From Tridacna crocea (taxonomy: Eukaryota; Mollusca; Bivalvia; Cardiida; Cardiidae): 64,000 bases of DNA. Under the pieces are notes generated by a model that saw only the letters and a program-made list of their open reading frames with translations, had not been told where the DNA came from and searched no databases. Shown one piece after another: positions 1 through 64,000 of the stretch. The stretch is from NCBI GenBank assembly GCA_943736015.1, contig OX031063.1, positions 43,478,672 through 43,542,671 on the forward strand, given 5' to 3'. The stretch's first letter is position 1. Every line of letters starts with the position of its first letter. The translations under genes were made by a program, and so were the position numbers.

Positions 1-83
1 TGTTTGAGCCACATTCAAATTGTTATCTGCAAATGCTTTCATTTCTGACATGGCTTAAGTTTTGTCGTCTGGTAAAGTATTAA
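1..83 (+). mobile_element. TTAA palindromic MITE, right end only
   Basis: Right third of the element (GCAAATGCTTTCA ... TTTGTCGTCTGGTAAAG ... TTAA). The rest lies before the window. Confidence 0.7.
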
Positions 84-124
84 CGGAACGAGTGTTTGCG
101 CCGTAATGAAGAATATTCAAAAGC

Positions 125-210
125 TTGACCCTGTTCAACCCAGGATTCGAACCTGGAACTTTGATGTTACGAGGCCGACGATGTAGGATTACCGAACTCT
201 AATGTCATCC
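125..210 (-). repeat. tRNA-derived SINE fragment
   Basis: Read on the minus strand it has GGTTCGAATCC, a perfect pol III B box, preceded by a TCGGCCTCGTAAC stretch like a tRNA anticodon arm. The folded cloverleaf is poor, so this is a SINE-type relic rather than a tRNA gene. Confidence 0.5.
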
Positions 211-246
211 ACATTTTCCGTCTAAGTTTACGTTTGACCGAAAATC

Positions 247-622
247 AGGGTCCGTATTCAGCAACCATTCTTAAGAACGTTCTTTGTCTAAATCTTCAAG
301 ATTTTCTGACTATGAAAGTAACAGGACTTTTGATTGGCTAAACCAATTGGTTTAGCCAATCAGAAGTCCTGTTACTTTCACATTGACAAAATTCTGAATG
401 TGAAAGTAACAGGACTTCTGATTGGCTAAACCAATTGGTTTAGCCAATAAGAAGTCCTGTTACTTTCACATTGACAAAATTCTGACTGTGAAAGTAACAG
501 GACTTCTGATTGGCTAAACCAATTGGTTTAGCCAATCAGAAGTCCTGTTACTTTCACATTGACAAAATTCTGAGGAATAAGCCTAAGAATGTTCTTAAGA
601 ACGGTTGGTGAATACGGACCCT
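247..622. mobile_element. MITE with three tandem copies of an 88-bp palindromic unit
   Basis: The ends are inverted repeats (AGGGTCCGTATTCAGCAACC at the left, its near complement at the right). Inside, a 68-bp palindrome (GAAAGTAACAGGACTTCTGA ... centre AACCAATTGGTT) occurs at 313-380, 401-468 and 489-556, an exact 88-bp period. A single-unit relative lies at 13654-13853. Confidence 0.85.
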
Positions 623-1453
623 GTATTCTTGAATGACGTTTTCGTGTCTTGATTCCTTATGGTTTTAGAAGTGGTTGTAAAATATCGAGTACAAACTTAA
701 ATCCTCTACAAGCTGAAACATCAATAATGAAAGCCACTTCTTCATCGTTTCCTAACTTTTGTTGTCTTTTTATCGCATACATGAATAAGTGACCAGGCCA
801 AGTCGAATACACCAGACTACGATGTGGTTATATGTAACTTCTAAGGCAAACAGAAGAAGTTAGAGTATGATGTAAAAAACGAGTCATTATTTTCCTTTCA
901 ATAGCCTACATAGTATAAGATAGTGAACGTATAAAAAAATGAAACACTGGTACACCATGGTTAACCCTCAACCAACTGCTTTTTGCATACAATGTAGACT
1001 AAGACCAGACTGTACAGAACGTGCAGTCTAATATCTGATATATACTACCAAATAATGGTGAATTTTGGGGGATTTTTTTCGGAGAAAAGAAAACTTTATT
1101 CTCAGTATCTTAATGATGTTTTTTTTTTCTTTTTTTTAATCACTATCTTCATCTCACTAAATTCATTCTGAATGTAGTTATATAAAGTATTTATTCAGGA
1201 AGGAAACGATGAAGTTCTGTGCATATAATAGAAACTTAGTGCGCCTTAACCGCATCAAGGACAGTCGTATATTTCTATAAAGTACTCCTTACCTTGATGT
1301 AGGTCTGACGTGTTTCTCTGACGTTCCTTCAGATCTGAAGTAGGTATATAAGATATAAGTACATATCACACTACTGAACATAACTTATCTCGGTTTTTTT
1401 ACATTCACTAAGAGTTATACATATATAAAATGACGGGTAGATCTATCGAAAGC
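623..1453. other. Non-coding 3' flank of block B
   Basis: AT-rich sequence without recognisable ORFs. It contains the AATAAA candidate for block B (minus strand, 1190-1195) and a hairpin half of the GTGCAGTCT family near 994-1041. Confidence 0.5.
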
Positions 1454-1712
1454 TTAATACCTTGACTTTCCATGTTCTTCTTCTTGCTTTTTTCGCACTA
1501 ATTTCTTTGTGACTTTTTCTTTCTTTTTTCGGCCTCTTTCACTCCCTGACCGTACAGAAGATTGGTCACTGGACCTAATGGAAGAACGATCGGACTGCTC
1601 GTCCTCTGACCTATTTGACCTCTCTGATCCCTCTGTCGTGCCTTTGGATGTGGGTGTATCTTGGCTTCGGGGAGTAGTATCCGATAAGGCACGTTTTGAT
1701 CTGTCAAATATA
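1454..1712 (-). CDS. Block B last exon, charged tail
   Basis: 259 bp from acceptor GGATGTCAG to TAA (1454-1456). It reads IFDRSKRALSDTTPRSQD, then Ser/Arg/Glu-rich sequence, ending HGKSRY. This acceptor was chosen because it is the one that fits phase 2 from the previous exon. A donor-like GTATTA sits four codons before the stop, so another 3' exon outside the window is possible. Confidence 0.6.
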
Positions 1713-4700
1713 CTGACATCCATAAAGAACTCCGCATCGAAAATGTGCGTTAGCTTTGTACATACCTAGAACATATATGTCACTTTTTGCCTACCATAGA
1801 ATTTTCTCTTCTCAGATCAACTGAAGCATGAAATATCGTTCCAGTATACATGTATTACGTTTGCTTCAACCATGGCTCATGGCACCGGTTTGCCCTACGC
1901 CCCATGCACTTTCCCCACATGGTTATATCGGTCAAAATTACGCATCTGTAAAGAGTAAATCATTTACAATGACGTAAAGAGCACGCATTTTAGGCATGCT
2001 TGAAAACGGTCTTTCTCACATTGACGTTGCAAGACGCTATAACGTTGTAAGACCAACATTCTTGTTCCACGGGTAAACGATACAGAGAGCATGTCTGATA
2101 GACCCCCCGACCTGGTACTCTGCGTGTGACGTCTGTACGACAAGACAGTTGCATCTGTCAACGTCAGGTGCGAAACTATTTCTTCAAAGCGCAATCTACA
2201 ACGTCGATAGTTATAGGGAATCGCGGAAGACATGTAAGTCGGAATACATTAAGGCGACAAAACAACATCGGAAGACATTGGCGTGATGTGGTCTTCAGTG
2301 CCGAATCCTATTTCAACCTCTCTTGTGCCAACGGACGTTTCCGTGTTTACCGTCGACGTACTGAACGGTACACCCAAACTTTTGTTCTGGAACACAACCT
2401 TTGTGGTGGTGGCGGTGTAATTGTTTAGGCAGCAATAAAGCACACATCTACAACTGACCTAGCGGTTATTAATGATAATTCAAATGTCAGACGTTATGTA
2501 AACCAAGTTCTGTGTCATTTGCGCGTTCCCATGTTTCAGCCACCCCGTAGCCTTACATTTCAACATAACAATGTGCGCCCCCACACGGCCGGATTTACCA
2601 GATACGTTGTCATGGCCAATAATATTGCCGTTCTGTCATGGGCTGCTAACTCTCCCGATTGTAACCTGATCGAACGCATGTGGGACATCTCGGACGTTGT
2701 TTACGTCGACGTAACCCACAGCCGCAAAATGTTCAAGAATTGACAAATGCTCTTCGTGAAGAGTGTGCTCGCATTCCACGTTATCTCCTGCGTTATCTGT
2801 GTGGGTCCATGGGACGGCGAATGCCGGTGTAATGCAGAGAAATTATGACCCGGGTCATTCCTCTACGTAGTGAAATGACTTCTGGGGTCATTTCTCTACG
2901 TAGAATAATGCCCCGGGTCATTTTGTTTGGGAGGGTCATTTCTCTGCTATACTCCGTCACTGATAGCAAGTCAAGGAGGTCATACACGGTATTGATGAAT
3001 TTTAGGCGGTGAGTTTGTTGAAATGGTTGTTAAAATTGTGTAATGCTTGTATCATATAACATGTGGAAAAATACTGACAAAATCCATTTCTAAAATACAA
3101 AACAAGCATTCGATATTAAATTCATAAAACATGACTCGGCAGAGAGAGATGATGCGTTTCTAATCGACGTCAGTACATTAATATTAAGTTTTCGATATTC
3201 ATAAACTTGTAATATGCTTAATTCACTTTGCCAGTGCAAACTGAGATCTGGTTACACAGTATATGCAATCCGCTTTTGGATTATTGTGAGTCGATTTACT
3301 AAAAGGCAACTTTATTAAACAGTGCTAACACTGATACGAGTATATCCGGATTTTCCGATGCGGGAAAATGTGTCAAAATGATTCTGTGGTCTACGGTAAA
3401 CTGTGTTTATATTTTTGCAGGACCTTTAGAATTACAGTAGATCTACAAGCTGAATTTTAAACTTATGCTGATAGGTGTACAAATTAGACAATTTAGGCTG
3501 TTGGCAAGATATTTTATATTTTCACGACCGTTTTTGCCAGAAAATGTATCGTTTAATCATATGCGTGTACGCGGATAAAATAAACACTCGACTAAAAAAT
3601 TCAACGTACTGAAAGTACTGACAGACTAGCGAAATAAGTGGCTATAGTGGAGATAAAATTTGGTTGATAAATACCAGATTGAAGAAAAATTGTAAAATTC
3701 AGGTAAGAGTCCATTCAAGTTCTGTCGGCTCATTCCGGTTATTAAGTTCAATCCGGATCCAGTTCAATCCGTTGATTTTTCCAAACGCACTTGACTACTA
3801 ATTTGGCAAAACAAGAAAAACTATGAAAACCTTGTTTAATAACTTTCAGTTGAAAACAAGTTATTTCGTTGAAATGATTTCCTCCGCGATACTCTTGCAA
3901 TACTTCTTAAAACAAAATTTTGACATCTCGCTTGACCTTCAGTTTCGCAAAGATTTCAGATTTTTTCACGCAGCTCGAAGCATATACAATCACTAGGAAT
4001 TTTACTACAACATACAATATGAATTGGCCAGCAACACGTGAAAAGGGGCATTCGGATATTTTCGTAAAGTGTCGTCTCGGATAAGTCTGCGAAGTCTGCA
4101 CAGACTTATCCAAAACAAGACTTTTCTTTTAAATGTAATTTTCTGTTTTGCGCATGTCTACTATAGCACGAAATCTTATTTAGTCGTAAAGTGCCGTCTC
4201 GGATTAGCCTGCGTGGACTGCGCAGGCTAATCCGAGAGAACATTTTACGCAAATTTCCGACAGCAAAGCCCTTTCTGTGATTTGCGAGCCAATTATTAAT
4301 TGTTTGCAACTTAAATTCCTTGCCATCTGTTCAAAACTTAACACTATTCATAAATTCAAAACCTAGCCATCTGATTGGTTAAAAACCAAAGACGTCATCG
4401 TCGTCTTTGACAAGGCACTGAGTAACATTCTTCCTAATTCGTTTCTGGTACTAGCAGATAACTTCCAAAACATCAGGATGAAATATAGATATTCAAGAGG
4501 AGCTTAGGTATAATATGTAAAAACAATCGAAAATATTGTAGTAAATGGGAAAATTCTTCGTTTTGATCAATTTATCCTGTTGCTATACGTAATTTAAGGT
4601 TGTCTCCCAATGTATATTCAAACTACATATACCTTTCTATGCTCTGCACATGCGCAATGTAATTCACAGCCATCTCAAACCGAGCCCTTCCAATCTTTAC

Positions 4701-7700
4701 GATAAATTTCCTCATTGTCGAATCCTGGAACATACAAAACAGAGCAATCAGCACTTTTTTTTAAAGAAAATCCTTAAGTATATTTGTTTCACATGTGAAT
4801 TTGGAAAAAGATAAAAAAAAAAGCTAACAGAAAATTACATGAAAGCGAAAAGTGCCGTTTCGGATTAGCCTGCACAATCTGTGGAGTCTGATTTTGATCT
4901 ACACTGTCCGCAAAAGGTCAGTGACTTAGCGGCCTAAAGGTTAAAACTGCGAAAAAGCGGCCAAGGAAACGAAACAAAAGGTTAAGTGTTTATTCGATCT
5001 ATTTTCTAATTTTGTAAGACATATCTATAAGGAGGTATATACTAACCAAAAAGCACAAAATACCAATATAAAAACTCACCCTCTGTCCATTATAGAGTAG
5101 AACGGAGTAAAATTTGTTTTGGGCTCGAAAGTCCTCGGGTACGAATTCTATAATAGCAGGAACATAGCAGTCCAAACTAATGTGCTTTTTAAACACTTTA
5201 ACCAGCACGAAATCCCCGGCCTGAAACACACAAAAAAGGTATAGTTAGTGATAATTATACCGTCTGATCTTCTGTATACACTGACCAATACTGTATAATC
5301 TGTTTGAGCCATGCTCTGGCAAAAGGAGTTTTATCGCATCTCCGACGTGCATTTTATCACGCAAGACATTACATAGTTATGACCCAATAAAACCAAACAA
5401 TCGGCTGCATCTGGGAGGTAAGAAAATTTCTTGGACATGCATACAGTTTACAAATAGCTAAAAGTTTCAACCCATGTCAGCCTGCGCGGATTGCGCGGAT
5501 TGCGCGGATTGCGCAGGCTGACATGGGTTGATGCTTTTTGCATATTCATTAAGCCTCCTTTTAAAATTAACGTATAGGTCATAACATTAATCTGAACATT
5601 TCATCACCACATCGAATAGACAGAACTTTTGTTAGTCTACAGGATCAGCTTATTGGTGAACGGATGCAAATGTATTTTTCAGCTTTTGAACTCTTTTCGC
5701 GTAGTTGAATATGCTGGCTTTTGACCTCCTTCGTGGTACTGATAGAGAATGAATAGATTGTAATTTGTGATTGGTCAAAAATATGCACAAGTTTATTCGG
5801 CGGGCTCTGCTGCCATATTTGCTCGCACATTTATGAAACAATTTACTCTGCTAAGCGAAACCACGAGGTCTTGATTTATAACATAGCAAATTAATGTAAT
5901 AGTGAAAACACCCTTCTCTTGTTCTATTTAGGATATTTATTATTTTCAAACGCTTAGGGTAGTGGACCCGTAATAGAAAGCAGCTATTTCCACTATAATA
6001 TTATCCTAAAAATTTGCTATTATTAAAAGTGATCATTATTGTACTACTTTAACCTAGCTATTTTCCCCTTCTTTTTTCTTCCTAGAATTATCTTTTGTAT
6101 ACCTAAAATGGCTATATTCTCATTACAAAGGAAGATAATAATTACCTCCCTTTTCTAAAAACTTACAAAAGTATCAACAAATAATTTCAAGATAACCATA
6201 GAAGAAAATTCTGGTTGGTTAAAACTGAGCAAAAGTCCAATATCTGTATAAATTCGTATTAATTAACTATCAGGATATTTTATTCTATGTTGCACTAGAA
6301 GTGTTAGGGGTGTACTACCTTTACAGTTTTTCACTATGTTTGGCTGATCCTCCAACAAATTTTCATTTTTCTTTTCTTTCCTCTCTTAAAATTTCCAGAT
6401 AGTTAACTCGATTTCTTTATCAATCAAGTCTTCGAAAATAATAATAATAATAATATCGTCTTGTTTGGCAACAACCTATAAGCTATTTCCTTATATCTAT
6501 TTTTTCTAGCTACAGCACGATATTGATATTGTGTAATTTCATGCTTATAATTATGACTATAAAACTATGTAAGTTTCATGCTTATAATTATGACTATAAA
6601 ACTATGTAAGTTTTTGTCAATAAAATAATACGATCGATCGATCGATCTTAACCCAGTATTACTTTTCAACAAAATGAAAAACCGTGTGAGGGAAAAAAAA
6701 GCAATTGTTCGTAAGGTTACTTTTCATGATAATTTTCTTTCATGTTGAGCCACAAAAGATTTTCATAATTCATATTCCAGTATCTCTTACATCGTCTATC
6801 TCTTTAATTCTTTAGCAAACGACAAAATTTTAGACTTGTCCAAATCGAAAAGATTTGCAGACGACAAAATAAAAGTAACGCAAAAATTGAAATTTGTGGC
6901 CAGAAGCTTTGAAAACATTGTGGGAAAAGGAGAAAATGCTGGTTACTAGCATTTTCTCCTTTTCACAGAATGTTTTCAAAAGGCTTCGATCTAAGGGTCG
7001 TAGTGACCAGGGATTGTTTGGTAAATGGTTAAGATACGAAATTTTAGACTGGTCCAAATTGAAAACACTTGCAGACGACAAATCAAAGATAACTCAAAAA
7101 GAGGAATTTGTTTCCAGAAGGTTAGAAAATACTGTAGGAAAGGGAGAAAATGCTGGATACCAGCATTTTCTCCTTTTCACACAATGTTTTCAAAAAGCTT
7201 CAATCTGAGGGTCGTAATAACCAGGGATTTTTTGGTAAATGGTTAACTGATGGAAATTTTATACTGGTCCAAATTGAAAGCACTTGCAAACGACGAATTA
7301 AAAGTAACTAATAATTGAAATTTGTTGCCAGGAGGGTAGAACACATTGTGGGAAAAGCAGAAAAGACTGGTTACCAGCATTTTCTCTTTTTCCCACAATG
7401 TTTTCATGAGGCCTCTATCTGAGGGTCGGAATAACCAGGGATGGTTTGGTAAAGGGTTAAATATACAAAATTTTAGACTGGTCCAAATTGAAAGCACTTG
7501 CAAACGACAAATTGAAAGTAACTCAAAAATTGAAATTTGCTTCCAGAAGAGTAGAAAACACTGTGGGAAAAGGATAAAATGCGGGTTACCACAATGTTTT
7601 CAAATGGCTTCTATCTGAAGGTCGTAAAAACCAGGAATTGTTTGGTAAAGGGTTCTAACTCTACAATGACGTCATCACTTACAGCTAGTTCCGGTCTTGG

Positions 7701-10700
7701 AATGGCACCACTCATAGGTATAATCATGTGTGTACGCACTTTCTGTCGTTTATTGAAGTTGAAATTGACCACGGCGTATGCAGCCTCAAGATGATTCGCA
7801 ACCGTTCCTGGAAAATGAGATAATGGTAAACTGCTGACATGTTCTGTCTGTGTTCAAATTGGATGTACATGTATTTACAGACGGCAAAATAAATATGAAA
7901 CGAAAAACATAGTGGGAAAAGGATCAAATGTTGGTGACCAGCGTTTCCCCCATTATCCAAACTGTTTCCAAAAATCCTTTTCTTTAAGGCTTTTTGTGAC
8001 CCTGAAATAGAAGCCTTTTGAAAACATCGTGGGAAGTGGAGAAAATGATTGTAACCAGTATTTTCTCCTTTTCCCACAATGTTTTCTACCCTGCTGGAAA
8101 CAAATTTCAAGTATTCAGTTACGTTTATTTTGTCGTCTGCAAATGCTTTCAATTTGGACCAGTCTAAAATTTCTGTCGTTTGTTATAGGGTTAAACTCAA
8201 GATTGTTTGGCAAAGAATAAACAAAACAAAAGTTTCTTTGCTTTCTTCCTTCAAACAATGAGTGCAGGTGGGCTCTGTATGTAAGCTTGCGGATGAGTAG
8301 ATGCAGATTCGATAATAAATATCTTCGCCTGTTCTCAAAATTGTAGTCTCGCTTATATCGAAAACATTTTCAGACCACAAACCAGGTATGGTTCATGTCA
8401 TGGCATTCCTCTCTCAAAGTGGCTGGTTATCAAGCGTTTCCTCACTTTCTGGCAATGTTTTCAAATGCCTTCTTTTTCAGATTTCTACAAACCTAAAATG
8501 GATCTATAAACGGTCTATGGTTGAGTCTTGAACGGAATTCGACATAGAAAAAACAATGGGACACCTTACTATGGTACTCGGGTTGAATGTTCGTCATCAA
8601 AAGAAAGGAGAATAAGTGAATTAACACTTTCTTGGATATTAGCGCCTTCTAACGTCTCTGAGGTAAATTGCTTTTGGAAACATTGTTACAAATGTAGAAA
8701 TCGTTCGACATTGAAAGTTATCGTCGCTTTTTTTCATTTTTTCTCAGCTATCTTTGATATCTGAGTTTAATGCGAGGGCTTTTTCCACTCCAGCAGTCTT
8801 GAGACTGAAAAAGTCTCAAAGTTCAAATGGAAATCTGTTAACCTTGTAAAAGTGTAAGGAGTGAAGAACGGAAAAAAAAAATGATCTATTTGTCCGGTTT
8901 TTTTTTTTTATGTCCAGGTATCTATCTCAAAACTGCTGTTGCTTGTCGTTTCTGGTGGCTTCAGAAACTGAAGGTTTACAGTACTATATGGCCTGCAACA
9001 CGCGAAAAGGGACATTTTGACATTTGCGTAAAGTGTCGTTTCGGATCAGCCTGGGCAGTCCGCGCAGGCTAATCCGAAACGACACATTCCGTTTTTATGT
9101 AATTTTCTGTTTTGCGCAAGTCTACTGAAGAAAAAAAAACTAACGTAGTCGTAAATTGCCGTCTCGGATTAGCCTGCGCGGACTGCGCAGGCTGATCCGA
9201 GACGACACTTTACGCAAATGTCCGAATGCCCCTTTTCGCGTGTTGCACTCCAATTATTATAAGGCACACGAGGGTAACGTATACACCGACCATTCTTAAG
9301 GGCATTCTTAGTGCTATTTTCCAAGATAAACAGTCATAAGTTCTGTAACTTTAATATTAATAATTCTTAGAGAATAAGGCTGAACGTTCCCAAGTCCGTA
9401 AGATATGATGCGTGGTTTAACCCTTTACTAAACAATCCCTGGTTTTTACGCCCATAAAAGAGAAGCCTTTTGAAAACATTGTGGGAAAAGGAGAAAATGC
9501 TGGCAACCAGCATTTTCTCCTTTTCCCACAATGTTTTCTACGCTGTCAGAAACGAATTTCAGTTTTTGAGTTATGTTTATATTGTCGTCTGCTTGTGCTT
9601 TCAATTTGGACCAGTCTATCATTTTGTCGTTTGCGAAAGGGTTAGCTTCTCTTACAGGCAAAATCATTAAATCGGGATAAGATTCCCTGCCGGCCGTCCT
9701 AGGTTTTGTAGGACTGTCTTTTATAAAGACACCCACAACCCCATCTCTTTCAACGTTTTTTAAAATCGCAGCATCTTTGTCGATCTTTTTTGTCAGCTAG
9801 ATCTATATTCTATATCAGGACAATGACCGGGAAACAAAGGGTACCACCTTTGAGCCTAAAAAACAAATTTGACTCGCTTTGCAACAAATAGGAAGAGGCG
9901 ACTTCACATGAAGTTCTACTGTAACAACCTTCCAAATCTACATCCGCTTTTATGGGGATAAAAGGTACTACTGGCTATTACATCTGAACTATGGCCTTGC
10001 AAAAGAGAGTTTGGTGCATCTCTTGGTGCATAGTACTAGCAGTCATAAATGTTCACAATGTTAAAATTCCGTTACAATAATTGCCATTAGTAATACAAAA
10101 TAAATCGCTTTTCGAAACTTCCTTGTGTGTCAAGGTTTTATATTTGCACAGGCATTATCTAATTATTGTGGCGCCGCCTGAAGCGGCGGCACTATATTTT
10201 TATTCGGTTTTATAAAGTGCCTATGGAGGCAGCCATATTGAACTGGTTCCATGCTTTCTTTAAACATCCATCTATATCTACTGTACTTTGATTACCAGAT
10301 CTGGGTCCATATTAACTTTTTTTATCTATTTGTGGGATTTTTTTTAATATATAATAATTATATTGTACTTTCATCGTTAGAAGGATGAAAAACCCGGATT
10401 GTAGACACATCAACATTTTCCTTTCGAAAAATAATAATAAAGATCCATTTCGAAAAATAAGTCACGTGATAAAAGATTATCTGTCACAAATTTTCTAAGC
10501 CGCCATTTTAAATATCTTACCCTGGAAAAAGGTTAAGAGATATTTTCAAGCTCTTTGACCCTAGAGAACCCTATGTGGTACTTGTGACCCCCATTATATT
10601 TTTGTTCCAGTGTTGTATGGATTGCAGAAATATTGTTTTCCTATCGCGATCGTGTTTTTAAGACCAGCTAACTGTAACTAGGTCAATGTTTGAGCGGGTG

Positions 10701-13700
10701 ACAGATCGGTCCCCCTAAACACAGAACCTTACCGAATCTAAGTTTTGTTTGGGCAATAATGTGTTTGTATGACATTAAAAAGTATATTTTCTATTTCACA
10801 AACAGTTTGATAGTTATAATTGGACAGAAAATATAGCCATTTGTGATACATGACAAAATATTTTGACCCTATTGTTCAAACAAACCTAAAAACTCGCGTG
10901 ACTGTTCATTCATTGCCGACAAATGTCCGTTTGTGTAGACAAAATCTTACAAGGGCGACGATTTTCTCCACATATATATACTATAGTGAATGTTAAATGT
11001 GACAAAATGAGTCAGGTGATCAACAATATGATTCCTACTGAGCTGTTAACCCTTTACCACACAATCCCTGCTTTTGACGCCTCTGAGAAAGAAGCCTTCA
11101 GAAAACATTGTGGAAAATGGAGAAAATGCTGGTAACCAGTATTTTCTCCTTTTCCCACAATGTTTTCTACCCTTCACAAGACAAATTTCAATTTTTCAGT
11201 CACTTTTATTTTGTCGTCTGCAAATGCTTTCGCTTTGGACAGTCGTAAAATTTTGTCGTTTGATAATGAGTTAAACGATCACGTGATTTTCATAAACGGT
11301 TTCACGCGGTGGTCCAATGCATTGTGCCCTGTTACAGAAATAAGTGGTTTGATGTTCAGCATCAATATTTTCTTGTATTTCTTTTAATTGCGGGGCAAAC
11401 CACTGTGAGAGGAATTCCAAACTGTAAATCGATTATTGAAGATTTGCACTATCAATCAACGCTAGATCCAAATTCATTGCTATAAACAGTTTTCTTTTTT
11501 GGATAGAGTAGAACAATATTAGACTGCACAAAATGTGCGGTCTGATCTCATATATATACACACTGTTCTTCGCCAATATCGATATCACGCAATGATAACA
11601 GATACATTCTATACAATAACAGACTGAACCCTGTAGTAGAATGTTCCTTGACATGCAAATAATTGGCGAAGAGCAAAAAGTTTCGATTCATGTCAGCCTG
11701 CGCGGACAGCGTAGGTTGACATGAACCGATACTTTTTGCAGGTGTATTGAGCCCACTTTGCACAGAGCATAACTCCTATATGGAGTGCAACACGCGAAAA
11801 GGGTCATTCGGACATTTGCGTAAAGTGTCGTCTCGGATCAGCGTGTGCAGTCCATGCAGGCTAATCCGAAACGACACTTTCCGATTTTATGTGATTTTCT
11901 GTTTCACGCAAGTCTACTGTAGCACAAAATCTAATGTAGTCGTAAAGTGCCGTCTCGGATTAGCCTGCGCGGACTGCGCAGGCTAATCCGAGACGACACT
12001 TTACGCAAATGTCCGAATGCACCTTTTCGCGTGTTGCACTCCATATATCTTTACAGAAAAAAAATCTTTTGGTTACCTGGATAATATAAGCCATCTCTCT
12101 TGTTGCAGGCAATCACTCGAACCCCGACCATATCGTCTGTATTTTCGAGACTTTTATCCGAAACTACACTTCCGGTTTCATCAACTTCCGGTTGGTCCTC
12201 CTCGGCTTTCTTGGATTTGGTTGGTCCTTTATCTCTTCCTTTGATTGCAAGTTTGTAAGTTTGAGATCGCAAAACGGGTACCTGGAAAAAGAAAATGTAA
12301 AAATGACGAAAAGTGAAATAAAAATCTGCAGGTCATTTTTGTGCACTTCAAGACTAAGACAGATGTCTGTTCTTAACGGAATAGAGTTTTCACTTCATAC
12401 ATATAGCATTACAATATCTTTAAGTAGTAGGAATTGTCATCTTACCACAATTTCTCTGGAGACACTTATGCTGGAACATCACTCAAAGTGTTGTCCACCA
12501 CTACTTATTCGTACTGTTCAATGCTACTAATGTTTTTGTGGTATTTGTCGAAGACAATACCACTATGAGTTCAAGATTGAATTTTGATATCCATGTATCT
12601 TATTTTGTGCAAAGCCGAAGGAAATAAACCCACTTAAACTCATTTTTTCTCAGGCAAACGTGTTTTTCGGTAGCACACAGATATGTAATTTAAAATGGCA
12701 TTTTAAAATACATTGGGCGAGGCCATCGATCGTTGAGATACTTATTTTTGATTGAAAATAGCTTCTCTCGCTCATAGCCTTTTATTGGCGCAATGATACA
12801 AATTTGCCTACTGACCCTGGGCTTTTTCGTTCCAAAACCAATTCGTTCCACGGCTTGTTCGTCCTATGATTGCACGCTACTCCATTTGATTGCAAATGAA
12901 TATTTATAGATCGAAGTACCGGTAATTGATTGTAATGTTGGAAATTAAATGTAAAAGGTTAAAGATATTTCAAAATTATAGTTTTAAGGTACATGAGCAC
13001 GTTCCCTTCAACCAAAAGGTATTCATTTGACTAGTGGGTTGACCTTTAAGCCAATATTTGAACAATATGTCTCTTTTTCTTTCAAACTATTAATTCCACG
13101 CAATGGGTTTCCTTGACAAATACCACTTCAGCGTTCTCAACGCTTTGATTTTACCTATCTATGCTATACAAGCCTTTAGTTATGAAGGCAACACGTGCAA
13201 GAGACATACACGCAAAAAGGAATATATTTAGAAACTTTTCTTCGGATACACGCGTAACATAATGTTCAAGTACGTGGATATCTCAACGCAAGATTGAGGC
13301 GAAGCTAAAGACAAAAGTGAAGAAATACCAACGGGTGGAGACCTTGTACTAACCCATTACCACACAATCCCTACTTTTGACGCCCCTGAGAAAGAAACCT
13401 TTTGAAAACACTATAGGAAAAGGAGAAAATGCTGGTAACCAGCATTTTCTCCTTTTCCCACAGTGTTTTCTACCTTTCCCAGAACAAATTTCAATTTTTC
13501 AGTCACCTTTCTTTTGTCGTCTGCAAATGCTTTCATTTTGAACCAGTCTAAAATTTTGTCGTTTGGTAATGAGTTGACTCTTTCAGCATAATAGGCGAAA
13601 ACCGGCTTGTGTGGACGGCATGAGTCAATATCCCACTGTACAGAATGTGCAGTCAGGGTCCGTTTTCTTCAACCATTCCTAAGAACCTTTGTCGCATTCT

Positions 13701-16700
13701 GCAAGATTTTCTGACTGTGAAAGTAACAGAACTTCTGATTGGCTACAACAAAATGGTTTAGCCAATCAGAAGTGGTCTGTTACTTTCTCATTGACGAAAT
13801 TCTGAAGAATAAGACTGAGAATGTTCTTAAGAATGGTTGTTGAATACAGACGCAGATCTTTGATCTAAAGTGTCAAGGCAATAAGTATGATATCAAAAAA
13901 AAGAGCAGCTTTTAGAGTTTCAATGGACTGTCACGTGATGTTATATTTAGCTGCCAAAAGAAGTCGAGTGAATATCTATTGCTCAGAGAGTAAATATAGA
14001 TAAAAAAAATAAATTGTACAATCAAAATATAAGTAAAAAGTTACCTTTTTAAAAGTCAATATCAGCAGTTTTAGGGAATAATTTCTCAAAAGAAAATAAA
14101 ATGTACAAAAAATATTTTCCGAAAAAAAGAACTAATTGACATTGTTTTCACAAATGTATGAAAACAATGCAAAGAAATAATCCATTTAGAACACTAAACT
14201 TTGAAAGCATATCGAATTCTTTTCCGAAAAGGACCTGATATACAAAAGTTTTCACAATTTACAAAGCAATGCATTAATCCAATTACAATAAACAGGCGCT
14301 ATCGAATAACACAAACTATACACGTAATACCAACAATACACAGACGAGATTAACAACCAAGATAAGACTGGAAAAGATTTATGATATTTCTAATCCTGTA
14401 CGTCAAAATATAAACTTTTTACTAGGCATCTACAGAAACAGACAGAAAAAAATATTGTGGCAAAGGGAGAATTTTCTTGTTTTTTCCCTGACTGAAACAA
14501 TCTAGTATTAAATGACTCTTGAGGAATAAAGCACTTGAAAACATTGTAGGAAAAGAAGAAAATGCTGGTAACCAGCATTTTCTCCTTTCCCACAATGTTT
14601 TCTAACCTTCCATAAGTAAATCTCATAATATAAGCCATGTCACGTTTGTTTTCTGTAACCATTGTTTCCGAACTATTCATCCCTTGGTTTAATGTCTATA
14701 CGCCACTGGTAGCTCTACCGGACTTTGGTTACGATATATGGCAGAAACAGACAGAGAAAAAGAGCATGTTGGCGGTTCAATGTGAGATAGATACGGTAAG
14801 TAACTATAGAAAAATATAGTGTAGGGAAACACCTAGACTGGTTACCGCCCCTGATACTACTACGTGTATAGTAATACACGGTATACAACGGTGGCCAGTT
14901 CAGGAAACACCCTTACATGTATTTGGACCCTGCCACACCATTTTTCCAAAATATTCAAATATTTCAACCCTGTGCCACACAATTCCGAGTTTTAAAGACT
15001 TTCGGGAAAAGGCATTTGAAAAGATTCGGGAAAAAAAAGAAAATGCTTTAACTCATTACCACATGACAAAACTTTAAGTTTGTCCGAATCGAAAGCATTT
15101 GCAGAGGACAAAATAAAAATGACTGAAAATTTGAAATATGTTTTGTGAAGGGTAGAAAACATTGTGGGAAAAGGAGAAAATGCTGGTTACCAGCATTTTC
15201 TCCTTTTCCCACAATGTTTTCAAAAGGCTTCTTTTCCAGGGGTGTCAAAAGTAGGTTGTTATGGGAGACCACTCCTTCCTGCATGGCATACTCCCGATTT
15301 AAATACAATACCTGGCTACTGCGTCAGAGAGATATCTCTTTGGCTCAGTGGTTAGGGTATTGGCTTTGCGTCCGGGAGTTCGGAGTTCGAATCCCGCTCC
15401 GATCCTTATTTCTGCCATGCATTTATTCATTTGTTTCTTTGTTACGGACTTCGTTCGTAAGATGGGGGCTCGTCCAGGATTGGCCATTGAGCCATTAGTC
15501 CCATTTGTTGTCCAAAATCGGACTTCCTGCCTAATAAGGCTTTGAGTCATCAATAAAATGATGACTTTAAGAGGGGGTGTGTTATGGGAGACCACTCCTT
15601 CCTGCATGGCATACTCCCGATTTAAATACAATACCTGGCTACTGCGTCAGAGAGATATCTCTTTGGCTCAGTGGTTAGGGTATTGGCTTTGCGTCCGGGA
15701 GTTCGGAGTTCGAATCCCGCTCCGATCCTTATTTCTGCCATGCATTTATTCATTTGTTTCTTTGTTACGGACTTCGTTCGTAAGAAGGTATTGAGTGGTA
15801 ATGGGTTAACGAGAAGTTTCTTCTAACAAGTTGTTTTCATGCTTTCTAGGGACAGGTTTTAGTATTTTAGTATTGTGTTTCAGTCATCTGCGAATGCTTT
15901 CAAAATTAACCCAATACCACAGAAGCCTTACCTTTGACAACCCTGAGAAAGAAACCCTTTGAAAATATTATGGGAAAAGAAGAAAATGCTGGTAGCCAGC
16001 ATTTTCTTTTTTCCCCCACAATGTTTTCTACCCTTCACAAAACAAATTTCAACTTTTCAGTCACTTTAAGTTTTATTTTGTCGTCTGCAACTGCTTCCAA
16101 TTTGGACTAGTCTAAAATTTTGTCGTGTGGTAAAGAGTTAAACACGTGTAAAATTAAGGGTTTAATTATCTATTGATCAATGCATTATACCCATAAATGT
16201 TGCAAAATAAAAAAGAAAATACAACAGGACACCTTACGTTTGATTCCAGTAGATTATCAAGTCCACGGTAGAATAACACTATTACACATATATGTTTATA
16301 GTGCACTCAACACTAGTTTAAACATATTCATTTTACATCGACTGAGAAACAAGTTCTTACAACTTATGCTAATCTCCCTCGATTCTGCTTCCTTGGTACT
16401 ACACCAGTACTCGCGCCGAATGTGTGGGCCACTGAAAAATTCAAAACTTGATGCCTGATCCCAGGTCTCGAACTCAGGACCTTATGGTTACGAGGCCAAC
16501 GCTCTACCTCACAACCATGGACACCACACAACATTTTTTCATATATATCTTTAATACTGCACTATACGATAATTCAAAAAAAATATTATCTTAATCCATT
16601 ACCACACAATCCCTACTTTTGACGCCCCTGAGAAAGAAGGCTGTAGAAAACATTGTGGGAAAAGGAGAAAATGCTGGTAACCAGCATTTTCTCCTTTTCC

Positions 16701-19700
16701 CACAATGTTTTCTACCCTTCACAAGACAAATTTTAAATTTTCAGTCACTTTTATTTTGTCGTCTGCAATTGCTTTCGATTTGGACAATCCTAAAATTTTG
16801 TCGTTAGGTAATGAGTTAAACCGATGCAACACATACTTAACTTATCCCTACAAGATCCAAGGTCATATATCATCGGTTTAATTCAAAAACCTCGTAACTA
16901 CAGCTTGGTTCAAGCTGTAGTTACGAGGTTTTTGTAAAAAACCGACAATATGATGCCTGTTACCTTCTGTATATTCACATACATACTTATCAATCACTAG
17001 ATCGTACAAAAAAATCCATTATAAACATTTTGAGGCAGAAAAACGGAATATTTACAATTTCAATACCGTTTTTCACCAAAATAATATTATTATACTTAGG
17101 ATAGTAGACAAGAGAGACCCTAGATCACTCTACACATTCAGTTACGTCTGATCTTGATCTAAACTGTCTGAAAAAACGCATACATTTATCCTTTGTATTA
17201 TAGAGGTTAAACTCATACTTATTTATAAATAAATCTCTTCGATAAAACAACACTTAACGTTTCAGCAGACAATCCTATCACAGGAACCTGAACAAGAAGG
17301 CCCTTGAAAGCATTGTGAGAAATTGGGAAAATGCTGGTAAGCATCATTTTCTCCTTTTCTCACATTGTTTTCTATTCTTTCAAAGACAGAAAACCCTATA
17401 CGTGAACCATTCATATTTTTCATGTTGAAAATACTTTCAGTTTGCTCAAGACCAACATTTTTTTGGTTGTTGTTGTTTGGTTAAGTGTTAAACCTTAACC
17501 TTCTCAGTCAGTAGTAAATTGAAACTTTCAAACTGATGGTGAAACCCCAAATTTCAGTATCTCAAGTTATTTTTTTTCAGGACATTTATCTCTTTATCGG
17601 ACAGTGTAGATTCAAGATCAGACTGCACGTTCTGTGCAGTCTGATCTTGAATCTACAATGTCCGATAAAGGTTCTTGAGTCCCACACAGCAGCCTGAAGG
17701 CGAATGGAGAGCAGGTATAACGCAATATTGAGGCCAGTCAATAGTCATCAATATTTCAACCCTCCGGGTTTGCTATCAACATGGTCAATCTACGAGAGAC
17801 AAATCCTGTCGCAATATAAAACTGTTTTTCACAGAACGTAACCCTTTATTAAGACAGCCTGGGCCCATATTCACGAACCATTCTTGAGAATATTCTTAGT
17901 CTTATTCTCAAAGGTTTTCTACAATTTCTGATTGGCTAAACCGAATGGTTCCATTGTATACATATAAATTCATCAGTATGAATGCATCTATAATGTATCC
18001 GGAATCATACGAGCGTATTTCCTTTTTCTTTCATTTTTATTACCTTTACTATGTTAAATTGAAACCGTTAAACAGTAACAAAACATGTTTTCCTCGGTTT
18101 GCCAAGATTCTTGCCATAAATTATAGCCCATTGCAGAGATGTATGGTGAGACAACTCTCCTCGGAGATTGGTCGATGGCTAGCCGCAATTTAATGAACTG
18201 CATTTTCTATCAGTCGCAATCTGTGCAACCTTGCAACCGTCAGGGGCAACATTTGGCAGGAAGATACAATATGTTTGATATTTCATAAAATAAAGAGAAC
18301 TTTGGTTAAAAAATGGATGAAAACGAGTAACGATGCATCTTTAAAAAGTTGTTCACAATATTAAGATTCCGTTACAATAATTGCCATTAGTATTAAAAAA
18401 TAAATCGCTATTCGAAACGTCCTTGTGTGTCAAGGTTTTATATTTGCACAGGTATTATCTAATTATTTTTCTTTTCATTTGCGGGGCAAACCACTGTGAG
18501 AGGAATTCCAAACTGTAAATCGATTATTGAAGATTTGCACTATCAATCAACGCTAGATCCAAATTCATTGCTATAAACAGATTTCTTTTCGGATAGAGTG
18601 GAACAAGATTAGACTGCACAAAATGTGTGGTCTGATCTCATATATATACACACTGTTCTTCGCCAATATCAATATTTGGACGAAACACTCATCAGAATGT
18701 AGTAATTAAGTAGGCTGATTAAATTGAGAAGAAAATATATAAGCTATGCTCCGGCAAAAGGGAGCTTAACGCCTTACTCCGTAATACCAATCAAGCCATG
18801 ACAGAATTCTGGATCTTTAATAGATACTTTTTAACGACCAACTAATCATGCGGTACACTGGTCCTTTCTCATACAGAAAATTTACCAATAGCGAAAAGTT
18901 TCGACCCAGGTCAGCCTGCGCGGACTGCGCAGGCTAACCTGGGTCGATACTTTTCGCTGATGCATTAAGGTAGTGGACCCGTAATACTACTAGAGCAGCA
19001 AGGCATAAAATTTCTTGACAGTTGATAAAGACAGATTTATACAGATATTATACTTTTGCATGGTTTTAACCAACCAGAAATTCCTTTAATGTCTCTCTTG
19101 AAATTATTTGTTGATACTTCTGTTAGTTTCCAGAAAAGGGAGGTAATTATCATATCCATTTGTAATGAGAATATAGTGGTTTTAGATTTATAAATGATAA
19201 TTCTAGGAAGGACAAAAATGAAAAAGTGGCTTGGTGAAAGTAGTACAATATTACTCATTTTTAATCTTAGCAAATTTTGTAGGATAATAATATAGTGGAA
19301 ATAGCTGTTTTCTATTACGGGACTACTACGTTAACGTCCCTTTTCACAGAGCATGGTTCGCAGGGTCTTTAAGGTCACAGGGAAACAGTGTTAAATAGTG
19401 AAGGTGGTCAAGCTGGAAAAGACGTTTTCTTTCATTGTGTCAACTTATTTTATCCGAAAATGAAACACACTGGAAAATCAAATATGTGTAAACAGTAGCC
19501 AATAGAAAACATTGTGGTAAATCAATAAACTGCTTATTGTGTCTAGGCCCTCCACGTGTCAAAATATTTTCAAACATGATTTGGTCAAAGTAATTTAAAA
19601 TCGCGTGAAGGAGGGGAGAGTTGACTTAACACGCTTATTCATAACTCTTTACCAGACAACAATAGTCTGATTTCTTTTTCACATGGAGAGCATTTTGAGA

Positions 19701-22700
19701 GAAGAAATTAATTTATTTACTCTTGTTTACATTCTGACCAGAAGTTTCCTAAACCAAAACTAAGCACAATCCTCGAAATGAAATTCGCCGACTTGGGAAG
19801 TCGAACCTAACTGAAAGCAACAGACTCAATGTGGCTTAAGTGGTTGAACATTGATTTGCCTTTGAAGTAGTAAAAAAAAAAACAAGGGAAATTTGAAAAA
19901 ATGGTGTTTACCAGCCTTTTTTTTCCTCCTTGTCCTGACATGCTTTCAAAACCTAGCTTCCTCAGGACCGTTACCCATTAGGCTGTTGAGCCAGACTAAA
20001 GTACCGTTTCCGGACAGTGTAAATCAAGACCAGACTGTACAGAATGTGCAGTCTGACCTTCGATCCAAAATATCCGTAAACACGGCGGGGAATCACGTGA
20101 CACAACAACAACAACAATGACCGTTATTTGAAAAAATTCCCCGACTTCAGGTAAGAAAATCTTCAATAATTCCGTCAATACATGACCGATTGGAATTTGG
20201 TTTGAAGCAGAGAAGGCGAAAGGAGTCCGGGGATTTGTTTGGTGTGTTAGATTTTTTAAACAACACCTGATAAAAAAGTTATTGACGAGCAAACAAATTA
20301 TCCAGGGTAAAAAATTTGTTTGCTCGTCAATAACTTTTTTATCAGGTGTTGTTTAAAAAATCTAACACATCAAGCAAATCCCTGGAGTCCTTCCGCCTTC
20401 TCTGCTTCAAATCAAATTCCAATCGGTCATGTATTAACGGAATTATTGAAGATTTTCTTACCTGAAGTCGGGGATTTTTTTCAAATAACGGTCATTGTTG
20501 TTGTTGTTGTGTCACGTGATTCCCGGCCGTGGTAAAGATGATATCTTTCGCCAAAAATGACAAAACAAAAATTTCTGTCTTTACTTTCGGCTTTAAAGTT
20601 ATTTTAGCCTACTTCGCAGGTTACGGGATTGTTTACTAAATATATGGTCACGAGTGTATGTATACTATTACTCTCAGATGATAATTTTAGCCTTTATTGA
20701 CATACACAACATAACAAAACAAACACATAAAGGATAAAACAGGTAAAATGCATTGCTTCATTACATTGACAGCAGGTATTTAACCCTTTACCCCATCAGG
20801 CATTTCTATGGTATCTTTAATTGACCATAAATAAGAGCAAGGATAAAGCCGTTTCTTCTGTGTATATGACACCTTTTGATAGTGTAGAAAACATTGTGGC
20901 AAAAGGTAAAATTGCTCGTGACGAGCAATTTCAGCTTTTGCCACAATGTTTTCCAAAGGCTCCTACAAGCAATGCGTAGAAATGAGTATCTATGGAGTAA
21001 AGGATTAAGTTGTGAGGAATACCTGTTACCCCTATAATTATGAAGTCAGTCGACCCTAAAAAGACACTGCTATCGTCTGAGAGTAATATATACATGTATG
21101 TTGGTAGTTAAGGAACAACAATACATTGTAGCACTACAAATAATCATTTTGTATACGTATAATTTACCGAAATGATTCGTCCTTCAATGTTTTTTAATAT
21201 TATTTCAGATATTCCGACGCGGCATTCCTAGGAGCAAGTACTTAAAACAGGTAATAATTGCTCTTAGCACTTCACTGCGGGCCACCGTGGCTCAGTCGGC
21301 TATATACAAGACTTGAATCCTTGGGGTACAAGACTTGAATCCTTGGGGTACAAGACTTGAATCTCTGGGGTACAAGACTTGAATCCTTGGGTACAAGACT
21401 TGAATCCTTGGGGTACAAGACTTGAATCATTGGGGTACAAGACTTGAATCATTGGGGTACAAGACTTGAATCCTTGGGGTACAAGACTTGAATCCTTAGG
21501 GTACAAGACTTGAATCCTTGGGATACAAGACTTGAATCCTTTGGGTACAAGACTTGAATCCTTGGGGTATAAGACTTGAATCTCTGGGGTACAAGACTTG
21601 AATCTCTGGGTTACAAAACTTGAATCCTTGGGGTACAAGACTTGAATTCTTGGGGTACAAGACTTGAATCTCTGGGTTACAAGACTTGAATCCTTGGGGA
21701 ACAAGACTTGAATCTCTGGGGTACAAGACTTGAATCCTTGGAGTCGCAAGGATCGATGATAGTCATTGTGACATAATGCATTCCTCTCTCACAGCCTATT
21801 AACCCATACTCTGCTAAATAATTAACTCATTACCATACAACAACATTTTAGGCTTGTCCAAATCAAAAGCATTTGCAGACCACAAAATAAAAGTGACTGT
21901 AAACTTGAAATTTGTTTTGTGAAAGGCAGAAAACATTGTGGGAAAAGGAGAAAATGCTGGTTACCAGCATTTTCTCCTTTCCCACAATGTTTTCCAAAGG
22001 CCTCTTTCTCAGGGTTGTCAAAAGTAGGGATTGTGTGGTAATGGGCTAAAATAAAATTTTCAGTTCGATATTTATAACCCAAATATTGCTGTTTCAAAGT
22101 TATGTTTTAGGGAATCATACATCCTTATCGGACAATGTAGACCTAAGTTCAGACTGCACATCTGATCTTGATATACATTGTCCGCAGATGGTCAGTTAGT
22201 AGCCACTAGCAGCCAAAGGGATGTATTTCGTATTGAGGCGTGCTTAGCAGCAGATAGATTTAAAAGTCTAACTCTAAACATGTCATTTTATTTGTTTTTC
22301 AACTTATTCAGTATCTGTCTTCCAATGTTTCCTTCGGAAAACATGAATTACTTCATGTGTTACCGACACACACTTTTTTTTTCAGTTTGTACGACCATAT
22401 TATCTATATGCCTATGAAAATGTTTGTATTTTATGCCAAATAAAGATTATGTCATGTTATGTTATGTTATGTTATGTTATGTTATGTTATCTTATGTTGT
22501 GTTATGTCGTGTTTTGACGATGGTTATGTGACCATTTCTTCATGGATCAAAATGTTTCAGAAAATCCAAAGTTCACTTGTAAAAAGCTAAAAAAATTAAA
22601 AACATTACATTGCGGTAAAAGAAAAATAATAAAAGTGATTTTGAAATAACGAAACATTTATTTTACCTTGAGATCAAAGATCCTGTATATATTTTTAGCC

Positions 22701-25700
22701 GATTACAACATAAACAATTTCACCGTCATTTCTTATAACTGATTATTATATACAAAGAGATTGTAATGAATTGTAAACATAGAGTTTAATATCCATGGTT
22801 AATCCCTTGTGTGTTGAGTTTAGCACATATAAGTCGCCTTAATCTTTTCCACACGACCCCCCCACTTTTAACGACCCAGAGAGAGAAGCCTTTTTGAAAA
22901 CATTGTAGGAAAAGGAGAAAATGCTGGTAACCAGTATTTTCTCCTTTTCCCACAATGTTTTCTAACCTTCTTTAAACAAATTTCAATTTTTCGGTCACAA
23001 TTATTTTGTCGTCCGCAAGTGGTTTCAATTTGAAGAGGTCTAAAATTTTGTTGTTAGGTATCCTGCTATATAAACGACAAAGAAACTTTTGAACTACGAG
23101 AAAGAAACTCATGCAGTGCCACTTCAAACACATTTTAAAGGCGAAATATTTCACTATGGGACAAAGATCAGAATGCACGTTTTGTGCAGTCTGATCTTGA
23201 CCTACACTGTCCGCAAAGGTCTAAAAGTCGCGCTTTGCAGCTTAAAGGTGGCCCTTCAGAGTTTGGGACGAAAATTTTACAAAAATGCAAAAAAAATCAT
23301 CCTTTTACTCCATTAGCCTTTTAATTTGCGTTCATAAAACCCAGTAGTCGAAAACCATCCGATAACACGAGAAATTAGAGATTTATTACAGACCAGGTTG
23401 ACACCAACGGAAGACACGTTCTTTTTTTAGATTATCAATTCTCTCATTTAAATACAGGAAAACACAGTTTCAAACATCCGTCCGAAGAAGACGTTATGGA
23501 AAATGATTATTACATGTTTGTTATGTAACGGAATTTAAGCGTTATTAGTCACGTGCCTGTCATTTGACATTTCCACAATGCTTTATTGATTTTTGGCGCG
23601 AAATCTAAAAATAGCTTGAGGCTACGTAGCCTTTTAAGGGAATACCATCAAAAAAATTTTTTTTTTGTAATTTTATGATTCTTAATTATTGATGATTTGT
23701 ATTGTTTCTTCATATGAATTTCAGTGATATATATATATATATTTTTTTTTTAATTTGGTGTGATGTGAGAATTCTAAATACCAACCTTTAAAGGTTAAAC
23801 CTATAGTGAAAATCAATCGTTATAGACTAGTAGTAGATGGTGAAATAGACAGAGCTCCAGATAGAGGGGTCGATTTTGATTTTTTAAAAAATCCATTATT
23901 CTCCATTAAAACCTATATTGTGGGTACTCATTTGTATCCTCTCATCGAGACAATTCAAATGAGAACCCACAACATTGGGTTTCAACGAGAAATAATGGAT
24001 TTAGAGTACGATTTCTCCCTCTTATCCGGAACTCTGACAGACATTTATAGTCAGTACGAAACTTGAAGAATATTGCAATAAAAAGACCCCCCCCTTTTGT
24101 TGTTAAAAGCTTTGGAAAGTAGCTCACAGTGTACATCAACCCAATCATGAGGTATACTAGTCCTCTGACATGCAGAATATTCATCAGTAGCAAAAAGTTT
24201 CGGCGGACTGCTCAGGCTGATCCGAGACGGCACTTTACACAAGTGTCCAAATACCTTTTTTCGCGTGTTGCAGGCCAATGTAATTTATACTGTTTAGCGG
24301 TGCGTATTGATTTGGTAAATAATCTCAAAATAATGCGAGTACCTCAATCTTTATCCTGCTAAATAAGCGAAATGAAACTTTCAAGACGACAGTAAAAACC
24401 GAAATGTTGCTATTTCAAACTCGGTTTTATGGCGGAAAATATATCCTTATCGGACTGTGTAGATTCAAGATCAGACTGCACTTTCAGTGTAATCTGATCT
24501 TAGTCTACACTGTCTGCAAAAGGTTCGTGAGTCGCGCTTTGCAGCCTTAGATTTAACAAGTAATCCAGGCGGAAGTGTAAACGTGCACCGCTCAAGGTCT
24601 GCTGCTCAACAGTTGCTAAGCGTTGGTTGAAACGTTATACTTCGTGGCTAAGGCACACTCGATCGCCTACAAATCTCAGGATGGGAGGTGGGGGAGAAAT
24701 CAAAGCGTTGAAAACGCTGATGTGGCATTTGTCAAGGAAGCCACCGTATGAAATTAATAATTTGAAAACAAGAGGGCCATAATGGCCCTGGATTGCTCAC
24801 CTGAGTCAATAGGCGAAATTCAATCCTCGTGCCTCATTCAATTTCTGACCAAATGTGCGATCAATTTAGCATCAAATGTGGCCTCTAGGAATTTCCTAAA
24901 GTCGACCTAATTTATCACCCGACCGATCCAATTCAGAAATCATCAAAAAATTATCAAGACAAACATTCTGAACAGTTTTCAAGTTAAATGAGCAATAAAT
25001 GTGGCCTCTAGAGTCCCTATAAGGTATATCTTAAATTCGACCAAGTGACCTAGTTCATGACCCAAGGTGACCCAATTCCAAACTCACTCTACATTTCATC
25101 AAGACAAACATTCTGACCAATTTCATAATTTCCTAACGTTGACCTAATTTATCACCCGACTGACCCATTTTAGAACTCATCAAAAAATTTTCAAGACAAA
25201 CATTCTGAACAGTTTTCAAGTCAGTTGAGCAAGAAATATAGCCTCTAGACTGTCCACAAGGAATTTCTTTAATTTTTCCTAGTGACCTAGATTATGATCC
25301 CAGGTGACCCAATTTTGAACTCATCCTAGATTTTATCAAGACAAACATTCTGATTAATTCTTAAGTCAACTGAGCAAAAATGTGGCCTCAAGGTCTCCAC
25401 AAGGTATTACTTTAATTTGACATTGAGACCTAGTTTATGACCCCAGGTGACCCAATTTTAAACTGAGTAAACCTTGTGACCCCTGGGCCGGGGCCAGTTT
25501 TGACCCCAGAGGCATCATATAAATAAAATTGGTAGAGGTCCACTAGAGATGCTAGATACCAAATATCAAAGCTCTACGCCTTCAAGTTTCAGAGAAGAAG
25601 AATTTTAATGTTTTCCTTTTTTGTTCTTATGTTGGAACTTGTGACCCCCGGGGGCGTGGCCAGTTTTGACCCCAGGGGCATCATATGCACACACTTGGTA

Positions 25701-28700
25701 GAGGTCCACTAGGAGATGTAAATACATTGAATTCAATTCGTTTTATACCTAGATAATATAGTTTTGAGATGTCTTTGGCCGCCAGGATCTAATTCCCAAC
25801 ATTAAAATTAAGTTTTCTACCTTTAAATAATGATGCACAATCAAATGAGTAGCATGCAGTCATGGGACAAATAAGCCCAGGGACGAACTGGTTTTGGAAC
25901 GAACAACCCCGGAAGCAAAGTGAATAGAAGATAAATTTAGCCAGTAGGAGGCTATGAAGAGGTGAAGCTATTTTCAGTCAGAAATAAGTATTTCAACGAT
26001 CGATGGCCTTTTGCAGTTTATTTTTTGCAGTTTATTTCAATACGCCATTTCCAATTATATATGTGAGTGCTTTTGAAAAAACCCATTTGTCTAGAAAAAA
26101 ACTGAGTTTAATTGGGTTTATTTCCTTCGGTTTTGCACAAAATACCATACATGATCTTTAGAATTCAATTTTGAACATTTATTATATGATCTCATAGTGG
26201 CATTGTCGTCGACAAATGCCACAAAAACCGTCATCACAGTATGGGATTTAGTAAAAGACCAAAAGATATATTTCTAATTTCCCCAAAATATTCTTGCTTT
26301 TCTAGATTTCTGGATCATAGTGATATCATTCACGAACCCATTCGGTAATCTACGCCTAAACGAGATTTGTCACCACCTACTATACAGCAAAGGATATATC
26401 TCTGTATATACAAATGGGACCAGTTTATAACCAAACAAGTACTTGAACTAAAAACTCATCTATCTTTGTCCTTTAAAATCGAGATCTACACCCCCACCCA
26501 CTTCCTTTGTATACAAGAGCAACCAACACTCGATAGACAGAACGAACAGCATCTTCGAAAGCCAAGGCCGACGATTCACTACGTTACTCTACCCTTGGCG
26601 GATCGAGCTTATTTTTTTTTTCATTCTCCCGATACGCTTTTTCATTGGATGCAGCCAGCTCTAACTGCAACGAATGAAATCACTCGTAGCATTTCATCTC
26701 TGATAAAAATAGAATAAGGTCTCTACCTTTCGAATAGAAGGTAAACATGGAAATCCACGTGGATGTCTGCTTATCGCTTCATGTGTATTCGTAAGCGGTT
26801 TGTAAAACGATAATTCATTGATTTTGGAAATATGATGTAAAGGTGGGTAATAACCAGCGTCGAATAGAAGGCGCATCGCAGGATTCTCGAAATCGGGCTC
26901 AATCAGCCAAGGTAAGATCCACGTAGTGATCGTAAACTTGGCTCGCGAAGATGCCTCCCACGATACAGCAGTATATCTCTATATGTGCAAATGGGACCAG
27001 TTTATAACCAAACAAGTACTTGACCTAAAGACTCATCTATCTATGTCCTTTAAAATCGAGATCTACACCCCACCCACTTCCTTAATGTATACAAGGGCAA
27101 CCAACACTCGATAGACAGAACGAACAGTAGCTGGGCGGCACTATCGTGATGATACATAACATAGCCCATGATTTTGAGGCTGCTAGGCGCATTTCACTTA
27201 TCTATTGCAGACCGTGTAGATTAAGATCAGACTGCACAAAACGTGCAGTCTGATCTTAATCTGCACTGTCTGCAATGAAGGTATATACCCTGCACTGTCT
27301 CCAATGAAGGTATATCCCAAAAATACGTTTATAATAGCACTATTTGTTTGTTCTTTATTTCAATCAGACCCGGAGTTTCATCGTATTTACCAAGATAAGA
27401 GTTAAATTCCTTTGATTGACTAATAAATGCGACTTGCATGAAAGACCAACATGCACTATGAATGAAAACGTAAAACACGCAAAACTATTGCTGTTTTCGG
27501 CCAGAGTGTAAGAACTATTCGCACGTTATAGATCGAAGCCATAGATTGCGCATGTGTCTGTGCAGTCTAATCTTTATCTATCTTTTCCTCAAGATCAAAG
27601 ACGATTACCAAAAGCGGGTTGACAAGTGATATTGATTTGTGCATGATCTATCGATACACACCCAGAGGTGAGGACAAATCATCGATGTTCTAACAAGAAA
27701 TGTCTTAAAAACCGATCGACGGCGTAAATTTGCCGGTAAAATGGCAGGATACCTTGAAATAAACATGTCTACAATTTAGACCAATCATAAATTTGTATTT
27801 ATTCATTTGTTATCAGTACTAGCAAGTAGATAAAATGCCAGCACATTCAGCTACCTCTAAAAATACTTATTTTACTACTATTATTAGTAATTTATTGGGC
27901 TTTCACAGTGAGTAATAGAACTAGTGACGATAAATATAATATCGTCATTGGTGACCATACAGTTTTGAATATTTGCCGGAACTACTTTTTAGTATATTGC
28001 TGAATTGTATCATTCTTCATAATCATCGGGATAAAAAGGGGTGAATAAGTAATATCGTCGATTTACTTCAAAAGCCGTGTAACTACAGCTTGTTCCAATT
28101 CGAGTGACAGATCTTTAATATCGTACACAATGCCAATAAGCCTCTATTGTTTCACTGAAAAACTACGCTATGTGGATACTTATAAGGACTCTCTCTGGTG
28201 AGATAATTCTTATAAGTAAATCTACTCACAACATTGTCCTTAGAGTAGAACTAAAGGTGTGTATCAACTAAATTCTTATTCAAACTAAGACACAAACTGG
28301 TTATCTGTACTACCGCGCAGTATCAACACATATTTAACACTTATCCAGCCAAATATGGTAAAGAAAAGTTTCAAGCTGATGATAAAAACCAGAAAAATGC
28401 CATTTCAAACTTGGAGAGAAAAATCTTTTTCACGGACAGTATAGATCCAAGATCAGACTGCACATTCTGTGCAGTCTGATCTTGATATATACAGTCCGCA
28501 AAAAATCAGTGAGTCGCCCTTTGTAGCCTGGGAGTTAACATAGTTCCACGCTAAAAGTGTCAGCTCGGCATATTTCAACGTGTAAATAATAGAATATACA
28601 ATCCTATCAAAGTCAATGTCGAGTCCTTCATATTGGCATAACTTACGTCACAGGACGACATATATATAACTCCAGCTCAACGTGCAGTCTGATCTTAATC

Positions 28701-29202
28701 CGTGAAAGACCCCGTTTACATCTTACGCTAACTCTTTGGCAAACAATCCTGCCTTTTAACGGCCATAATAGAGAAAACATTTGAAAACACTGTGGGAAAA
28801 AGGAGAAATGATAGTAACCAGCATTTTCTCCTATTTCCTCAACAATGTTTTCGATTATGTTATACAATAATAAAATCCATCACTAGATACTCGATAACAA
28901 CTGCAAATGTTTCAAAATTGAACAAGTTTAACATTTTTGTTGTGTGTAAGACAGTTAAAACTCACCTGTTGAATTCCATCCTTTTTCGTTTTCACATACT
29001 GAATCTCATACATGGGAGCACGGGGTGACTTCACCACAGTTAATTCCGAATAAATGTTCGAATCTCTATCCACACCAGCCACGGCCTTCGTGGACAGGCC
29101 AACACTTCTAATTTTCGGTCGAACCAAGCCGCGTTGCCGCATGATGTCGCAGGCCCGGTCGTCAAACACTAAATGATATTGCCTTGGTCTTTCGGCAGGC
29201 AT
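1454..29202 (-). CDS. VWA3B: DUF4537 (Tudor-like) protein, VWA3B C-terminal half
   Basis: Spliced model: 28966-29202, 12077-12281, 7683-7807, 5080-5220, 4633-4724, 1454-1712 on the minus strand. It totals 1059 bases, exactly 352 residues plus TAA, with all junctions in phase. Residues 1-79 (MPAERPRQYHLVFDD...) match nothing I know. Residues 80-130 are charged. Residues 131-263 form a DUF4537-like domain: VRVIACNKRDGLYYPG, MSGAIPRPELAAGDFVLV, CYVPAIIEFVPEDF, FYSVLLYNGQR, FIVKIGRARFEMAVNYI. The tail is rich in Ser, Arg, Lys and Glu. In VWA3B this domain follows the segment present at 57-64 kb, so this looks like its separated C-terminal half. The start ATG has an in-frame TGA two codons upstream, supporting a first exon. 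The intron at 12282-28965 is about 16.7 kb of repeats. AATAAA on the minus strand lies at 1190-1195. C11orf16-like genes share DUF4537 and are the main alternative. Confidence 0.75.
1958..2835 (+). pseudogene. Decayed Tc1-like (IS630/Tc1/mariner) transposase
   Basis: Fragments in the + frames keep Tc1 family landmarks in order: a helix-turn-helix-like N-part (MLENGLSHIDVARRYNVVRP), WRDVVFSAESYFNLSCANGR with RVYRRRTERY, then HNNVRPHTA and SPDCNLIERMWD, which holds the second and third acidic positions. Frameshifts and stops separate them, so it cannot be active. Short direct repeats with GTCATTTCTCTACGTAG follow at 2850-2945. Confidence 0.8.
2946..4020. other. Intronic stretch, nothing recognised
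   Basis: About 1 kb of AT-rich sequence inside the last intron of block B. I see no ORF, repeat family member or splice-flanked exon. Confidence 0.4.
4025..4292. mobile_element. GC-palindrome MITE (GCCTGCGCGG family), diverged
   Basis: Starts GCAACACGTGAAAAGGGGCA and has two internal palindromes (AGTCTGCGAAGTCTGCACAGACT and AGCCTGCGTGGACTGCGCAGGCT types). The right inverted repeat is eroded. Confidence 0.7.
4633..4724 (-). CDS. VWA3B: Block B exon 5, end of DUF4537
   Basis: 92 bp, acceptor TATGTTCCAG, donor GTATAT, phase 0 in and 2 out. It encodes STMRKFIVKIGRARFEM and NYIAHVQ, matching the closing (V)KI-x-x-x-(R/K)(Y/F) strand of the domain. Confidence 0.8.
5080..5220 (-). CDS. VWA3B: Block B exon 4, DUF4537 core
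   Basis: 141 bp, acceptor TGTGTTTCAG, donor GTGAGT, phase 0 both sides. It encodes AGDFVLVKV, CYVPAIIEFVPEDF and FYSVLLYNGQR, the most diagnostic DUF4537 strings. Confidence 0.87.
5455..5562. repeat. Palindromic element with expanded apex
   Basis: Arms CCCATGTCAGCCTGCGCGG / complement; the apex 9-mer GCGCGGATT is repeated three times. Relatives at 11665-11770, 18890-18975, 32262-32386, 33018-33130 and 55980-56110 have one. Confidence 0.75.
5959..6318 (+). mobile_element. GTAGTGGACCCGTAAT element
   Basis: Begins GTAGTGGACCCGTAAT and ends near GTACTAC. The inverted relative at 18969-19329 has both ends clear. Confidence 0.6.
6537..6650. repeat. Tandem 37-bp duplication and (CGAT)n microsatellite
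   Basis: TTCATGCTTATAATTATGAC... through ...CTATGTAAGTTT occurs twice in a row, followed at about 6631 by four CGAT units. Confidence 0.8.
6804..7656 (-). mobile_element. Array of four TTAA palindromic MITEs, head to tail
   Basis: Copies at 6804-7032, 7029-7246, 7243-7460 and 7457-7656, all in the same orientation. Neighbours share a single TTAA, and the last one ends in TTCT. Each has the central palindrome (GGGAAAAGGAGAAAATGCTG) and the inverted ends. Confidence 0.88.
7683..7807 (-). CDS. VWA3B: Block B exon 3, DUF4537
   Basis: 125 bp, acceptor CATTTTCCAG, donor GTAAGT (7677-7682), phase 1 in and 0 out. It encodes TVANHLEAAYAVVNFNFNK and IPMSGAIPRPELA. A four-copy MITE array ends 21 bp beyond the donor. 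Confidence 0.82.
7877..8194. mobile_element. Two degraded TTAA palindromic MITEs in opposite orientation
   Basis: 7877-8012 is a partial minus copy. About 8004-8194 is a plus copy without its left end, closing with TTATAGGGTTAA. Confidence 0.7.
8987..9254. mobile_element. GC-palindrome MITE, full length
   Basis: Inverted ends GCCTGCAACACGCGAAAAGG / its complement, with two inner GCCTGCGCGG-type palindromes. About 268 bp, like 11776-12048. Confidence 0.8.
9417..9645 (+). mobile_element. TTAA palindromic MITE
   Basis: TTAACCCTTTACTAAACAAT ... perfect core GCTGGCAACCAGC ... GCGAAAGGGTTAG. Full length. Confidence 0.88.
10055..10170. repeat. Paralogous segment, left part (partner 18353-18475)
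   Basis: About 115 bp nearly identical to 18353-18475. In the partner it runs straight into sequence found here only at 11378, so about 1.2 kb (10171-11377) differs between the two loci. Confidence 0.75.
11046..11274 (+). mobile_element. TTAA palindromic MITE
   Basis: Full-length copy with TTAA at both ends, lying inside the 1.2-kb segment absent from the paralogous locus. Confidence 0.88.
11378..11580. repeat. Paralogous segment, right part (partner 18476-18672)
   Basis: Matches 18476-18672 over about 190 bp (GCGGGGCAAACCACTGTGAG ...). Confidence 0.75.
11665..11770. repeat. Palindromic element CATGTCAGCCTGCGCGG
   Basis: Hairpin of the same family as 5455-5562 with a single apex, followed by the family's GTATTGAGCCC-type tail. 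Confidence 0.65.
11776..12048. mobile_element. GC-palindrome MITE, full length, next to an exon
   Basis: Ends TATATGGAGTGCAACACGCG and its complement; two inner palindromes. Its right end is 28 bp from block B exon 2. Confidence 0.85.
12077..12281 (-). CDS. VWA3B: Block B exon 2, start of DUF4537
   Basis: 205 bp, acceptor CTTTTTCCAG, donor GTAACC, phase 0 in and 1 out. The first 50 codons are Lys/Glu/Asp-rich. Then MVGVRVIACNKRDGLYYP, the opening strand pair of the Tudor-like domain. Confidence 0.8.
12538..13150 (+). mobile_element. GTGGTATTTGTC element, copy 1
   Basis: Starts with hairpin GTGGTATTTGTCGAAGACAA-TACCAC and ends CCTTGACAAATACCACTTCA plus GCGTTCTCAACGC. Other copies: 24693-26227 (minus), 36997-37812 and 61238-61972. 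Confidence 0.75.
13349..13577 (+). mobile_element. TTAA palindromic MITE
   Basis: Full length; CTAA at the left and TTGA at the right instead of TTAA. Confidence 0.87.
13654..13853. mobile_element. MITE related to 247-622 with one palindromic unit
   Basis: Same ends (AGGGTCCG... / ...TGTTGAATACAGA) and one copy of the GAAAGTAACAGAACTTCTGA palindrome, imperfect. Confidence 0.75.
13854..14518. other. AT-rich intronic stretch
   Basis: No ORF, exon or repeat family member recognised. Confidence 0.35.
14519..14640 (+). mobile_element. TTAA palindromic MITE, partial
   Basis: Only the central palindrome and its immediate flanks remain. Confidence 0.7.
15341..15394 (+). promoter_or_regulatory. tRNA-like internal pol III promoter in LTR 1
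   Basis: A box 15341-15351 fits TRGYNNANNNG, B box 15384-15394 fits GGTTCGANTCC but for one base. It recurs at 15664-15717 in LTR 2. Activity is inferred. Confidence 0.6.
15463..15480 (+). other. Primer binding site for tRNA-Pro
   Basis: Abuts the first LTR, as required for minus-strand priming. It equals the tRNA-Pro site of gammaretroviruses except for A in place of G at one position. Confidence 0.75.
15838..15905 (+). mobile_element. TTAA MITE right-end fragment
   Basis: TTTCAGTCATCTGCGAATGC followed directly by the next copy. Confidence 0.5.
15906..16141 (+). mobile_element. TTAA palindromic MITE
   Basis: Full length, TTAA at both ends; left terminus altered (CCCAATACCACAGAAG). Confidence 0.86.
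16449..16525 (-). repeat. tRNA-derived SINE head
   Basis: On the minus strand: GAGGTAGAGCGTTGGCCTCG followed by GAGTTCGAGACC, the A- and B-box pattern of a tRNA-derived SINE. No proper acceptor stem. Confidence 0.6.
16591..16819 (+). mobile_element. TTAA palindromic MITE
   Basis: Full length with an intact 66-bp central palindrome. Confidence 0.88.
16881..16938. repeat. Perfect hairpin, arms AAAAACCTCGTAACTACAGC
   Basis: Two complementary arms of about 26 bp around a 4-6 base loop. A half-copy lies near 28075. Confidence 0.75.
17250..17491 (+). mobile_element. TTAA palindromic MITE, diverged
   Basis: Central palindrome still readable (GAGAAATTGGGAAAATGCTG); right end TTGGTTAAGTGTTAA. Confidence 0.65.
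17592..17680. repeat. GTGCAGTCTGATCTTG hairpin, best copy
   Basis: Arms CGGACAGTGTAGATTCAAGA... and complement around TTCTGTG. It lies in a longer repeat (about 17520-17720) shared with 24370-24560, 28367-28540 and 32536-32720. Confidence 0.8.
18353..18672. repeat. Paralogous segment of 10055-10170 + 11378-11580
   Basis: Continuous here; the partner locus holds an extra 1.2 kb between the halves. Confidence 0.75.
18890..18975. repeat. Palindromic element GACCCAGGTCAGCCTGCGCG
   Basis: Nearly perfect hairpin, single apex. Confidence 0.75.
18969..19329 (-). mobile_element. GTAGTGGACCCGTAAT element
   Basis: Inverted ends GTAGTGGACCCGTAAT and ATTACGGGACTACTAC. About 360 bp, the inverse of 5959-6318. 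Confidence 0.75.
19998..20080. repeat. GTGCAGTCTGA hairpin copy
   Basis: Family hairpin directly against the long inverted repeat. Confidence 0.65.
20081..20532. repeat. Long inverted repeat, two arms of about 219 bp
   Basis: Arm 20081-20299 and its near-perfect complement 20313-20532 around a 13-base loop. A (CAA)n/(TTG)n run lies near each outer end. The two similar ORFs on opposite strands are the same arm read twice, not genes. Confidence 0.9.
20780..21008 (-). mobile_element. TTAA palindromic MITE, variant b
   Basis: Core TTGCTCGTGACGAGCAA with GTGGCAAAAGGT flanks; TTAACCCTTTACCCCAT end and GGAGTAAAGGATTAA end. Confidence 0.85.
21283..21742. repeat. 22-bp minisatellite with tRNA-like head
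   Basis: Unit ACAAGACTTGAATCCTTGGG+GT repeated about 20 times (21305-21742), with point variants. It is preceded by CACCGTGGCTCAGTCGG, which resembles a tRNA A box. Confidence 0.9.
21832..22049 (-). mobile_element. TTAA palindromic MITE
   Basis: Full length; right end GGTAATGGGCTAA. Confidence 0.87.
22118..22190. repeat. GTGCAGTCTGATCTTG hairpin copy, shortened
   Basis: One arm lacks about 10 bp at the centre. Confidence 0.6.
22450..22512. repeat. (TTATG)n microsatellite
   Basis: About nine units, then degenerate ones. Confidence 0.9.
22839..23063 (+). mobile_element. TTAA palindromic MITE, diverged ends
   Basis: Core GCTGGTAACCAG present, left end TTAATCTTTTCCACACGACC. Confidence 0.8.
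23160..23222. repeat. GTGCAGTCTGATCTTG hairpin copy
   Basis: Followed by the family tail (AAGTCGCGCTTTGCAGC). Confidence 0.65.
23880..24010. repeat. Palindrome AATCCATTATTCTC...
   Basis: Arms of about 50 bp around ATCGAGACAA; no relative in the window. Confidence 0.6.
24205..24276. mobile_element. GC-palindrome MITE fragment
   Basis: Right terminal third only. Confidence 0.6.
24446..24560. repeat. GTGCAGTCTGATCTTG hairpin copy
   Basis: Hairpin plus tail AGTCGCGCTTTGCAGCC. Confidence 0.65.
24693..26227 (-). mobile_element. GTGGTATTTGTC element, copy 2, split by another repeat
   Basis: Ends recognisable at 24693-24767 and about 25745-26227. The middle holds an unrelated insertion. Confidence 0.65.
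24768..25745. repeat. Inserted repeat with internal tandem units
   Basis: Starts ACAAGAGGGCCATAATGGCC. Contains repeated stretches with TCAAGACAAACATTCTGA and GTGACCTAGTT.. at about 120-230 bp spacing. A type often seen in bivalve DNA, from memory. Confidence 0.65.
26378..27128. repeat. Two direct copies of a 170-bp segment
   Basis: 26378-26550 and 26960-27128 match closely (ATGGGACCAGTTTATAACCA ... GATAGACAGAACGAACAG). The longest ORF across it has no splice context. Confidence 0.75.
27213..27277. repeat. GTGCAGTCTGATCTTA hairpin copy
   Basis: Nearly perfect hairpin. Confidence 0.7.
27350..28360. other. Intronic stretch, nothing recognised
   Basis: AT-rich, no coding signal seen. Confidence 0.35.
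28437..28505. repeat. GTGCAGTCTGATCTTG hairpin copy
   Basis: Hairpin with family tail. Confidence 0.7.
28728..28958 (+). mobile_element. TTAA palindromic MITE abutting a splice donor
   Basis: Right TTAA at 28955-28958; the donor of block B exon 1 is 28960-28965. Inner palindrome imperfect (AGCATTTTCTCCTATTTCCT). Confidence 0.78.
28966..29202 (-). CDS. Block B first coding exon
   Basis: 79 codons from ATG (29200-29202) to CAACAG and donor GTGAGT (28960-28965). It reads MPAERPRQYHLVFDDRACDI and MYEIQYVKTKKDGIQQ. Codon use and the clean donor look coding, but the peptide is not recognised and is not part of VWA3B as I remember it. A MITE ends two bases beyond the donor hexamer. Confidence 0.7.
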
Positions 29203-29350
29203 TTGTCAATTTTTAAATTCGAATAGTTTTATCAATATCGGAATACACAACTTCGTATCGGGCCTATACATCTACCGTCATAATTTCAATATTGACACAG
29301 TATTTCTTCCCTATTTGGTAAAACCCTTTTAAAAACCGCTAGGAAGTGTG

Positions 29351-29574
29351 GTCAACTGTTCACTACTAGATCCGGTCCAAATTGAAAGCATTTGCAGACG
29401 ACACATTAAATTTAATTCAAATGATGGCATCTTCTTTTCTGTGAAAGAGTAGAAAACATTGTGGGAAAAAGGAGAAAATGCTGGTTACCAGCATTTTCTC
29501 CTTTTCCCTCAATGTTTTCAAATGATTTCTTTTTTAATGAGGTTAAACCCATGCACCACGTGGTAAAGGGTTAA
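29351..29574 (-). mobile_element. TTAA palindromic MITE upstream of block B start
   Basis: Lies 150 bp upstream of the ATG; right end GGTAAAGGGTTAA intact, left end eroded. Confidence 0.75.
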
Positions 29575-29885
29575 TAGAATATTATCACCTCCTAGTAAAA
29601 ATTAATGACGTCAAAATCGATGCTAAGTCTACAAGAATATCTAAGCATTCTCAGACTGTGTCGATTGAAGATCAGACATCACTTCCTTGTGGGCTAATCC
29701 TAATCTACACCTTTCTGTTAAGATTCCAAATGAATAATTGATATTTCTAAACCTTTCCATAATTAACAAGCATTTATTTACATTGCAATTCCGTCACAAT
29801 ACGCGACAAAAAAAATGGCAGCTAGGAACAAGAAGAAATCCAATATCATACACACACACCTAGTTCACTGCGCGACAATACCATT

Positions 29886-30098
29886 ATTCTTTTGCCAGAC
29901 GACAATATCTTAGACTTGTCCAAACTCAAAGCATTTGCAGGCGACAATTTAATTGATGCTCAAATAATGAAATTGTCTATGAACGGATAGGAAAGACTTT
30001 GTGGGAAAAGGAGAAAATGCTGGTAACCAGCATTTTCTCCTTTTCCCGCAATGTTTTCCATAGGTTTTGTCTTCAAAGTTGGGATCCTATGGTGAAAA
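29886..30098 (-). mobile_element. TTAA palindromic MITE, ends eroded
   Basis: Intact core GCTGGTAACCAGC with GGGAAAAGGAG arms. Confidence 0.75.
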
Positions 30099-30900
30099 GT
30101 ACTTACATGTAATCTTTTTCTATTTAAAGATCAAGTGACACTGTGTAGTATTGTGACGTTCATGTTAATACTTGCTGTCTAATTAAACAGAGAAATATTA
30201 TTTGCTTATTCAAGGCGCTCATTATTCGTTGGTGTACTAAAATACGCGAACAGAAAAGATTGCATTTCTTTTTTTAAATTCGCAAAAAAATCGCAGAAAC
30301 TTCTACGTCGCAAAAACCTGCCCATTAAATATTCTGCTAATATACATGTACTATAAGTCAAATAAGTCAGCAGACAGATTCCTGTTCTGCTTATAAAGTG
30401 AACATTTGGCGATCAGACAAGGTGAAATTTGAAGATTCTAACTTATCTCTGTTCTGTTGAGAATGTGAAATTTGCAATTAAAGTACTATTCAACTGAACT
30501 CAACTGAAATACTCATATGGTAAGATGAAATATTAAATCCTTTTTCAAATAAACGAAGTTATAATATGTTACAACGAAATAGTATTCCGATAAAATGAAA
30601 CGATAATTCTTTATCTAAAATACTGGTTCTTATATGGCGAAGTAACAGTTCGTTTTAACGAAACAACAGTTCGTTTTAACAAAACAATACTTCGCTTTTA
30701 CGACTTTCAATTAAACGAATTAATACTCAAGTCCCATGCAGCAGTTGATATAAGGCGAATAAAAAATAACAAGGGTTTTCAAAATACGACTATACTTTTT
30801 ACTAATATCTCCTTTTTCCATAATGTTTTCAAACACTCACTTTCAATGTTGTTTCAACCTGGGATCGTGTAATCACTCTTGATATTATTTTGATATTATC
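30099..30900. other. Sequence with short CGAAGT/CGTTTTAACG repeats
   Basis: Loose repeats of CAGTTCGTTTTAACGAAA near 30645-30700. No coding signal. Confidence 0.4.
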
Positions 30901-31128
30901 TTAACCCATTACCACACAATCCCTACTTTTGACGACCCTGAGAAAAAAGCTTTTAGAAAACATTATGGGAAAAGGAGAAAATGCTGGTAACCAGCATTTT
31001 CTCCTTTTCCCACAATGTTTTCTACCCTTCACAAAACAAATTTTAAATTTTCAGTTACTTTTATTTTGTTGTCTGCAAATGCTTTTGATTTGACAAGCCA
31101 AAAATATTGTCGTTTGGTAATGAGTTAA
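30901..31128 (+). mobile_element. TTAA palindromic MITE
   Basis: Full length with TTAA at both ends. Confidence 0.88.
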
Positions 31129-31459
31129 TATCATTTTTGTCAGATAACTACAACAGCTCACTTAACCATGTATGTCTTTGGTTTCACCGAGCGAGACTGG
31201 GGCTCTGACCTATCTAGTCACATCCAATCCAGGGAAAATCCAGACTTAGGGTTGAATTCCGGATCTTTAGAATTCAAACCTTATACTTTACCATTGAATC
31301 ATGCAGGTTCACCGGATTAATCGATAAATTTGAGCTTTGGGAAGAATCTTTGAAAGTTAATGAAATCCAAAGTCCATTTAGTAATTGACCATATGTAATA
31401 TCCGATCTACATATATTAGCATAAATTAGCGAAATAAATCAACACTTTTACCCAGTTTC

Positions 31460-31688
31460 TTAACCCTTTCCAAAACAATCCCTGGTTTTTACGGGTCTGC
31501 AATAATAGCCTTTTGAAAACATCGTGGGAAAAGGAGAAAATGCTGGTAACCAGCATTTTCTCCTTTTCCCACAATGTTTTCTACCCTATCACAAACAGAA
31601 ATCATCTTTTCAGCAAGAGTTGAATTGTCGTCTGCAAATGCTTTCAATTTGGTCTAGTCCAAAAGTTTGTCGTTTGGGAAAGGGTTAA
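31460..31688 (+). mobile_element. TTAA palindromic MITE
   Basis: Full length; ends CCCTTTCCAAAACAATCCC / GTTTGGGAAAGGG mirror each other. Confidence 0.88.
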
Positions 31689-32261
31689 AGTCGACACAAG
31701 TTTGACCCTACATGCACCATCAAATTTTAATGAAGACAGCCGAAAGCTGGGGCTTTTGTGGATAACACAGATCGAGATCAATCTACACAGAAAGTGCAGT
31801 CTAGTCTTGGGTTTATACTGCAGGCTTACTTAGCCAAGCCTAAAATATATTGGCCATGATCTATAGAAAGAGGCTTAATGTATCTGCAAAAAGTAACAAT
31901 TCAGATCAGAGTGCGTAGTTCACGCAGTCTGATCTGTGTCGAAAACATTTGCTCTCGGTAAATTTTCTTCATATGCAAGGATCTCTGGCTTCAGCAGATG
32001 TCGGTTTTATATGAGCCATATATGAGATACAATCCCTTGAAACTGAGAAAGACTTCTAATATTGACCCATGCTTTGGCAAAAGCGGGTTTAATGCATCTA
32101 CACCCTGCATTCACAATCCCAACTTTTTGACTACCCCGAGAAAGAAGCTGGTTTCCCGGCACGTTTTCATATGTGTAATTTCATATTATTATGAATCCGT
32201 AAAAATCGAGTTTTTCTAACAACCGAATGAAAAATGAGGTACACTGGTTCTTTGACATGCA

Positions 32262-32386
32262 GAAAAAAGACCAAAAAGGAAGACAGTTTCGGCCCAGGTT
32301 AGCCTGCAAGGCCTGCATAGGCTGATCTGGGCCGATATATACTTTTTCAGATGCACCAAATCTCTTTTTCACAGAGAATGGTTCAT
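32262..32386. repeat. Palindromic element CCCAGGTTAGCCTGC
   Basis: Diverged hairpin of the 5455-5562 family. Confidence 0.6.
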
Positions 32387-32619
32387 TTATATGGCTCGGA
32401 AAAAAATCATATATTTGATGGAATTGAAGCGTGAAAATAATCTTTTGAAAAGTGAAGAAATCGAAAGTCCATTTAGTATTTCACGAGAAATTATTCTCCG
32501 ATCTACATGTACAAATCCTTAAGCTACCAAATAAAATAAAATGGAAATTTCACTGAATGGAGAAAAAACACATATTTTGCTACTTCAAAGTTGAATTCAG
32601 TGGGGGAAAAGTATCATAC

Positions 32620-32690
32620 CGGACTGTGTGGATCCAAGATCAGACTGTACGCTCTAAGCAGTCTGATCTTGATCAACACTGACCGCAAAC
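32620..32690. repeat. CAGTCTGATCTTGATC hairpin copy
   Basis: Arms keep the family sequence; apex changed (GCTCTAAGC). Confidence 0.65.
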
Positions 32691-33017
32691 TGTCCTTGAG
32701 TTGCGTGTAGGAGCTTAAGAATTAAGATAAACTAGCAGAATGAATCAACACTTTTATCATTTATTTCTTTAAATCGACACAAGATTGTCCAATACACTGT
32801 AGTCCTTTACATTAACTGTCAAAATTTCAATGGCGAATATATTTTATAATTAACATTAACGAAAAGATTTTATAATTAGATTTAAGCATTAAATGGTCAC
32901 CTTGTATTGTAGAGCTGGCGAATCAGTTTGGCAAATGTTCAAAGTTATTGTGAGTCAAATCTTAATCCTAAATCTGCATAATTATTTTAACCATACTCTA
33001 TGAAAAGGGGGCTTAAT

Positions 33018-33130
33018 GCATCTGCGAAAAGTATCGACCCAGGTCAGCCTGCGTACTCCGTGCAGGCTGACCTGGGCCGAAACTCTTCCTATCGGTCACT
33101 TTTCTGTATGCCCAAGGACCAGTTTACCTA
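33018..33130. repeat. Palindromic element GACCCAGGTCAGCCTGCG
   Basis: Hairpin of the same family as 18890-18975. Confidence 0.65.
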
Positions 33131-33467
33131 ATGATTAAGCCGTTTATCAAAAACAAAAATGGCAATCATCGATCCATAGTTATGTAACGGTTATATCACA
33201 GATATGCATCAAGCCACCTTATTTCAGAACATACCTCTTTTATGTATTACCTATGTCTTCTTTGTTTTTCAGCTTAGTCGGTAGACTATTTGAATGGTTT
33301 TACGTGACTTTCAACAATATCAGTTATTTCACGATTGGCAGTGCACCTATCAACGCTTTCGCGGATGCCAGTTCTAGTGCCATGCACAGGATTCTTTTAG
33401 AGCCATTTGGCTGCTTTACCTCGTGAAGAAACTCAAAACAATGTATGGAATAGGTGGATAAGACCAT

Positions 33468-33735
33468 CACCAATCCGGAAAAATAGTTTGAAGCAGCTGT
33501 AATTCGAACATATGGCCTACGGATAACATTTGCTCAACTGAATCAACGAAGTTACTTGGCTCGACTACTTACCCAACTACTTACCCGCCCTAAAGCTGCC
33601 AAGCTTGTCATCAATCCGGAAAAATAGTTTGAACCAGCTGTAATTCGAACATATGGCCAACGGATAACATTTGCTCAAATGAATCAAGGAAGTTACTTGG
33701 CTCGACTACTTATCCGCCCTAAAGCTGCTATGCGC
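33468..33735. repeat. Two tandem copies of a ~130-bp unit
   Basis: CAATCCGGAAAAATAGTTTG ... GCCCTAAAGCTGC occurs twice; the first copy has a small extra duplication (ACTACTTACC). Confidence 0.8.
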
Positions 33736-34007
33736 ATTTTTTGGCGGACATCATACAACGAAATCAGACTTTCCTTCTCCGATATGATAATATTTATGCT
33801 ATGTTGTGAATAAGCGTCTCATGAAATCGTTTAGGTATCGGTTGCAACGCTTGTATATGGGTGCCAATAATGGACCCGCGATTTAGACCCGCAGAATAAA
33901 CATGTCGTCCTGTTTTACCAATCGCAAAATGCTATTTATTCATTCGACACTGATACCAAGATGTAGGTCAAAGGCCAGATTATACTGCCGCGCCGAAAAA
34001 AGAAACC

Positions 34008-34237
34008 TTAACTCTTTACCAAACGACAAAATTTTAGACTGGTCCAAATTGATAGCACTGGCAGACAACAAAATAAATGTAACTCAAAAATTGAAATTTG
34101 TGTCCAGAAGGGAATAAGATATTGTTAGAAAAGGAGGACATGCTGGTTACCAGCATTTCTCCTTTTCCCACAGTGATTTCAAAGGGCTTCTATCTCAGGG
34201 TCGTAAAAAAACAGGGATTGTCTGGTTAAGGGGTTAA
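34008..34237 (-). mobile_element. TTAA palindromic MITE
   Basis: TTAA both ends; palindrome with several mismatches. Confidence 0.85.
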
Positions 34238-34439
34238 ATGTAAATCGTATGGTCCCTATAGAAGTCCCGCTGTTATATAGAGATCATGAACTCTGCATTA
34301 TCTCAGTGTCTATGTTCCAAACATCAATCTGTGTATTTAAGTACAGTTTGATATCAATAAGCCGCTTCATTGACTTTAAATGACGGGTCTTAGGTGTTAA
34401 CACTTGCCTAAGTTGAAGCACTAAAACCTCTTTTGGTTG

Positions 34440-34515
34440 TTTTTGAGGACAGTGTGGATCAAGATCAGACTGCTACGAACGCCCAAACTGATCTTTGATC
34501 CAAACGGTCCGATAT
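34440..34515. repeat. GTGGATCAAGATCAGACTGC hairpin copy, diverged
   Basis: Arms pair imperfectly. Confidence 0.5.
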
Positions 34516-34617
34516 GTTCCTCTTCAAAATTATCTATTAATTGCTGTAAAACGTTTAAAAAAAATGTTTTCCCACCGATTGAGATTTTTCATGTTTTTTA
34601 CATGACCCTTTCAGGGT

Positions 34618-34846
34618 TTAACCCATTACCACACAATCCCTACTTTTGACGCCCCTGAGAAAGAAGCCTTTTGAAAACACTGTAGGAAAAGGAGAAAATG
34701 CTGGTAACCAGCATTTTCTCCTTTTCCCGCAGTGTTTTCTACCCTTCCCTGAACAAATTTCAATTTTTCAGTCACCTTTATTTTGTCGTCTGCAAATGCT
34801 TTCAGTTTGAACCAGTCTAAAATTTTGTCGTGTGGTAAAGGGTTAA
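34618..34846 (+). mobile_element. TTAA palindromic MITE
   Basis: Full length, TTAA both ends. Confidence 0.88.
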
Positions 34847-34929
34847 GTCGCCATCTCTTTACGCTACAAAACTGATCCTTCACCCTCCCAATCCAACCCC
34901 ATCCCCCTCCACACACTATCACTAGAATG

Positions 34930-35162
34930 TTAACTCATTACCAGACGACACTATTTTAGGCTTGTTCAAATCGAAAGCATTTGCAGACGACAAAATAAAA
35001 GTGATTGAAAAAAATTGAAATTTGTTTTGTGAAGAGATAAAAATACACTGTGGGAAAAGGAGAAAATGCTGGACACCAGCATTTTCTCCTTTTCCCACAA
35101 TGTTTTCTAAAGGCTTCTGTCTCAGAGTCGTCAAAAGTAGGGCATGTGTGGTAATGCGTTAA
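34930..35162 (-). mobile_element. TTAA palindromic MITE
   Basis: Full length; core GCTGGACACCAGC. Confidence 0.87.
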
Positions 35163-35216
35163 GTCAGCAAACTATGAAACTGATGTGACACATGGAAAAT
35201 GAAACGACCAAGAACA

Positions 35217-35734
35217 CTATATGGGTCGCACCATGGGAAAAGAGACATTCGGACATCTGCGTAAAGTGTCGTCTCGGATCAGCCTGCGCAATCTGCGCAG
35301 GCTAATCCGAGACGGCACTTTACGACTTCATTAGATTTTCTGCTACAACAGACTCGTGCAAAACTGAAAATCACACAGAAACGGAAAATTTCGTTTCGGA
35401 TTAGCCTGTGCGGACTGCGCAGGCTGATCCGAGACGGCACTTTACGCAAATGTCCGAATACCTCTCTTCGCGTGTTGCAGGCGAAAAGAGGCATTCGGAC
35501 ATCTGCGTAAAGTGCCGTCTCGGATCAGCCTGCGCAGTCCGCACAGGCTAATCCGAAACAACACTTTCCGTTTTTATGTAATTTTCTGTTTTGCATAGGT
35601 CTACTGTAGCGCAAAATCTAATGCAATCGTAAAGTGCCGTCTCGGATTAGCCTGCGCGGACTGCGCAGGCTGATCCGAGACGACACTTTACGCAGATGTC
35701 TGACTGTCCCTTTTCGCGTGTTGCACACCATATA
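35217..35734. mobile_element. Two GC-palindrome MITEs fused in tandem
   Basis: 35217-35480 and 35478-35734. The second lacks its first bases and starts directly from GTGTTGCAGG of the first. Confidence 0.8.
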
Positions 35735-35807
35735 AAACTGGTAAGACAGATTCTGTCATGCAAACCATTTACCAAAAAGGGTTCCATCGATTTGCTTTCA
35801 AAATGGA

Positions 35808-36056
35808 ATTCAACTCTACAAAACGACAAAATTTTGTGCTGGACCAAAGTTGTAGAATTTGTAGATGACAACTGACTTTTAATTCAAAGGATTATTTCTG
35901 ACATACATCAATAGCACTGGCAGACATGAAAACATCATCGAAAAAGGAGAAAACTCTGATTTCTTGTTTTTTTCTCCTTCTCCCACATTTTTTTTTTTTT
36001 TCAAAAACTTTTTTATCAGGGTCTTTAAACTCATGATTGTATGATAAACGGTTGAA
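35808..36056 (-). mobile_element. TTAA palindromic MITE, heavily diverged
   Basis: ACGACAAAATTTTGTGCTGG start, core replaced by CTGATTTCTTG. Confidence 0.6.
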
Positions 36057-36996
36057 AATAAAATCTTCTGTTTATGTTAGAGTAAAAAAAGAAAATACCT
36101 GTTTTACAGAATATCCATGTTTCAACCATTACAGACAACAAAATAAAGATCTGTGGTATTTGACCCCGGAACTAAAGACTACAAAGCAAAGTGGACTGGT
36201 GCAAGGGGGGGGGGGGGGGATTATAGAATAATATTCGATATTTTGTTTGCATTATTGTTCAACACTTTCCTTTTATAGGATACTAACTGTCATACGATGT
36301 GTGGTATATGTGACGAAACTGACTATCGATTTAACCCAGCTATTCTAGACATGATTTCTTATCTAGGGGTTTCAGATGCATTTGAGCTTATATTCCTTTG
36401 TAAAACTGGATTCTATAGAACTTTGACTGAATCTTTGCTCAAACTTTCAACCTCTAACACAGAATCTGGAATTTTAACGATCCACAGATAGAAAACCTTC
36501 GAAAACTTTTTGCGGGAACGGGAGAAAATGTTGGTTACCATTCAGTTATGATTATGCCTGAAAACTACAATGTTTTCTACCATTTAAAGGGCATTTATAA
36601 TCTTACATGTTATGTCTAATACTATTTGTCGATTGCAAATGCTTTCAATTCCAACTCAAAACTTGTCGTCCGGCTAAGTCTCATTTATCCTTCAGAGAGT
36701 ATGAAAGTTTTAAATAAAGACAGATTTAGTTAGAAAAAAAAATATTAGGACCTTACTCCATAAGTTATATCAATTCATGGCACTGAAATTTCACGCTCAG
36801 CTGAGCCCGACTGTAGTAGTTGTATGGTGTTTAACGCCGTTTTAAACTTTATTCAAATGTATCGCGACGGCCAGTGCACATATCCATGCTTTTCTGGAGT
36901 TACTCCATAAGGTATATCAGATCAAATTCATGAAACTTTTTATTTATTTCATATTCAGTTAAAAACAGTCTATAACCATTGATTGTGCTGGTATTT

Positions 36997-37812
36997 GTGG
37001 CATTTGTCGAAGACAATGCCACTATGAGTTCAACAATGAAAGTTCTATTTGGAATTTTGAAGACCATGTATCATATTCTGTGCACAAACTGAAGGAATTA
37101 AACCAAATGAAAATCATTTTTTCTCAGACAGATGAGTTTTTCGATGGCACTAGGATATCGATTTGGAAATGGCGCATTGAAATAAAATGCATTAGGCCAC
37201 TGATCCTGGAAATATTTGTTTTTGATTGAAAATAGCTTTACAACCACAACCACCCAATAATATACACAAAATTTTATTACTGACCGCTTTGGTTCCGGGC
37301 TTGTTCGTTCCAAGGCAAGTGTGTCCCTGGGTTTGTTCCTCCCACGATTGCACGCTACTCCAGTAGATTGTGCATGAATATTTACTGGTTAGAACTTAAT
37401 AGTACTGTTGGGAATTACATGTAGATCCTGACGGTCATATATATTACCGTCAAGAGGCGTTACTCCTGACTCCTCCTGCTGAGGTGAACTTTCTTTCCGG
37501 CGTATTTTCGCCTCTCACCTCTGCTGAAGCATGTGAGAAAAGCAGTCGGTGGCTTTGGAAAGAAAGTTGTGTCAGAACTGGTTGAGAAACCCAGGAAGCA
37601 AATGTGCGTCACCGACCGCCATGGTATTACCTTAGCTGTTAAAGTGGCGTTAAACCCCAATACAACTAATCCTGACCCCTCCTAAACGATCAAAGCGAGA
37701 CCACCAATACACAAATAATGCATAATTTGGTACCAACACTCTCTGTTTAATCATTAATTCCATACAATAGCTTCCTTGACAAATGCCACATCAGCGTTCT
37801 CAACGCTTTTTT
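36997..37812 (+). mobile_element. GTGGTATTTGTC element, copy 3, with SINE-like insert
   Basis: Hairpin start GTGGCATTTGTCGAAGACAA and the GACAAATGCCACATCAGCG end. Confidence 0.75.
37478..37669 (+). repeat. SINE-like insertion
   Basis: Flanked by TCCTGACTCCTCCT and TCCTGACCCCTCCT, a 14-bp target duplication with one mismatch. It ends GGCGTTAAACCCCAATACAA, a 3' tail type I know from animal SINEs. Confidence 0.65.
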
Positions 37813-38096
37813 TTTTTGTTGTTCTGTGCACGTTACTGACTGAACTAAAGGCTAAGTAATGCTTAATAAAAATGCCGTCTGTCCCATGAAAGACAAATCT
37901 AATAATCAATTGTGACGCATTTTATTTGTCGTCTGAAATTTAAAGCATGTTTTTTTTTTTTAATATAATATGTATATAGACTAGACAAACTGATTGACCT
38001 TCAGCTGTAGAACATGATGCGTTCTTCCATACCCTTCGCTGTTAGATACTATCTAAAGCTCCCGAAATCTAAAATACATGTAAAACTAGAACTAGG

Positions 38097-38277
38097 GTTA
38101 TTTTAGAAAACATTGAAGGAAAGGGAGAAATCCAAAAAGGCAGTAGCCAGTATTTCCTCCTTTTCCCACATTTTTTTTTCTTCCAAAGGGAAATCTCATC
38201 TTTTGAAATATTTTTACTATTTCATCTGTAAATATTCCCAATTTCGACGTGTCCGAACAATTTCCATCCAGTGGAGA
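38097..38277 (+). mobile_element. TTAA palindromic MITE, degraded
   Basis: Central arms recognisable, ends lost. Confidence 0.5.
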
Positions 38278-38278
38278 G

Positions 38279-38517
38279 TTAAATCATTATCAAACGACAA
38301 AATTTTAGACGTGTCCAAATTCAAAGCATTTGCAGACAGCAACATGGATGTTAGTCAAAAAATTGAAACTTGAATCTAGAAGAGTAGAAAACATTGTGGG
38401 AAAAGGAGAAAAATGCTGGCAACCAGCATTTTTCTCCTTTTCCCACAATGTTTTTCAAATTGCTTCTTTCTCAGGGAGGTAAAAACGAGGGATTGTTTGG
38501 TAAAGGGTAAAGGGTTA
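38279..38517 (-). mobile_element. TTAA palindromic MITE
   Basis: Full length with duplicated end (GGTAAAGGGTAAAGGGTTAG). Confidence 0.85.
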
Positions 38518-38757
38518 GGGCCTTAACTGCGCATGACAGAATCGAACCGGAAGCCCTGGCACAGTCTAACTTGCTCCACTCTTTCTTTATCTAATGACAA
38601 AATTATCTGAGATAGTAGGAGTTTTCTTTGAAGGCATAGAAAGCGTTGTGGGAAAAAGACGAGATGAAAGTAATCAACATTTTCTCCTTGTCCCACAATG
38701 GTTTGAATAGCCCTCCCTTCCTTCCCCCCTCCTCAGGAGACTGATTGGTATATAGCT

Positions 38758-38983
38758 TGCTCTTTACCGAAAGCCAGATATATAGAATTGTCCAAATTGA
38801 AAGCATTTGCAAACGACAGTTTTAATGTGACACAAATAAAGGAATTTGGGTAGAAAACATTGAGGCAAAAGAAAAGAAAAATACTGGAAACCAGTATTTT
38901 CTCCGTTTCCCACTATGTTTGAAAAGCCCTGCCCATTCATGGTCGTTAGGCCTAAACCAAAAACATTTTCGGCAATGGGTTAA
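38758..38983 (-). mobile_element. TTAA palindromic MITE, diverged
   Basis: Core ATACTGGAAACCAGTAT: both arms carry the same changed base. Confidence 0.75.
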
Positions 38984-39093
38984 GACAGGTATTCGATAGT
39001 TACAGAAACTTTTCATAGATTTTGTTTCTCTGGAATAAAAAAGACACTTACTAAAACCGTTTACCACTAAGACAAGTTATACTGTATTTAAAT

Positions 39094-39547
39094 CTAACTC
39101 TTTACCAAACGACAAAATTTTGGACTGGTCCAAATTGAAAGCACTTGCAGACAACAAAATAAACGTTAATCAAAAATTGAAATTTGTCTCCAGTATAGTC
39201 GAAAACATTGTGGGAAAAGGAGAATATGCTGGTTACCAGCATTTTCTCCTTTTCCCGCAATGTTTCTAAAAGCTTCTACCTAAGGTTGTAAAAACCAGGG
39301 ATTGTTTGGTAAAAGGTTAATGCTATACCACACGACAAAATTTTAGGTTGGTTCAAATTCAAATCGTTTGGGCAGACGAGCAATTTAATGTGATTCAAAT
39401 AAAGGGATTTTTCTATTAACTGTCAAAAAACATTGTGAGAAATGGAGAAAATGCTGGTAACCAGCATTTTCTCCTTTTCCCACAATGTTTTCAAAAACCT
39501 TCTTCCTCAAGGCCATTTAAAACTCAGGGTTATGTGGGAAAGGTTCA
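39094..39547 (-). mobile_element. Pair of TTAA palindromic MITEs sharing TTAA
   Basis: 39094-39320 and 39317-39547, same orientation, one shared TTAA. Confidence 0.86.
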
Positions 39548-40457
39548 CTGTCGTATTGCTTTTTAGAATAATTGGCAAATTATGTGATATGAGGGGAGAA
39601 GGTTATTTAGAATTATTGGTTAGAAGGATCGTTTAGCAAACTTTAGATCGTTATATTGATTTAATCTTGGAGTGGGTGTTTGTCGTGTTGCCATTAGCTA
39701 CAACATATACATGTACATCGTTACAAGTTCAATATTTAGGACTGACAGAGTTACTTCCCTTGGTAAAAGACGGGGCGGAATTAAGGTGTCACACCACTGG
39801 TTTTGGGCCATATTGAAAATAGAATAAAATTGGCCATCTTTGAAGCCTCACAGATTGCCTAATGGCAAAACTTTTGCTTTCACGTCTCTTACTGTCTAAA
39901 GTACGTCCATAGTCCTTAAAAAATGCATTAAAAACAACATGTCAACAGATTGCGTCTTTTTGCTAAATCCCAAAAATAACGGGCACCCTAGAATTTTCGC
40001 TCTCAGAAACACCTGTTCACCCTCATGACCCCAATATTTTGTTCCTCCGGTGACACAAAATGGTCCACTCAATATACAATAAAAACACATCTATAGATAC
40101 AGGATAACTGCGTTGTCTGCGCATGTCATATTCTTCGAAGATTCGACCGGTCTTATATGACGCATCACTAGCCCAGAAAGCGGACAGACTGTAATATTAC
40201 GCTCTGTAAAGTAGCAATGTAGAAAATCGCCTTTATCAATACATTTGAGGAGAAATGAGACCTGCTTTAGCTCCAGATTTCTCGAATTGAATTGCACGAG
40301 GTAGCATTTTATTGAGTAAATGTTTATTTTAGTTTAAAATTCAAAGTAACGGTTGTCGCGTAGGAAAGTGGTTCGGTTCTGTACCCAGGATGCCCAAATA
40401 TTAGATAGATGAGTACCTATAGAAGCCATCTAGCGGGAGATAATGAGGATAACTGGT
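39548..40457. other. Unassigned stretch
   Basis: Two adjacent ORFs on the minus strand (39896-40297) are open but have no recognisable domain or splice signals. Possibly an unidentified repeat. Confidence 0.35.
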
Positions 40458-40605
40458 CCCGTATTCACCGACCATTTTCAAAAGTATTCTAGGTCCAACT
40501 CTCAAAAATTTTTCTAGGTTTAAAAGTAAAAGGATTTCTGATTGGCTCAATCAGAGTGTTACTGTTAAGCCAATCAGGAGTGTTACTCTCTAAATCTAGA
40601 AGCTG
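40458..40605. mobile_element. Diverged relative of the 247-622 MITE
   Basis: CCCGTATTCACCGACCATT start and a GATTGGCTCAATCAGAGTG half-palindrome. Confidence 0.5.
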
Positions 40606-41035
40606 GCTAAGGCTGCAGTGTTGAATGCTATGCAAATATAACCACAGGGTTACCAGCATTTTCTCCTTTTTTCACGTTTTCGTCCATGTAGAAAGCGTTT
40701 GAAGACGAACATATAAATATGACTCGGATAACAGTAATTGCATCTGATCGATTGGAAAACAGTGTCAGATAAATGTAAAATATTGGCACTTTTCTCCTTT
40801 CTCACAAAGTGTTCAAGTATATTGCCTGATGACACCATCACTTGAATCGCACCACCGAACGTTGAGCATTCCAACGGACTTGAATCACAGATAGCAATTT
40901 TGTGGTGAAAGGAAGAGGGGGGGGGGATTTTAGTTAGTTATTAAGAGCCTCCCTCCCTCATCGCTAAATCGATATTTTAACATTATCACTTGATTTTGTG
41001 TCTTTGATCTTATGCTAAAATAGCTCTGGGAAGTC

Positions 41036-41270
41036 GTGGAGCGTGACAAAAAAGGCATACACAGATGGAAAAGCAAGTACAGACAGACAGGCAGACAGAC
41101 AGGCAGAGAAGGAAGTAGAAAGGTAGAAGGGTAGGCAGGAAGAGAAGGAATTAGAAAGGTAGAAGAGAAAGAGGTAATGAGAGAGAGGAAATAAGAGATG
41201 GGAAAGGAGAGGGACGGAAAAAGGAAAAGGATGAGGGAAGGAGGGAGAACGAGAGGCAAATAAATGAGAC
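41036..41270. repeat. Purine-rich low-complexity tract
   Basis: GA-rich with (GACAGACAG) runs; the complementary ORFs are Leu/Ser/Pro artefacts. Confidence 0.8.
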
Positions 41271-41485
41271 AAACGCATGATATGATGTAATTACCTTCAA
41301 ATTTTAATTCAAACATAACTACATGTATCACTATGAAACACACGCCAAATCATATTCTCGCTTAAGGTTGTAAAAATAAAATCTGTATTAAAAAGAGACG
41401 AAAACAATCTGGTAAAAGCAGCCAGGTACAAGGGAATCATAAACATCTTAATACACAGGTAAATTGTACATAGATTCTTTTTTCC

Positions 41486-41943
41486 TTAACCCTTTACCAA
41501 ACATTCTCTGGTTTTTACGACCCAGATAAATCCTCATGAAAACATTGTGATAAAAGGACAAAATGCTGAAAACGAGAATTTTCTTCTTATCCAACAGTGT
41601 TTTCTGCTCTACCAGAGTCAAGTTTCAATTTTTTAGTCACATTTATTTTATTGTCTGCAAATGCTTTCAATTTGGACAGGTCTAAAATTTTGAAGTTTGG
41701 TAAAGAATTAAGCCTATGAGAAAAAAGAACTCTTTACCACACTACACAATTTTGGACTTTACCAAATTCAAAGCATTTGCAGAAAACAAATTCAGTGTAT
41801 ATCAAATAATGATATTCCTTATTTAATGGAGCAGAAAACATTGTGGGAAAAGAAGAAAATACTGGCTACTAGCATCTTCGATGTTTTTGGAAGGCTTTTT
41901 ACTAAGGGTCGTTAAAACTCAGGATTTTGTGGTTAAGTATTGA
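41486..41943. mobile_element. Two TTAA palindromic MITEs, opposite orientations
   Basis: 41486-41711 (+) and 41728-41943 (-), both diverged, the second with a truncated right palindrome arm. Confidence 0.8.
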
Positions 41944-42135
41944 TAAATAATGAAACAGATTCCTACACAGAACATGACGGTAGTAAATTTCTACAGAAAG
42001 GCACTTAGTACAGTCTGAAATTGGAGAAATATGTAACTGACAGATTTTCCATTTGTTACAAGAAAAAATCTAGTTACATGCACAAGCATTCTATCCGTTT
42101 CGAACACTGTTTTAAAGTCTTCTCCTCCAATAGTT

Positions 42136-42364
42136 TTAACATTTTACCACACAATCTCGACTTTTAATGACCCGGAGAAAGAAGCCTGTAGAAAACATTG
42201 TGGGAAAAGGAGAAAATGCTGGTAACCAGCACTTTCTCCTTTTCCTACAATGTTTTCTACCCTTCCCAAATGAAATTTCAATTTTTCTGTCGTATTTATT
42301 TTAACATCTGCAACTGTTTTCAATTTGGACCAGTCTAAACTGTTGTTTTTTGGCAAAGGGTTAA
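42136..42364 (+). mobile_element. TTAA palindromic MITE
   Basis: Full length, core GCTGGTAACCAGC. Confidence 0.87.
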
Positions 42365-42444
42365 TTGCACAAAAGTGTCTGGTAAAGGGTGGCTTTATAC
42401 ATGCCACATACAATACAAACATTTCCCAGTAAATCGCAGCGACC

Positions 42445-43625
42445 TTAACCCTTTCCCAAACAATAAATTTTTGGACTCTTCCAAACCGAAAAAGTTTGCA
42501 GATTTTAGATTTGATGAAAATGGCAGAAAGTTCTCAAAAAGGGTAGAAAACTCTGTGGGACAAGAGCTTCGCAAAGCGGCGCATATACGCCCGAAGGGGC
42601 TTGTCAGTGAAATGAGTTGAAATGACGAAAGGGCCATGAATAAAGAGTAGTTAATCTCCATGATATGTGAAAAATATTAAAGGGCAATAGCTAAAAAAAT
42701 AAGGGTGGCACAGTTACAAATCTTGTAAATTGCTGTTCTTCACAACGTGTTCTATCAGTCTTGAAAGGTTCAAGATCATAGGCTTTATATTTAAGAAATT
42801 ATGGCTCAGACGAAAATTCAAAGAGAAAACTAACAAAGGCCAATAACTCAAAAAGAAGGATGGCAGAGTTATGGTTCTTGTGCAGTGCACTTCTTCATAA
42901 TGTGTTCTATTAGTCTTTGAAGTTTCAAGATGAAAGGTTTTAAAGTTTAGGAGTTATGGCCTGGACAAAAATTCAAACTGAAAATTAACAAAGGGCAATA
43001 ACTGAAAAAATAAAGGTCACAAAGTTATGGTTCATATGCACTGCACTTCTCCATAATGTGTTCTATTAGCATATGAAGTTGCAAATTATTAGCTCTTATA
43101 GTTTGGAAGTTATGGCCTGGACAAAAATTCAAACTGAAAATTAACAAAGGGCAATAACTCAAAAAAAAAAAGTGGCAGAGTTATGTTTCATGTGCACTGC
43201 ACTTCTCCATAATGTGTTCTATCAGTGTATGTAGTTTCAATTTGATACCTTTTATGGTATGAAAGTTATGGTCTGAACAAAAATTCAAAGTGAAAAGTTG
43301 GTTATTTCAGAAATCAAGGGCAGATAATTCTGGAACGCAAACAGCGATCAAAATTCTAAGATCCAGGTGCACAACTAGACATCATGGAGATTCATTGTGG
43401 CAAGTTTTAAATAATTCCGATGAAAATTGTAGGAGGAGTTGCACACACAAGAAATTGCTAATGGACGGACGGACGGACGACCGGGGGTATAACATAATAC
43501 GACCCTTCGGGCGTATAAAAAGGAGAAATTGCTCGTTACAAACAATTTCTCCTTTTCCCACAGTGTTTTCAGAAGACCTTTACAGTAGACACGTAAAAAC
43601 CAGAGCTTGTTTGGGAAAGGGTTAA
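42445..43625 (-). mobile_element. TTAA palindromic MITE split by a 950-bp insertion
   Basis: Left part 42445-42566, right part 43518-43625; joined they give one copy of the TTGCTCG-type core. Confidence 0.75.
42567..43517. mobile_element. Non-autonomous element with tandem ~155-bp units
   Basis: Ends are inverted: ATACGCCCGAAGGGGC near 42584 and GACCCTTCGGGCGTAT near 43500. The inside has about four units with GGGCAATAACT, GTTATGGTTC, CATAATGTGTTCTAT and GTTATGGCCTGGACAAAAAT. Confidence 0.8.
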
Positions 43626-43659
43626 TGTTGTAATTGAAAGGTTTTCTTGGTGAAAATGC

Positions 43660-43850
43660 ATAACTCTTTACCAAATCATATCATTTTAGACTTGTCTAAA
43701 GAGAAAGCATTTGCGACATAAATAACTGCATCTTTCTTAAAACATCAACAAAAAAAAATAATATATAAATAAACAATAGGAAAAAATGCTGGTTACAAGT
43801 ATTTTCTCCTTTTTAAAAACATTTTAAAAGCTTTCTCTGTGAAGGTAGAT
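43660..43850 (-). mobile_element. TTAA palindromic MITE, degraded
   Basis: TAACTCTTTACCAAATCAT start, weak core. Confidence 0.6.
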
Positions 43851-44220
43851 CTGGCTGCATAGAAAGCATGGTTTGATCTGAATCTACATTGTTTGCAAAA
43901 TCAACTGTACACAGTCATGTACTAGTACCAGTCCCAAAAGTTAAAAGAAATTGTTAGAATTACAATTTAGTGTATGTAATAAAAAGAAAAACAAAATATT
44001 CCCTATGAAAACCAGTGAATTATTAAATGTGTTTATGAATATATATAAGTTATAAATATTGTACTGTATGTCATAAACTGTGCATGGGGACTAGACTATT
44101 GCGATTACTTTAAAATGCGAATCACTATCATAATAAATGTTGTCTGCTAACATATACATAAGCAAGCATAATTTAGGTGTCAAACATAGCATCTAATCAA
44201 AAGTACATAGCATATCTAAA

Positions 44221-44449
44221 TTAACCCATTACAATACAATCCCTACTTTTGATGCCCCTGAGAAAGAAGCCTTTTGAAAACACTACGGGAAAAGGAGAAA
44301 ATGCTGGTAACCAGCATTTTCTCCTTTTCCCACAGTGTTTTCTACCCTTCCCAGAACAAATTTCTATTTTTTAGTCACCTTTATCTTGTCGTCTGCAAAT
44401 GCTTTCAATTTGAACCAGTTTAGAATTTTGTCGTTTGGTAAAGAGTTAA
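44221..44449 (+). mobile_element. TTAA palindromic MITE
   Basis: Full length, TTAA both ends. Confidence 0.88.
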
Positions 44450-44960
44450 GTTGCCTTAGGCTGCTCCATACAAAGATGCATCAAACAGTAAGATGATATC
44501 TCACAGAATAAATTTTCACATTTTAAGCAAGATCTTGAAACCAATGAGAAACTAGAACTGTCACAGACTAAATATTTACTCCCATCCACTCCCACAACAC
44601 ACACTAGGTGTAACACCAGAACGAAATGCCTTCGGGTCGTAGTAAGTCAAAAGTAGTCCTACTTGAAAATTTGGTAACAAGCCCTTCTGGCACACTGTTT
44701 TATCATGAAGTATGAGAGGACAGGTCTACAATGTGTTTCTGAAGTTAATTTTATTATTTCTACAGAAAATGAATGCATTTTTTGTATTTCTTTTAGGACT
44801 ATTTTTGGGTATACGACCAGGCAAAGAGGCATGGTCTATCACCACTTAGAGCCTATATTGAAAGCAGTTTTCCGAGGGTCGATGCGTTTGAAGAGGAATA
44901 GCAAAAAAATTCATCTCTCATGATGCCATTTTCTGCTGCTTTTTGTGGAGTACATTGAAC

Positions 44961-45233
44961 ATATATGGCTTGTAACATGCGAAAAGGGGCATTTCGACAT
45001 TTGCGTAAAGTGACGTCTTTGGATCAGCCCGCGCAGTTCGCACAGGCTAATCCGAAATGACAATTTCCACTTATATGTAATTTTCTGTTTTGTGCAAGTC
45101 AATTGAAGAACAAAATACAACGTCGACATAAAGTGCCATCTCGGATTAGCCTGCGCGGACTGCGCAGGCTGATCCGAGACAACACTTTAAGCAGATATCA
45201 GAATGCCCCTTTTCACGTGTTGCAGGCCATATT
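44961..45233. mobile_element. GC-palindrome MITE
   Basis: Both ends and both inner palindromes present, with scattered changes. Confidence 0.8.
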
Positions 45234-45424
45234 TGAAGGAAAACAACTGCAAAGCTCTCTTGCTTTGTCAGAAGTTCAGCAGCAGCCAGTCAAAGACAGT
45301 GGTTATTACTATATTTTCAATGAGTTACTGGTGTGACACCACTAGCAACACACCTGATGCCTTGCCACTGGATCAGGAACAAATTCAAAGGACCATAGGC
45401 TGTTAAGTGTGACTTCATGAACTT

Positions 45425-45502
45425 TTACAGACAGTGTAGATCAATATCAGACTGCACAGAATGAATAGTGTGATCTTTGACCTACATTGTCCGATAAGGA
45501 GA
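45425..45502. repeat. GTGTAGATCAATATCAGACT hairpin copy
   Basis: Diverged apex (AATGAATAGTGT). Confidence 0.55.
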
Positions 45503-45591
45503 TAATTTTTTCCCAAAAGTTTAAACTCTGAAGTAACAATATTTGAGTGTTTACTATCAGTTTGAAGATTTCAATTAATTTATCTAGCAAG

Positions 45592-45810
45592 TTAATCCTT
45601 TACTCCATAGATACTCATTTCTACACATTGCTTGTAGGAGCCTTTGGAAAACCTTGTGACAAAAGGTGAAATTGCTCGTGACGAGCAATTTCACCTTTTG
45701 TCACAATGTATAAAAAGGTGTCATTTACAGATGAGAAACAGTTTCATCTTTGCTGTTATTTAGGGTCAATTAGAGATGCCATAGAAATGCCTTAGGGGGT
45801 AAAGGGTTAA
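45592..45810 (+). mobile_element. TTAA palindromic MITE, variant b
   Basis: Core TTGCTCGTGACGAGCAA; ends CCTTTACTCCAT / GGGGTAAAGGGTTAA. Confidence 0.87.
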
Positions 45811-46372
45811 GAATTTAGAATTGGAATATCAGCCTGGGTAACATTCAGTAAGTCTACTTATTTACAGCACGCTTGCATTCATGTTTTCTTTCTTGAAAAA
45901 GAAAAACATCAATTTCTACTTTAAAAAAAGCATGTAAAAGCAATAAAAATAATACTGATTAACATTGAGTTACAAGTAAAATTCAGCTAATTCAATAAAA
46001 TAAAAAAAAACTATGGGACTAATTTACTTACAAAAAAAGTACATTATTATACATTTCCCAATATTTTCACATTTCTGTTAGATTTAAAAATAGAATAAAA
46101 ATCACTAATGGACACAACCTGTATGTACAAGAACTAACTACCACAGCGTAGTTTAAAATATGATTGCTTGACACTTCTTGCCCCTTGATCTACTCAGTCT
46201 TTCAATAGTGCAGGATCATTTGCCAAGCTCACCAGAAAATGCAAGAAAGTGGCCACTTTTTTGTAATTAAAAACCTCTTTTCCATTTCACTTACTATGTA
46301 CAACTTAAATGACCTCCCAATGAGGGATCACACTCTTTCTAAAACATTGTTTATCAGTCAAGGGACACTAAG

Positions 46373-46534
46373 TAAGCAGTCTTTTGAACTTTTTTTTTTT
46401 AGAAAAGGAGGAAATGCTTGTATTAACCAGCATTTACTCCTTTTCCCAAAATATTTTCCTCCTTTTAAAGACATTTTCTATTATCAAGGACCAGTTAATT
46501 CATACCTTCAATGGTGGAAAATGTTCTAGCTTGA
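46373..46534 (+). mobile_element. TTAA palindromic MITE, degraded
   Basis: AGAAAAGGAGGAAATGCTTG arm and partner only. Confidence 0.6.
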
Positions 46535-47082
46535 TTATCCCTTTACCAAACAATCCAATGTTTTCATGTCCCCGAGAAAGAAGCCTTCTGAAAACACTAT
46601 TGAAAAAGGAGAAAATGCTGGTAACCAGCATTTTTTTCTTTTCCAACAATATTTTCTACACTTCTTAAGTTCAGTTTCAATTTTTGAGTCTCGTTTATTT
46701 TGTCATATGCAAATGCTTTCAATTTCAGTAAGTCTAAAGTTTTGTCGTTTGGTAAAGAGTTTAACCATTACCACACAATCCCTACTTTTGATGCCCCTGA
46801 GAAAGAAGCCTTTAGAAAACATTGTGGGAAAAGGAGAAAATGCTGGTAGCCAGCATTTTCTCCTTTTCCCACAATGTTTTCTACCTTTCACAAAACAAAT
46901 TTCAAATTTTCAGTCACTTTTATTTTGTCATCTGCAAATGCTTTCGATTTGGACAAGCCCAAAATATTGTCGTTTGGTAATGAGTTAAGTCCACTTCCAA
47001 TTTTTGAGTCACGTTTATTTCGTCATATGCAAATGCTTTCAATTTCAACAAGTCTCAGTTTTGTTGTTTGGTAAAGAGTTAA
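46535..47082 (+). mobile_element. Two full TTAA palindromic MITEs and a third right end
   Basis: 46535-46764, 46761-46988 (sharing TTAA), then 46989-47082, which resembles the right end of the first copy more than the second. This suggests the second copy was inserted into a duplicated end. Confidence 0.83.
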
Positions 47083-47522
47083 ACAGGCTCTTTAATTGCC
47101 TTTTCACTTGCCCACTAATCATATTCATCAAAAGAATCAAAACTGCGAGTCCATTCTACTATAGCCCCTATTAGTAGTGGGCCAACTATATCATACCATA
47201 ATCTCACGCAAAATACAGTTGATTCTGACATATCAAACATATCTTGTAATAATTAAAGTGGGAAAAATTGAAAACTTAATCATGAGAACAAAATGGAAAG
47301 CAAGATTCTACTACAGTAAATTTTAGTAAGAAGTTGAATCACAGACAAGTAAAGATTTGTATTTAATCTACTAAGTAAATAGAAAAAAAAAAAAATTATT
47401 TAAACCTCTTTGAGAAATGAAATACATATACAAGTAAATGACAAACAGTTTGAAAGTAATTTTTCCATACTCTCTGATTTCCCATTTCATGTTGTGGTCT
47501 ATTTTCAGCAGAGTAATTCCCC

Positions 47523-47629
47523 TTACAACTTGTCTTTTGCTGGTACAGATGTCACTGGGCTAGAATTACTCAGAATTACCTTTTTCACCTTTGCATAGAT
47601 TCCCTTGAATGATTCTCCTTGCACAACAG
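47523..47629 (-). CDS. DLG1: DLG-like GK last exon
   Basis: 107 bp from acceptor CTGTTTTTCAG to TAA at 47523-47525. It encodes [19 protein letters not shown] and ends PAKDKL. The C-terminus matches the family end, so the stop looks genuine. Confidence 0.88.
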
Positions 47630-50600
47630 CTGAAAAACAGTGAAAAGAAAACTCTTACCCAAAACACCTTTTTTGTTGGCCCATCACCAACAGATTCTAA
47701 TTTCTGTGAACTTGACAAAAACGTTTGAAAATATTGATTGTGAGAAACAGAAACATTCCTTAGTGCTATCACTTTCTCCTTTTTCCAAAATGTTTTCTGC
47801 CATTTCAAAGAAAACTCCTTACATTTGAGCCACATATGTTTTGTTCCCAGCAAAACTTCAGCTCCATAGATACTCAGTTTGATGTATCAACGACAGCTTT
47901 TCAAAACATTTTGGGAAAAGGAGAAATTGCTCGTAATGAGAAATTACTCGTAATGAGCAATTTCTTCTATTCCCGCAATGTTTTCCACTCGATAAGATAT
48001 TTGTATCCTTATTTGTCTGTATTTTTGACATCATATCTTTATTTGCTGCTGAGATGGAAGAGCCTCAAACTGGCCTATCAGGTAAAGGGTTAATACTTCA
48101 GCTCCAAACATGAAGTAATTACCACTATCTACTGGAGTTTTCATGTCCTTTTTCAATATCATTTCAGTTGTATTACATAGAGGCTATTCATTTTTTAGGT
48201 GAAAGATTAAAATTTATTTCATCTTGTGGACACCATTGGTAATATTTTCATGAGTGGCTCAGCCACTCGTGAAAATATTGCCGATGGTGTTCACGAGATG
48301 AAATAAATTTTGATCTTTCACCGAAAAAACAAGCATTCTATTTATTTCATGTTTTTAACCCTTTCTGGGAGGAGTATTATCAAAATCTGGTACAGTTCTT
48401 TCCCATTTTTCCCCGTGGCGTACCCCTCCTGCATAACAACCATTACAATATTACTTCAAGCGCGAGAAATGTAAGGTAAACGACGTCATAATTCCATCTG
48501 GTTGTGAGGCATGCACAACTAACCTAGGCAACAAGAACATGAAAATCGGTATTTTCACTAGTGGTACCAGTGTAAGGTCTAAAAATATTTTCACTGCTAT
48601 TTCTTGATAACCTACCAGAAAGCATGAAATAAAAAATAGCTCAATTATGTGTATTCAAAACCAGATCTTGAAATTGTGATTCTAACTATTGTCTACCATT
48701 CTGATAAGCAATGACATACATTCTTAGCCATCAAATTGCTAGTTTGGAAATCAGAACTAGATGTGAATTTGCCTCAAATGAAAAATGAGTTGTGGCTCTG
48801 GTGAACTTACCTGTCACATCATCCTTGAGCTCTGTCTCCAACTGGTGTGCATCATTGTAGGACCGCCTTGCCTCACCTTCTGTACAGGTAACATCCATTT
48901 CCCTGCAAATTTTAAAATAGATGAATTCATCTAGATGAATGTTAAATAAAAGAATTCTGTAAGGTATTAGTTTATATGAAGCTTCACCTTTCTTCCACGT
49001 TATAAAATAAGATCATAAGCCATTTAATTATCATTCTTTCAAAACATCGTTTTAATCCTTTGGCTACTAAGTGTCTTTCATTGAATCTTTACAGACAGTG
49101 AAGATCAGAATCAGACTGCACAGGATATGCAGTGTGTGTTCAACCAGAAGATATTTTTTGTCATTTGGTAAAGAGTAAAACAAGTTGTCAATCTGTAGCG
49201 AGCCTCACTCTTTCACCACTGTATAAATAAATTGGATTTTCTCACAGGCTAAAAGTACATTTTCTGTACAAGGTGAAGAGACAGTTTAGTAAAATTCAAA
49301 TTATAGCAGTGGACAGTGTAGATCAGAGATCAGACTGCTGTGCAGTCTGATCTTGATCTACACCGTCCACAAAAGCTTCTGGCCTGGTGTTGTCTATAGT
49401 ATGGAAAGGATTAGAGCTAACAATTCTATGACAAATCAAAACCTGACAGGGCAATTTTACTTACATGAGGGCTTCTACCGATGTTGGTTTCACCAAAATA
49501 ATTATCGGATAAAAATTAGCAACCTGTAGGGGAACTATGGCCTTTGTGCTGACATCTAACAAACAGTGTTTACCCTGAAAACAAAATAATGTGTAAGTAC
49601 TGAGCTCACTTTTTGCTTTTATTGTTTAACACAACTGAATGAAGAACTGCAAAAATACATGTATAATATTATTAAAATCAGTATTCTAACATAACATGAG
49701 AATTTGGCTCTATATACACAGTGCAACGAAAGCATGGTAAAATCTGCCTCATTCTATAGAGATAATCTGTATTTATATAGTAAATAAGTTATTCAATGAA
49801 TTATGATTGAAGTATGAACTTGTTTTCCTTTCATTTAGAGTTGGTAATGTTAGAATCGAAATAATCTTCTTTTTATCATGATTTTATCATTCAATAAACC
49901 ATGTTGTGAGTTATGAGGCACATTCCCCAGATGGATTATTCATTGTGCCTCATAACTCACAACCATAGTTTATTGAGCAATAAACCACAATAGAAAGATT
50001 AATGTAACATGTAATGAATTTGATTCTATAAACGCAGTGCAACAAAAGTGTGATAAAATCTAGAGTGACATCATTTTAAATCGAGTGACATCATTCTGTA
50101 TAAAGTACCTGTAAATAAATTATTCAATGGAATACATCTGCATCGATGTTTTTACTCCATGTATGAACCTGTTTTCCTTTCATTAAGAGTTGGTCATGTT
50201 AGAATAAAAATAATCTTCTATCAGTTGAGGTTTATCTTTCAATAAACCACATTGTGAGTTATGAGGTGCAATGAATAAACCACTCAGGCTGTCACTTTGT
50301 GGATTGTTTATTATTCCTAATAACTCATAACTGTGGTTTATTGAACAATAAAGCACGATAAAGAAAGAAGATTATTTCTTAATTACCTGTAATCACCAAA
50401 CACTACGGCAAAGGGAGTAAAAGTTCTTTTTTTTTTGAAAACTGTAGTGCTAGAAATTATCTAAAATCATTCATTGTTTCTTAGGCAGCACTTTCTTTAA
50501 CAGAAAGGATAGATGACCTCTTGGGAAAAAGAGAAAATCCTGGTTTCAAGCAGTTACTCCTTTTCAAAAAACATTTTCAAAAAACCCTTTTTCCCTTGTA

Positions 50601-52837
50601 TGATAAAACATAGAATTGTATAGTAAAAACTTCAATTTACCTTTACAGCAATCTCTCGAACAGCGGCAACACTGGTTCCATAAAAGTTGTCTTTGAACTG
50701 CCCGGCTTCAATGTATAAATGTTTTGAAATATCTTTCTCCATTTTTTCTCTTTCTACAAAATGGTATTCCCTTCCTTCTTCTTCATTTTCACGAGGTGGC
50801 CGAGATGTGTCTGCATGATTAAGAAAAAAAGAATTAATGCATTTAGTTTTGTTGTTATGTTTTACCGTATATCCTATGTCTAAATTTCTACATCCTTTAA
50901 TTTGACAGTTTTGAAAACACTGTAAGAAGAGCAGCATTTGCTAGTAGCAACAAAAGCGTGATAAAATCTAGAGTGACGTCATTTTAAATCGAGTGACATC
51001 ATTCTGTATAAAGTACCTGTAAATAAATTATTCCATGGAATACATCTGCATCGAATTCTTTATTTCTTCACTTTTTTCACCATTCTGCGAAAAAAAATTA
51101 TTTCCTTTCCTTCAAATAATTGTATCTCCTTTAACCCTTTACCAAACAATGATGACTTTTGACGACTTTTGACGACCTTTGGAAAGATGCCTTTTGAAAA
51201 CATTGTGGGAAAAGGAGAAAATGCTGGTAACCAGCACTTTCTCTTTTTCCCACAATGTTTTCTACCCTATCACTAAACAATTGCACCGTTTGAGCAACAC
51301 TAAAGTTGATGTTTGCAAATGCTTTCAATGTGGTTGGGGCAAAAATTTTGTCATCTGGTAAAGGGTGAATGGCACTAGGCTGACCCAAGCTGAAACTTCA
51401 TTATCAGTCAAATTTCTAAATGTCGCAGGACAGCAAATCTCATGAACAAGTGGGTTGTTGAATTAATGGCTATTATGATTCCATAATCATGTGATTGCTT
51501 GATCCCCTTTTGCAGGTATCTGCTCAATATCAATCAAGGTCAGCCTCCTGTGCAGAGCTTCCAGGCTAACCTCTGCATGCTCAAGGACCATTTTACCTCA
51601 GGGCACAGCCGTTTATTAGACAAAATGGATCTCATGGATCCCCGACAATACGATGGCTTCCCTGGTATAGTGTATCATGGGGGATGCATTATGCCCCCTT
51701 TTTCCAAAGTATGGCTCATACATGACTTCAGTTTCTTTTTGTAAATGTCTGATAGACTTTTTAGATCAACGACGGATTCATTAATCCTTTACCAAACGAT
51801 TTTGTCCTTGTCCAATTTGAAATCATTTGCAGGCAACAATTTCAATGCGACTCAAATGGTGCATCTTTCTTTGACTGGGTAGAAAACATTGTAGGAAAAG
51901 GAGAAAATGCTGGTCACCAGCATTTTCTCCTTTTCCTGCAATGTTTTCAAAAGCCGTCTTTTTCAGGGCCGTTAAAAGTCGGGACTTGTGGTAAAGAGTA
52001 AACAAAGGCCTTACAATCAAAATTTATTATTTGGCAAGGTTAACAAGCATTTTCTTCAATTTTCCACAATGTTTTCAAAGGTTTTCTTCTTAAGGGTCAT
52101 GAATCATTGGATTATTTGGTTGTGGAAAACTTCACAGCCAAGCATACAAAAAATACACATTAGTTGATAAAAGAAACTATAGAGCTATCACTAAGCCTGA
52201 TTATAACCCCCCCCCCCCAACCAGCTCCTTTTCACAAAAACGGGTCTTTGTCACAGAATGCAGAATGGTTTAGTACAAAAGTAAGAGTTGAAAAAAGTTG
52301 AAGGGGAAATAATTCTTTAACAAGTTCAAGGGGAGATAATTCAGCAACAAATTATAGCAGAGGAATGAAAGTAATACATCCCATCATAACATGTACAGAA
52401 ACATTATGTATCAAATTGGGTTCAGTATATGCAAAACTCTATGAGTAATGCTCTGGACAACAACCATGCAGGAAGCATTACAAGTTTAAGGGGAGATAAT
52501 TCGGCAACCAATGGCAGCAAGGTCGTGAAAATTGCACATGCACAATTTCATATGTACCCAAACATTATGTGTAAATTTCAGTGCAGTACTGGATAAAACT
52601 GTAGGAAAAAAGCTGCGGAAAAATTGTGTCTACAGACAGACAGACGGACGGACAGACAGCCATGGTGATTCCAGTATATCCCCCTCCACTTCGTTGTATG
52701 GTGTATTAATATATAAAAAAAGTGTTTAGCCTTACCTGGTATACAACTGTCAAATTTATCAGGAGATTCTGCCATCAAGTCCTCCATTATCTTGTGTCTC
52801 ATTGGCCCAAGTATTATGACAGGTCTTGTATATTTCA
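47523..52837 (-). CDS. DLG1: DLG-type MAGUK guanylate-kinase-like domain, 3' end of gene or GK-only unit
   Basis: Spliced model: 52736-52837, 50641-50810, 49465-49574, 48811-48902, 47523-47629 on the minus strand. Every junction is AG/GT and in phase, giving 192 residues plus TAA. Sequence landmarks follow Discs-large closely: [11 protein letters not shown], the [17 protein letters not shown] segment, [32 protein letters not shown], and the C-terminus PAKDKL. The P-loop equivalent (ILGPMRHKI) lacks the GxxGxGK signature, so as in other DLG proteins it should be a binding domain for phosphopeptides at membrane scaffolds rather than a kinase. The length equals one GK domain. No SH3, HOOK or PDZ exon was found between 52840 and 57000, where another same-strand gene ends. 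A far-upstream DLG exon, a duplicated GK fragment or an assembly join are all possible. ATTAAA lies at 47362-47367 on the minus strand. Confidence 0.85.
47690..47830 (+). mobile_element. TTAA palindromic MITE, degraded, next to the DLG-like last exon
   Basis: AATATTGATTGTGAGAAACA arm and CACTTTCTCCTTTTTCC arm remain. Confidence 0.55.
47858..48093 (+). mobile_element. TTAA palindromic MITE, variant c
   Basis: Core GAGAAATTGCTCGTAATGAG with a small duplication at the apex; ATCAGGTAAAGGGTTAA end. Confidence 0.8.
48180..48345. repeat. Long hairpin around GGCTCAGCC
   Basis: Arms of about 70 bp: AAAATTTATTTCATCTTGTG... and its near complement. Part of a longer repeat to about 48640. Confidence 0.8.
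48811..48902 (-). CDS. DLG1: DLG-like GK exon 4
   Basis: 92 bp, acceptor AATTTGCAG, donor GTAAGT. It encodes the lid-like helix, [18 protein letters not shown], equivalent to the E-x-x-A-R-x-x-x-x-x-A-x-x-L-E motif of DLG. Confidence 0.87.
49312..49374. repeat. GTGCAGTCTGATCTTG hairpin copy
   Basis: Short-apex version (CTGCTGTGCAG). Confidence 0.7.
49465..49574 (-). CDS. DLG1: DLG-like GK exon 3
   Basis: 110 bp, acceptor TTGTTTTCAG, donor GTAAGT. It encodes [17 protein letters not shown] and [16 protein letters not shown], the core beta strands after the Tyr-Gly-Thr segment. Confidence 0.88.
49836..50362. repeat. Two copies of a hairpin repeat in a DLG-like intron
   Basis: Both have GTGAGTTATGAGGC-type arms and the CAATAAACCA motif (49836-49990 and 50178-50362). 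They are separated by a segment (50032-50148) that recurs at 50940-51055. Confidence 0.75.
50641..50810 (-). CDS. DLG1: DLG-like GK exon 2
   Basis: 170 bp, acceptor TAATCATGCAG, donor GTAAAT. It encodes the nucleotide-site-like region ([18 protein letters not shown]), [14 protein letters not shown] and [14 protein letters not shown]. Confidence 0.88.
50940..51055. repeat. Second copy of 50032-50148
   Basis: GTGATAAAATCTAGAGTGAC ... GGAATACATCTGCATCGA, nearly identical. Confidence 0.8.
51131..51369 (+). mobile_element. TTAA palindromic MITE
   Basis: Full length; an 11-bp repeat (GACTTTTGACG) near the left end. Confidence 0.85.
51781..52003 (-). mobile_element. TTAA palindromic MITE
   Basis: Core GCTGGTCACCAGC; right end GGTAAAGAGTAAA. 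Confidence 0.83.
52300..52725. repeat. Repeat with two GGGGAGATAATTC units and a GACAGACGGACGG run
   Basis: AAGTTCAAGGGGAGATAATT units at about 52322 and 52488. It ends 10 bp before the first DLG-like GK exon. Confidence 0.65.
52736..52837 (-). CDS. DLG1: DLG-like GK exon 1 in window
   Basis: 102 bp, acceptor CACATGTTAG, donor GTAAGG. It encodes [12 protein letters not shown] through [10 protein letters not shown]. Phase 1 in, so one base must come from an upstream exon that I could not find. Confidence 0.85.
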
Positions 52838-53349
52838 CTAACATGTGACAAAAATAGAGGCTATACACAGGTCATATACAAAAAGCTCAAAAACTAAAAT
52901 TGGAAGAAAACAATGGTATATAAAGTCCTCCAAACACATTATTAACTATTGAATACACATATAAACAGTAATAGCAGATACAGTTTCAGACTGACCAGAA
53001 TATCTCAACAAAGAAGAAAGTGTAAACCCCAGACCTGAAAACCTTTTGTCAAATCTTAATTTGTGCTATCCTAAAAAGCAACAGGCTCTGACAGGTTTCA
53101 GATTAGATTAGTCTAAACATAAGCATAACCCAGCCTAATTCACCAACCATCCTTAGCACTGCTATAATTCTGAATTTCAAAATTAAGCCACCTTGTTGGG
53201 TAAGACAAGATGTTTCAGCCAGTCATATGGCTAATATCTAAATTAAAAATTAGAAATTAATTTAGAATGTTTAGAAAATATGGTCCTTGGGTTTGTTTTG
53301 GTTATTTGCCAAAAATTAAAATGTATCAGTTCATTTCACATTCTATATG

Positions 53350-53780
53350 TTAACCTTTACCACAAAATCCCAAGTTTTAACAAACATGAAAACATAATGG
53401 GAAAAGGAGAAAATGCTGGTTACCTGCATTTTATGCTTTTCATACTGTGTTTTTACCTTATGTAAGACAAGTCCCATCATCTGAGTCACAGTTAAATTGT
53501 CGTCTAATAAGGCTTTCAATTTTCTACATTTTTGTTGTTTAGTATAAGGTTAATCTTTTACCACACAATGACAAGTTTTGAAACCCCTGAGAAAGAAGCC
53601 TTTTAAAACCATTGTGGACAAAGGAGAAAATGCTGGTTACCAGCAATTTCTCCTTTTTCTACATTGTTTTCTACCTTATCAAGGATAAAAATTGCATCAT
53701 TTGAGCCATACTGAAATTGGGGTCTGCAAATGCTTTCAATTTGGACGAGGCTGAAATTTCGTTGTGTGGTAAAGGGTTAA
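53350..53780 (+). mobile_element. Pair of TTAA palindromic MITEs sharing TTAA
   Basis: 53350-53553 and 53550-53780, same orientation. Confidence 0.85.
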
Positions 53781-54188
53781 AGAAGGTACAATTTCTATGA
53801 GGAAGCCTTTCCTTTCTAGCCTAAAGTTACAAAAAGTTCCAGCAACCTACATGTATGACTACTCAGATATAAAAAAACATTCAACATGCTTATACTTGTA
53901 CAAGTATTCCTATTGTCCTATATCAAATCCAACACTTGTGAATATCATTTTCTAGCAAAAGATTGCATTTGTGACTTTTCAAAATCCTGCAATGACACAC
54001 CTTCAGAAATATTTCAGAAATGGGATCAGTTGTTTTTCATAAGCAATTTCAGCTTTTCTAACAATGTTTTCCACGTAATTTATTCTTACAAGCTTAACAC
54101 AATTCCATAGTTTTTGAATTTACCAGTCTTTGGACGGTCTTTCATTTGCTCGTGCAGTAATATAACATTAGTGAGGTGTTAAATGATG

Positions 54189-54438
54189 TTAATTCTTTAC
54201 ATCACTTAGTTGGCCATTCAACACACAATCCCTAGATTTAACAACATTGAAAAAGGAGGCTTCTGAAAATACTGTGAGTAAAGGAGAAAATGCTAGTAAC
54301 CAGCATTTTCTCCTTTTCCAACAATGTTTTCTTTCCTATCAAGGACAGAAATCATCATTTAAGCTACAAGTAATTTGTTATCTACAAATGCTTTCAGGTT
54401 GGAACAGTTTTAAATTTTGTTGTTTGGTAAAGAGGTAG
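54189..54438 (+). mobile_element. TTAA palindromic MITE
   Basis: Core GCTAGTAACCAGC, left end with an extra 25 bp. Confidence 0.78.
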
Positions 54439-54749
54439 ATTAGATTGTACAGAGACAGGTTAACACTTTTTATTAAATGGATAAATTTCCATGCATTTTG
54501 CAGCTGATGCTTTCAAAAAATATTATGACAAACTGTGAGCTTATTAATAAAATAAAAGTTTGAGTTTTTTTCTCTTGCAAAATATTATGTACATCTTTAA
54601 ATCTCATCCACTTCTTTGAATACCGTCAGATTCTCTTTGTTTCATTCAAATCATGTCAAGCTGATAGACTGAATAATACAATGAGTAGAAGTATATGAAG
54701 CAAGTTTTGGCTAATATCTCGTATAAAACATAAACTTCTTGACTCTTTA

Positions 54750-54978
54750 TTAACCCTTTACTCCATAGATACTCGTTTCTACGCATTGCTTGTAGAAGCC
54801 TTTGGAAAACATTGTGGCAAAAAGTGAAATTGCTCGTGACGAGCAATTTCACCTTTTGTCACAATGTTTTCTATGCTATCAAAAGGTGTCCTATATACAT
54901 AAGAAATGGCTTTATCCTTGCTGTTATTTAGGGTCAATATGAGATACCATAGAAATGCTTTATGGGGTAAAGGGTTAA
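54750..54978 (-). mobile_element. TTAA palindromic MITE, variant b
   Basis: TTGCTCGTGACGAGCAA core, TTAA both ends. Confidence 0.88.
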
Positions 54979-55159
54979 ACAATCCCATGTTCTCACTTCC
55001 CAAAGAAAAATGAAGTCTGAAGTAGCTTTTCTCTGTTTCCCACAATGTTTTCTACCTCTTTCTAAAACAAATGCCACCTTTTGAGTCACATTCAATATTT
55101 TGTCTGCGAATGATTTGAATCTGAACTAGTCTTAATTTCATCATCTAGTGTTGGGTTAA
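54975..55159 (+). mobile_element. TTAA palindromic MITE lacking the left palindrome arm
   Basis: Shares TTAA with the previous copy; only the right arm (TTTCCCACAATG) and right end remain. Confidence 0.65.
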
Positions 55160-55328
55160 GATCTAGATGATTTTGAAAAAAAAAAAGAAAACAGTAAAAA
55201 TGTCTAATGCAAATTTTAGTTCTGAAGACATTGCTTTGTAAGAAGAGTATCTCCTTTGTCATAATGTTTTTCAAATACATCACCATTTGTTGTATGAATG
55301 TTACAGTTTGCAGGTAAGCATTTATGTG

Positions 55329-55562
55329 TTAACCCTTTACCATTCAATGATGACTTTTAACAACCTGAGGAAGATGCCTTCTAAAGAAATTGTGGGAAAG
55401 GGAGAAAATGCTGGTAACCAGCATTTTCTCCTTTTTCTGCAAAGTTTTCTTCCCTATCAAAAAAAAAGAAAAAATGCAATGTTTCAATCATTATGAAATT
55501 ATCATTCACAAATGCTTTCCATTTGGACAGGTCTAAAATTTTGCCTTGTGGTAAAGGGTAAA
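55329..55562 (+). mobile_element. TTAA palindromic MITE
   Basis: Core GCTGGTAACCAGC; right end GTAAAGGGTAAA. Confidence 0.85.
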
Positions 55563-55723
55563 GTAATCAGCTCAAATTTCTATGTATCTATATAAGCATT
55601 CTACAGTAGTACAAACAAAAATGTTAAAATACAAACTGACTCTATAAAATATCACAGATTCGTTAACAATGATAAATCTCAACATAGAAAGCTTTAGTCT
55701 ACAAAAGCCCAGAACAACTCTAG

Positions 55724-55951
55724 TTAACTCTTTACCAAATGACAAATTTACAGACTGGTCCAAATTGAAAGCATTTGCAGACAACAAAATAAATGTGACT
55801 GAAAAATTAGTATTTTATTTTGGAAGGGTTAAAAAAATTGTGGGAAAAGGAGAAATTGCTTGTTATGAGCAATTTCTTCTTTTCCCACAAAGTTTTTCTA
55901 AAGGCTTCTTTCTCAGGGGCGTCAAAAGTAGGGATTGTGTGGTAGTGGGCA
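55724..55951 (-). mobile_element. TTAA palindromic MITE with a TTGCTTGTTATGAGCAA core
   Basis: Flanks are of the common type but the core resembles variant c, a mosaic. Confidence 0.83.
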
Positions 55952-55979
55952 ACCATGTGAACCACAAGGTAGAATGATC

Positions 55980-56110
55980 CTTTCACACTCAGCAAATTTA
56001 AGGATAGCAGAAAGTTGTGGCCCACTGAGCCTGCGTGTACTTCGTAGGCCGACACTGGTCGATGCTTTTTGAAAATGCAGATCCCCCCCTTTCACAGAGC
56101 ATGGCTCATA
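55980..56110. repeat. Palindromic element, diverged
   Basis: GAAAGTTGTGGCCCACTGAG... and GCTTTTTGAAAATGCAG tail. Confidence 0.5.
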
Positions 56111-56120
56111 CGTATATACA

Positions 56121-56350
56121 TTAACCCTTTACTCCATAGATACTCATTTTGAGGTATCAACAACAGACAGCTTTTGAAAACATTGTGGGAAAAGGAGAAA
56201 TTGCTCGTAACGAGCAATTTCTCCTTTTCCCACAATGTTTTCCGCTAAATCAGATATTTGTATCCTCATTTGTCCATATTTTTGACATCATATCTTCATT
56301 TGCTGCTGTAATGGAAGAACCTCAAATTGGCATATCAGGTAAAGGGTTAA
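56121..56350 (+). mobile_element. TTAA palindromic MITE, variant c
   Basis: Perfect core TTGCTCGTAACGAGCAA; TTAA both ends. Confidence 0.88.
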
Positions 56351-56440
56351 CTGGGCAATTGGAACCTTAATTATAAAGAGGCATGAAACGTCTTTCTAAA
56401 ATACAGAAAAAAATGTAGACATAAGATTTCGATTCATCAA

Positions 56441-56891
56441 TTAATACTTTACCACACAATCCCTACTTTTGACGCCCCTGAGAAAGAAGCCTTTTGAAAA
56501 CACTGTGGGAAAAGGAGAAAATGCGGGTAACCAGCATTTTCTCCTTTTCCCACAGTGATTTTTACCCTTCCCAGAACAAATTTCAATTTTTCAGTTACCT
56601 TTATTTTGTAGTCTGCAAATGCTTTCAATTTGGACTAGTCTAAAATTTTCTCGTGTATGGTAAAGAAATTAATACTTTACCAAACCAATCATACCAAAAA
56701 AGAAAACCATTGAAACATTGAAAACATATGCAAAAAATAGCAAATGCTGATAACCAGCATTTTGGCCATCTTCCAAACTATTTTCTTCTGTATCTAGAAT
56801 GCATTACACTACATCATTGGATTTATTCTGTCATGTGACAAATGCTTTTAAACTGGACAGTCTACAGTTATGTTGTTTGGTAAAGAATTAA
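56441..56891 (+). mobile_element. Pair of TTAA palindromic MITEs sharing TTAA
   Basis: 56441-56672 and 56669-56891. The second ends 105 bp from the block A stop codon and supplies AATAAA on its strand. Confidence 0.85.
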
Positions 56892-56995
56892 ATATGTCAC
56901 AAAAACAATTAACATTTTTTAATCAGTGAAAGCTTTAGTGATAAACATTTCTACATGCATATATTGTATAAAAGAAAAAACACAAACACATGCTT

Positions 56996-57386
56996 TTACG
57001 AGGTTGGAATAACTTCAATGCTACCTTTCACACTAGACTTTACTTCAGAATGCCGAGAACTGCTAGAACTGCGTGAACTCTGTGAACGACTGGAATCTTT
57101 AGACGAAAGAGAATCTTTTGATCTTGACAAATCTTTTGACCTTGCAGAAAGTCCTGAAACATTGCTCGCTTTATCACTGTACACTGTCAGCTCATCATCA
57201 CTGTCGTCCTGATTGGCAGCTTTGCGTAAATCTTTAGATTGTTGTAAATATCTCTCTCCCTTGATGATTTCATCTTCCATCAGCAGGATTTCCTGTTCAT
57301 TGATTGGCCACCTGGCTTCAGCAAGAACTTTCATGCACCAGCTACGGTTGTTCTCGAAGGAAGGGATTTCATCTGGATCTCCAAAT
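56996..57386 (-). CDS. VWA3B: VWA3B-like block A last exon with Ser/Arg tail and stop
   Basis: 391 bp from acceptor ATGTAAAG to TAA at 56996-56998. The first part (FGDPDEIPSFENNRSW, MKVLAEARWPINEQE) is ordered and family-like. From about codon 60 it is Ser/Arg/Lys/Asp repeats. It contains possible internal donors: GTAAAG at 57038-57043 (phase 0) and GTAGCA a few codons later (phase 1). Confidence 0.75.
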
Positions 57387-60300
57387 CTTTACATAGAAAT
57401 ATTAAGAAAGAATACAAATTAATAACTTAACTCATTACCAAATAACAAAATATTAAGTTTGTCCAATCGAAAGACTTTGCAGAGGACAAAATAAGAGTAA
57501 ATGTAAATTTGAAATTTGTTTTGTGAAGGGTAGAAAACATTGTGAGAAAAGGAGAAATGCTGGTTATCAGCATTTTCTCCTTTTCCCAAAATGTTTTCTA
57601 AAGGTTTCTTTCTCAGGGTGGTCAAAAGTAGGGATTGTGTGGTAATGCATATAGGTTAATACTAGTATTAGCCCTTTACCAAACAGCAGAATTTTAGACT
57701 GGTCCAATTTGACAGCACTTGCAGACAATAAATTAAACATAACTCAAAAATTGAAATTTTTTTGTTTCTAGCAGGGTAGAAAACATTGTGGGAAAAGGAC
57801 AAAATGCTGGTTACCAGCATTTTCTCCTTTTCCCTCAATGTTTTCAAAGGCTTTCTTTCTCAGAAAGTCGTTAAAAGTCAGGATTGTGTGGTAAAGTGTC
57901 AAACTAATTATATAAAAATCAAATTTTAGACTTGTCAAAATTGAAAGCATTTACAGAGGCAGATTCAATTTGTCTAAAATCATGCCCTTGAAAAGGCAAA
58001 TATTGTGTTAAGAGAATATTTCTGATTATTATTAAAATGATAAGATTATTTTGTTAAGAATTAAAACATCTCAACTTACTCTTCAGCTCTGACCTCATCT
58101 GGAATGGCCTCCCATACCATGAAGTCCAGGCGCCTGTAGCATGAAAATTTTGACTTATTATCTATTTACTAGACAACAACAATTTGGGGCAGTCCATTAT
58201 AAAAGCATTTGCAGATGACAGCTAAAATCTGGTAGTAACGATATGATCTGTCTTTGAAAAGGGGAGAAATCAATGTGGGAAAAGTAGAAAATGCTGCTTA
58301 CCAGCATCTTCTCCTATTTCTACAAAGTTTTCGCAAGGCTTCCCTCTCTCGGTTATGAATTCTTTCATTATAGATTTATGAAAAAAAGTCTTCTGTGAAG
58401 GAAACGGAAAACAATATTGTAACTTGGAAATGCCCGGTTCATTCCCAAGCGGCAGTGCTTGTATTGTCAGAGAGCCCTTTGGCAAAACTCTTCTGAGCCT
58501 CAGCCTAGTAGTGATGGAGTAGTACAAACAATGCATAAATTACTGTATTGTCACTGTGATCTGTCTGAAATACTGTTGAAAGAAGCATAAAACACAATTC
58601 AAACCAAACAAAAGGAGTGATATCTTGTAATTTAGTTCAATTTTTTCTTACAATTGAAAGCATTTGCAGACAACAAAATAAATGTGACCCAAAAATTTCA
58701 TTTTGTTCAGGGAATGTAAGAAAACATTATGGAAAAAGGAGAAAATGCTGGTTGCCAACATTTTCTCGTTTTCCAAAAATGTTTTCAAAAGCTTTCTTTT
58801 CCAGCATTTTCTAGCATTTTCTCTTTTGGCCACAATGTTTTCATATGCTGTCTGTCTCAGGGTCATTAAAACACAGGATTATGTAGCAAAGGGCTTAACC
58901 CATTACCACACAATCCCAACTTTAACACCCCTATAAAAGAAGCCTTTTGAAAACATTGTGGGAAAAGGAGAAAATGCTGGTAACCAGCATTTTCTCCTTT
59001 TCCCACAATATTTTCATGCTTTCAAAGTCAGAAATCATCATATCAACAAGGTTTAATTTGTCTGTAGATGCTTTGAATTTGGTCCGGTCCAAAAAAAAAT
59101 GTCATTTGGTAAAGAGTTAAATATTAAACCAGACGCTCAAACTTTACACGTGTAAACATTGAGAGAATTATTTTGCAGACAATTAAATACCGTAAGTGTG
59201 CCTTTAAAAGTTTTGTTCAGAAGGATAACACACATTGCTAGAAAAGAAGAAAGTCCTAGTCACTGTTTCAGAGGCTTTCTTCCCCTGAGTCTTTAACCCT
59301 TTACCACACAATGATGACTTTTAACAATCCTGAGAAAGAAGCCTTTTGCAAACATTGTGGGAAAAGGACAAAATGCTGGCAACCAGCATTTTCTCCTTTT
59401 CCCACAATATTTTCTACCCTTCACAAAACAAATTTCAAATTTTCAGTCACTTTTATTTTGTTGTCTGCAAATGCTTTTAACTTGGACAAGCTTACAATTT
59501 TGTTGTTTGGTAATGGGTTGACTCTTTACCAAATGGCAAAGTTTTGGACTAGTCCAAGTTGAAAGCATTTGCAGATGACAAAATAAATGTGAATCAAAAA
59601 TTGAATTTTGAATTGGAAATGGTAGAAAACATTGTGGGAAAAGGAGAAAATGCTGGTAACCAACATTTTCTCCTTTTCTCACTATGTTTTCAAAGGCTTT
59701 CTTTCTCAGGGTTGTCAAAAGTCAGGATTGTGTGGTAAAGAGTTACAGAAGAAAGTCCTAGTAAATGTTTCATAGGCTTTCTTCTACTGGTCTTTAATTC
59801 TATAAATATGTGGCAAAGGAGTAAGTAAAGAGAAAATGAAAGCAAACCATGAAAGAAAACTCTAAAATTTACCGTTTAATTTTATCAATAGCTTTCTGCA
59901 GTCTCTCCTCATAGGCCTTCAGGTTGACACCATTTGGATTGATCAGTTTTATTGACTTTTTGTTTGTGCTCGACACATGGGCAATTGGAAGTACCTGTAA
60001 AACATGGCTATAAAATGATCAGCATGTTGAAATTTTTTTGGCCATTAGTTTTTTTTTACTTTTATAAAACTCCCCTAGTTTCCCCTCTTCCACCCCCCCC
60101 CCCTCCCCTTCCCCACAGGTCCACTTAGTAAGAGAAACAAAACAACAGATAAGAAAAATGAAAAACACTTGTTGATCTACATGTAAGCAACTACAGCATT
60201 CTCAGGAAAACACATTAAGGTCCTTTAACTCTTTACGAAACAACATAATTATAGACTGGTCCAAACTAAATGTGACTCAAAAATTGAAATTTGCTTTGGC

Positions 60301-63300
60301 AAGGGTAGAAAACGTGGGAACAGGAGAAAATGCTGCCAGCATTTTCTCCTTTTCCCACAATGTTTTCAAAAGGCTTCTATCTCAGGGTCGTTAAAAGTTG
60401 GGATAATGTGGTAAAGAGTTAATCAGGTAAATATATTGGGAATGGTAGAAAACATTGTGGAAAAAGGAGAAAATGCTGGTTACCATCATTTTCTCCTTTT
60501 CCCACAATGTTTTCATAGGGCTTCTTTCTCAGGGTTGTTAAAACCCAAGATTGTTTGGTAAAGGGTTAAGTGTGATTATCTGAAGTATGTACCTCGTCAA
60601 ACACTTTAGCTAGGACATGTTTATCCAGTATAGGGACATATTTTGACTTATGAGGTATCATGGTCGGGGCCAGGGCATCCAGCAATGTTAGATGTTTTGC
60701 TACCAATCCATTCTTCTGTAACCACTGTTTTGCTGACAACCCTTTTGTCCTGCAACATACAATTTAAAGCAAAATAGTTATTTAACCTTTTACCAAACAA
60801 GCCCTGGTTTTAACGACCCTTTGAAAAAGAGCCATTAGAAAACATTGATGGAAAAGGAGAAAAAGCTTGTAACCAGCATTTTCTCCTTTTCCAACAGTGT
60901 TTTCTACTCTATCATGGACAAATTCTGTCATTTTAGCCACTTTTGAATTGTTGCCTGTTTTCAATTTGGCCATGTATAAAATTTTGTTGTTTGGTAAAGG
61001 GTTATTCTTGCAATAAAGCCCCAATAGCATTCCAGAAATATACAATATGGGTGTTAGAATAAATTCAAAATTTAACCACTTAAAATATAGAAAATATTAT
61101 AAAGATTACAATCTGTTATTAAACTGTCAGTCCAAGCGTTAGTTGCTGGCACAAAAATGAATTTTACAATTAGGTAAAAAGTAAAACAAAAGATGAGCAA
61201 CTTGACAATTTTTGACCTAATTTTAAACTTCATTCTTGTGGTATTTGTTGAAGACAATATCACAATGAATTCATATTGAATTTTAAAGACCATGTATCGT
61301 ATTTTGTGCAAAGCCAAAGGAAGTAAACCCAATTAAACTCAATTTTTCTCAGGCAATAAGTTTTTCAGTGACACTCAGGTATGTTATTGGAAATGGCTTG
61401 TTGAAATACACTAATAAATAATCGTAGAAATACTAAATTTTCATTGAAAATAGCTTCACTCGCTCATAGCCTTCTAGCGCAATGATACGAAATTCTTGTA
61501 ACTATCGCTTGGTCCTGGGCTTTTTTAAGTTTATCCCATGGCTTGTTAATACATTGATTGCATGGTCCTCCATTTGATTTGGGCAGGAATAATTACAGAT
61601 CATAATAACCTATTGTAATATTGGAAATTTCATAAGAACGGCCAAAGATATTTCAAAATCATAGCTTTCAGGTACAAACTTGATTTTATTCAATATATTT
61701 CTCTCTCTACCAATCATGCATCCTACTGTCAAGGGACATAACTCCTGATTCCTCCTTATGATCAATGGGAGACCACTAATACACAAATAATCCTAACTTT
61801 GTCATGAGTACTCTCCCTTGAACCAAAAGGGTATTCATTTGATTAGTAGGTTGATTTTCAAGCCAATATGTGAATGATATTTATATCTTTTTCTTTCAAA
61901 TTATTGACCCCAGACAATGGCTTCCTTAACAAATACCACTTCAGCATTTTCAATACTTTGATTCTGGTCAGTTACTCTGTGTATAATATCATGATGATAA
62001 ATCATGACTCACTTGTAGAATTTCCTGCCTCTTGATGGCCTGTTTTTTCTTGCTTCTCTTGCCTCCACTGCAAAAAAATATCACACTGATGACAACAGAG
62101 AGATAATACAGGCTAACTCTTTACCAAGCAGCAAAGTTTATAGACTTTTTCAATGAAAGTGTTTGTACACAACAAAATGAATATGACTCAATATTAAAAT
62201 TTGATTCAGGAGGGTAGAAAAATTGATGGGAAAAGAAGAAAATGCTGGATGCCTGTGTGGACACTGCTGCTTGGTAGCAACCTAGGATGATTATACAGAA
62301 TGGAAAGCAAATATTATTTTAATGGACCCAGCATTTTCTAATTTTTCCAACAACAGTTTCTACTCTTTGAAAAACAAATTTCAAGGTTTGAGTAATATAG
62401 AATAAGCTATTTATAAATTCTTTCAATTTAAAAATGGCCATAAATTTTTCATCTGATAAAAACCTAAAACATACTGCACAGTAAAATAGTAGAACAGTAA
62501 ACTAGTAAATAGTAAAACAATCAAATATCTTGACCCATCACCACATAATCCCTACTTTTGATGACCCTGAGAAAGAAGTCTTTTGAAAACACTGTGGGAA
62601 AAGAAGAAAATGCTGGTCATCACCATTTTCTCCTTTTTCCACAATGTTTTCTACCCTTCCAAAAACAATTTCAATTTTTAAGCCACATTCATTTTGTCGT
62701 CTATAAATGCTTTCAATTTGGACAGGTTTTAAATTTTGTTATACTGTAAAGAGTTAAAGGGACTTAATACAGTGACAATGGCAGGCACCTATTAACCCAT
62801 TACCACACAACAAAATTTCAGACTGGTTTAAATTGAAAGCATTTGCAGACGACAAAATAAAGGTGACTGAAACATTGAAATTTGCTCTGGAAAGGGTAGA
62901 AAACATTGTGGGAAAAGGAGAAAATGCTGGTTACCAGCATTTTCTCCTTTTCCCACAGTGTTTTCAAAAGCCTTCTTTCTCAGGGGCGTCAAAAGTAGGG
63001 ATTGAGTGGTAATGGGTTAAAAGTTACATTTTAGCATCATTAAGTGATTAATTGAAACATATCAAAATAAAATCTTTATGTGCTTCTTTCATCGTTTCAA
63101 ACCTTTCTATCAATTTAATTGGATTATTTCCTGTTTGAAGCTAAAGATGCAGGTTTTTGGTTCCATGCTACTGACAACCAGTACATTGTGTCAAACATAA
63201 ATTAATGTAACCTGCATTATACTCCCTTTCCTTAGAATCCTTCATAAGCAAACAAATTTAAAGTATTGTTGTCACTTACAAGGATTATTGGCATACTTCT

Positions 63301-63967
63301 AGTTAACCTTATTTCATAATTCAAATAACACAGTTAACCTTATCTCATAATTCATTTTATTATTTCATCTGCGAATGCTTTCATCATGAACCAGTATTGA
63401 TTTTGTTGTTTGGTAAAGACGACAATATTTTGGACTTGTCCAAATTGAAAGCATTAAAATTCTGTAGACGGCAAAATTAATGTGACTCAAAAATCAATAC
63501 TGATATTTGGAAAGGAGGGAAACAGTGTGGGAAATGGATAAAATGCTGGTTACCAATATTTTCAAAGGCTTTCTTTCTCAGTGTTGTTAAAAGTCGGAAT
63601 TGTTTGATACGGAGTTCAATCTTTACAACTCAACCAAATTTCATACTTGTCGAAAAACAAAGCATCTGCTAACAACAAATCAAATAGGGATAAAATTGTG
63701 TAAATTGTCTTTGATAGGGAAGAAAACATAGTGGTTACCAGGATTTTCCCCTTTTTCCACAATGTTTTCCATAGCCCTTCCTTTCAGGGTTGTATGGTTA
63801 TTTGAATGGCATGGTTAAAAACAAACAATCTATATAATGTAAGCTGTATAAAAATACAAGTCAACAAGTATAATATATTCAACCCACAACCAAAGAAATT
63901 ATATATGTACCATTAGTTGTTTCTATTGGTTTGTAATGGTATTTATTGTATGACTGGATATGAAATC
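56996..63967 (-). CDS. VWA3B: VWA3B-like protein, 3' block of exons (5' part lies beyond the window)
   Basis: Spliced model: join of 63911-63967 (tentative), 62013-62067, 60593-60749, 59873-59994, 58080-58133 and 56996-57386, read on the minus strand. All junctions are AG/GT and keep frame, giving 277 residues plus TAA. The peptide contains WLQKNGLVAKHLTLLDALAP, VPILDKHVLAKVFDE and VNLKAYEERLQKAI, which I recognise from the region of VWA3B (von Willebrand factor A domain protein 3B) after its VWA domain. A helical stretch (WPINEQEILLMEDEI) follows, then a low-complexity Ser/Arg/Asp tail. The VWA domain itself is not in the window. Role: intracellular protein whose family function is poorly defined; nothing in the sequence adds to that. 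No signal peptide or membrane segment is visible. AATAAA on the minus strand at 56822-56827 falls inside a MITE. An internal donor GTAAAG (57038-57043, phase 0) could bypass the stop. Family assignment is from memory, without a database search. Confidence 0.72.
57427..57902 (-). mobile_element. Two TTAA palindromic MITEs, same orientation
   Basis: 57427-57659 and 57668-57902, nine bp apart. Confidence 0.84.
58080..58133 (-). CDS. VWA3B: VWA3B-like block A exon
   Basis: 54 bp exon, acceptor GCTACAG, donor GTAAGT, phase 2 in and 2 out. It reads RLDFMVWEAIPDEVRAE, like the family's R-L-x-x-(I/M)-V-W segment. Confidence 0.75.
58190..58335 (-). mobile_element. TTAA palindromic MITE, degraded
   Basis: Core GCTGCTTACCAGC. 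Confidence 0.6.
58648..59120. mobile_element. Two TTAA palindromic MITEs, opposite orientations, sharing TTAA
   Basis: 58648-58898 (-), with an extra AGCATTTTCTAGCATTTTCT duplication, and 58895-59120 (+). Confidence 0.83.
59293..59746. mobile_element. Two TTAA palindromic MITEs, opposite orientations, sharing TTGA
   Basis: 59293-59521 (+) and 59518-59746 (-). Confidence 0.85.
59873..59994 (-). CDS. VWA3B: VWA3B-like block A exon
   Basis: 122 bp exon, acceptor TTACAG, donor GTAAAT, phase 0 in and 2 out. It continues the conserved segment with VLPIAHVSS, IKLINPNGVNLKAYEE and a predicted helix ending in lysines. Confidence 0.8.
60225..60569 (-). mobile_element. Two TTAA palindromic MITEs sharing TTAA
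   Basis: 60225-60422, apex shortened (GCTGCCAGC), and 60419-60569, lacking most of its left third. Confidence 0.82.
60593..60749 (-). CDS. VWA3B: VWA3B-like block A exon with the WLQKNGL repeat
   Basis: 157 bp exon, acceptor TATGTTGCAG, donor GTACAT, phase 2 in and 0 out. It holds the best-conserved segment: LSAKQWLQKNGL, LTLLDALAPTM and YVPILDKHVLAKVFDE. Confidence 0.8.
60782..61005 (+). mobile_element. TTAA palindromic MITE
   Basis: Full length with internal changes; right end TTAT. Confidence 0.83.
61238..61972 (+). mobile_element. GTGGTATTTGTC element, copy 4
   Basis: Longest uninterrupted copy, about 735 bp, in a block A intron. No ORF of transposase type. Confidence 0.75.
62013..62067 (-). 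CDS. VWA3B: VWA3B-like block A exon
   Basis: Short basic exon (EAREARKNRPSRGRKFY) between acceptor TTTTTTGCAG and donor GTGAGT. It is 55 bp, phase 1 in and phase 2 out, and joins the next exon to give Lys-Thr-Lys-Gly before the conserved repeat. Confidence 0.65.
62114..62262 (-). mobile_element. TTAA palindromic MITE, left two thirds
   Basis: Breaks in the palindrome; a possible right arm (CAGCATTTTCTAATTTTTCC) resumes near 62330. Confidence 0.65.
62530..62757 (+). mobile_element. TTAA palindromic MITE
   Basis: Full length; core GCTGGTCATCACC. Confidence 0.85.
62792..63020 (-). mobile_element. TTAA palindromic MITE
   Basis: Full length, perfect core, TTAA both ends. Confidence 0.88.
63350..63800. 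mobile_element. Three degraded TTAA palindromic MITE pieces
   Basis: 63350-63418 (right end, +), 63417-63615 (-) and 63621-63800 (-). Confidence 0.6.
63911..63967 (-). CDS. VWA3B: VWA3B-like block A, first exon in window (tentative)
   Basis: Reads HIQSYNKYHYKPIETTN in the only frame open to the donor GTACAT (63905-63910). Its last base plus the next exon make GTG, so the phase fits. The acceptor (AAATAG) has a weak pyrimidine tract and all three frames are closed just upstream, so this exon is the least certain of the set. Confidence 0.35.
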
Positions 63968-64000
63968 CTATTTCCGGAAGTTATGATAAATCCGCCTACC

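Follow-up and report, generated by a model that had tools for sequence, protein, structure and literature searches.

A young Helenus-type TRIM family with a putative tRNA-like pol III promoter in the giant clam Tridacna crocea

We have found a complete mini-retrotransposon with long terminal repeats (LTRs) in the giant clam Tridacna crocea. It lies at positions 15257–15785 of the window, by which we mean the whole stretch of 64,000 nucleotides that was analysed. It has a length of 529 bp and it is a real, well-formed and recently active element. Taken as a whole it is best explained as a young TRIM of the Helenus type (TRIMp3), with a tRNA-like pol III promoter and transposed in trans by machinery of the LTR type; we give this reading a probability of about 80%. 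That the transposition is of the LTR type leaves hardly any doubt. That pol III is the main transcriber of the element is a fairly probable conclusion, drawn from its letters.

The two LTRs, which like all other features of the element are given on the forward strand, are identical: the exact repeat extends over 206 bp, from 15257 to 15462 and from 15580 to 15785, with ends TGTTA...TAAGA. Between them there is a non-coding interior of 117 bp (15463–15579). It starts with a primer binding site for tRNA-Pro and finishes with the polypurine tract AGAGGGGGTG (15570–15579), directly before the 3' LTR. All these parts, together with a target duplication AGGT, had been listed in the initial annotation and are confirmed, the repeats by exact extension. 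The interior also contains an AATAAA (15552–15557), which precedes the 3' LTR by 22 bases. In the LTR there is a TATA-like sequence TTTAAATA (15298–15305), 36–43 bases upstream of the A box described below, which may have a promoter role. The window has a G+C content of 36.2%; for the genome of T. derasa 36.5% has been published (PMC11490831). No second copy of the element was found within its 64 kb, and Pfam gave nothing above its cut-offs in five of the 14 longest open frames of the window. An open frame of 162 amino acids on the reverse strand (21300–21788) is composed of short repeats (IQVLYPKDSSLVPQGFKSC and similar units) and is probably a non-coding satellite.

The primer binding site (15463–15481) follows the 5' LTR directly; 18 of its 19 bases are complementary to the 3' end of tRNA-Pro(AGG) with its CCA. 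In most of the close copies of the element, 58 out of 65, all 19 bases agree; the match is 18/19 in six copies, including that of the window, and in one further copy. The tRNA-Pro(AGG) gene is present in the same genome: its 3' end matches six places, and ARAGORN calls the gene at both of the two places which were fetched. The LTR has a tRNA-like head of its own, but this fits the primer site in 10 of 19 bases at best and is therefore not the primer.

The duplicated AGGT is found on both sides of the element, at 15253–15256 and 15786–15789. Its insertion has interrupted a foldback repeat with TTAA ends, the left part of which is at 15048–15256 and the right part at 15790–15808. Without the 533 inserted bases this host repeat has a length of 228 bp, and the TRIM lies near its right end. 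The same site is found uninterrupted at 11 other places in the window; these empty paralogous sites read AGGG, while the site of the TRIM reads AGGT. The foldback repeat is a feature of the region in its own right. With a length of roughly 228 bp and the core GGGAAAAGGAGAAAATGCTGG, it has matches in 60 intervals (for example 9417–9644, 11045–11275, 16591–16820, 30901–31128 and 58895–59121), which amount to 13.3 kb or 21% of the length of the window. It has the appearance of a very dense MITE family with TTAA as its target.

The element is very abundant in the genome, for which we have searched an assembly of 1.049 Gb in 31 contigs, 18 of them with 40 to 77 Mb. The COX1 protein encoded on its 29-kb contig C31 agrees with a giant-clam host: it has 96% identity, along its whole length, to a cluster named Tridacna derasa, and the match that follows, from the cockles (Lymnocardiinae), has 81%. 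A segment of 30 bases from the promoter region of the LTR gives 3,591 matches with up to two mismatches, and the reversed control gives none. The junction of LTR and primer site gives 2,216 matches at the same threshold, again with no match for the control; the two counts use different patterns, and the junction pattern may also catch the sister family described below. From 68 loci taken up we obtained a set of 65 close copies, after two with fewer than two full LTRs (L053 and L060) and one which is the same locus as L074 (L075) had been dropped. The window copy (L048) and a duplicate of L015 (L054) had been left out beforehand. As the 65 copies were chosen from the loci most similar to the window copy or to its interior, counts of closeness favour the window copy. 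Perfect 4-bp duplications flank 63 of them, the exceptions being L023 and L062, and the duplicated sequence differs at most places. The two LTRs are identical in 34 of the 65 copies, with a mean divergence of 0.65%. Five copies (L042, L065, L069, L072 and L074) are arrays of the form LTR-interior-LTR-interior-LTR. The polypurine tract has the same letters in 62 of the 65 copies. The AATAAA is found at its place in the interior in 64 of them; their 130 LTRs do not contain it. The duplications and the near identity of the LTRs indicate that the family is young and has spread by LTR-type integration.

Each LTR contains a pair of sequences which resemble the internal promoter of tRNA genes. In the 5' LTR the A box TGGCTCAGTGG (15341–15351) fits TRGYNNANNNG without mismatches, and the B box AGTTCGAATCC (15384–15394) is one base away from GGTTCGANTCC, which are the sequences that we take to be the consensus of both boxes. 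The same letters are found in the 3' LTR, TGGCTCAGTGG at 15664–15674 and AGTTCGAATCC at 15707–15717. The starts of the A and B boxes are 43 nt apart, and in class I tRNA genes this distance is also near 43. When the whole window was scanned on both strands for an exact A box and a B box with up to one mismatch, 30–60 nt apart, only two pairs appeared, one in each LTR; 400 dinucleotide shuffles gave a mean of 0.04 pairs and a maximum of one. The A box is present in 129 of the 130 LTRs of the close copies and so is the B box, in a set whose members had been chosen because they resemble the whole element or its interior. Loss of the boxes from most copies, which would have spoken against the design, is thus not what we find among them. 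None of the 11 sites of the A box differs in three or more of the 130 LTRs, as compared with 23 of the 206 sites of the complete LTR. The B box has A instead of G as its first base in 123 out of 129 LTRs, the other six having GGTTC.

The tRNA-like A and B boxes given in the initial annotation stand, and they go well beyond what shuffled sequences give, with one limit: the region is not recognisable as a tRNA. ARAGORN finds no tRNA gene in the region of the TRIM, though the same program finds the tRNA-Pro of the genome, and the tRNA model of Rfam has no match to the tRNA-like region of the LTR. The predicted RNA fold of this stretch is no better than that of shuffled sequences (z −0.04). Given these blank searches and a folding at the level of shuffles, the tRNA-like region, if it works, would be a promoter rather than a tRNA. 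The 5S model of Rfam gives no match at the gathering score in the window, and none up to E=10 in positions 15200–15850.

The proposed cycle would begin with the A and B boxes of the 5' LTR, which would recruit TFIIIC. Pol III would start some 10–20 bases upstream of the A box, a distance known from tRNA genes, would pass through an element free of TTTT, and would stop at the first T run of the flanking DNA. Then tRNA-Pro would prime the synthesis of the minus strand, the first cDNA would be transferred to the corresponding stretch in the 3' LTR of the RNA, and the synthesis of the plus strand would begin at the polypurine tract. Finally an integrase of the Gypsy type, acting in trans, would insert the new copy and leave a 4-bp duplication. 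A pol III transcript can only be the template if it runs on through what remains of the 5' LTR, then through the interior and finally through most of the 3' LTR. TTTT is absent from all 65 close copies, which agrees with such a passage. Its absence from the unit of 323 bases is expected in 0.6% of dinucleotide shuffles, which have a mean of 4.7 TTTT, and in 6.5% of mononucleotide shuffles; 42 out of 1,257 slices of 323 bases from the window are free of it. Downstream of the element the first TTTT is found at 4–282 bases in 62 of the 65 copies; the other three have none within 300 bases.

An older sister family allows a comparison of the promoter region. It was found through one pattern of the primer site, CATGGGGGCTCGTCCGGGAT, which we had used in the search for a coding partner (a longer match of the primer is TGGGGGCTCGTCCGGGATTTG). 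The four loci obtained in this way as partner candidates, L096, L097, L098 and L099, are all diverged relatives of the TRIM, with no open frame above 129 amino acids in the three forward frames of the 3 kb which were fetched. L098 has the short promoter type in an older form, the other three have a long type. Matches of these four loci to microRNA families of Rfam were set aside, as the foldback repeat is the source of at least a part of them. A follow-up search (4,621 first-look candidates, 40 of them scored, with at least 70 matches) gave 44 long sister matches, 16 of which were fetched; with L099 they make 17 aligned loci, each represented by one LTR in the identity values.

The sister family and the family of the window share the ends of the LTR, the primer site, the interior and the sequence that precedes the A box. 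The difference between them begins immediately behind the A box and continues beyond the B box. The distance between the boxes is 61–65 in 25 of the 26 sister pairs found and 56 in the other one, compared with 43 in the window family. At least one LTR with a pair of boxes (exact A box, B box with up to two mismatches) is present in 16 of the 17 loci, and GGTTC is present in 21 of the 26 detected B boxes. In the 17 loci the identity to the window copy is 97% for the A box and 93% for the nine bases before it, followed by the interior (89%), the polypurine tract (87%), the B box (86%), the primer site (84%), LTR positions 1–75 (83.5%) and the LTR end (81%); it falls to 73% between the boxes and to 64% after the B box. 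The A box thus appears as the best-kept part, and the B box as kept better than its surroundings but not than the interior. Only the A box stands out clearly, because the B box is below both the interior and the nine bases before the A box. In four sister loci (L102, L107, L111 and L112) we have observed that the longer tRNA-like head contains a hairpin-like sequence, CCTCGAAAAACGAGG, as if derived from a tRNA whose variable arm is long. The change of segment between both families may be due to recombination, to a template switch or to the capture of another tRNA-like head. One could go further and imagine that the giant-clam TRIM has swapped its promoter segment, on an unchanged backbone of LTR ends, primer site, interior and first tRNA-like part, for a shorter one with class I spacing and without T runs, which would have allowed pol III to pass the whole element and set off the recent burst; we consider this history unlikely.

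The sister family also provides arguments for a different transcriber. In this case pol II would transcribe the element from its TATA-like box, and the tRNA-like stretch would be a relic of a SINE or of a tRNA fragment which no longer drives transcription. The TATA-like TTTAAATA is present in the right-hand LTR of 14 of the 17 sister loci, and its position before the A box would suit pol II or pol III alike. TTTT is found between the positions of the boxes, also in 14 of the 17 loci; it should stop pol III early, yet the sister family has spread. Three explanations are conceivable: the sister family used pol II, a short T run in this position stops pol III only weakly, or the transcription of these copies was poor. 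The failure of the tRNA models, ARAGORN and Rfam, and the deviating first base of most B boxes also count against pol III. On the other hand the boxes are kept better between families than the sequence between and after them, with the A box above every measured part, and the 65 young elements lack any TTTT. Furthermore the sole AATAAA precedes the 3' LTR, and cleavage of a pol II transcript at this place would leave out the full repeated end. Transcription by pol II with a relic promoter is possible but doubtful in our opinion.

The remaining explanations do not reach that level. A SINE, or a pair of tRNA-like repeats without LTR-type transposition, would account for the A and B boxes and for the short length. 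This reading is extremely improbable and is refuted by the structure of the 65 close copies, which have two full LTRs as well as primer site and polypurine tract, lack a perfect 4-bp duplication in two cases only and include five LTR-interior arrays. An assembly or segmental duplication at this place, suspected because both repeats are identical, has practically no chance of being correct, since the TRIM interrupts a foldback repeat with empty paralogues, the promoter segment and the junction have thousands of matches elsewhere in the genome and the 4-bp duplications vary from place to place.

The preferred reading of a Helenus-type TRIM mobilised in trans implies a coding partner. We have also searched for it through the interior, taking 30 loci from 740 first-look candidates, 40 of which were scored. 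All 30 loci, that of the window included, adjoin the LTR of the TRIM itself, and 28 of them lie between two full LTRs. Of the other two, L053 has a full LTR on one side only and L060 has one LTR truncated and partly inverted. No coding partner was found among these 30 loci or the four loci of the primer pattern, and thus no partner which shares the interior is present among the 30. This result counts against the preferred reading.

The initial annotation was right in assigning the element to the TRIMs, in placing it in a bivalve and in comparing it with Cassandra. It was also not aware of a described bivalve element of this design, a point which has to be corrected: according to the report by Kojima in 2024 (PMC10886601), TRIMs with tRNA-like LTRs, called Helenus, are found in fungi, animals and plants, with 51 bivalve families in Pteriomorphia, and TRIMp3 is used there as an umbrella term. 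Helenus is also treated in a meeting report (PMC12859917). As described in PMC10886601, Helenus elements have a length of 311–1263 bp, no coding capacity and 4-bp duplications in animals. In bivalves their primers are tRNA-Lys, His, Ile, Pro, Glu or Ser. Gypsy elements with the same type of primer are considered their likely partners, and their transcription by pol III was proposed and left unproven. Their similarity to tRNA was examined with Censor against tRNAs and SINEs, and their B box is given with GGTTC (PMC10886601).

The clam TRIM agrees with this description in its two LTRs and in its length of 529 bp, within the Helenus range. It has A and B boxes in the LTR, the latter one base off GGTTC, a primer site for a tRNA 3' end (here tRNA-Pro) adjoining the 5' LTR, a polypurine tract which closes the interior, 4-bp duplications and no coding capacity. 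Tandem copies are also common to both, in a zebrafish family in that report and in 5 of 65 copies here (PMC10886601). It is therefore of the Helenus type, matched to the described features of the Helenus families and not letter by letter. The host is different: the table of molluscan hosts in PMC10886601 contains only Pteriomorphia, while the clam belongs to Heterodonta. To our knowledge, as far as the literature was searched, no Helenus of a heterodont has been published.

Heterodonts, including the cockle Cerastoderma edule, do have another element, biv-TRIM, according to the description by Satovic et al. in 2019 (PMC6934838) as far as consulted here. It is also a bivalve TRIM with solo and tandem forms, and its terminal repeats of 202–218 bp are comparable to the 206 bp of the clam LTR. 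However, biv-TRIM has an interior of 77–80 bp, compared with 117 bp in the clam, a polypurine tract GGGGAGA in most cases and no clear primer site, and its conserved TGATCCCAAAGGAC is absent from the clam TRIM within three mismatches (PMC6934838). Membership in biv-TRIM is excluded by the length of the interior, the polypurine tract and the missing TGATCCCAAAGGAC. The scan with TGATCCCAAAGGAC gave 13 hits in the window, against a shuffle mean of 5.6. Eight of the 13 belong to a motif TGATCCGA(A/G)ACGAC, which with near variants is found on both strands at 9035–9206, 11827–11875, 35268–35281, 35671–35684 and 45048–45061, and is probably another dispersed repeat. Cassandra of plants and Ajax of nemerteans, as presented in PMC10886601, also have the promoter of a small RNA in the LTRs of a TRIM; theirs is a 5S rRNA sequence, whereas that of the clam is tRNA-like. 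Membership in Cassandra is excluded, as the clam TRIM has no 5S match in Rfam.

A TRIM with a tRNA-like LTR was thus already known; the heterodont member, the sister family with another B-box segment and the young elements free of TTTT are the additions made here. Elements of the Helenus type extend from Pteriomorphia to heterodont bivalves, judging from the host table available in print. The proposed origin of Helenus in the ancestor of Pteriomorphia may therefore be too narrow, or else horizontal transfer or a second origin have to be considered. The young and the old family, with different promoter segments on one backbone, offer a natural comparison for the use of pol III, and together they scatter pol III-like promoters by the thousand over an animal genome.
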